Under the pieces are notes generated by a model. It was not told where the DNA came from and did not search any database. It worked only from the letters and a program-made list of their open reading frames with translations. A stretch of 31,520 nucleotides of DNA from IMG/VR virus record IMGVR_UViG_3300017991_000298, positions 1-31,520 of that record; one strand, given 5' to 3'. Shown one piece after another: positions 1 through 31,520 of the stretch (positions within the stretch are counted from its first letter, which is position 1; each line of letters begins with the position of its first letter). The position numbers and the translations under genes were made by a program. This DNA is from a virus.

Positions 1-332
1 CGCAGGTCCGCGCCTCGCAGGTTAGCGCCTCGCAGGTTGGCGTAGCGCAGGTCAGCGCCTCGCAGGTCCGCGCCTCGCAGGTTAGCGTCGTTCAGGTCCG
101 CGTCGCGCAGGCACACGTCGCGCAGGCACACGCCGCGCAGGTCAGCGCCTCGCAGGTTAGCGTCGCGCAGGTTAGCGTCGCGCAGGTCGGTATCGCGCAG
201 GTCGGTATCGCGCAGGTCGGCCCGAGCACCAGCCTTGCCGCGCCTGGCCTGCCAGAGCTCGTGGTCTGCGATGATCTTCGCGAGGTCGTTGTCGTTGATC
301 TGGCGCCGTGCGGTAGTCGGATGCGTAGTCAT
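1..332 (-). CDS. Pentapeptide-repeat protein A (3' end outside window)
   Basis: The leftward gene starts with ATG at 330-332 and is still open at base 1, so about 110 codons are visible. After a roughly 40-residue N-terminal segment beginning MTTHPTTARRQI it becomes uninterrupted A(D/N)LRx five-residue repeats (LRDTD, LRDAN, LRGAD). At DNA level these are 15-bp tandem units around CGCAGGT. Such proteins fold as a right-handed quadrilateral beta-helix; some members (Qnr, MfpA) mimic DNA and bind gyrase, but most have no known role. The start is supported by a GGAGGA site and a promoter at 379-407. Its N-terminus resembles the protein at 30484-31197 (both MTTHP..), so the two are paralogues. 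Family assignment is firm; any gyrase or host-takeover role is inference. Confidence 0.88.
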   Translation of the reverse strand, partial: MTTHPTTARRQINDNDLAKIIADHELWQARRGKAGARADLRDTDLRDTDLRDANLRDANLRGADLRGVCLRDVCLRDADLNDANLRGADLRGADLRYANLRGANLRGADL

Positions 333-336
333 TGTC

Positions 337-369
337 CTGTCCTCCGTTGTGCTGTGTCCGTCATCGCTT
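337..369 (-). repeat. 33-nt leader repeat, copy 1
   Basis: These 33 bases are identical to 29697-29729, and each copy lies directly before the start codon of a leftward gene and contains its Shine-Dalgarno core GGAGGAC. The transcripts from the two promoters should therefore share nearly the whole 5' leader. This could be a common translational control element or the trace of a duplicated promoter cassette. Confidence 0.85.
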
Positions 370-378
370 ACACAATAT

Positions 379-407
379 AGTATAACTACGTCGCCGGTGA
401 TTGTCAA
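379..407 (-). promoter_or_regulatory. Sigma70-like promoter for pentapeptide protein A
   Basis: Reading leftward, TTGACA (407-402), a 17-nt spacer and TATACT (384-379) form a near-consensus vegetative promoter. The expected start is near 372, giving a leader of about 40 nt that contains the repeat shared with 29697-29729. Upstream of the -35 lies TTTCTC-N4-GCGC, mirrored in the divergent promoter at 454-482. Confidence 0.8.
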
Positions 408-410
408 GAA

Positions 411-450
411 GCGCCAGTGAGAAATCTTCGCGATCTTTTCTCGACAGCGC
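411..450. promoter_or_regulatory. 40-bp interrupted palindrome between divergent promoters
   Basis: The segment is symmetric about 430.5: GCGC (411-414) pairs with GCGC (447-450), GAGAAA (419-424) with TTTCTC (437-442), and CGCG (429-432) is the centre. Each half sits at the same distance upstream of its own -35 box. It looks like a shared operator or activator site controlling both divergent genes. No protein can be assigned to it. Confidence 0.5.
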
Positions 451-453
451 CAC

Positions 454-482
454 TTGACGGACAACGGTGACGGCGTTATCCT
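454..482 (+). promoter_or_regulatory. Sigma70-like promoter for the rightward operon
   Basis: TTGACG (454-459), a 17-nt spacer and TATCCT (477-482) precede the first rightward gene, whose start at 523 lies about 35 nt downstream of the expected transcription start. The upstream element TTTCTC-N4-GCGC-N3 before the -35 is the mirror of that in the divergent promoter. Confidence 0.7.
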
Positions 483-522
483 CATAATGTCAACGCGACA
501 CACACACGCACAGGAGGACAAC

Positions 523-933
523 ATGAGCACGGACGCAACGTGGCACGATGAGACCGAGGCACTGTGGGAGCTGCAGGAGTGCATAACGCTGCTGGCATGT
601 GGTGCGAGGGCGCCGGTTAGGCACCTCGATAGCTGCCGCCCCATCGATGTCTTCATCGCCATGGTTGTTGACGGCGCTGCGCCAATCGGGCAGATGCATC
701 ACACGCACACGTATCACACCGACGACGGCCAATATGTCGGCACGTACATGACGGTATACGGCAACTACGTGGTGGCAGCAATCCGGCGCACCGCCGACGG
801 CAGCTATGAGTGGTTGCATCGTCCCGAGTATACCGACTACGGCATCAACGCCTATCGGCGGTACTCCGCCATCGAGAGCGAGCTGGTGGGCGACGTCTAT
901 CCCTATGATTCGGCAGTAGGCACCGACGCCTGA
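523..933 (+). CDS. Unknown 136-aa protein, first gene of rightward operon
   Basis: I do not recognise this family. ATG at 523 is chosen over an upstream in-frame ATG because AGGAGGACAAC directly precedes it and the promoter at 454-482 would leave the longer form without a leader. The protein is acidic, starts MSTDATWHDETEALWEL, and has a middle His-rich stretch (QMHHTHTYHTDDGQY) followed by Tyr-rich beta-like sequence. No membrane segment or signal peptide is visible. A GC hairpin (944-966) separates it from the next gene. Position directly behind a strong, probably early promoter suggests a phage accessory or host-interaction function, which is inference. Confidence 0.72.
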   Translation: MSTDATWHDETEALWELQECITLLACGARAPVRHLDSCRPIDVFIAMVVDGAAPIGQMHHTHTYHTDDGQYVGTYMTVYGNYVVAAIRRTADGSYEWLHRPEYTDYGINAYRRYSAIESELVGDVYPYDSAVGTDA

Positions 934-943
934 CCACCACATC

Positions 944-966
944 GGCCCCGTCGCACTGGCGGGGCC
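944..966 (+). promoter_or_regulatory. Intercistronic GC hairpin
   Basis: GGCCCCG (944-950) and CGGGGCC (960-966) form a 7-bp stem with a 9-nt loop. There is no U-tract. The sequence CACACAAGGAG with the next gene's ribosome site follows at once. It is more likely a partial terminator or mRNA-stability/processing element than a full terminator, because the next gene has no promoter of its own. Confidence 0.6.
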
Positions 967-986
967 AACACACAAGGAGAACAGAC

Positions 987-1868
987 GTGACACGCGACAA
1001 ACGAACGATCAACGAAGTCGTGCAGGAAAAGATCATTCGCGATGGCGATCTTTCCGGTTTGACGAATGACGAGCAGGTTGAATACTACAACTCTGTTTGC
1101 GACTTGCTTGGTATCGATCCGCTCACTCAGCCGTTCCAGTATTTGCGACTGAACGGGAAGTTGCAGCTCTACGCCATGCGTGCAGCGGCGGAACAGTTGC
1201 GACGGGTAAACAAGATCAGCCTCACGATAACAAGCCGTGAGATGATGTCCGAGGACCTGTATGTAGTAACAGCCCGTGCAACGGACGCAACCGGCAGAAC
1301 AGACGAGTCAACAGGGGCCGTGCCTCTCGATGGACTCAGAGGAGAGAAACTTGCCAACGCGTTGATGAAGGCGGAAACCAAGGCGAAACGTCGGGTTACG
1401 TTGTCAATCGCTGGTCTTGGCATGCTTGACGAGAACGAGGTCTCGTCCATTCCCGACGCACAAACAATCAGCGCAGAAGACCGAGAGACGGAAAACCTGC
1501 GCTCGAACATCAAGTATGAGATGAAGCGCATCGGGTGGAACGCGAAGGACATAACAAACTACATACGCGAGACGTATGATTTGCCGGAGGGCGAAGAGCT
1601 GGACGCGGAGCACCTGGAAGACCTGCTCGACAGGGTTCGCGGCATGAGCCCGCCGGACAATGACGACCAGGAAGAAACGCCGCCGGAGAACATACCAACA
1701 GACAAGAAAGGGCTCGTCGCATGGTGCAAGGCCAAGGCGGAGGCCCTCGGGATGGACGACGACACACTTGACAGCGTCGCGACGCAGGAGTGCGGAGGAT
1801 CGGTGGACGAACTTTCCGCAGAGGACCTGCTGTCGCTCGTTGACGTTTTGCAGCTTTACGAAGCGTAA
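987..1868 (+). CDS. Putative phage recombination (RecT-like ssDNA-annealing) protein
   Basis: A 293-aa protein starting at GTG 987 behind AAGGAG. The N-terminal half has the layout of RecT/Bet-like annealing proteins: a helix with LCDLLGIDPLTQPF, then LNGKLQLYAMRAAAEQLRR, a beta stretch with VVTARATDATGR, and the highly conserved-looking LMKAETKAKRRVTLSI followed by GLGMLDE. The block around residues 120-155 occurs in many phage and cyanobacterial proteins I recall as annealing-protein candidates. The C-terminal 130 residues are acidic, with a linker and a small helical region. It would act with SSB and RuvC encoded later in the window. Assignment is by remembered family pattern only; an uncharacterised DNA-binding function is the main alternative. 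Confidence 0.45.
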   Translation: MTRDKRTINEVVQEKIIRDGDLSGLTNDEQVEYYNSVCDLLGIDPLTQPFQYLRLNGKLQLYAMRAAAEQLRRVNKISLTITSREMMSEDLYVVTARATDATGRTDESTGAVPLDGLRGEKLANALMKAETKAKRRVTLSIAGLGMLDENEVSSIPDAQTISAEDRETENLRSNIKYEMKRIGWNAKDITNYIRETYDLPEGEELDAEHLEDLLDRVRGMSPPDNDDQEETPPENIPTDKKGLVAWCKAKAEALGMDDDTLDSVATQECGGSVDELSAEDLLSLVDVLQLYEA

Positions 1869-1874
1869 ACAGTC

Positions 1875-1894
1875 ATGGGGCCGCAAGGCCCCAT
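1875..1894 (+). promoter_or_regulatory. Intercistronic GNRA-loop hairpin
   Basis: ATGGGGCC (1875-1882), loop GCAA, and GGCCCCAT (1887-1894) form a perfect 8-bp stem closed by a GNRA tetraloop, followed by TTTCACC and then ACAAGGAGAAC, the ribosome site of the gene at 1916. Layout and downstream sequence match the hairpin at 944-966. Confidence 0.65.
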
Positions 1895-1915
1895 TTCACC
1901 ACAAGGAGAACGAAA

Positions 1916-2659
1916 ATGCCTGAGTTTACACTCCACCAACAGTGGGCGTACGCCCGCATTCGATTCATCGCGCCCATCCTCGGCACGGCACAGGCGAACG
2001 AAGACGTCTACCGCAAGTATATTGGCGCAAAAGCACCTGACCCAGACGTTGCCGAGGCACAAGCGCAGGACCTCCCCGAGGGGGAAAGCCCGGAAGAACG
2101 CGGCTGGACAACGTTTCTGTGCGAAGGCGGACAGGGCGAAAACGAACAGTTTTTGCATCCGTATCTTCCGTCGTATCAGATCAAGGGCTATCTCAAGGGC
2201 AAAGGCAACGAAACGAAAAATCAGGCGAAGGTGCGGGCACTATCGTCGAAGATAGAGAAAAACGTCTACATTCACCCCGACAAGATTCATTTTCTGGACG
2301 ACGAGCTGGACTCCGTGGAGTTTCCGGATGGTATAACCTCGCGCTCGCTGAATGCCAACACGCCGCAGGGCAAGCGCACCAGCATAGCCACCAGTCACCA
2401 CATAGACAGGGGCCGCCACCTCGCGTTCTGGGTCTGTGTCAACATGGAGTTGCCCAAGGAGCTTGATTTACTGACAGTCAAAAGCCTGCTCAAGTTCGGT
2501 ATATTTTCTGGGCTGGGGCAATGGCGAAGCAGCGGTAAGGGCAGGTTCAAGCTGGAAAAGTTTCAGGAGGTTGACATGCCGGAAGACTGGCAGTCAATTA
2601 TGGAACTTGCTCGAATGGACGAACAGGTCCCCATGCTTGACGAAGGGAGCAAAGCATGA
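1916..2659 (+). CDS. Unknown 247-aa protein with Gly-rich C-terminal loop
   Basis: The start at 1916 follows ACAAGGAGAACGAAA. Visible elements are an N-terminal beta-strand region (residues 8-25), an acidic loop, YQIKGYLKGKGNET near residue 85, a polar SRSLNANTPQGKRTSIATSH segment in mid-protein, and a C-terminal FGIFSGLGQWRSSGKGRF. That Gly/Arg-rich loop between hydrophobic strands resembles the Gly-rich loop of ferredoxin-like RAMP proteins (Cas5/6/7) but could be convergent. I recall similar proteins of unknown function in phages. It is co-transcribed with the annealing-protein candidate, which suggests a DNA recombination or repair role (inference). Confidence 0.7.
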   Translation: MPEFTLHQQWAYARIRFIAPILGTAQANEDVYRKYIGAKAPDPDVAEAQAQDLPEGESPEERGWTTFLCEGGQGENEQFLHPYLPSYQIKGYLKGKGNETKNQAKVRALSSKIEKNVYIHPDKIHFLDDELDSVEFPDGITSRSLNANTPQGKRTSIATSHHIDRGRHLAFWVCVNMELPKELDLLTVKSLLKFGIFSGLGQWRSSGKGRFKLEKFQEVDMPEDWQSIMELARMDEQVPMLDEGSKA

Positions 2660-2724
2660 ATGACAACATACCAACCGCACGGTGTGACGAACTGTCCGTC
2701 ACCACACGCAAGGTAACGGGATGA
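2656..2724 (+). CDS. Possible 22-aa peptide coupled to the preceding gene
   Basis: ATG at 2656 overlaps the stop of the preceding gene in the ATGA configuration, with GAAGGGAGC a few bases upstream, and the frame closes at 2724 (MNDNIPTARCDELSVTTRKV then TG). A further ATGA overlap starts a 20-codon frame at 2721-2783. They may be real coupled peptides or remnants of a truncated gene whose 3' part was replaced by the repeat-rich region that follows. No similarity is recognised. Confidence 0.25.
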   Translation: MNDNIPTARCDELSVTTRKVTG

Positions 2725-2796
2725 TTGACGCGTTGTTGCCAAGAGAAGAAACGCGACGGCGTGGCAGGGAGGCGCGGTGCTAAGCGTCGATTGAGC

Positions 2797-3194
2797 AAAG
2801 GCAATGCGTCGTAACGCAAAGCAACGGCATCGAGGCGTGCGGCTCTATGAAGCGACGGCGGTGCGTCGTAAAGCGGAGCAACGGCGTGGCTCATCGGGGC
2901 ATTGTCGGCAACGAGACGCAAAGCAACGGCACAGTATTGACACGATGCGAACTGACACGCGAGGCAACGGACTGGCAAGGTGGTGCCCAGAGCGGCAACG
3001 GCAAGGCATCGCGCCCGCTATGATCTGCAACGGCAAGGCATCGCAACGCAACGCAACGGCCAGGTAAGGCGGCGCATAGATCGGCAACGGCCAGGTAAAG
3101 AATCCGCGATGATCTGCAACGGCATAGTATAGTATCGCAGTGCGACACGATGCAACGGCATCGCAATGCGGCACTCCGATTAGCAAAGGCAAGA
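2797..3194 (+). repeat. Degenerate GCAACGG repeat region, noncoding
   Basis: This roughly 400-base stretch holds no convincing gene. Ten exact copies of GCAACGG occur, all on the plus strand, with the CAACGG core starting at 2822, 2879, 2924, 2965, 2996, 3028, 3054, 3085, 3117 and 3153. From 2965 the spacing is mostly 31-32 nt. Between them are related words such as GGCAAGGCATCGC, GGCCAGGTAA (twice) and ATGATCTGC (twice). CGATGC-AACG-GCATCG at 3147-3162 can fold into a small hairpin. Reading frames across it are short and merely spell the repeats. It lies at the end of the rightward operon, before a terminator, so it may be transcribed as an RNA tail or act as a DNA-binding array. Confidence 0.75.
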
Positions 3195-3229
3195 GAAGTG
3201 CCCCGGGCTACATTGGCGCGGGGCACTTC
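3195..3229. terminator. Bidirectional terminator between convergent operons
   Basis: GAAGTGCCCCG (3195-3205) and CGGGGCACTTC (3219-3229) form a perfect 11-bp stem with a 13-nt loop, exactly where the rightward operon and the long leftward operon meet. It is followed by ATTTAT on the plus strand and TCTTGCCTTTGC on the minus strand, so T-richness is moderate in both directions. Confidence 0.8.
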
Positions 3230-3231
3230 AT

Positions 3232-3753
3232 TTATCGGTTGTCACCACCGAGCACGCTTCGGGCAGTGCCGGTTACCTGCTCCACCATGCCGCCAACGCC
3301 CGCGAGCCCTCTGATCTTCTCCGCTGTCCTCGCGCCGGTATAAATACCATACAGGCCGCCAACAAGCCAGTGCACGGCATCGGGCACGCCAACTGGTTCA
3401 ATAGCGATAAGCCCGAACGAATGAAGTATCGGTATTATACCGTAGTTTGTTGCATAAATAACAGCGCATACATACAACATCGTAGGGCGCGCACGACCGG
3501 TATACTTGTCGCCGGACCCCTGAGCCAACTTCTCGTATTCCAGCGCTCTGTCATTTACCGAGTCGGCGAACTCCATGGCGCGAGATTCAGCATCGGAAAA
3601 CATCTTGTACGTTTCGTTCGCGAGGCGCATTTTTACCGCGTCAAGCTGACCTCGCTCTTCGTCAGACGTGTGCAGGTCGTCCACGATGCCAGTTATTTGA
3701 CCGACGAATCCAGTTACTCCACCGTCGCCGAACAAGTCACTAAACCAACTCAT
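3232..3753 (-). CDS. 3TM (GTA-type) holin
   Basis: A 173-aa protein with a soluble helical N-terminal half (residues 1-85, EERGQLDAVKMRLANE), then GRARPTMLYVCAVIY, a second hydrophobic stretch around GIIPILHSFGLIAI, and an amphipathic third segment ending GARTAEKIRGL. An Arg-Pro before the first membrane helix and a late triple-helix region are typical of the GTA_holin_3TM family. It is the last gene of the leftward operon, overlaps the amidase gene by 14 bp and ends at the terminator, which is the classic lysis-cassette position. It would permeabilise the inner membrane to release the amidase. Start supported by GGAGAGCACG. Confidence 0.8.
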   Translation of the reverse strand: MSWFSDLFGDGGVTGFVGQITGIVDDLHTSDEERGQLDAVKMRLANETYKMFSDAESRAMEFADSVNDRALEYEKLAQGSGDKYTGRARPTMLYVCAVIYATNYGIIPILHSFGLIAIEPVGVPDAVHWLVGGLYGIYTGARTAEKIRGLAGVGGMVEQVTGTARSVLGGDNR

Positions 3754-4372
3754 CGTGCTCTCCAGAGCTTAGTATCCTGAGGAAATCCAACAAACCGTCG
3801 GCTATGCCGAACACAACGTGTGCGCCATAGTCTGCTCCATCAACAGTCTTACAACTAATGTATTGTTTTACCAAGTTTGCAGTCCAAGGATGCGTGAAAA
3901 ATCCGAGCTCCAGCACGCACGCCCACGGTCTCGTTTTGGCCAGAAACGCCAGCCTGCTGTGCTGTGAATATCTCCCCACATCGTCAGTGACGATAGGAGG
4001 CCTCATGGGCACCAGCGGCCTGACAGCCTCATACACGCTGTTCCCGAGGCACGCCGCGAGTATGCTTCCGCCTTTGCTGTTTGACGAGTAGAACGATATT
4101 ACACTCGACACGTCTTCATCTGTTATTGAATTATAGTGCAGGTCAACAACGCCGTCGTAATGCTTCGAGTTGGCAAGGCCTATCCGCCAATCGAGATATT
4201 CACTTGGAGTTATCAAGCCCCGTGGCGTTGGCATATAACTGACGAACGGATGACACAACCTGTCAACTGTGTATGCGATACGGCTCGTAACGATATGCTC
4301 GCTGATCTTCGTGCCGTCAATCTGTTTACCGCCGTTCATCATCGAATGTCCGGCGAATAGCAACACTTTCAT
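3740..4372 (-). CDS. N-acetylmuramoyl-L-alanine amidase endolysin (Amidase_3-like)
   Basis: A 210-aa single-domain enzyme. It has the strand-loop FAGHSMMNGGKQ (zinc His in AGH), a Glu in KISEH, VDLHYNS (second His of the LHxN-type motif) and a late VLELGFFTHPWT with the expected catalytic Glu. These match, in order, the zinc ligands and general base of the Amidase_3 family, which cleaves the amide bond between MurNAc and L-Ala. No signal peptide or cell-wall-binding domain is present, so export depends on the adjacent holin. Its start overlaps the stop of the membrane coiled-coil gene by one base (TAATG). Confidence 0.85.
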   Translation of the reverse strand: MKVLLFAGHSMMNGGKQIDGTKISEHIVTSRIAYTVDRLCHPFVSYMPTPRGLITPSEYLDWRIGLANSKHYDGVVDLHYNSITDEDVSSVISFYSSNSKGGSILAACLGNSVYEAVRPLVPMRPPIVTDDVGRYSQHSRLAFLAKTRPWACVLELGFFTHPWTANLVKQYISCKTVDGADYGAHVVFGIADGLLDFLRILSSGEHDELV

Positions 4373-4701
4373 TATTCGGGCCTTGCGCGTAACTCATCGA
4401 CTGAATCGTTCAGCCGTGCGACAGACGTTTGCAGCTGGTCAACACGTATCGACAGCATGGCTATGCTCGACACCATACCTGGTGATCCGCCGTTTCCGTT
4501 CAGCCGTCGGTCAAGGCGATCAACGGCCTCGGTAAGGCTTTCTATCTGATTGCACAATGACTCATACTTCTGCGCGCTTACAGCGACGTCAGTCTCTGTT
4601 TGACCGATTCTTGTGTGGTCAGAGATCAACCACGTCCCAAGCGCCGAAAGGATAACAGAAGCAACTGCTATAATAGCGCGTATCTTCCACTCACTGTTCA
4701 A
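4372..4701 (-). CDS. Membrane-anchored coiled-coil lysis-cassette protein (i-spanin-like?)
   Basis: A TTG start at 4701 is used because GGAGGATAACG precedes it and no ATG fits. The 109-aa product has one N-terminal transmembrane helix (IRAIIAVASVILSALGTWLI) followed by a heptad-rich soluble part (LCNQIESLTEAVDRLDRRL and LSIRVDQLQTSVARLNDSV). One anchor plus periplasmic coiled coil next to amidase and holin is the layout of an inner-membrane spanin, but no partner lipoprotein with a lipobox is seen, so an accessory holin or regulator is equally possible. Confidence 0.7.
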   Translation of the reverse strand: MNSEWKIRAIIAVASVILSALGTWLISDHTRIGQTETDVAVSAQKYESLCNQIESLTEAVDRLDRRLNGNGGSPGMVSSIAMLSIRVDQLQTSVARLNDSVDELRARPE

Positions 4702-4713
4702 CGTTATCCTCCA

Positions 4714-5235
4714 TCAGTCGCCAATATCCATCAAGTGGACTCTCGCGGCTTCGTCTGTCGTGTAAACTGATCGCGGACTAGCTCTTACGGAATACCGCAT
4801 GCTGTCAGAACTGCCATTGTGGGCGTTTATAATCAACGTTTCAGCAATCGTTGAAATGAGCATAGTGCCAGACGCCCAACCATCACATGCATTCTCATAC
4901 GGGACGATGTTAGCGCTATCATTGTCCATGTGGAACTGGTAACCGTCAATCATGGAATAGACAGTTACCCAAACCTGCTCATTTGGCTTCACGTCGGCAA
5001 ATGTCGAGCACCTGAACGCGATCACTACTTGTTCCGGGCCACCTCGTATGTTGCTAGGTCTTGCCTGTCGAGCGCCCGTCCGCACTGCGAGCGTATCGTT
5101 TGAGCAACCATCAGCTGCGAGCGTTGCGCAGTCCTGCACAACCGTCGAAGCAACGCTAAGATATGCGTTGTTAGCGATAGCTATTGCGGCGAACAACAGA
5201 ACGATAGGAACAGTAAGTTTGAGAACAGTTTTCAT
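4714..5235 (-). CDS. Unknown secreted protein with signal peptide
   Basis: The 173-aa product begins with a clear Sec-type signal (MKTVLKLTVPIVLLFAAIAI) and a likely cleavage region in the following 15 residues. The mature part has several Cys (QDCATLAADGCS, FRCSTF, ENACDGW), compatible with disulfides, and beta-rich sequence. No lipobox is visible, so it is not an obvious outer-membrane spanin. It sits between tail genes and the lysis cassette with GGAGGAATAG before the start. A secreted or periplasmic role during lysis or superinfection control is possible but not shown. Confidence 0.7.
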   Translation of the reverse strand: MKTVLKLTVPIVLLFAAIAIANNAYLSVASTVVQDCATLAADGCSNDTLAVRTGARQARPSNIRGGPEQVVIAFRCSTFADVKPNEQVWVTVYSMIDGYQFHMDNDSANIVPYENACDGWASGTMLISTIAETLIINAHNGSSDSMRYSVRASPRSVYTTDEAARVHLMDIGD

Positions 5236-5490
5236 CTATTCCTCCGGTTCGTCAAATGAGAAGTTTGGTATATCTGATATGCTATCATAGACCGTGACCC
5301 ACTCAGAAGTTTCCGCCTCTCCAGCAGCATGCGCGGCGGCGCTCTGCCGAGGTGAAAACAGGTAGCTCGCCACGCCATCAACGTAGCAGGAGACGTGCGG
5401 GCCTATGGCGCAATCCTGCGACCACGCGGCACGAACAGCGTCATCGTCAGACTGTTCGTAAATGTAGTATCGAGTATACTGTTCGCTCAT
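5236..5490 (-). CDS. Unknown 84-aa acidic protein
   Basis: A small acidic protein (MSEQYTRYYIYEQSDDDAVR at its start) with an alternating hydrophobic pattern suggesting a mostly beta fold and a C-terminal FSFDEPEE tail. GGAGAACTAA precedes the ATG. Its start lies immediately downstream of the LamG-fusion gene stop and its end abuts the next start. The order suggests a minor virion or tail-associated protein. Family not recognised. Confidence 0.62.
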   Translation of the reverse strand: MSEQYTRYYIYEQSDDDAVRAAWSQDCAIGPHVSCYVDGVASYLFSPRQSAAAHAAGEAETSEWVTVYDSISDIPNFSFDEPEE

Positions 5491-6576
5491 TTAGTTCTCC
5501 TCGCTTGGCGGTATTGCAGCCGTGCCAAACGCCGGTTGTGCGGCATCGTATGCCGACGTAGCGTCATAGGTGGTTCCGTCTACACCATCAGGTATTGTAT
5601 AGTCAAAGCCTTCGCCATCCACTGCTCTTGCAAGGTTCTCTGTTGTAAGCCACTGCGCAATAAGCCCCGTTGGAGAGTCGAGCAAGGCAGTGTCTTTGTT
5701 GTCTGATATTTCAGAAAGCGTCCGAACGTCTGACCAAAGGCGAACCATTGTGATCCGCGAAGTAACTGGACTACTGCCAATCGTTATGTCGTCACCAGCA
5801 AACCCGAACGTTTCGCCAGCGCCATTGTCGGATGATCCGGCAAGCGCACCGTCAACATAAAACTTTAATTGTCCAGTGCTATTTGCTCCAGCGTCTGGGT
5901 CTACGGTAACCGCATAGTGGTGCCACTCGTCGTCATCTACACCGCTATCAACATTTGCAATGAGACCGTTATTGTCGTAGAACTCGACTTTTCCTGTTAT
6001 AGCGCCAATAATACTTATAGTTGTTTGCGAAAGTTTTGTCCCACCGATATACAAAGCACCGGCGTAGTTTAGGCCAGTTCTTGTTCCCCAATATGCCCAC
6101 ATTTCAACGGTAAATGTTGTGCTGCTGTCGAAAAGCGTTCCTGTCGGCAATGTAAGTTCATCACCGCTCACAATTTCAGCGTAATTTGTCAAATAAGTGC
6201 GCCACAAACCAGTTCCCTGTATCTCAACTGACATGGAAGTAATTCCTTTGATCGGAGCCTCCATGCTTAGTGACGTGACATATCCGGTCCCCTGCCATGC
6301 GGCGTCTGATATGTTGGCAGCGATAATTACCGATACGCTGTTGCGTTCACGCGCAGCGGTCTCAAGCGCAGCTTGCCCGGTGTCGTCTGCCACCAACAGG
6401 TGATCGGCAGTAACCGTCCACGTGCGATACTCTGGCAGATATGTTTCCCACCTGGTAGAACTTTTGACTGTCGAGTCTGCGGTTGCTTCGTCCATTGAAA
6501 TTTCGCAGCCTGTTTGGCTGCCTACAACCGTGCCCCCGACGCTTACAAGCACGTCAGCGCCGAAAATAACACTCAT
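5491..6576 (-). CDS. Tail-tube paralogue fused to LamG-like lectin domain
   Basis: The start is ATG at 6576, with GGAGG 7 nt upstream and an ATGA overlap with the hub gene; a longer frame upstream lies inside the hub gene and is rejected. Residues 1-125 align by eye with the tail tube protein at 12764-13219: VVGSQTGCEISM against VLGSQTDATLTI, WETYLPEYRTW against WEEYLPGYRSW, and VEIQGTG against ISIQGTG. Residues about 137-290 show the LamG/concanavalin A jellyroll pattern (FTVEMWAYW, EWHHYAVTVD, LKFYVDG, ITIGSSP). The C-terminus is a short variable tail. This suggests a tube-like ring at the tail end displaying a carbohydrate-binding domain, perhaps a receptor-binding or decoration protein. 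Confidence 0.75.
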   Translation of the reverse strand: MSVIFGADVLVSVGGTVVGSQTGCEISMDEATADSTVKSSTRWETYLPEYRTWTVTADHLLVADDTGQAALETAARERNSVSVIIAANISDAAWQGTGYVTSLSMEAPIKGITSMSVEIQGTGLWRTYLTNYAEIVSGDELTLPTGTLFDSSTTFTVEMWAYWGTRTGLNYAGALYIGGTKLSQTTISIIGAITGKVEFYDNNGLIANVDSGVDDDEWHHYAVTVDPDAGANSTGQLKFYVDGALAGSSDNGAGETFGFAGDDITIGSSPVTSRITMVRLWSDVRTLSEISDNKDTALLDSPTGLIAQWLTTENLARAVDGEGFDYTIPDGVDGTTYDATSAYDAAQPAFGTAAIPPSEEN

Positions 6577-9089
6577 GATGACCTCCACGTATTGAGCCAC
6601 TCGCCAACAGCTGGTCCAGTGGCGCAAGTGACGCTATATTGCAGTTCCCCGTTTGCCGGATTTATCATGTCCACAAACTCAACACTCGTTATGAGATAGT
6701 TGTCTGCGGACAACCCTAGTGCAGCGTCGGTAATTGCTATCTGTTGACCGGGGACAAGACCAGCGCGCCAGCAACGGAACGTTATCTCGTCAGTAAACAC
6801 ACCGTAACGGTTCGCTATAGGCGTTGCTTTTGCCAGCGCTTCAGTTGCCGTCAGCGACTCGTCAAACGTGATGCGTGACTCATACCTCCCACTGGCTATA
6901 CCGTCGCTGTCAGGGTCTTCCAGCGCCTGCATATCGGCAATGGTTTCGTATGCCGCTCCACTCACATCTCTATATGATGTAGTTTCATCAAGCCACGTAT
7001 ACTGTATCCTGTAGCCCTGCTGATAAGTAGACGCTGTCGGATCGAGGTTGTCAGTATATTCACCAAGCCATATTCGATTATCACCCGTGCGATACACCAG
7101 CTCGTGCGGGGCTATTACGTTCACTTTTTGGTTCGTCGCCAGCGCGCCTTGATAGACATTGGTGATGGTTCTGTATGGACTGTCTGTATACGCTGATTGA
7201 CCATTTGTAAGAACAACAACTTCTGATTGAGCGGCGTCTGTGTCTATGTCTGTTCCAACGATAGTTACCGCCTCATCCTTCCAGCGCATTGACGAAAGGG
7301 TGATGTCTTGAGATGATGAATAACCGCCAACGTATAGCTCGGTAACAGTTGGCCATGAACCGTCTACGTAGACCGTGCTATCGTCGGTTAGTTTGATAAA
7401 GTCATACTGCACGTTCGAGTCATCATCGAGGCCCTTGACGCCAACGTATACCTCGCCATAGTCAGCCGCTGGTGTGATAGATAGATACTTCGATGTTGCA
7501 TCTGTGTCGCTTACATCATATATGCCAATGTTTCCAGCATCTGCGAACGTCGCGATTGTTGTCGCGCCCCATGTTACTGTAACTGTCCCAGCCGGAGCAG
7601 AATCAATTACGACGGCAAATATCACGTCCCATGTAGCAACACTAAGCGTTGTATAGGTTGTCCCATCAAGCGTTTCGCTAGCAGTGTCAACGCCACTCGT
7701 TGTTCCATCCTTGACGCCGTATATAGTTACGCTTTGCGTAGTATCGCCAGCGTCGTCGCTCACAATGCCGACCTCGCCGGTAGACTGTGTAATATTCGCC
7801 CCGGCAACATCCGCTTCGCGCTCTGTTACGTCCGTATCCTGTGGCTCGACCAACAGGCGCGTATACATGTTTCCAGACGCTCTTACGCTGACGCCAGCTG
7901 TCAAATCAGACGTGCTAGCGGCGAACGTGCATACGGTAGTTCCGCCTCCACCATCTGGCGCGGTAACCGTTACGTTGCCAGTTGGAGATTCCGATATTTC
8001 AACCGCCGTGATGTAGTACCACGTAGGATCCACCAGAACATCTGTTACCTCACTGTCATTATTGAGAGCGAGCGTTCTTGTGAAGTAATCTGTGCCGCCA
8101 CTGACTGCATATCCATAAAAAGTTACTGTCTTGCTTGTGCCTTCTGCGGCGCTGTCGCTCTGAATGCTCACATTGCCGCTGGCGCTCGGCTGCCCGAGGC
8201 CTTCGCCAGTCACGTTGAGCGCAATAGTTCTGCCGTCGGTGGCGCTTGCTTCGCGAGCGTACCGCTCCTCATATGGAAGCGTTGTGTCGTAAACCGCAGT
8301 CACGCCCAACAGTGTGTTGATGGGGTATGTCAGGTCCCATGAGCGCGGAGTTTCGCCAGTATACTCTAGCTCAATAAGTTCATATGTAAATGTTTGTATT
8401 CTGTCGTATGTGTAGTAGACCCTGTTCGCGAAGTTCTTGCGTCCCTGACGCCGCGCTACGTCCTGCACTGGATACGTGCCGTCAACGTCCCAAGGCGAAG
8501 ACGTCCCAGAAGTGCTTTGGATCAAAAGTTGGCGGTCTGGCGTGATCCTCCAGTAACACCCGATCTCATCAGCTATGGCGTCCAAAACTGATCGCATAGT
8601 GACATAGTCGAGTTCGAGGTCTTCCAGCGTTGTTGATCCGCTCGCCAGCGGATACGTCGGCGTGATCTGTATAGCGCCAATCTGAGACGATGGCAGGATG
8701 GGGTCATATGTGGAGGGGGTATACCAGATGCCCTCGTCATCAAGATATGTCGTAACGAGGTCTGCGATAACTTGATCTACCGTCTGGCCTGTATACGTTT
8801 CATTTACCAGTCTTCGGTCTGTTATCTGGTGCAGATCAGCGCATTCAACAACCTGTTCCAGCCGCGTAAGGCCCTGCACGACTGCTTTTGACCGTATAGA
8901 TTCAACAAAGCCTATGAAGATATTGCCCCTGTCAACAAACAGGCGGACAGGGTCTCCTATATCTATTGAGACGCTGGCCGCACGAGTCGCAAACGACAGA
9001 CGCATGCGCCCCTGTAGCGATATACCGCCACGCAACGATCCGGGACGTATCTTCGATGCTATGTCAGTTCCGCCGACATAAAGATTCAC
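6573..9089 (-). CDS. Tail hub / baseplate-like protein with inserted beta repeats
   Basis: An 838-aa product starting with GTG at 9089 (GTGA overlap with the 53-aa gene). Residues 1-290 have the layout of gp27-like tail hubs: a short strand start, IGDPVRLFVDRGNIFIGFV, then a domain with VDQVIADLVTTYL and TMRSVLDAIADEIGCYWRI. Residues 640-838 resume with EALAKATPIANRYG and a beta domain containing LVPGQQIAI. Between them, about 304-398 and 437-516 are similar repeats (SGNVSIQSDSAAEGTSKTVT and TGEVGIVSDDAGDTTQSVT; both contain GxVTVT), and 534-625 is a looser third. The inserted part probably protrudes from the tail tip. A hub role is inferred from position after the tape measure and from fold-like features. 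Confidence 0.72.
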   Translation of the reverse strand: MNLYVGGTDIASKIRPGSLRGGISLQGRMRLSFATRAASVSIDIGDPVRLFVDRGNIFIGFVESIRSKAVVQGLTRLEQVVECADLHQITDRRLVNETYTGQTVDQVIADLVTTYLDDEGIWYTPSTYDPILPSSQIGAIQITPTYPLASGSTTLEDLELDYVTMRSVLDAIADEIGCYWRITPDRQLLIQSTSGTSSPWDVDGTYPVQDVARRQGRKNFANRVYYTYDRIQTFTYELIELEYTGETPRSWDLTYPINTLLGVTAVYDTTLPYEERYAREASATDGRTIALNVTGEGLGQPSASGNVSIQSDSAAEGTSKTVTFYGYAVSGGTDYFTRTLALNNDSEVTDVLVDPTWYYITAVEISESPTGNVTVTAPDGGGGTTVCTFAASTSDLTAGVSVRASGNMYTRLLVEPQDTDVTEREADVAGANITQSTGEVGIVSDDAGDTTQSVTIYGVKDGTTSGVDTASETLDGTTYTTLSVATWDVIFAVVIDSAPAGTVTVTWGATTIATFADAGNIGIYDVSDTDATSKYLSITPAADYGEVYVGVKGLDDDSNVQYDFIKLTDDSTVYVDGSWPTVTELYVGGYSSSQDITLSSMRWKDEAVTIVGTDIDTDAAQSEVVVLTNGQSAYTDSPYRTITNVYQGALATNQKVNVIAPHELVYRTGDNRIWLGEYTDNLDPTASTYQQGYRIQYTWLDETTSYRDVSGAAYETIADMQALEDPDSDGIASGRYESRITFDESLTATEALAKATPIANRYGVFTDEITFRCWRAGLVPGQQIAITDAALGLSADNYLITSVEFVDMINPANGELQYSVTCATGPAVGEWLNTWRSS

Positions 9090-9247
9090 TCTTCAGGGTC
9101 CAGTTTATGAGATACTGATCGTATCAACCCATCGGAACTTACTTGCGTTACGACGCATCTATTCCCGTCTTTGTCGATAAAGTGATCGTCAACGGACAGA
9201 TTGTCTAACGCCTTCGGGTTCGTTCTCAAATCAGGTGTTTCAGGCAC
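9086..9247 (-). CDS. Small 53-aa tail-region protein (GTG start)
   Basis: The frame runs from GTG at 9247 to TGA at 9086-9088. It overlaps the preceding stop by 8 bp and the GTG start of the hub gene by 4 bp (GTGA), with CGGAG upstream. The peptide starts with PETPDLRTNPKALDNL after the initiator and contains DDHFIDKDGNRCVVTQV, a small beta-rich domain. Its tight coupling on both sides and complete filling of the gap between two tail genes argue that it is real. Family and function not recognised; likely a minor tail-tip or assembly factor. Confidence 0.68.
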   Translation of the reverse strand: MPETPDLRTNPKALDNLSVDDHFIDKDGNRCVVTQVSSDGLIRSVSHKLDPEE

Positions 9248-9833
9248 GTCGGAGAACTCCGCTTATGTAGTAGTATCTATTAGTCGTCAGTGAGGCGTCT
9301 GTGTCGTTCGTATAGCGCAGAACAAGGTGCGAAGAGTCATTAGCTACCAGTTTCGGCGCAACGGCAGCAAGAGTAGGTACGTCTGTCTCAGCTGCTCCGG
9401 CGACAAGCGCAGATGTATCAGAGTTTACAGGTATCCCGTTCATGACATAACACTCTTTGTTATATGCAGCACTCCACACAATCGGCCATACCGCTCCGTT
9501 TATCTCCCATTGCCAATAGTGCGTCCCGCTTGAGTTTGACGGGTTCGGCGCTTGTGCAAACCAGGTATCTATATACAGCGCGTAACCAGATGCAACGGTT
9601 ATCGAAGTATCCTCTTGGTTAGGGTCGGTCCCTACGGCAGCACTGAGCAACACGCGAGTTGCTGACCCTTCTCCGAGCTTCGGCGCAACTATTAGGTTCC
9701 CATCGTCGCATTCAATCGCTTGCCATTCAGTCTCTCCGCTATCGTATGCACAAGGCGGTATGCCGGTGCTCCCACCGGCTGGAGGCGTCCCTTCGCGTGG
9801 AAGTTCCGTGCTGCTAAAGTCTGTCAATGCCAT
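9240..9833 (-). CDS. Unknown 197-aa tail-region protein
   Basis: The ATG at 9833 follows GGAGTATAGC and lies just past the tape-measure stop. The protein has a Pro/Gly-rich N-terminus (LPREGTPPAGGSTGIPP), then beta-rich sequence (NLIVAPKLGEG, SITVASGYALYIDTWF, HYWQWEINGAVWPIVW) and a C-terminal RYYYISGVLRRA. It lacks helices, so a beta-sandwich or jellyroll virion component is likely. Position between tape measure and hub is where siphoviruses often encode distal tail proteins, but no Dit signature is visible. Confidence 0.68.
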   Translation of the reverse strand: MALTDFSSTELPREGTPPAGGSTGIPPCAYDSGETEWQAIECDDGNLIVAPKLGEGSATRVLLSAAVGTDPNQEDTSITVASGYALYIDTWFAQAPNPSNSSGTHYWQWEINGAVWPIVWSAAYNKECYVMNGIPVNSDTSALVAGAAETDVPTLAAVAPKLVANDSSHLVLRYTNDTDASLTTNRYYYISGVLRRA

Positions 9834-9834
9834 G

Positions 9835-12090
9835 CTATACTCCGTAAACTGCCAGCTTGTCGCCAGCGCCGCGAATCACTGTGTCAATAATCGTATCGCG
9901 GTCGAGATAAACCTGCACTTGAGTGTTGCGCCCGCTCTTCAGGTCTTTGAGGGGTATGATCGCTTCAGGACCAGCCTCACCGGCGACACCGAGCGTTGGT
10001 TTGGTGACGATGCCACCGTCTGCCCAAAACTTGAGCTTCTTGATACCGCCCCACAGCTTTTTAGCGCCGCCCCATATCTTGTCTGCATTCATTATTCCTG
10101 ATAGTATCGCGCTTGGCAACTGAAGCCCTGGTATAGCTAAACCAAATGAACTCAAGCCACCGGCAATGTCTTTGAACGCGCCAAGACCGCCGGTAGCTTT
10201 CCCGATGAGCCCCGATACTCCTGTTGCGGCTTTCATGCCACCACCACCTCCGCCCCCTATCCCTCCAGCCAGCTTCCCGCTTTTGGCAATGAGATTACCA
10301 ACAGACGAAGAAGACTTCTTTTCCATATCTTCAAATGCTTGTTTCACTTTGCCGGTAGCTTCTTGCGTCGGAACAACCATCTCATCATTCAGACGAGAGA
10401 AGTTTTGAGATATACCGTCCATCATATCGGGAACATATGACCCACCAACTACTGCTTCATACATGTCCGCGAAAAATCCCACAACAGCATCTATCTTACC
10501 TTCGATCCAGTCAACAAGCGGCCCGAATACTGAACGGACTGTGGAGCTTATCGTTTCCCATGCGCCAGCCCAGTCGCCTGTGATGAACTGTATACCAGCT
10601 GTAACAATGCCCTTGAGGAGTTCAAACTCAGCACGTAAAAAACCTACGATATACTCCCATGCTGTCATGAAAACGTTCGTGATAGAATCCCATAGTTCGA
10701 CAAACCAATTGGCAACAGCGTCCCATATTGCACGTGCACGGGATGTTATAGCCTCCCATATTGCGACAACCTTCGGGCGTATCTCGTCCCAGTTATTATA
10801 GAGATAGACGCCTACTGCTACAAGCGCTGCAATAGCTGTTATTGCAAGACCTATCGGGTTTGCGGCGAGAAACTTGAGCGCTATTCCGAGACCTTTGATA
10901 ACGGGCACAAGGTTTGTCACAGCTGAAACAACAGAGCCTATTGCCACAAGAAGTGGTCCAGCAGCAGCCGCTGCTCCAAGAATTGCTATGATAACACCTT
11001 GTGTGGTGGGGCTCAATCTTGCAAACCAACCGACCATTTCAGCGATACGAGCTATTGCTCGCTCAATATATGGCTGAAGGTTTTCGAATGCTGTGAGCAA
11101 TGCTTGCCCAAGAGGTTCAGCAGCAACCATAACCTTCGCGCCAAGTTCTGCCATTCTGTCGCCGAAAGTTTTCGTGCTATCTGCTGCGGTGCCGATAGTT
11201 TCATCAGAGCCGTCCAACATTTCCATCAGTTCAGCAATCTCGAACCGACCCTCGCGGATAGCAGCGGCCATATCGGGGCCTGCACGCGCCCCAAATGTCT
11301 CTATGGCGATACGGTTAGCCTCAGCGTCGTCTCCAGCGGCCTTGATAGCGTCAGACAACTCGCGGAACGTTGCCGGTATGTCTTCAACTCCAGCAGCGGC
11401 CATTCGCGCAATGCCCTGACGCAAACCTCCCATAACCAATTCGGTGTTTACGCCCTCCTTGCCGAACTTACCCATAAGCGCAGCAGACTGCTCGAATGAT
11501 AGCCCAAGTTGGCGCAGTGGTGCACCATATCGTGTTACCATGTCGAGCAACTGAGAAACAGGCGGGCCTGTAGCCTGCGACGTGACGAACATCCTGTTCA
11601 GTGCGGCCTGTGCGTTATCTGACGATATTGCCCAGTCGCCAAACGCGCGGGTTCCGCGCTCAATCAGTGCGCCGGTATCTTCTCCTGTTATACGCCCAAG
11701 CTCTAGCATGTCTGTTGCTAGAGACTGTAATGCTGGCCCGGTAAGACCGGTCCGAGTGTTGAGGTCGGCGATTGCTTGCGCGGTGGCGTTGACGCCAGCC
11801 GGGGTAGCCTGAAATACGGCCCTGAAGTCATCGCCAAGAGCCTCAAGAGCCGCACCAGTGGCACCGGTCCCGGCACGAATAGTTGCCATGCCCTGGTTCA
11901 TCTTGTCGGCTGATGCGAGCAGTGCTCCGCCAGCAGCAACTATTGGTAGCGTGACATTCTGCGTCATCGACCTACCAATAGACGTCATTCGCTGTCCTAC
12001 AGCTGACACCTTGCGCGCCGCAGCGTCGAGCTTAGCCCCTACTTGGCTGGCATCTACGCCTAAGACGATTTCGAGTGTTTCACGACGCAT
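9835..12090 (-). CDS. Tail tape measure protein
   Basis: ATG at 12090 gives 751 residues; a TTG five codons upstream is the alternative. The N-terminus has the coiled segment and ATG-AALEALGDDF style repeats of TP901-type tape measures (MTSIGRSMTQNVTLPIVAAG, TGEDTGALIERGTRAFGDWA, FGARAGPDMAAAI). Hydrophobic helices lie around residues 370-470 (GVIIAILGAAAAAGPLLVAI), then Trp-rich amphipathic repeats, a Gly-rich linker, and the characteristic ADGGIVTKPTLGVAGEAGPE near the C-terminus. Tape measures set tail length at roughly 1.5 A per residue, which predicts a tail of about 110 nm. It follows the frameshifted chaperone pair, as in many siphoviruses. Confidence 0.93.
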   Translation of the reverse strand: MRRETLEIVLGVDASQVGAKLDAAARKVSAVGQRMTSIGRSMTQNVTLPIVAAGGALLASADKMNQGMATIRAGTGATGAALEALGDDFRAVFQATPAGVNATAQAIADLNTRTGLTGPALQSLATDMLELGRITGEDTGALIERGTRAFGDWAISSDNAQAALNRMFVTSQATGPPVSQLLDMVTRYGAPLRQLGLSFEQSAALMGKFGKEGVNTELVMGGLRQGIARMAAAGVEDIPATFRELSDAIKAAGDDAEANRIAIETFGARAGPDMAAAIREGRFEIAELMEMLDGSDETIGTAADSTKTFGDRMAELGAKVMVAAEPLGQALLTAFENLQPYIERAIARIAEMVGWFARLSPTTQGVIIAILGAAAAAGPLLVAIGSVVSAVTNLVPVIKGLGIALKFLAANPIGLAITAIAALVAVGVYLYNNWDEIRPKVVAIWEAITSRARAIWDAVANWFVELWDSITNVFMTAWEYIVGFLRAEFELLKGIVTAGIQFITGDWAGAWETISSTVRSVFGPLVDWIEGKIDAVVGFFADMYEAVVGGSYVPDMMDGISQNFSRLNDEMVVPTQEATGKVKQAFEDMEKKSSSSVGNLIAKSGKLAGGIGGGGGGGMKAATGVSGLIGKATGGLGAFKDIAGGLSSFGLAIPGLQLPSAILSGIMNADKIWGGAKKLWGGIKKLKFWADGGIVTKPTLGVAGEAGPEAIIPLKDLKSGRNTQVQVYLDRDTIIDTVIRGAGDKLAVYGV

Positions 12091-12747
12091 TATAAGACGC
12101 CCCAAATCGTTTGACTAACTCTTCATGCTCACGCTTGCGCTCTTCTGGCGACTTTTCTTCCTGCCTAGCTCCCCGCAGTAGCTGTTCAGGCGTCACGCGA
12201 TGCTTTTCCTCTAACTGTATGTTCAATAGATACGAAACAGCCCATGCAGTCCGGCGGTATGCTGCCTCCGATCTATCGCGCTCCCCATCTGCGGCCCATA
12301 GAGCCTCACGCATGGTCAAGCTCCATAGCTCCTCAGGGCTCATACCGAGGCGGAAACCGAGCTTTGCTATTGCTTCCCAGATGTCTTCTTGGTCGCCTTG
12401 CTCTGCTTCCGCCCCTGTGCGTTTCCCGCGTCGTTATCCACCGGGAAGCTCTTGATAAGTGCGTTGATGATCGTATCAGCACCTGTTACGATATCGCCGA
12501 ACTCGACCTCTGACTCAAGCTGCTCAATTGTCAGTTCAGGGCGTTCGTGCAACAGTCCTGCGTGGAGAATAGCCAGTAGATCATCCTCCGTCATGCTATT
12601 CAAGCGCTGCTCATTTCTGAACAAATCGAACAACGGACAGTCGAAGTGATCTCTGAGCACCCGCGCCGAACTCATGGGGAACCGTAGATTCACCGTCTTC
12701 CCACCAACAGTAAACGGGAACTTCTGCTGTGCTTCATGTGGTGTCAT
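12080..12747 (-). CDS. Tail assembly chaperone, -1 frameshift fusion (GT-like)
   Basis: If ribosomes slip -1 at GGGAAAC (12421-12427), the first 109 residues of the upstream chaperone join the second frame running from 12421 to 12080, giving about 222 aa. The second frame is open back only to a TAA just before the slip site. Across the junction it reads RTGAEAEQGDQEDIWEAI, then AKLGFRLGMSPEELWSLTMR, a typical second-half chaperone sequence, and ends in charged helices. The ATG at 12343 lies inside this domain, so independent translation is less likely. By analogy with lambda gpGT, the fusion would bind the tape measure during tail assembly. Confidence 0.72.
12367..12747 (-). CDS. Tail assembly chaperone (G-like, zero-frame product)
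   Basis: A 126-aa product from ATG at 12747 behind AAGGGACAATGA. It has VGGKTVNLRFPMSSARVLRD, a helical middle (LDDLL-type sequence EDDLLAILHAGL) and a Lys/Ser-rich end KATKKTSGKQ. Position between the major tail tube and the tape measure is diagnostic of tail assembly chaperones. The zero-frame protein should be the abundant form; a minority product arises by -1 frameshifting near codon 109. Function is by position and the frameshift signature rather than clear motif recognition. Confidence 0.8.
   Translation of the reverse strand: MTPHEAQQKFPFTVGGKTVNLRFPMSSARVLRDHFDCPLFDLFRNEQRLNSMTEDDLLAILHAGLLHERPELTIEQLESEVEFGDIVTGADTIINALIKSFPVDNDAGNAQGRKQSKATKKTSGKQ
12421..12427 (-). other. Programmed -1 ribosomal frameshift slippery heptamer
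   Basis: The minus strand reads G GGA AAC in the zero frame, exactly in X XXY YYZ register, at codons 107-109 of the chaperone gene. Lambda uses GGGAAAG at the same gene junction. A TAA in the -1 frame just upstream bounds the overlap window, and the downstream -1 frame stays open to 12080. Confidence 0.78.
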
Positions 12748-12763
12748 TCATTGTCCCTTATTA

Positions 12764-13219
12764 TCAAGGAGTATCTACAGCGAGCGCTCCGGTGCCCTGA
12801 ATAGAAATACTAACTGTTGAGGCTTCCTTCGTCGGCGCGGTAATTGAAACGCTCGTTACCACGCCGATACCATAGTAAGTCTGCGTTCCCGTTGAATACG
12901 GAACCGCGAGCTGCACCTCCACAACCGCTGGTGTCGTTGCGCTCAATATCTGATCCTCGAAGTAACCATATGCAGTATCGTCTGGTACATGCAGAGCGTT
13001 ACACTCTACCTCCCAAGAGCGATACCCAGGAAGATACTCTTCCCACAGATAGTCATCGTCTGTTGATTCAAGCTTTGCCGTAATGTCTACGGACGCGCCG
13101 TTGATCGTAAGTGTCGCGTCTGTCTGGCTCCCAAGAACAGTGCCAGCTGAAAACGAATCAATGTCAGTGTCCGATGTGGCCTTGACAAGCGCCTGAACGC
13201 CAAGTGTCGGTGAGCTCAT
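12764..13219 (-). CDS. Major tail tube protein
   Basis: ATG at 13219 follows GGAGGTTTGACA; a TTG two codons upstream is unlikely. The 151-aa beta-rich product has a tube-protein layout: N-terminal ALVKATSDTD arm, TVLGSQTDATLTINGAS, DYLWEEYLPGYRSWEVECN, then a strand with AVVEVQLAVPY and a C-terminal ISIQGTGALAV. It polymerises as hexameric rings around the tape measure to form the tail tube. Location between the tail terminator and the chaperones is canonical. It is the paralogue of the N-terminal domain of the LamG fusion at 5491-6576. Confidence 0.87.
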   Translation of the reverse strand: MSSPTLGVQALVKATSDTDIDSFSAGTVLGSQTDATLTINGASVDITAKLESTDDDYLWEEYLPGYRSWEVECNALHVPDDTAYGYFEDQILSATTPAVVEVQLAVPYSTGTQTYYGIGVVTSVSITAPTKEASTVSISIQGTGALAVDTP

Positions 13220-13221
13220 TG

Positions 13222-13614
13222 TCAAACCTCCGTCGCTGTAACGTCAAATATAACAGTGCCCCGTCTGAGATTATAATCTGGCACGGGGGCCGCCGTGTAA
13301 CACTCAACAGCGAGTTCTACACCTGCCAGATGCCAGCCGGTCACGGATAACGTCGCGCTATCTATGGCGTCTATCACGTCCTCAGCGAGGTCGTGTATCT
13401 GCAACGTTCCGTTATATTGTGCCCAGCAGTCTATGTTCACGCGCACTGACTGCACGTTGTTTGTTTTTGTGCCGAGGTGCGTCACGGACACCTCACCAAA
13501 TGTTGCGTATGGGAAGGACTGCCCGCTAGATGTTACCTCGTCCTTTATCGTCACTCCTGCCGTCGTCAACGCGTTCTTTAGCGCCACCTGCACGGGCCAT
13601 GCTGCGAGCTTCAT
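13222..13614 (-). CDS. Tail terminator / tail completion protein (DUF3168-like)
   Basis: A 130-aa protein starting MKLAAWPVQVALKNALTTAG, with FPYATFGEVSVTHLGTKTN, VRVNIDCWAQYNG and a C-terminal RRGTVIFDVTAT. The pattern of an N-terminal helix, the FPYxxxGE segment and the strand leading to a W-containing motif matches DUF3168 tail completion proteins, which cap the tube and join it to the head. It overlaps the preceding gene by ATGA. Confidence 0.8.
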   Translation of the reverse strand: MKLAAWPVQVALKNALTTAGVTIKDEVTSSGQSFPYATFGEVSVTHLGTKTNNVQSVRVNIDCWAQYNGTLQIHDLAEDVIDAIDSATLSVTGWHLAGVELAVECYTAAPVPDYNLRRGTVIFDVTATEV

Positions 13615-14111
13615 CCGAGTATCCTCTTCAGTCCAGACATAAACCGCTTCTGGACAGAATCAAATGCTGGTTTCATGAACGGCACCGGTCGTGTCCCCGG
13701 ATGGTCAACACGAGTCGTGTATATTGTATAACCGCCACGTCTGCTCGGTCGAATGAACGTAACCCTATCACCACTTCCGCCACGCGTAGACGTTCCCTTT
13801 AGTTGCGGCACGTTGAACTTGAGCATCTTCTTGCGCACAGGTCGAATAATGTGCGGGCGCGTGCCATACTCTCGAAACGCCGAGGCCGGGTGCCCTGACT
13901 CAACTATGCCAGTGAACCCATCATCCGCATAGCTGGCAGATATTTGACTAGCCACCGAAGCATTGTTTGCCCTACCCTTCGCCTGAGCGACCATTTCGTG
14001 AGTCGTTGACGCTATGTGCGACCGCAGCTTCTTCCGCGTTGGCGGCCAGAACCTGCGCAACTTACGAGCAATAGTATCTGCTCCACTTACCCTTACCGTA
14101 AGTCCGCTCAT
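13611..14111 (-). CDS. HK97 gp10-like head-tail/tail completion protein
   Basis: A 166-aa basic protein. It opens with VRVSGADTIARKLRRF and has a long helix (RSHIASTTHEMVAQAKGRA), then ESGHPASAFREYGTRPHIIR, a signature region of the HK97 gp10 family (ExGT.PHxI.P), and ends with VPFMKPAFDSVQKRF. The family forms part of the connector or tail completion complex. It overlaps the head-tail adaptor by ATGA and the terminator gene by ATGA, indicating coupled translation. Confidence 0.85.
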   Translation of the reverse strand: MSGLTVRVSGADTIARKLRRFWPPTRKKLRSHIASTTHEMVAQAKGRANNASVASQISASYADDGFTGIVESGHPASAFREYGTRPHIIRPVRKKMLKFNVPQLKGTSTRGGSGDRVTFIRPSRRGGYTIYTTRVDHPGTRPVPFMKPAFDSVQKRFMSGLKRILG

Positions 14112-14446
14112 GAGTCAACTATCTCCCTCTCCCATGCGTCAAACGATATACTGCGCTTTTGATCGTCAACTGTTGGCAAACCATCCATCACGAGCCAGCG
14201 CGAGCCCCACACGAACGCCAGCCGATGCGTTTCCAGCCTACTATCATACGCCATTTCGATCTTGTAGCGCCTCCCTGCGTCGTCCTGAAGCGCTACAATC
14301 TCCTCCCACCTGTTATCTACCTTGATCTTTGCGTAACCAGAAAATAGCGTAGTCCACGATCTGGCAAACCCTCCACCAGCGTCTTGAGTATCACTTGGCG
14401 TCTTGACGGTAACCGCATCGCGGTATCTGTTAGACATCTTCAGCAT
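14108..14446 (-). CDS. Head-tail adaptor (SPP1 gp16-like)
   Basis: A 112-aa protein with RYRDAVTVKTPSDTQDAGGG near the start, GYAKIKVDNRWEEI in the middle and RYKIEMAYDSRLETHRLAF followed by a C-terminal SFDAWER. This is the pattern of the Phage_H_T_join family, which closes the connector channel below the portal-adaptor ring. The ATG at 14446 overlaps the connector stop; a second ATG three codons in (14437) is an alternative start. Confidence 0.8.
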   Translation of the reverse strand: MLKMSNRYRDAVTVKTPSDTQDAGGGFARSWTTLFSGYAKIKVDNRWEEIVALQDDAGRRYKIEMAYDSRLETHRLAFVWGSRWLVMDGLPTVDDQKRSISFDAWEREIVDS

Positions 14447-15051
14447 ATGCGGATATCTCTATCTGCACTTATAAGCGCCACAACATCAGGCGGCAGGTCG
14501 TATACGTCTACGCCAGCACCCGCACTGTTCGATGGCACGCTCCCCGCCGACTGCTCGAACCAATGAGCAACCAATCGCCGCATTGCTGTGATATAACGTT
14601 CAGGCACGCCGGAGACGACACCCTCCGATACCGTCCCATATCCAACGCTTACCGTGAACCTGATGATGCCATAGGGCCATGAAGCACCAGTAACAGGAAT
14701 AACGGGTGCGGCCATATCGCCTTCCATGAGGCGGTAGTTGTCAGTTGATGAAGACGTCCACGTTACTTCATCGTCTTCTGAGTAGTCTATCGCGTCAATA
14801 CTCGTTATCGGTCGAATGCGAAGGTTGATCTTATCATTGACTGGCAACCTATCCTTTTCGACATAGATATACCATTGCTGGTCAACCATATACTCGTTGG
14901 CCCACGACTCGATTCTCTCTCTTGCAGCGTCCAACAGGCTGCCAATCAGATCGTCATGCGCTGTATTATCGGCAGCAATACCAAGCGCTGGCTTCACCGC
15001 TGCTTTCAAAAGCGGCTCTGCGGTCGGTGCTGTCTTGAGAACGTATCGCAT
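14440..15051 (-). CDS. Head-tail connector (gp6-like / phiE125 gp8 family)
   Basis: A 203-aa product. An N-terminal helical part (DDLIGSLLDAARERIESWAN) precedes a beta part (LRIRPITSIDAIDYSEDD), and the protein continues with a typical VPERYITAMRRLVAHWFEQ helix that matches the phiE125 gp8 / Phage_connect_1 family. It forms the first ring below the portal. GGAGATGTT precedes the ATG, and a GC hairpin (15067-15090) lies just upstream of this site. Confidence 0.83.
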   Translation of the reverse strand: MRYVLKTAPTAEPLLKAAVKPALGIAADNTAHDDLIGSLLDAARERIESWANEYMVDQQWYIYVEKDRLPVNDKINLRIRPITSIDAIDYSEDDEVTWTSSSTDNYRLMEGDMAAPVIPVTGASWPYGIIRFTVSVGYGTVSEGVVSGVPERYITAMRRLVAHWFEQSAGSVPSNSAGAGVDVYDLPPDVVALISADRDIRIC

Positions 15052-15066
15052 AACATCTCCAAGCTG

Positions 15067-15090
15067 TGGGGGCGCCCTGGAGCACCCCCA
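15067..15090 (-). terminator. GC-rich hairpin between capsid-accessory and connector genes
   Basis: TGGGGGCGC (15067-15075) pairs with GCACCCCCA (15082-15090) with one C-A mismatch. No T-tract follows on the minus strand, and the next gene's GGAG site lies just downstream. It could be a leaky terminator that lowers connector and tail expression relative to capsid genes, or an RNA-stability element. Confidence 0.6.
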
Positions 15091-15105
15091 TCAACTTACA
15101 TGTTG

Positions 15106-15597
15106 TCAGCTTACCGTAGTGCCAGTCCTGATATGGTCACTATCAGACGACGGGCGCGTAGTCGGCTTTTTGATTGCCGTAATGCCAACAACCATGTTGA
15201 CGCCGGTTCCGTCTGTGGTTTCGGCGAGTTCAATCCACCAATATCGGGTTTTCGATGGGTCGCTCTGTCCGTCGTTGGTATCCTTTATGGATACGATCTG
15301 GACCTGATCGCCCTCGGTTGTGGCATCGATCTTGGTGAGCGTGCCGTTGTAGTCGGTCTCTTCCGTCCCATTGCTTCCAGTGGGCGTGCTACCAGCCGCC
15401 ACATCCTCATACATCAGCTTGGGCGTCAAGTAGTCGTTGGAATCAGCAGTGGTTACCGTTCCGACGTTGATGATGAACATTGCTCCTTCAGCTTTGTTCA
15501 AGTCAATCGCGTCGGAATACGTAGTTGCTGTGATGTCGTCGGGGTCGAGCAACTGATAGACCTCAACGTCATCATACAGGTCCAGCAATGCAGCCAT
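15106..15597 (-). CDS. Unknown capsid-region structural protein
   Basis: A 163-aa protein with an acidic N-terminal part (MAALLDLYDDVEVYQLLDPD) and beta-rich, Thr-rich sequence (INVGTVTTADSNDYLTPKLM, QVQIVSIKDTN, TRYWWIELAETT) ending in a flexible Ser/Thr tail. AAGGAGATACAA precedes the ATG. Position behind the major capsid gene and the absence of a signal peptide favour a capsid decoration or minor head protein, which is inference. Confidence 0.68.
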   Translation of the reverse strand: MAALLDLYDDVEVYQLLDPDDITATTYSDAIDLNKAEGAMFIINVGTVTTADSNDYLTPKLMYEDVAAGSTPTGSNGTEETDYNGTLTKIDATTEGDQVQIVSIKDTNDGQSDPSKTRYWWIELAETTDGTGVNMVVGITAIKKPTTRPSSDSDHIRTGTTVS

Positions 15598-15607
15598 TTG
15601 TATCTCC

Positions 15608-16015
15608 TTAGTTCGGGTTCGTTATCAAATAGTTCAGCGTGTCAACGCCTGCCACCGATTTTGTGAACGCAACGCCGCCGTCATACGCCTTCGCGGACGC
15701 GTTGGCGGTGCTATCGCGACAGTTAGCAAGCCCGACCCAAGTCGCATCGCACCCCGTCACAGCAACTGACTCGGGACCAGCGTCGGTAAACGCAAGCAGC
15801 CCTGAGTATGCATACTGCATCGGAGTATTGATGTCGAGCGTGGCTCCTGAATTAATGTCCAGTTCGCCGCCGCTTTCCACGTCGATCTTAGCGCCGTTGC
15901 CGACGCCGAGAAGAGCGCCTCCGGCAGCGCGGTAGACAACCCCAGCTCGGTCTGCCAGCACGACAGACGCCACAAGGGCAAGAATCGCGCTGGCGATGAT
16001 GACCGTTCGTTTCAT
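15608..16015 (-). CDS. Signal-peptide protein with Gly/Asp repeat, next to capsid gene
   Basis: ATG at 16015 is chosen because GGAGGATAGT precedes it. The 135-aa product starts with a Sec-like signal (MKRTVIIASAILALVASVVL, then AD). After this come short repeats (KIDVESG, ELDINSG, ATLDIN) resembling one or two turns of a beta-solenoid, then a small domain with two Cys (VTGCDATWVGLANCRDS). The location directly after the major capsid gene suggests a head-associated protein, yet the signal would send it out of the cytoplasm. The N-terminus might instead be a hydrophobic virion anchor. Confidence 0.68.
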   Translation of the reverse strand: MKRTVIIASAILALVASVVLADRAGVVYRAAGGALLGVGNGAKIDVESGGELDINSGATLDINTPMQYAYSGLLAFTDAGPESVAVTGCDATWVGLANCRDSTANASAKAYDGGVAFTKSVAGVDTLNYLITNPN

Positions 16016-16027
16016 ACTATCCTCCAA

Positions 16028-17287
16028 TTAGCTGGTCGCGCACTTGAGAACCTGGAACGCACGCGAATCGACAACGCCACCACCAACACGGTAGTAACCA
16101 ACGATTCGCGTCTGTGCGCTCATGTTCTGCGTATACTGGTCAACCTGCGTAAACACGTCGGGATCGTGCAAAAGTTTATAGCCGCGCCTGAAGTCAGCCA
16201 GCACGATGGGGTATTCGTTTGCACCCTCATCGGGCATGTCAGACCAAATGCGCACGGGCAGGCCCTTGAGCGTGAACGGGTTACCGTCACGAGTGCCCGC
16301 CACATGGTAATACTGCGAGTCGCCCGTCTTGAGGTTGACGACGCTGGACCACGTGGTAGCGTTCATCCCCCACGAAGCGTTACGCAAGTAAGCGTTGGAC
16401 CGCTCGGCAAGCGCTGCAATCATCTCCGCGAGAAAATCGGGGCTCGTGCCGATAGTCGAAGCCGCCCCACTAGCGGTATAGTTCGACTGGACGTTCGTGT
16501 CGTTGATGAAACCAGACGGCGAATAAGAACCGCTGCCTTCAACAACAGCCCGCCCCTCTTTCGCCGGGTAATCCATGCCCCACTTATTGAGGATGTAGCT
16601 CTCAAGGTCGATACGAGCGGTCTTGAGCAGCGCCCACGTAACGTCAGCGGCGAACAAGCCAGCATGCATCTTGATCGACTCGACTCCGAAGGACAGATCG
16701 TTAGTCGATGACTTGGTGCCAGACTCGCCCAGCCACGAGAACGTAGCAGCTGCGGTATCCTTGGCCATGTCCATCACATCACCATCGAACGGTTCGACCG
16801 TTACTGCCTGACGCACGTCCGACCATGCATACAGATACTCCATCACCCGCTGCGACCACACACGGTTGACGAGCAAACCGCCGGAGGATCCGTCTCCGAC
16901 CTCCATAGCCTTCGATACTTCTTCACCGGCGCTTTTCTTCACCATGTCGAAGTATTCAGGGACAGCAGACTTCAGCTCGCCAACGGAAGCACGCGGGTTC
17001 CGCACCCATTCGCGGACGGCCTTCATGAAGAGCCCGATTTCTCTTTCGTCTCTGTCCTTCTTACTGCCGCCCTCACGCGCCCTATCCACCTCGGCCTTCA
17101 GATGAGACGCTTCCTTCGCCAGCGCTTCAAGGTCTTTCTGAGACTTCTCGTACTGTTCCTTCAAAAGCGCAACGTCACCCTGCGTCTGCTTCTGCGCCTC
17201 GTCCAGCCGGTCTTTCTGCTCGCGAGACGCGAGGATAGCCTTGTTGATTTCTTCGAGCTTCGTTGCAAGCTCAGTGTGCTCACTCAT
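16028..17287 (-). CDS. HK97-fold major capsid protein
   Basis: Start at ATG 17287 after AGGAG, giving 419 aa. Residues 1-80 are a coiled-coil scaffold (delta) domain (LATKLEEINKAILASREQKD, AEVDRAREGG). The shell portion then begins, with GGLLVNRVWSQRVMEYLYA, the P-domain and A-domain patterns (GKxP-like SGFINDTNVQSN, GMNATTWSSVVNL, PVRIWSDMPD) and IVLADFRRGYKLL. It is the HK97 layout: an N-terminal delta domain removed by the neighbouring protease, then the mature subunit. Cleavage is likely near residue 100 but not determined here. Confidence 0.93.
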   Translation of the reverse strand: MSEHTELATKLEEINKAILASREQKDRLDEAQKQTQGDVALLKEQYEKSQKDLEALAKEASHLKAEVDRAREGGSKKDRDEREIGLFMKAVREWVRNPRASVGELKSAVPEYFDMVKKSAGEEVSKAMEVGDGSSGGLLVNRVWSQRVMEYLYAWSDVRQAVTVEPFDGDVMDMAKDTAAATFSWLGESGTKSSTNDLSFGVESIKMHAGLFAADVTWALLKTARIDLESYILNKWGMDYPAKEGRAVVEGSGSYSPSGFINDTNVQSNYTASGAASTIGTSPDFLAEMIAALAERSNAYLRNASWGMNATTWSSVVNLKTGDSQYYHVAGTRDGNPFTLKGLPVRIWSDMPDEGANEYPIVLADFRRGYKLLHDPDVFTQVDQYTQNMSAQTRIVGYYRVGGGVVDSRAFQVLKCATS

Positions 17288-17291
17288 TGTG

Positions 17292-17915
17292 TCAAAACTC
17301 CTGTTTGATTGTATCCAAGATTGTTCCGGCTGCGTGCAATAGCGGCGCATAGTCCGGTTTTGGCGGCTCCGAGTTCTGGAGTGCCGTATGCCGTATCATG
17401 TTTTCACGTTCAATAACTGCATGTTTTAGTTCTGTTATCCACGTCTGTTCATTTGCAGGGAATGGAGTCAAGGACAACTCCGAAAGCTTCAGTTCTCTGA
17501 GGTGGCGGACCCATTCATTTTCGTTGATCTGTTCTTCGTCGCTCTTGATAACATAGCCGCCGATAGACAGCCCACGAACTGCACCAACCTCGATCTGCGA
17601 GTATGCGTATCGACACAAATCACTTTCCAGCGGAATTTTCCCACTCACGAGCAACCCGCGCCCATCTTCCTCTGCGTCAACCTGCACGCCAACGCTCTGC
17701 TGCTTGTTATGTCCCCACAGTATGGGGATCGGACGTGACTCAGACAAGCTCTTTTTGAACGCACCAGGCTCTACAATGTCACCGTATTCATCAACATTCC
17801 CGAATACGGATGCGTAGCCAGTGAAATATCCGTAACGCCTATTTTCGTTTTCCGGAACATCAGCCTTTTCGACTTTGAACTTATAGTTCCCGATATATGC
17901 CTTGTTTTCGCTCAT
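17292..17915 (-). CDS. HK97-type prohead protease (U35-like)
   Basis: A 207-aa serine protease with the family signatures GYASVFGNVDEYGDIVEPGA, PILWGHN (catalytic His), GLSIGG (catalytic Ser) and LSELSLTPFPAN with the third catalytic acidic residue. It cleaves the delta domain of the capsid protein during prohead maturation. AGGGG precedes the ATG, and the stop lies two bases before the capsid gene start region, so the two are co-translated. Confidence 0.92.
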   Translation of the reverse strand: MSENKAYIGNYKFKVEKADVPENENRRYGYFTGYASVFGNVDEYGDIVEPGAFKKSLSESRPIPILWGHNKQQSVGVQVDAEEDGRGLLVSGKIPLESDLCRYAYSQIEVGAVRGLSIGGYVIKSDEEQINENEWVRHLRELKLSELSLTPFPANEQTWITELKHAVIERENMIRHTALQNSEPPKPDYAPLLHAAGTILDTIKQEF

Positions 17916-17924
17916 GTTTTGCCC

Positions 17925-18653
17925 CTATTCTACGGTGCACCTACAGTTGATGACTTCAGATAGCGGAGCACCTCGCGAGGTGTCGCCGGGAAACATCAGT
18001 TCAAAGCCGCCGACAATAAACGGCTCGCTAGTTCTTACCGTCTGGTTGTGCGCATCTCTATGTGTATCGCGGGTAACATCGTCCATTACCGCCATCCACG
18101 TTTTGTTTGTTATGCCCAGCACATGCCGCGCTGCCAGTATTCCGAGGTTCGACGCTGCTGCAACTATTGTCGCTATTTGCGGGGCGCGTGACTCCATATC
18201 CCGTTCATACGAATCATTCACACCTGTAACCGCTTGCGCAATATCGTCAGCGTCTTCAACTAGCTGAACAATTTTCTTCCGCGTTGTATCGATTATACCA
18301 CTTGCACGTCGGTATATCTCACCGGCAGAATAACCTCGAATGAAGTTTGCCCAGCGTGAAACTGTTCGCCGTTTATCATCGTCTGCCTGTTTTCGAAACG
18401 CTGTGGTGTCAATTTCGACGCCTGTCATCACCGCATGGTCATAACTGGCGAACTGTATACCAACGTTGTAATATATCGCATCAAGCGCAGCTGCCCATCT
18501 GTCATACCGTATCTCTAGCGCTGGCGTATCCCCGTTTCGAATAGCGCTCACGACAACAGAGCGCTCTATCTCCATGACAGCGCGTATTCGGCGCGTTGCC
18601 GAGCCATACCACGGTCTACGCTGGCGCTCTCTAAGTGACGCTGGATTCCTCAT
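17925..18653 (-). CDS. Mu F-like minor head protein
   Basis: A 242-aa protein. The basic N-terminus (RERQRRPWYG) and long helices lead to the Phage_Mu_F C-terminal signature VTRDTHRDAHNQTV, then FELMFPGD and EVINCRCTVE, where the conserved His, Cys and acidic residues cluster. The family includes SPP1 gp7 and Mu gpF, associated with portal and packaged DNA or ejection. It overlaps the portal gene by ATGA. Confidence 0.87.
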   Translation of the reverse strand: MRNPASLRERQRRPWYGSATRRIRAVMEIERSVVVSAIRNGDTPALEIRYDRWAAALDAIYYNVGIQFASYDHAVMTGVEIDTTAFRKQADDDKRRTVSRWANFIRGYSAGEIYRRASGIIDTTRKKIVQLVEDADDIAQAVTGVNDSYERDMESRAPQIATIVAAASNLGILAARHVLGITNKTWMAVMDDVTRDTHRDAHNQTVRTSEPFIVGGFELMFPGDTSRGAPLSEVINCRCTVE

Positions 18654-19876
18654 CCTTTCATCCCATCACCAGAGTATTCCGACGTAGGTATTTGACTCGC
18701 GCTTGGCAAGAATACGTCGCCTCCATCAACCGGCGGCAGCGCCATCAATTCTCGCGCTTCATTTACCGTCATCACACCAGCCGCAACAGCGTCGGTATAT
18801 CTTGACCAACGCATCGCCTCGGCTTCCTGAACAACTTCGAGCTGCGACTTGTCGTATTCAAGCCTGAGCCCGTCTTCGCCATATCTCTTCACAAACTGAC
18901 GCTGAAATACGGCTACGATATGATCCAACCACCCAAATACGCATTCTGAGTAAAACGATCTGCGTGCTTCCTGATAGTTGCTATACGTCGCGTTTTCATG
19001 GTCGCCAATAATTTCAGGCGGCACGTTGAGCACGCTGCATATATCGCGGCGTGAACCGGTGCGCGCATCGTCCCATTCGGCGTCGCGAGGCCTGTCAGGC
19101 GTCTCAGTGACAGTCATCCCGTTAGATAGTATCCACGGGTTGTTCAGGCCAGCCCTTCCGTTCGACTTGCGCATCTGTTCAAGCAGGTCTTCCATCTGAG
19201 CGCGTGACAGATGCTGGTCCGTGTGTAGTATGCTTGAAGCTGTTGGCAAGTGTCGTATGCGGTCTACATTCCAGCGCTTTGACTCGTTGTTCAGGTCAAT
19301 GTCGAGCGCTGCTGCTCGAATGTCTGGACTACTCGACAAACTATCAGTCATGCCCGGCATGCGTGCCCATACAACACGGTCGGCGCTGAATCTCTGACGG
19401 TCACTATCTCCCTTGTCGCCGTACCAAAATGCAGTCACTTGACCGCGACTGTTGGTAACTGGCTCCATCTTGTCAGGTCGAAGCCGCTGTATCTCAGACG
19501 GCGGCCTGTTGGCGAACGCCCCGTTCAGCAGGAAGAACGCATCGCCATGAGCAATGATGTCAACGACGAACCATCGCACAATGTCCCGATACATCACGTA
19601 TTCGGACGGCCACCTAATCAACTCTAGCAACTGGTGATTTTCTAGTGTCTCATCACGAGAATTACGCATTATTAGCGGCACAGCGGACGCGCTCAGCACT
19701 ATTTCGTTTATGCAGGCTCTAACCGCAGCGTTGCTTTCGTATCCCTGCTCGATCGAGTCGGCGTATGAAACACGCGCTCCTCTGGACAAGTCGCCAGTTT
19801 TCCATGCGGCGATAATTGCCGAAATGTCAACGGCATCCTTCTGCACAAAGTCTTGATGCCATGCGTCTATAATCAT
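18650..19876 (-). CDS. Portal protein (HK97 family)
   Basis: 408 aa, typical for Phage_portal. Visible segments are an N-terminal helical clip, NAAVRACINEIVLSASAVPL, LRPDKMEPV, FSADRVVWARMPG, and the stem-crown pattern EWDDARTGSRRDICSVLNVP followed by PEIIGDHENATYSNYQEARR. It forms the dodecameric ring through which DNA is packaged. The start overlaps the terminase stop by one base (TGATG). Confidence 0.93.
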   Translation of the reverse strand: MIIDAWHQDFVQKDAVDISAIIAAWKTGDLSRGARVSYADSIEQGYESNAAVRACINEIVLSASAVPLIMRNSRDETLENHQLLELIRWPSEYVMYRDIVRWFVVDIIAHGDAFFLLNGAFANRPPSEIQRLRPDKMEPVTNSRGQVTAFWYGDKGDSDRQRFSADRVVWARMPGMTDSLSSSPDIRAAALDIDLNNESKRWNVDRIRHLPTASSILHTDQHLSRAQMEDLLEQMRKSNGRAGLNNPWILSNGMTVTETPDRPRDAEWDDARTGSRRDICSVLNVPPEIIGDHENATYSNYQEARRSFYSECVFGWLDHIVAVFQRQFVKRYGEDGLRLEYDKSQLEVVQEAEAMRWSRYTDAVAAGVMTVNEARELMALPPVDGGDVFLPSASQIPTSEYSGDGMKG

Positions 19877-21291
19877 CAGCTCATAGCCCTGTTGATTGCG
19901 CCTGTTATCCAGTCGTCATCCGGCGCACGAACCACCACGTCGCCGTGCCCGTAGTGTAGTGCATGCGTCGCCCATACGAAAGCGTCCATCCTGTTCGGCG
20001 ACCATTTGCTGCGGCGAGGTATCCATTGCGTCATTTCTTCCTCTAGCTCTTTGTGGACGCCGACGAACTTGATCTTACCAAGCCTCATCAGTGACGCTAT
20101 GGGTTGCGCTCTTGCCTCTTTGTTGTCGCTTGCCCTGAAGTTTTCGACGCGAAGGCTCGGCGCTTCCTCCGCGAGAACTGACCGCCACACATCGCCACCG
20201 AAGTTATCCTCAACGGCAACAAACGCATCGCGAGCTTCAAACTGTCTCGTGGTGTCAACAGTTGCTATAGCCCAACCGTTTTCTGTGTATGATCCGCTGT
20301 TATCTAGCAGAACGTAGAGAATACCATCGACGCCTTGGCCAACAGCCACTATACCCTGCTCGTCTGCCCCTGTTTGTCCGCCGGACGGGTCCAGCCCTAC
20401 GCATACGACTCGTAGCTTGCACGGTAGTTTGTCCACCCTTGCGCCATTTATCATATTCTCAGTGAACACAGCGCCTGCAACGTCAAGGCGCGGTCGCTGT
20501 TGACATAGCGCGCTGAACCAGAACCTTCCTAGCTCGCGCTCCATGCGCTCAAGGCGGTCGCCATCGAACCGCTCCGGCCACAACGGCTCTCCGACAGCGC
20601 GCCCCAGCGGGTCGTTTTCTTCTGCAAACGCTGGCAAATTGACCGTTGTCCATTTATCGGCATCCGGATTATGATCCGGGTCATCTATGCGCCCGGCGAG
20701 GTCGTCAGGATGCCAGCGCGTCATGATAACAATCACTGTAGCGTCTGGTTCGAGTCGAGATAGTGCGGTAGCCTGAAACCAGCGCCACACCTTGTCACGA
20801 TACGTCTTCGACAGTGCCTCTTGGTCATTCTTTATCGGATCATCGATAATCAACAAATGAGCGCCGCGCCCGGTAATTGATCCACCGACGCCAGTGCTGC
20901 GCATCTTGCCGCCACGAGACGTGCGCCACATCCCTTGCGCCATCTTCATGCGCTCTGGCTGGACGCCGAACACCTCCATCCCGTGCTCGGTGAGCATGTC
21001 CCGAACTTCACCGCCGAACTCCTCGGAGAAAGACGCGCCGTGCGTGGTAAGTATCACTTCGTTCTTCGGGCGTCTGCCAAGATACCAAGCGGGAAGGGCC
21101 TTGCTGCATAGCATCGACTTGCCGTGCCGAACTGGGCAATGTATCTTGATGCGCTTGGCATTGGAGGCTGGGTGACATGCCTTGACGAGCAGTTCGTCAA
21201 TCATGGCAATGTGGCGCGGAATGAGAAACTGCCCACCTGTTGCGTGAGCAGCGAATGAAGCGGGCGAGAATGTCCCCACGTGTGTTATCAA
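19876..21291 (-). CDS. Terminase large subunit
   Basis: TTG at 21291 is the start, with AGGAAG upstream; it directly follows the small ORF stop. 471 aa. The ATPase part has a Walker A-like PVRHGKS (residues 53-59), Walker B HLLIIDDP (146-152) and a coupling motif in VIVIMTRWHPDD. The nuclease part has VCVGLDPSGG, FVAVEDNFGG and NRMDAFVWATHAL, the three acidic positions of the RNase H-like endonuclease. It powers packaging and cuts concatemers. Its class resembles P22-type or Terminase_6 enzymes; the packaging strategy cannot be read from this alone. Confidence 0.93.
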   Translation of the reverse strand: MITHVGTFSPASFAAHATGGQFLIPRHIAMIDELLVKACHPASNAKRIKIHCPVRHGKSMLCSKALPAWYLGRRPKNEVILTTHGASFSEEFGGEVRDMLTEHGMEVFGVQPERMKMAQGMWRTSRGGKMRSTGVGGSITGRGAHLLIIDDPIKNDQEALSKTYRDKVWRWFQATALSRLEPDATVIVIMTRWHPDDLAGRIDDPDHNPDADKWTTVNLPAFAEENDPLGRAVGEPLWPERFDGDRLERMERELGRFWFSALCQQRPRLDVAGAVFTENMINGARVDKLPCKLRVVCVGLDPSGGQTGADEQGIVAVGQGVDGILYVLLDNSGSYTENGWAIATVDTTRQFEARDAFVAVEDNFGGDVWRSVLAEEAPSLRVENFRASDNKEARAQPIASLMRLGKIKFVGVHKELEEEMTQWIPRRSKWSPNRMDAFVWATHALHYGHGDVVVRAPDDDWITGAINRAMS

Positions 21292-21292
21292 G

Positions 21293-21487
21293 TTATTCTT
21301 CCTGCCGATTTAGCCACCAACAGCATTCCTCGTCATCGGTAGTGATAAACTGCTCCGTTATCTTCCACGAAGAGTCTACGCTAGCGCCTGCTATCGCCTC
21401 GGTCAGGTCACGTATGCAACAGTTCATTTCCTCGACAGCAGACGTAAGCCGCTCAATCGCCTTCAGCTGTTCGGCGTTATCATCCAT
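21293..21487 (-). CDS. Unknown 64-aa packaging-region protein
   Basis: ATG at 21487, preceded by AAAAGGGGCGGCA, overlaps the small-terminase stop by 8 bp; a longer frame upstream shadows the small terminase and is rejected. Residues 1-40 are helical and coiled (EQLKAIERLTSAVEEMNCCI), and the C-terminus is DDEECCWWLNRQEE. Two Cys pairs (CC) could bind metal or be reduced. The context points to a packaging accessory or regulator. Confidence 0.6.
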   Translation of the reverse strand: MDDNAEQLKAIERLTSAVEEMNCCIRDLTEAIAGASVDSSWKITEQFITTDDEECCWWLNRQEE

Positions 21488-21905
21488 TGCCGCCCCTTTT
21501 CGCAGCCTTCTGGCCAAGCCTGGCAAGCGTCGCTTGTTCTTCTGTTGACAGGTTGTCGAGTGCTTCCACCTCTTCGGCTTTTCCCGCGTCCCCTTCGTCA
21601 ATCCGAGGCTCGCGTTTCCCCCACCGGTCGGGCCTGCGGCGCTCAAGCCACCATGCCGAAGCCGTCCACGTGCCATCTAGCGCGATAGTCCTGATGTTCG
21701 CAACCTGTTCCGCCTCTGCCGCAGCCTTTGCCTCTTTTACGTCGTTCTGAAACTCCACATAAACAGGCCGTTCATCATTCATCCACCGGTGAAACGCTGT
21801 CGTGCTTATTCCAGATGCTTCAGCGGCAGTTTGCTGCGTGTTCCCCTCTCGCAACAGTTGGATAATCTTGTCGCGCTTTTCTTTTATCTTGGGCTTTCTG
21901 CCCAT
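21480..21905 (-). CDS. Terminase small subunit
   Basis: 141 aa with an N-terminal helix-turn-helix (KIIQLLREGNTQQTAAEASG, then ISTTAFHRWMND), followed by a charged helical oligomerisation segment and ALDGTWTASAWWLERRRPDRW, a sequence typical of small terminases. It recognises the packaging start site and brings in the large subunit. It sits two genes ahead of terL, overlapping the membrane-protein gene stop (TGATG). Confidence 0.85.
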   Translation of the reverse strand: MGRKPKIKEKRDKIIQLLREGNTQQTAAEASGISTTAFHRWMNDERPVYVEFQNDVKEAKAAAEAEQVANIRTIALDGTWTASAWWLERRRPDRWGKREPRIDEGDAGKAEEVEALDNLSTEEQATLARLGQKAAKRGGNG

Positions 21906-22150
21906 CAGTTGAGTACCTTCTCGGCTATAACCGCCAGCACTACCAGATACGACGCGAGCAGGTAGATTCCGGCGCTGGTCGCCGCCCTCGAAGCCGCCTT
22001 CTCAATACGCGCAACGGCTTCTTCGCTCTGGACCTTGCGGAAGCGATTAAACAGCGACGGAGACAGCCAGTCAACAACGGTCGCCGTAGCCACGCACCCG
22101 ATTATTACAGCGGCGAATATAGCCGTTATGTAAACAAACAACCCGATCAT
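21905..22150 (-). CDS. Small protein with two membrane helices
   Basis: 81 aa. Hydrophobic segments at about residues 3-27 (LFVYITAIFAAVIIGCVATA) and 60-78 (AGIYLLASYLVVLAVIA) flank an amphipathic helix (VARIEKAASRAATS). AAGGAGAAAGA precedes the ATG, which overlaps the previous stop by ATGA. It may be a host-membrane modifier or superinfection protein; no family is recognised. Confidence 0.65.
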   Translation of the reverse strand: MIGLFVYITAIFAAVIIGCVATATVVDWLSPSLFNRFRKVQSEEAVARIEKAASRAATSAGIYLLASYLVVLAVIAEKVLN

Positions 22151-22518
22151 TCTTTCTCCTTGAACAACGCATAAAGACCGTTCAGCGTGTCGAGCAGGTT
22201 CTCGCGTTCCGCTTCGTTCAGCATGTCAACTCTGTTGCAATTTCTGTTGATTTCGCACCACCACTCAGCTTCGTCGCTACGCCGCCCGAGCTGCGCCAAA
22301 TAGCCCAACATAGCCAACCGATGCGTGTCGTTGCCCAACCACCATGCGCACAGACGCCTCAATCTGGCGTCTCGTCCCATCTCATTCAGAGTCGTTTTGC
22401 TGAACGTTATGCCATCTGCTGGGTCGTTGTCGTTGATTATTGAATCAACTATCGGCACAGAAGCCTCGTCTTTGTTTAGTGCTGGTAATCCTGTTTCGCA
22501 GTATACGGAAATAACCAA
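22147..22518 (-). CDS. Unknown 123-aa protein, uncertain start
   Basis: The only early start is TTG at 22518, with no convincing Shine-Dalgarno site, and the frame continues upstream without change except for one UGA (22525-22527) that ends the preceding gene. It has Trp/Arg-rich helices (RLRRLCAWWLGNDTHRLAM and EWWCEINRNCNR). Translation may come from reinitiation, from UGA readthrough of the previous gene, or from this TTG. No family recognised. Confidence 0.5.
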   Translation of the reverse strand: MVISVYCETGLPALNKDEASVPIVDSIINDNDPADGITFSKTTLNEMGRDARLRRLCAWWLGNDTHRLAMLGYLAQLGRRSDEAEWWCEINRNCNRVDMLNEAERENLLDTLNGLYALFKEKE

Positions 22519-22524
22519 CCAGCG

Positions 22525-22731
22525 TCAAGGGCTACCAGTTATCATCACACGGATAACGTCTGCCGCGTCGAACGCGCTACCTACAGCTATAACAGCGAGC
22601 GCTATTCCGATCACGAACAATAACGCATAATCTCCTGTTTCTTTTCCTTTTGCCGCTTCGGTTATGTACATGCCTGCCAGTATGCCAGTCGTAAGCATCG
22701 TAAACAGTATGAACACAGTTTCTTTGACCAT
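22525..22731 (-). CDS. Small protein with two membrane helices
   Basis: 68 aa with two hydrophobic segments (VFILFTMLTTGILAGMYI and ALLFVIGIALAVIAVGSAF) separated by a charged turn. The ATG at 22731 follows the RuvC stop by three bases and has GAGGGG about 11 nt upstream. The gene ends in UGA with C as the next base. Role unknown; it may belong to a group of small membrane proteins with the genes at 21905 and 23704. Confidence 0.65.
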   Translation of the reverse strand: MVKETVFILFTMLTTGILAGMYITEAAKGKETGDYALLFVIGIALAVIAVGSAFDAADVIRVMITGSP

Positions 22732-22734
22732 GTG

Positions 22735-23250
22735 TCAGTGTCCCCTCTTTGTCATCTCTACGCAGTAGTCTTTGCCGCTTGCCGTTATCGCAACTGCCAG
22801 CGCATCGCTCGCGTTCAGGTCGATGTGGTCGATGTGGTCGGCGTTTTCGATATCTACCCAGAGCGTCAGCGCCGTGCGCACGCTTTCCTTGGTTGCGTTT
22901 CCGCGCCCACACACAGCGAGCTTTGCTTCTTTCGGCGCTATTTCGACAAGTGCCGCATCGAACTCCGCTGCCAGTATTTCAGCTATTGCTTTCGCCTCTC
23001 CAATGGCAATACTTGTCTTTTTGTTTGCCTTGCCAACGTATCCAGACTCAACGGCTACTATGTCCGGCTGTTCGGCCTTTATGATTCTTCGCAGCTTCAC
23101 GAACAGACCGTAAAGTCGCTCGTGTCTATGACGCCCCTGCGGCTCCGACAAGACCCCGACATTCGGAACGTCGAGGCCCTTGTCGATTGACGATATGAGC
23201 ACAGCGTAGCCCATATGTATGGTCCCGGGATCGATGCCGATTATTTTCAC
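22735..23250 (-). CDS. ruvC: RuvC-like Holliday-junction resolvase
   Basis: 171 aa. The RNase H-fold motif IIGIDPGT holds Asp7; DIVAVESGYVG supplies Glu68, and NASDALAVAI supplies Asp149. Bacterial RuvC usually has a DxxD pair in the last motif, while here the first position is Asn146, so that catalytic position may be replaced by a neighbouring residue (Asp144 or His142). The enzyme resolves branched intermediates, which phages need before packaging. The neighbouring terminase genes support this role. Confidence 0.85.
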   Translation of the reverse strand: MKIIGIDPGTIHMGYAVLISSIDKGLDVPNVGVLSEPQGRHRHERLYGLFVKLRRIIKAEQPDIVAVESGYVGKANKKTSIAIGEAKAIAEILAAEFDAALVEIAPKEAKLAVCGRGNATKESVRTALTLWVDIENADHIDHIDLNASDALAVAITASGKDYCVEMTKRGH

Positions 23251-23711
23251 GCGTCCTCCCTAGTCAGGCCCTTAGCGCGCAGTAAACACGATGTCATAAC
23301 TATTGACTCATCGTATATTTTCGCGCCTGACAAAGCGCACATCACGTGGTCATCGCCGTGATAACGTATTGCTATGCACTCTTCACATGACTTGGGCAGC
23401 TTGACAAACTGCGAGGCGTTGCCTTGCGAGCATTTGCGAGACGCCTCGACCATGTCGTCATCGAGCTCGTCCAGGTCGTCGCACTTACGCTCTATTGTGG
23501 CCGACAATCTGAGCGTAAGTTCATTTTCATCGTCGCACAACTCCATCGAGTAAACCCACGCTTCGTCGAAGACGGTTCCTGTGGTAACGCCATCGCAACA
23601 CAGTATGTCGTCAAGAAACTGCTGGGTATACCGATGGACATGCTCTCTTTGTGAGTCATCTTTCATTTGTGTTGCCCTGTCCTTGTAATTCGCGACAAAC
23701 AGCTTAGTCAT
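23247..23711 (-). CDS. Unknown protein with C-terminal Cys-rich segment
   Basis: ATG at 23711 follows GGAGGAAAGACG. 154 aa. The middle is acidic (ELDDDMVEASRKCSQG). The end has CEECIAIRYHGDDHVMCA and then TSCLLR, a possible zinc site of four Cys with His. It overlaps the RuvC start by ATGA. It may bind nucleic acid or zinc, but no family is recognised. Confidence 0.62.
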   Translation of the reverse strand: MTKLFVANYKDRATQMKDDSQREHVHRYTQQFLDDILCCDGVTTGTVFDEAWVYSMELCDDENELTLRLSATIERKCDDLDELDDDMVEASRKCSQGNASQFVKLPKSCEECIAIRYHGDDHVMCALSGAKIYDESIVMTSCLLRAKGLTREDA

Positions 23712-23838
23712 CGTCTTTCCTCCGCATTTCCAGCCACGCGAACACCAACCACAGCGCTTCGAGGGCACCAATCACAAAAACCATTCCGACCGCTACCGCT
23801 CCAGCTGCATAAAGCAGCGTGTAAATCCATTCGCTCAT
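23704..23838 (-). CDS. 44-aa single-pass membrane protein
   Basis: The frame runs from ATG at 23838 to TAA at 23704-23706. A long hydrophobic helix (LLYAAGAVAVGMVFVIGALE) is followed by ALWLVFAWLE and a charged tail (MRRKDDD). AAAGGAAACAAC precedes the ATG; the start overlaps the preceding gene by ATGA and its stop lies inside the following gene start. Tight coupling on both sides supports it. Function unknown. Confidence 0.65.
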   Translation of the reverse strand: MSEWIYTLLYAAGAVAVGMVFVIGALEALWLVFAWLEMRRKDDD

Positions 23839-24158
23839 GTTGTTTCCTTTATCCATGAAATCGGTAGCCAGGTTTTACCGCCTGTCGAGTTTATTACAAC
23901 GAGAAACATTTCCGTCCATGTCTTATCTACTGACCACACCTCGATTGCCGACAAGTGTCCTTCGCGTGGCGAAGTGAAACCGACGACGTATTTGCCCATG
24001 CGGCGCTCGTTGCTAACCAAAGACGCGATAACACTTCGCAACTCTGCTACACTGTGTGCAACTGCAACTAATCCATTTTGGGGATTGTCCGAAACATCCA
24101 CAACATCAAACGTCATGTTATCATGCTCAGAACGGCAGATCGCTTGCGTCGTCGTCAT
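23835..24158 (-). CDS. Unknown 107-aa protein overlapping ssb
   Basis: ATG at 24158 has AGGAACGAAG upstream and lies 32 bp inside the 3' end of ssb in another frame; a later ATG at 24115 is the alternative. The protein is mixed alpha/beta (NGLVAVAHSVAELRSVIASL, IEVWSVDKTWTEMFLVVI) with a Trp-rich end. Co-translation with ssb points to a DNA-metabolism role (inference). Confidence 0.55.
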   Translation of the reverse strand: MTTTQAICRSEHDNMTFDVVDVSDNPQNGLVAVAHSVAELRSVIASLVSNERRMGKYVVGFTSPREGHLSAIEVWSVDKTWTEMFLVVINSTGGKTWLPISWIKETT

Positions 24159-24576
24159 CTTCGTTCCTGTTTGTGTGCGGTTGTTCTTTGCTCTTCGAGG
24201 GCGGCCTTTCGCGCCGGTTGTCACGGTCTTCACTTCCTGTTGATCTACCGTCCCCGAGAAATTGCACAGTCTCACACGTAATCTCTGTGGCTTTGCGCTG
24301 GTTACCGTCTCTGTCGTCATACGTGCGCGTGCCAAGCCTGCCCTCGACATAAACGGGGCTGCCCTTGTAGAGATACTTGTGCGCCACCTCTGCGGTCTTG
24401 CCCCAGCACACTACATTGTGCCATTCTGTTTCTGTCTGCTGGTTGTTGTCGCGGTCTCTGTATTTACGAGACGTTGCAAGGCTGAACCTGCATAGCGACG
24501 TGCCGGACTGTAGCGTGTGAAGCTCGGGGTCTTTGCCAAGGTTGCCGATAAGCATCACTTTGTTCAGGTGCGCCAT
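24127..24576 (-). CDS. ssb: Single-stranded DNA-binding protein
   Basis: ATG at 24576 follows GGAGGGAAGCGA. 149 aa. The OB-fold start MAHLNKVMLIGNLGKDPEL and TEWHNVVCWGKTAEVA, KYLYKGSPVYVEGRL and RKATEITCETVQFL match bacterial and phage SSB. A disordered, charged linker leads to an acidic tip ending DASDLPF, the motif that recruits replication and repair partners. It should work with the initiator, DnaB-like helicase and annealing-protein candidate. Confidence 0.95.
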   Translation of the reverse strand: MAHLNKVMLIGNLGKDPELHTLQSGTSLCRFSLATSRKYRDRDNNQQTETEWHNVVCWGKTAEVAHKYLYKGSPVYVEGRLGTRTYDDRDGNQRKATEITCETVQFLGDGRSTGSEDRDNRRERPPSKSKEQPHTNRNEDDDDASDLPF

Positions 24577-24609
24577 TTCGCTTCCCTCCATGTTTTCGCT
24601 GTAACGTCG

Positions 24610-25098
24610 TCAGTCCAAAAACAACGGGACACCGTTGCCATGTATCTGGATGTGCACGCACCCTCCGGGATTATGCATAGCGGTAAATAGCGCGAATCTG
24701 CATGAAACACCTCGAAGAAAACACCACTCATGCATGGTGCTCACTAAGTGCAGCAGACTCGGCGAGTTGCTCACATATGGCTCGGTAACTAGCATGTATG
24801 ACTTGTCCGCCTTGCGGTAGTATAGCTTCCAATGGTCAAACAGTTCGTGTCTCATGGACGGATGAGACGACAAACAGTAATCTTCGTCCAAGACCTCCAT
24901 GTCGCCGTCTATCTGTCCGTGCGCTTTTACCACAGCAAACGGTCCGAGTCTATCGTAGCTACTCGGTATTCCCGTGTCGCGATACCCGGCGGCGTGTATC
25001 AACTCCTTCGTCGCATCGCCAGCGTTTTGCGCGTAGTGGTCCGCCCTGGATACCTTTTCGCCAGGCGCGTAGACCTTTCTTCCAATAAGCCTTTCCAT
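24610..25098 (-). CDS. Unknown 162-aa protein
   Basis: Starts MERLIGRKVYAPGEKVSRAD behind AGGAGGGACCAC. It has acidic and aromatic middle sequence (EVLDEDYCLSSH, HWKLYYRKADK), a helix (LLHLVSTMHEWCFLRG), several Cys and His and a C-terminal MHNPGGCVHIQIHGNG. Position between dUTPase and SSB suggests DNA-metabolism or nucleotide-pool function, but no motif is recognised. Confidence 0.6.
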   Translation of the reverse strand: MERLIGRKVYAPGEKVSRADHYAQNAGDATKELIHAAGYRDTGIPSSYDRLGPFAVVKAHGQIDGDMEVLDEDYCLSSHPSMRHELFDHWKLYYRKADKSYMLVTEPYVSNSPSLLHLVSTMHEWCFLRGVSCRFALFTAMHNPGGCVHIQIHGNGVPLFLD

Positions 25099-25140
25099 GT
25101 GGTCCCTCCTGTGATTTGTAACAGTATGGTCAAACAGTTG

Positions 25141-25587
25141 TTACCTCCCCGTGCTTCCAAAGCCGCTATCACCGCGGCTCGTGTTGTCGATCTCGCAACA
25201 CTTAGTCAAGCGTGTTTTGATAACAGGCACAATCATCATCTGCGCTATCCTGTCGCCGTCATGCACCTGATACGTCACGTCGCCAGCGTTGTGCAGTATT
25301 ACGCCGATTTCGCCCCGATAGTCGCTGTCGATAGTCCCCAGTATCGCTACCACGCGATCACGCATAGACATCCCTGACCGAGGCCGTATTTCTCCGGCAT
25401 AACCATCTGGTATTGCAACTCTGATTCCAGCAGGTATCTTCTGAGTCTTGCCGGGAGGTATACCAATGGTTTTATCGGCACCGCCAGTGCGTGCGTGCAA
25501 ATCCATTGCAGCCGCGCCGTCGGTCTTGTATGACGGCATCATGCCGCCATTGACAATAACTGCATTCACTTCCAGTTCGCCGCTCAT
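25141..25587 (-). CDS. dut: dUTP diphosphatase (dUTPase)
   Basis: 148 aa with all five trimeric dUTPase motifs in order: AAMDLHA, PRSGMS, GTIDSDYRGEI, GDRIAQMMI, and C-terminal RGDSGFGSTGR. It hydrolyses dUTP to dUMP and PPi, keeping uracil out of phage DNA. Its ATG lies just past the HTH-gene stop, with AGGGAG upstream. Confidence 0.95.
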   Translation of the reverse strand: MSGELEVNAVIVNGGMMPSYKTDGAAAMDLHARTGGADKTIGIPPGKTQKIPAGIRVAIPDGYAGEIRPRSGMSMRDRVVAILGTIDSDYRGEIGVILHNAGDVTYQVHDGDRIAQMMIVPVIKTRLTKCCEIDNTSRGDSGFGSTGR

Positions 25588-25588
25588 G

Positions 25589-25843
25589 TCAACTCCCTGT
25601 CATCAGTTTGTCGAGGTCGCTCTTGCGGTATCTGACCATCTTCCGCGTATCGCCATGAGCCGAAATACTCCCCGCTCTTACGCGATTTCGCAGCGCTTCG
25701 CGACCGATCTGTAGATACTCACACGCCTGATCCGGGGTAAACCACTCGTCATGACGATCTTGCTCAAGCGCTTCGACTCTCTCCGCAAGGTCATCTATTC
25801 CCAGCGCCTCGCGGAGAGCTGCCGTGCGCATGTCATTTGTCAT
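25589..25843 (-). CDS. Excisionase-like HTH DNA-binding protein
   Basis: 84 aa. Residues 1-30 are a coiled segment (LREALGIDDLAERVEALEQD). Residues 33-82 form a MerR/excisionase-type winged helix (WFTPDQACEYLQIGREALRN, then RVRAGSISAHGD and VRYRKSDLDKLM). Such proteins act as Xis-like recombination directionality factors or small regulators; no integrase is seen here. It is the first gene after the promoter at 25885-25914, so it could control this operon. GAGG precedes the ATG. Confidence 0.8.
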   Translation of the reverse strand: MTNDMRTAALREALGIDDLAERVEALEQDRHDEWFTPDQACEYLQIGREALRNRVRAGSISAHGDTRKMVRYRKSDLDKLMTGS

Positions 25844-25884
25844 GCATACCTCTTTGTTATAGTACTTCCATCAGACTGCATATT

Positions 25885-25914
25885 ATAATATACCATACTG
25901 CGCTTCCACGTCAA
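25885..25914 (-). promoter_or_regulatory. Sigma70-like promoter upstream of HTH/dUTPase/ssb genes
   Basis: TTGACG (25914-25909), an 18-nt spacer and TATTAT (25890-25885) lie in the only sizeable gap (25844-25956) of the middle of the leftward block. The -10 area is AT-rich against a mixed background. It likely starts transcription of the HTH, dUTPase, unknown, SSB and RuvC set. Confidence 0.65.
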
Positions 25915-25956
25915 GGCGAAATACCCGCTTTCTCCAACATTACCCCCCGCTGTGTA

Positions 25957-27420
25957 TCAAAACGCCGTCTCGATGTATGGGTCGTCGTCATATTCAACAG
26001 ACACTGTCGCCTTGCTGTATGACGAAAACTTCTGCTGCTTTCCGTTCCACGCTAGTGGTATTCTGTATCCAGAGTCGTGCACCTTTGATTTATAGCTTAT
26101 CAGTTCGGCGCGTGGCACTGGACTTGACCAGTCGAGCGTTGGATCGTCCGCGTCCTGAAACGACGCTGGGCGGCCCGTGCCAGCTGTTGGGTTGATAAGC
26201 GCATACATGCCGCTAACGTAACGGCTGATTGCTTGCGGAGAAACGGAAAAGTGGTGCATCCCCGGCGGTATCGGATGCCCTTCTTTCCGCTGTGCATCCT
26301 CGTACGCCGTACCGAGGTGATGAAGAAGCACCACGGCGACGCCGTCGCTCACTGAGGCGTCGTGCAGCATGGACACAATGTTGCCTATCTCAGACACTTC
26401 GTTCGCTGGGTTGTATTGTATCTTTGTCAAGTGGTCGATAAACACAACGTCACACTGATGCTCCCACACAAGCGTCTTGACTCTTAGTGCAACGTCCTGT
26501 CGCTTCGCCGGTCGGGCGTCAGCCATATCATCAACCCACACCGGCAGCGAAGCAACCTCCTCCTGCCAATGCTTTAGGTTGTCAAGTTCTTCTTCTGACA
26601 ACCCTCCGTTGTCGTACTTACTCCTGCTGATACCAGCTAGTTGTGCGGCTGCGATACCTGGTATTACGTCGCGCTGGCCTTCGAGCACGATTATGCCGAC
26701 TCTAGTGCCAGTAAGCGCCGACGTGTACGCCATCTGAACCATCATCGAGGTTTTGCCACATGAAGGCAGTGAGGCGATCATGTGCAGCTCCCCGGCGGTC
26801 CAGCCGCCCCCGAGCATCTCGTCAACAGGCGTCAGGCGTTGCGGGTCCGGGCTGAGCTCCGGGAAGTTGGTTGTGGCGTGCACTCGGACCGGATTCCCTT
26901 TTTGCAACCGCTTGATATCCTGATTCATGAGTTCACCAAGCGTGTATACCGTTCGTTTCCTGTTCGCTTGGCGGCGGGTTTCCATCCACTGCGACTCGAA
27001 CCGTCCGGCAATCTCCGAAACGTTATCGTCCGAATCGTATAGCTCCTCGATGGTTCCGCGCATGATAGTTATCAGCATACGCCTCAGCGCTCGCTCCATA
27101 ACTATCAGTGCATGATGTTCGGCGTTTGCCGTTGTGCCAACCAGCGCCGCGAGGTCTACCAGATACTCGTATCCTCCAGCGTCCTCAAGCGTTCCCGACG
27201 TTTCAAGGTGCTCGGACAGGATAGCGACATCTACCGGTACGCCTGACTCCCACAAATGTATGATTGCTTCGTAAATATACCGATGCTTTAGCGAGTACAA
27301 CGCGCTACTATCGTGCAAAACGCTTTGAGCGCGCAGGATTGCCTCATTGTTTATCATCATCGCGCCGATGACCTGCTTCTCGATCTCGACAGCTGACGGC
27401 ATGATGCGGTCTTTGCTCAT
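25957..27420 (-). CDS. dnaB: DnaB-type replicative helicase
   Basis: ATG at 27420, with GGAG upstream, gives 487 aa. Residues 8-110 are the DnaB N-terminal helical domain (AVEIEKQVIGAMMINNEAIL, AGGYEYLVDLAAL). The RecA-like domain has Walker A SLPSCGKTS (217-225), an IIVLEGQR strand (usual LEM-S here differs), Walker B DVVFIDHL and an HHLG segment where DnaB usually has SQL. It unwinds DNA at the phage fork, loaded by the initiator encoded directly upstream, matching lambda O-P order but with the helicase itself encoded. Confidence 0.87.
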   Translation of the reverse strand: MSKDRIMPSAVEIEKQVIGAMMINNEAILRAQSVLHDSSALYSLKHRYIYEAIIHLWESGVPVDVAILSEHLETSGTLEDAGGYEYLVDLAALVGTTANAEHHALIVMERALRRMLITIMRGTIEELYDSDDNVSEIAGRFESQWMETRRQANRKRTVYTLGELMNQDIKRLQKGNPVRVHATTNFPELSPDPQRLTPVDEMLGGGWTAGELHMIASLPSCGKTSMMVQMAYTSALTGTRVGIIVLEGQRDVIPGIAAAQLAGISRSKYDNGGLSEEELDNLKHWQEEVASLPVWVDDMADARPAKRQDVALRVKTLVWEHQCDVVFIDHLTKIQYNPANEVSEIGNIVSMLHDASVSDGVAVVLLHHLGTAYEDAQRKEGHPIPPGMHHFSVSPQAISRYVSGMYALINPTAGTGRPASFQDADDPTLDWSSPVPRAELISYKSKVHDSGYRIPLAWNGKQQKFSSYSKATVSVEYDDDPYIETAF

Positions 27421-27425
27421 GGTTA

Positions 27426-28526
27426 TTACTCCGTGCCCCACATTTTGAACTGTGAGCGTTCAGCCCTCTCCTTGCGTTTCTGGTCTGTTCCTTTTCCGTT
27501 GTCAATACTCCTCCCGCCGGTCGCCAGCTTCATTTGCGGCAACAGCCTGGAAAACTGCTTCCTGAACTTCGCAATTGACTGTATGTTACTTGGCCACCAG
27601 AATTGTGCGTCACGGTCTTCGTTCGCGCCAAGCCAGTCAATAACCGAACGTATACTCTCTGCCGATTGCTTGCCGCCGATGTTGGGGCCGCCCAGCGTGC
27701 GAAGTTTGCGCATCACATCGTAGTGCATCTCGCGATCTCCAGCGAGTTTCCACTCCGGGTAAAGTGCCTGTAATTTGGACTCGAACCTGTTGACAAGCTC
27801 AACGTCTATCGGCTCGTACTTGCGCTTGGACGACGCGCGCTTGTTAGAAGCCGCTGAAGGGGCGGCAACGTGCCGACTAGTGTCCATACCCTTATTTGGT
27901 GCTTCCTTCGCTTCCTGCGTGCTCTTTCGGCTTCTAGTGCGATTCTGTGATGTGCCTTGCGGTGCGGGTTTCTTTTCCGTGTCTCGATCTGGTTCTTCCT
28001 CCTCTTTGGGCCTTGGCTCTGGTAGAGAGATGTCACGATTGCGCGAAGCGCTGTCGTGATGAGCACTCTTCTCTTTTTCTGAGTACACATAAGAGACAGA
28101 TAAGGAAAGGGGGGAGTATGAGGGGGGAAAACCAGGATCAACCAACGGCGGCTTCATGTGGCATTTTCCCACTTTAGAAGTGGCATTTTCCCACTTTAGA
28201 AGTGGCATTTTTCCACATGAGTGGCATTTTTCCACACGAGTGGCATTTTTCCACATGTCGCCTATGATTGCATAGCAAGTATTCCTGATTCCCTGCACGG
28301 AAACGCGCTCAACCAATCGTTCATTTTCGAGTGTATTGAGGTGCCTGATAACAGTTTTCCTGTCCCTTATCCCGAGCACACTCATCAGTTTGCTAACTCC
28401 TGGTGAAGCCACGCCGTCTTCGTTGGCGTAAGATGCGAGCAACAGGTAGCACATCATCGGACCGATTCCTACCTGTGCAATTATCCCAGACTGTAGGTCG
28501 GATGATTGTAGAGTGATAGTTTCCAT
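27426..28526 (-). CDS. Replication initiator containing the origin iterons
   Basis: 366 aa from ATG at 28526 (GAGGATGAT upstream). Residues 1-90 are a winged HTH of replisome-organiser type (MMCYLLLASYANEDGVASPG, KLMSVLGIRDRKTVIRHLNT, VERVSVQGI). Residues 91-124 are encoded by five iterons, producing repeats of W(K/E)NAT, V(E/G)KCH and CGKMP. A charged, low-complexity linker (130-235) follows, then a C-terminal helical domain (ELVNRFESKLQALYPEWKLA, FWWPSNIQSIAKFRKQFSRL) that could recruit the helicase. It likely binds its own internal iterons, as lambda O does. Confidence 0.78.
   Translation of the reverse strand: METITLQSSDLQSGIIAQVGIGPMMCYLLLASYANEDGVASPGVSKLMSVLGIRDRKTVIRHLNTLENERLVERVSVQGIRNTCYAIIGDMWKNATRVEKCHSCGKMPLLKWENATSKVGKCHMKPPLVDPGFPPSYSPLSLSVSYVYSEKEKSAHHDSASRNRDISLPEPRPKEEEEPDRDTEKKPAPQGTSQNRTRSRKSTQEAKEAPNKGMDTSRHVAAPSAASNKRASSKRKYEPIDVELVNRFESKLQALYPEWKLAGDREMHYDVMRKLRTLGGPNIGGKQSAESIRSVIDWLGANEDRDAQFWWPSNIQSIAKFRKQFSRLLPQMKLATGGRSIDNGKGTDQKRKERAERSQFKMWGTE
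28158..28254. repeat. Five iterons, probable replication origin
   Basis: Five copies of GTGGCATTTT(C/T)CCAC start at 28158, 28180, 28202, 28221 and 28240 with 22, 22, 19 and 19 bp spacing. Each has GTGG/CCAC inverted ends. They lie inside the initiator gene. To their left on the plus strand, 28069-28136 is purine-skewed and less GC-rich in part, a possible unwinding region. Position and symmetry closely parallel lambda ori. Confidence 0.85.
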
Positions 28527-28527
28527 A

Positions 28528-28575
28528 TCATCCTCGACCGGGGTTGACAGACTGTATGTGATGCCGTATATTCAA
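28528..28575 (-). CDS. Possible 15-codon leader peptide ahead of the initiator
   Basis: A TTG at 28575 follows a perfect AAGGAGG with 6-nt spacing, and the frame closes with TGA at 28528-28530, one base before the initiator ATG. The peptide would start MNIRHHIQSVNPGRG with the TTG read as Met. Such a tightly placed ORF is typical of leaders that couple translation to the next gene (plasmid R1 tap-repA). It may also be a gene remnant. Confidence 0.45.
   Translation of the reverse strand: MNIRHHIQSVNPGRG
28544..28572 (+). promoter_or_regulatory. Rightward sigma70 promoter opposing the initiator gene
   Basis: TTGACA (28544-28549), a 17-nt spacer and TATATT (28567-28572) are close to consensus. 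No rightward gene lies downstream; instead an intrinsic terminator begins 23 bp later. It would produce a short RNA antisense to the initiator leader. Confidence 0.65.
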
Positions 28576-28578
28576 AGT

Positions 28579-28638
28579 GATCCTCCTTGTGTGGGGCGGG
28601 GCGCTGCGGTTCCAAGCCGTCAGTGCCCCGCCGTTTTT
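28579..28638 (+). ncRNA. Predicted ~60-nt antisense RNA over the initiator leader (oop/CopA-like)
   Basis: From the promoter at 28544-28572 the transcript would start near 28579 and end at the T-tract (28634-28638). Its 5' end, GATCCTCCTTG, is unpaired and exactly complementary to the leader's AAGGAGGATC, and the rest is the terminator hairpin, also complementary to the leader. Antisense control of the leader peptide, and through it the initiator, is the natural reading; lambda oop and plasmid CopA are precedents. The prediction rests only on sequence elements. Confidence 0.55.
28595..28638 (+). terminator. Intrinsic terminator of the antisense RNA
   Basis: GGCGGGGC (28595-28602) pairs with GCCCCGCC (28625-28632). 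The stem continues inward with a G-U pair, CTG/CAG, one bulged T and CGG/CCG around a TTCCAAG loop, and is followed by GTTTTT. The T-tract is on the plus strand only, so it terminates rightward transcription. On the minus strand the same hairpin precedes ACACAAGGAGG. Confidence 0.75.
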
Positions 28639-28826
28639 CATGCCTCCGTCCCAGCTGGCTTGACGTGGATCCCCTCCCCCTCCGCCGCCTCACGTATCCA
28701 CGCGCTGACCAATCTACCGAGCGTAGTGCCGTGTCGTGCCGCGAGCTCATCCCACGCCTCTCGTTCCGACGGTTCGACATGAATCGTCGTCCTGTTGGTG
28801 CGCACTCGCGGTGATGTGTTAGCCAT
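28638..28826 (-). CDS. Ribbon-helix-helix DNA-binding protein
   Basis: ATG at 28826 has AAGGAGAAAAACA upstream. 62 aa. A basic N-terminus precedes the RHH pattern: strand TTIHVEPSE, helix REAWDELAARHG, turn TTLGRLVSAW and second helix IREAAEGE. These dimeric Arc/MetJ-like proteins are repressors or plasmid/phage copy regulators. Its position just before the antisense RNA and initiator is that of lambda cII, so it could regulate the replication operon. Confidence 0.82.
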   Translation of the reverse strand: MANTSPRVRTNRTTIHVEPSEREAWDELAARHGTTLGRLVSAWIREAAEGEGIHVKPAGTEA

Positions 28827-29325
28827 TGTTTTTCTCCTTTGTCGGTTGGTCGATGCATGCGTGCGGAGTCTCCGCCCGCTCGCGTATCTTGTACTTCGTC
28901 GAGCCGTCCATGTCATCAACCAAGATGAAATACCCTGAGAGTAGCAACACCGGCGCTACTTCGCAGCGGCGCACTACCGCTCGCATGATAACGTCGCCGA
29001 GTGCATCAAGCGCGCTGTCCGCATCCCAAAATGATGCTATTTCTGTAGCGTTCTCAAGTAGCTCGAACTTTTCGCGACGCGAGTTACTCGGCTTGTCATA
29101 CCTGAACACATCTAGGGGTATGCGCTTAGTGTCACCACTTCGCGCAACAGTTATTGCTATTATGGCATCGCTTGGCGAGGTTATGTAGATCGAACTCTTG
29201 TTGCCAACAGCGTGTTGCCCCTTGAATACCTGCGTTGTCACAATGTCCTTAAGGGCGGCGCGTGCGAGCTCGTAGTCGTGACGAGGGGCGACGCATGTGT
29301 CGCCCCTGTAGATATCGTACATCAT
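28819..29325 (-). CDS. Unknown 168-aa early protein
   Basis: ATG at 29325 (with a second ATG following) has AGGAGGTAGCGAT upstream; the longer frame shadows the next gene upstream and is rejected. The protein has an N-terminal helix (HDYELARAALKDIVTTQV), beta sequences (SIYITSPSDAIIAITVARSG) and a C-terminal KYKIRERAETPHAC. A perfect 9-bp hairpin (29284-29307) lies just inside the coding sequence. It overlaps the RHH gene by 8 bp. No family recognised. Confidence 0.65.
   Translation of the reverse strand: MMYDIYRGDTCVAPRHDYELARAALKDIVTTQVFKGQHAVGNKSSIYITSPSDAIIAITVARSGDTKRIPLDVFRYDKPSNSRREKFELLENATEIASFWDADSALDALGDVIMRAVVRRCEVAPVLLLSGYFILVDDMDGSTKYKIRERAETPHACIDQPTKEKNNG
29284..29307 (-). 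promoter_or_regulatory. Perfect 9-bp hairpin near start of the 168-aa gene
   Basis: AGGGGCGAC (29284-29292) and GTCGCCCCT (29299-29307) pair with a 6-nt loop, placed 18-41 nt after the A of the start codon at 29325. A stem this close to the start can slow initiation or bind a regulator, but it may be incidental. Confidence 0.5.
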
Positions 29326-29341
29326 ATCGCTACCTCCTAGA

Positions 29342-29695
29342 TCATGCATGCATGTATCGCGACTCGACCTCGGGCATGTGTCCCTCGGGCCGCCAATCTC
29401 CCTCCCGCAGGTCCTGCTCGGCAAGGTCGTACAGTTCTTCGGCCAGCTCGATTTCGGAGCCGTGGTGGATCCACCCCGGGTCAACAACCCACCGCCCGCG
29501 AAACTCTGTGCGGGCAAACGCGAGATACACGTCGCTCGCGAGCCAAACGTAGCCATAGAGCCCGTACTCAGTTTCGGCGACGATGTCGTGTTCGGGCCAC
29601 TCGCCAACCGGCTTGTTGACGTGGTCGTAGCTCTCGATGAGGCCCTGCATTGCCTCATCTGTCAGCAGTGTGATCTCGCTCTCTCGTGTGCTCAT
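29342..29695 (-). CDS. Unknown 117-aa acidic early protein
   Basis: ATG at 29695 follows GGAGGACAGC, part of the 33-nt repeat shared with the pentapeptide gene at 1-332. The protein is acidic and Trp/Tyr-rich (YGLYGYVWLASDVYLAFA, RWVVDPGWIHHGSEIELAEE) with a helical end. It is the first gene after the promoter at 29739-29767. Likely a phage early accessory protein; family not recognised. Confidence 0.65.
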   Translation of the reverse strand: MSTRESEITLLTDEAMQGLIESYDHVNKPVGEWPEHDIVAETEYGLYGYVWLASDVYLAFARTEFRGRWVVDPGWIHHGSEIELAEELYDLAEQDLREGDWRPEGHMPEVESRYMHA

Positions 29696-29696
29696 G

Positions 29697-29729
29697 CTGT
29701 CCTCCGTTGTGCTGTGTCCGTCATCGCTT
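29697..29729 (-). repeat. 33-nt leader repeat, copy 2
   Basis: Identical to 337-369; here it forms most of the leader of the 117-aa gene, between promoter and start codon, and carries the ribosome-binding site. Confidence 0.85.
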
Positions 29730-29738
29730 GCATGAGAG

Positions 29739-29767
29739 AAGGTACCACCGTAGCTGGTGACCGTCAA
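29739..29767 (-). promoter_or_regulatory. Sigma70-like promoter for the leftward early/replication block
   Basis: TTGACG (29767-29762), a 17-nt spacer and TACCTT (29744-29739). Upstream, CGAAGA lies 17 nt before the -35, the same distance as at the 379-407 promoter, and TTTCTTCGAGAAA (29781-29793) is close to palindromic. It probably transcribes the genes from 29695 into the replication block. Confidence 0.6.
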
Positions 29768-29809
29768 GGGTTCGGGGTGATGTTTCTTCGAGAAAATGGT
29801 GGGCGCTCG

Positions 29810-30439
29810 TCAGGTGGGGGAAATGGCCCTACGCAGTTTCGCGCTCGCATCAGCGGCGTCATCGGTGAGCGAGCCGCCCCCCATCCCGAGCCGCACCCGA
29901 ACAATGAGGGGCCAATTGTCCGCCACCAGCTGGCGCACCGCGTCGGCTGTAAGGTTGGGCGCGACGACATAGGTCTGCGTGTACCCGCTCCAGACATCCG
30001 TTGGTGTCGCGGCGCCGGTCTCGCGGTCCGGCCCGGCCAGGATGATCCCGTCGTCATCGATCTCCAGATACGCGGGCTGCGGATCGGGCTGGTCGTCGTA
30101 GTGTAGATAGAGGGGTGCGGGCTCGTCGAGGGCAATGATATGTGACCAGTCGATAAGCACATTGTCGTCGTTGGGCACGCTTACGTACGTGAGAGCGTAG
30201 ACGCCGTGGAAACGAGCGAGTGCTTGGTTGGCCCTATCAACGGCAGCCTGGTGGCTGTCGTGCACGCTCAGTACGGTCGTGTACCCGGTGTCTACATCGG
30301 TGTCTGTCACGACGTGTGGCTGTTCGGCATCCCCGTCTGACGGCGGCTGAACAGCGATAGTGTGCACGTAACCGTCAGTGGTCTCTACGCGCACGTACCA
30401 CTGTGGCGTGAGGTCGGTTGTCAGGTGTTCGAGATACAT
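29810..30439 (-). CDS. Unknown 209-aa acidic accessory protein
   Basis: ATG at 30439 follows AAGGAGACCGACCA and is preferred to a longer frame. The protein is very acidic, with beta-rich stretches (YVRVETTDGYVHTIAV, AYLEIDDDGIILAGPD) and a C-terminal helix after VRVRLGMGGGS. It lies behind the second pentapeptide-repeat gene and probably shares its transcript. High acidity and no motif are typical of phage early host-interaction proteins, which is inference. Confidence 0.65.
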   Translation of the reverse strand: MYLEHLTTDLTPQWYVRVETTDGYVHTIAVQPPSDGDAEQPHVVTDTDVDTGYTTVLSVHDSHQAAVDRANQALARFHGVYALTYVSVPNDDNVLIDWSHIIALDEPAPLYLHYDDQPDPQPAYLEIDDDGIILAGPDRETGAATPTDVWSGYTQTYVVAPNLTADAVRQLVADNWPLIVRVRLGMGGGSLTDDAADASAKLRRAISPT

Positions 30440-30483
30440 TGGTCGGTCTCCTTCCGTGGCTGTCGCCCGGCGTATGGTGAGGG

Positions 30484-31197
30484 TCAACCGTCAATGATCG
30501 CGTCGCTCAGGTCCGCTCCGCGCATGTCCGCGCGGTGTAGGTCCGTGCCGCGCAGGTCTGTGTAGCGCAGGTCGGCGCCTCGCAGGTTGGCGTAGCGCAG
30601 GTCCGCGCCTCGCAGGTTAGCGCCTCGCAGGTCGGTGTCTCGCAGGTCGGTGTATTGCATATCAGCACCGCGCAGGTCGGCGTAGTGCAGGCACGAGTCG
30701 CCAAGCGACGCGCAGCTGATGTCCGCGCCTCGCAGGTCCGCGCCTCGCAGGTCAACGCCGCGTATGTCAGCGTCGCGTATGTCAGCGTTGCGCATATCAG
30801 CGCCTGTCATATCAGCGTAGCTCAGGTCCGCGCCCCTCAGGATGGCGTCGCTCAAGTCCGTGCCGTCGAGGGTCGCGCCGCTCAGCCACGCGTCGCTCAG
30901 GTCCGCGCCTGTCATATCAGCGTAGCCCAGGTCCGTGCCGTCGAGGATCGCGCCGCTCATATCAGCGCCTGTCATATCAGCGTCGCTCAGCCACGCGCCA
31001 CTCAGGTCCGCTTCGCGCATGCGGGCATTGCGCAGGTCGGCGTCACGCATGTCGGTGCCGCTAAGGTCAGTGTATCTCAAGTCTGCCAGAGCGCCAGCAC
31101 GCCCGTTGCTCTCCCACCACCGCATGTGTTCTGCGAGTATCGCCCGTAGCTCGTTGCCATCGATCTTGCGCCGTGGTGCGACAGGGTGAGTCGTCAT
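30484..31197 (-). CDS. Pentapeptide-repeat protein B
   Basis: ATG at 31197 behind GGAGGCAGAACA gives 237 aa; the upstream extension crosses the hairpin at 31220-31239 and is rejected. About 45 N-terminal residues (MTTHPVAPRRKI..) are followed by roughly 37 repeats of A(D/N)L/M-type pentapeptides, the later ones (LRGAD, LRGAN, LRYAN) nearly identical to those of the partial gene at 1-332. Early repeats are more diverged (MTGAD, LSDAW). The predicted fold is a long right-handed beta-helix, about nine coils. Roles such as gyrase binding or a structural scaffold are possible. Confidence 0.92.
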   Translation of the reverse strand: MTTHPVAPRRKIDGNELRAILAEHMRWWESNGRAGALADLRYTDLSGTDMRDADLRNARMREADLSGAWLSDADMTGADMSGAILDGTDLGYADMTGADLSDAWLSGATLDGTDLSDAILRGADLSYADMTGADMRNADIRDADIRGVDLRGADLRGADISCASLGDSCLHYADLRGADMQYTDLRDTDLRGANLRGADLRYANLRGADLRYTDLRGTDLHRADMRGADLSDAIIDG

Positions 31198-31219
31198 TGT
31201 TCTGCCTCCAAGCGTAATA

Positions 31220-31239
31220 GGGCCCGCCGACGCGGGCCC
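31220..31239 (-). promoter_or_regulatory. Intercistronic GC hairpin before pentapeptide protein B
   Basis: GGGCCCGC (31220-31227) and GCGGGCCC (31232-31239) form a perfect 8-bp stem with a CGAC loop between two leftward genes. There is no U-tract, and the SD-containing CTTGGAGG follows, as with the other intercistronic hairpins here. Confidence 0.62.
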
Positions 31240-31246
31240 GGGTAGG

Positions 31247-31495
31247 TCAAACGTCAGCTTGCCATGTCGCGTCGCCAAACATCGCGTTGATGGCCTCCAG
31301 CGACTCTGCCGCTACGGTAGACAGCGGCTCGTTGTCAGGGTCGAGCTGCAACCCGTTGCGCCTGTCGTGGTCCTCGCCGTAAACGACCAGCCTGTCTGGT
31401 GTTACGGCGCTGAGCGTGCACCAGATGCGGCCTGCGCCAACATCGTCTACGAGCACCTCGGTCCGTCCGTCTGCCATTTTCCTGATCGCTTCCAT
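31247..31495 (-). CDS. Unknown 82-aa protein
   Basis: ATG at 31495 follows GGAGGATGAGAG. A small acidic protein with a beta-rich N-terminal part (RTEVLVDDVGAGRIWCTLSA, VTPDRLVVYGEDHD) and a helical end (AESLEAINAMFG). It precedes pentapeptide protein B in the same direction. The first 25 bases upstream run to the window edge. No family recognised. Confidence 0.65.
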   Translation of the reverse strand: MEAIRKMADGRTEVLVDDVGAGRIWCTLSAVTPDRLVVYGEDHDRRNGLQLDPDNEPLSTVAAESLEAINAMFGDATWQADV

Positions 31496-31520
31496 CTCTC
31501 ATCCTCCTGTTTTTGCTTGC

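Follow-up and report, generated by a model that had tools for sequence, protein, structure and literature searches.

Antisense RNAs over replication initiator genes

The rolling-circle plasmid pMV158 carries, in the gap between copG and repB, the gene for RNAII, an antisense RNA of 48 nt that consists of a 17-nt 5' tail and a terminator (PMC4485353). RNAII blocks the translation of repB, and the upstream gene encodes the repressor CopG (PMC4485353, PMC5717011). In plasmid R1, where the order is copB-copA-tap-repA, the antisense RNA CopA blocks tap, and repA is coupled to tap (PMC5717011). An antisense RNA is also found over a cellular initiator gene: ArrA of Bacillus subtilis runs over the 5' untranslated region of dnaA and lowers its expression (PMC12112137).

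The OOP RNA of phage lambda starts at 38675, has an overlap of 52 bases with its target, cII (PMC3985674, PMC5869508), and leaves the stability of the O-P mRNA unchanged (PMC3985674). Its promoter, pO, has been proposed to interfere with transcription from pR (PMC3985674, PMC5869508). In the lambda sequence pO overlaps the start of O, and OOP begins just past the O Shine-Dalgarno. RNA-seq has revealed an OOP RNA at the lambda position in prophage BTP1 (PMC7067206), and nearly all homologues of the OOP region that we found are in enterobacterial lambdoid phages. The locus described here appears, by its anatomy, to combine the position of lambda oop, the build of pMV158 RNAII and the coupled leader of R1 in one phage module.

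The initiator locus

The DNA analysed, called the window throughout, is the whole of IMG/VR virus record IMGVR_UViG_3300017991_000298, a complete record of 31520 bases. The minus strand carries nearly all genes between 3232 and 31495 in a dense array, most of whose intergenic gaps are shorter than 60 nt. One of only four gaps above 100 nt in this array is the 111-nt gap that separates a gene for a small ribbon-helix-helix (RHH) protein from the gene for an O-like/DnaD-like replication initiator; the order is RHH gene, gap, initiator gene with iterons inside, and DnaB gene (Table 1). A sequence-only reading of this DNA, which had drawn attention to the gap, stated that there was no plus-strand gene anywhere near; this is true of the neighbourhood, although the record does hold two such genes elsewhere, at 987-1868 and 1916-2659.

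Table 1. Features of the initiator locus, with coordinates in the window
Feature	Position	Strand	Remarks
DnaB-like replicative helicase gene	25957..27420	-	directly downstream of initiator; DnaB N domain 2.2e-24, phrog_19 1.2e-45
O-like/DnaD-like replication initiator gene, 366 aa	27426..28526	-	N-terminal HTH_36; profile matches
Five iterons GTGGRAAAATGCCAC	28158..28254	-	within initiator gene; paired pattern, chance expectation 0
Predicted leader ORF, 15 codons, MNIRHHIQSVNPGRG	28528..28575	-	TTG start; from sequence only
Predicted sigma-70-type promoter	28544..28572	+	TTGACA 28544-28549, 17-nt spacer, TATATT 28567-28572
Predicted antisense RNA, ~60 nt	28579..28638	+	from promoter and terminator; start 28579 or 28580
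5' tail of the RNA, GAUCCUCCUUGUGUGG	28579..28594	+	15-16 nt, mostly unpaired in predicted fold
Leader Shine-Dalgarno AAGGAGG	28583..28589	-	within the RNA's target
Predicted terminator	28595..28638	+	hairpin 28595-28632, then GTTTTT 28633-28638
Small RHH protein gene, 62 aa	28638..28826	-	same-strand gene upstream of initiator

The initiator was recognised by its matches to phrog_4880 (2.5e-7), phrog_391 (4.2e-6) and Pfam HTH_36 (1e-4, under the curated cut-off), and the iterons inside its gene are likely to mark the origin. The RHH protein matches four RHH-type Pfam models, all below threshold; its single-sequence structure model has the order E-E-H-H at a pLDDT of 74, and Foldseek returned weak, non-significant matches with CopG, ParG and Arc among them. 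The promoter scans showed no strong minus-strand site immediately 5' of the RHH gene. On the minus strand there is a promoter-like site at 25885-25914 (TTGACG and TATATT, 10/12), which sits in the 113 nt that separate the DnaB gene from an excisionase-like gene.

Some features of the record as a whole may be recorded here. The same-species contig L289:1-296 opens with the window's final 22 bases (31499-31520) and, about 275 bases further on, arrives at base 1 of the window; since it bridges the two ends, a circular or circularly permuted genome of ~31.8 kb is probable. By this end junction, the window would lack a short piece of a pentapeptide-repeat gene. A pentapeptide-repeat protein is encoded at the right end (30484-31197), and the left end truncates a second, related repeat stretch (1-336). 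The 33 nt of a leader sequence at 29697-29729 recur exactly at 337-369. The stretch 2950-3130, past the gene at 1916 (gp1916), is rich in repeats, and a same-species contig aligns to it at several offset positions.

A predicted promoter-terminator unit on the plus strand

The plus strand of the gap holds the best promoter match of the window on that strand, TTGACA-N17-TATATT, at 11/12 to the sigma-70-type consensus, which is presumably used by the host. When the gap was shuffled locally 20000 times, a promoter of at least 11/12 arose twice. A hairpin of 38 nt starts 22 bases past this promoter; it has 17 pairs, including two G-U pairs, with one bulge and a 3-nt loop, and it is followed by GTTTTTCA, with GTTTTTC after the hairpin. 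At -33.0 kcal/mol it is the strongest single hairpin in the window on either strand, the next being at -21.8. The corresponding RNA (28579-28640, 62 nt) folds at -36.1 kcal/mol (z -4.7), a stability reached by none of 2000 local shuffles.

The two elements were also assessed jointly. None of 600 dinucleotide-shuffled windows held a promoter of at least 11/12 that had a terminator of dG <= -15 no more than 150 nt away. Other loci, 2.2 Mb in all, contained 54 such promoters, of which none had a terminator of dG <= -25 and two had one of dG <= -20. As a positive control, the same RNAfold-based scan was run on the cI-P region of lambda and found oop at 38711-38683 together with its terminator. A generic terminator scan did not call the hairpin at 28595-28632, probably because of the bulge. 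The promoter followed by a strong stem with GTTTTT, as the sequence-only reading had described it, is thus borne out, and the pair is best read as a gene for an antisense RNA; statistically the unit is strong, and we predict that it is transcribed.

Which strand the hairpin serves is suggested by its pairing. As a plus-strand RNA it has -33.0 kcal/mol, versus about -28 as minus-strand mRNA, because the two G-U pairs turn into A-C mismatches there, which suggests that selection has acted on the plus-strand transcript.

The predicted RNA and the leader of the initiator gene

Transcription from this promoter would begin 7-8 nt past the -10 element. The predicted RNA occupies the 111-nt gap and is complementary to it over its whole length by construction, and its 3' end falls at the RHH stop codon (28638-28640), leaving a coding overlap of ~1 base. 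The largely unpaired tail is exactly complementary to AAGGAGGATC, which comprises the leader Shine-Dalgarno and its flanking bases, just as had been claimed from the sequence. In the mRNA the mirror hairpin carries a 7-nt loop, CUUGGAA, with a YUNR-type CUUG. Motifs of the YUNR type are common in antisense recognition loops (PMC4485353); a single loop of this kind is weak evidence and may hint at antisense recognition. In Rfam the RNA had no match at the gathering score, one match at chance level, and none to the plasmid countertranscript families even at E 5.

One correction concerns this Shine-Dalgarno, since the initiator ATG is ~55 nt downstream of it. The minus-strand leader reads AAGGAGGATCACT-TTG-AAT-ATA-CGG-CAT-CAC-ATA-CAG-TCT-GTC-AAC-CCC-GGT-CGA-GGA-TGA-T-ATG, from which we infer that this strong site serves an ORF of 15 codons, with TTG at 28575 and TGA at 28528, and not the initiator. 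The initiator's own site, GAGGAT, is weaker and, with the start codon, is predicted to be mostly paired. The stop of the leader ORF adjoins the initiator start in TGATATG, a junction which suggests coupling by termination and reinitiation. With its TTG start the leader ORF could be fortuitous; an ORF of 37 codons (28641-28528) likewise spans the gap and has an ATGA overlap with the RHH gene.

Comparison with plasmid and phage systems

CopG is an RHH protein, and the Pfam model RHH_1 is named for copG, consistent with this. The likeness to pMV158 is one of anatomy and not of demonstrated sequence homology. In both, an RHH gene stands directly upstream on the same strand, followed by an antisense RNA gene in the gap and then by the initiator; both RNAs are short (48 nt in pMV158, ~60 nt here), with an unpaired tail (17 versus 15-16 nt) and a terminator hairpin, and both are complementary to the leader upstream of the initiator, here as a prediction from sequence. 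Repression by the RHH protein is putative in the phage. What sets the two apart is the replicon, a phage O-like/DnaB system in place of a rolling-circle plasmid with a RepB-family initiator, and the target, since the phage RNA covers the strong Shine-Dalgarno of a leader ORF. The module would work like the pMV158 family but is not a member of it, for its initiator is O-like/DnaD-like and next to DnaB.

The leader is the point at which the phage resembles R1. There too an antisense RNA is directed against the leader, a short ORF is coupled to the initiator, and a repressor gene (in the phage the RHH gene, putatively) lies upstream; the phage leader ORF, whose translation is predicted, adjoins the initiator start as TTG...TGATATG. 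CopA has two hairpins, whereas the phage RNA has one, overlaps the leader Shine-Dalgarno directly and has no match in Rfam.

With lambda the shared element is position. The RNA gene is flanked by an upstream regulator gene on one side and by an O-like gene that contains iterons on the other, the convergent promoter has its -10 overlapping a translation start, and the terminator is at the end of the upstream gene. However, OOP targets cII, while the upstream gene here encodes an RHH protein and there is no cII. No sequence similarity to OOP was found, and the DNA of the region matched no phage record searched. The predicted anatomy is closer to copG-rnaII-repB of pMV158 than to lambda oop, although the position is oop-like. 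ArrA likewise lies antisense over the leader of a replication initiator; it differs in having a cellular initiator, a DnaA-inhibited promoter and another anatomy. Because of its initiator family, its sequence and the Rfam result, the phage RNA is not a member of the lambda, pMV158 or R1 type.

Relatives of the region were sought by several routes. None with this initiator was found in the phages, plasmids and viral contigs searched, including by initiator and helicase searches. Terminase and capsid searches returned only same-species contigs without the region (3300018080_000546 and 3300017987_000716 do not cover it). A terminase alignment run over genome and viral contigs gave 160 loci and a RecT search gave 79 others; the initiator was present at none of them, and neither the iteron-pair search nor the plasmid search gave a relative. 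A search of viral contigs for the promoter-over-Shine-Dalgarno layout gave at least 80 loci, with no convincing counterpart among the matches listed. One phage (L320) has relatives of RecT, SSB, dUTPase and DnaB; it carries a different protein before DnaB and is without the antisense element, and because of that different protein it is no test of conservation.

A proposed countertranscript brake and other explanations

Our preferred reading, held with moderate confidence, is that the locus encodes a plasmid-type, cis-acting countertranscript which brakes the synthesis of the initiator through the leader ORF. The plus strand of the gap would encode an RNA made of the unpaired tail and an intrinsic terminator, transcribed against the direction of the replication operon. 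The tail would pair with AAGGAGGATC in the leader and the RNA hairpin with its mirror hairpin in the mRNA, and this pairing would close the ribosome-binding site of the 15-codon ORF. Translation of the initiator, with its weak start that is predicted to be paired, would depend on ribosomes completing the leader, so initiator synthesis would fall when the leader is blocked. Since every genome copy would make the RNA, more copies would mean more of it, and this increase would act as a brake on replication. An oop- or CopA-like RNA limiting the initiator had been proposed from the sequence; the CopA-like action on a leader fits the coupled ORFs, and the position is that of oop, but the target is not. 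What counts against the preferred reading is that OOP, at a similar place in lambda, leaves O-P mRNA stability unchanged (PMC3985674).

The convergent promoter might also act by itself. As proposed for lambda pO, collision of polymerases would tune how much operon transcription reaches the origin, with the RNA in a minor role. Position and orientation with respect to the O-like gene, which holds iterons, are indeed those of pO, and in lambda read-through to ori changed on mutation of pO, whereas supplying oop RNA in trans did little (PMC3985674). Yet the RNA fully covers the Shine-Dalgarno here, unlike OOP, and an unpaired 5' tail is unnecessary for interference alone, which makes this explanation fairly unlikely. 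The other role known for OOP, in which a double-strand RNase cuts the duplex and the upstream message is destabilised, would make the RHH gene the target. Lambda OOP works on cII in this way through RNase III (PMC3985674, PMC5869508), and the predicted RNA does end at the RHH stop codon; an overlap with about one coding base, as against 52 bases for OOP and cII, renders such regulation very improbable.

Two further explanations would do without an antisense RNA altogether. The hairpin could be a sense-strand element of the mRNA (an insulator, or one for processing or stability) placed before the Shine-Dalgarno, with the antisense promoter a chance match. In the same phage, CACAAGGAG is preceded by a GC-rich hairpin in the leaders of recT and gp1916 too, and since the mirror hairpin likewise precedes the Shine-Dalgarno, part of the gap structure may serve the mRNA. 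Those two hairpins are weaker and lack an antisense T-run and promoter, whereas the gap hairpin folds more stably as plus-strand RNA, has its T5 correctly placed and is joined to the promoter at a very low chance probability; as a full account of the gap we hold the sense-strand element to be unlikely. Finally, the gap may simply be coding, with promoter and terminator as by-products of a 37-aa ORF. The frame is open and is coupled at its two ends by ATGA (RHH gene) and TGATATG (initiator gene), but it has AGG-AGG exactly at the strong Shine-Dalgarno and a near-perfect GC-rich hairpin, and it leaves the promoter plus terminator unexplained. We regard it as the least probable of the readings.

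Possible action in trans

It had also been suggested that the RNA, with its anti-Shine-Dalgarno 5' end, might act in trans on other phage mRNAs. In its fullest form, a single plasmid-type copy-control RNA would act on the initiator leader in cis and on the recombination operon in trans, and so couple the initiation of replication to recombination. Elsewhere in the phage the tail's best match is the leader of the RecT-like gene (987), with 11 nt (CACACAAGGAG), and the next is that of gp1916, with 9 nt; both partners are the plus-strand genes. An 11-nt match was, however, reached by 144 of 3000 control tails, about 5%. The overall pairing with other gene starts was as good in 69 of 300 controls, so that the tail paired on average no better with these starts than control tails with the same core and shuffled flanks do. 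The recT (946-990) and gp1916 (1875-1917) leaders share CACAAGGAG with the initiator leader (for recT, CACACAAGGAG). A shared leader design is an equally good explanation of the matches, since in both leaders, too, the Shine-Dalgarno comes after a GC-rich hairpin. The recT match lends the suggestion weak support, and we consider the dual role distinctly unlikely. The product of gp1916 (1916-2659) has a weak match to Csm4 of the CRISPR RAMP family (NCBIfam 2.1e-4, under the cut-off) and a glycine-rich GIFSGLGQWRSSGKGRF stretch.

Implications

The antisense RNA gene is likely to be real, and it would represent a known kind of control in a new, variant form. As the RNA would cover the ribosome-binding site of a coupled leader, it probably limits replication in the manner of the plasmid copy-number RNAs. 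The locus is compact, and point mutations could separate the action of the RNA from interference by its promoter, a matter that is debated for lambda oop. If the preferred countertranscript reading is true, a non-lambdoid tailed phage governs an O-like initiator by a plasmid-style countertranscript and a coupled leader, which would suggest a recurrent origin, at this spot, of antisense control that brakes initiator synthesis.
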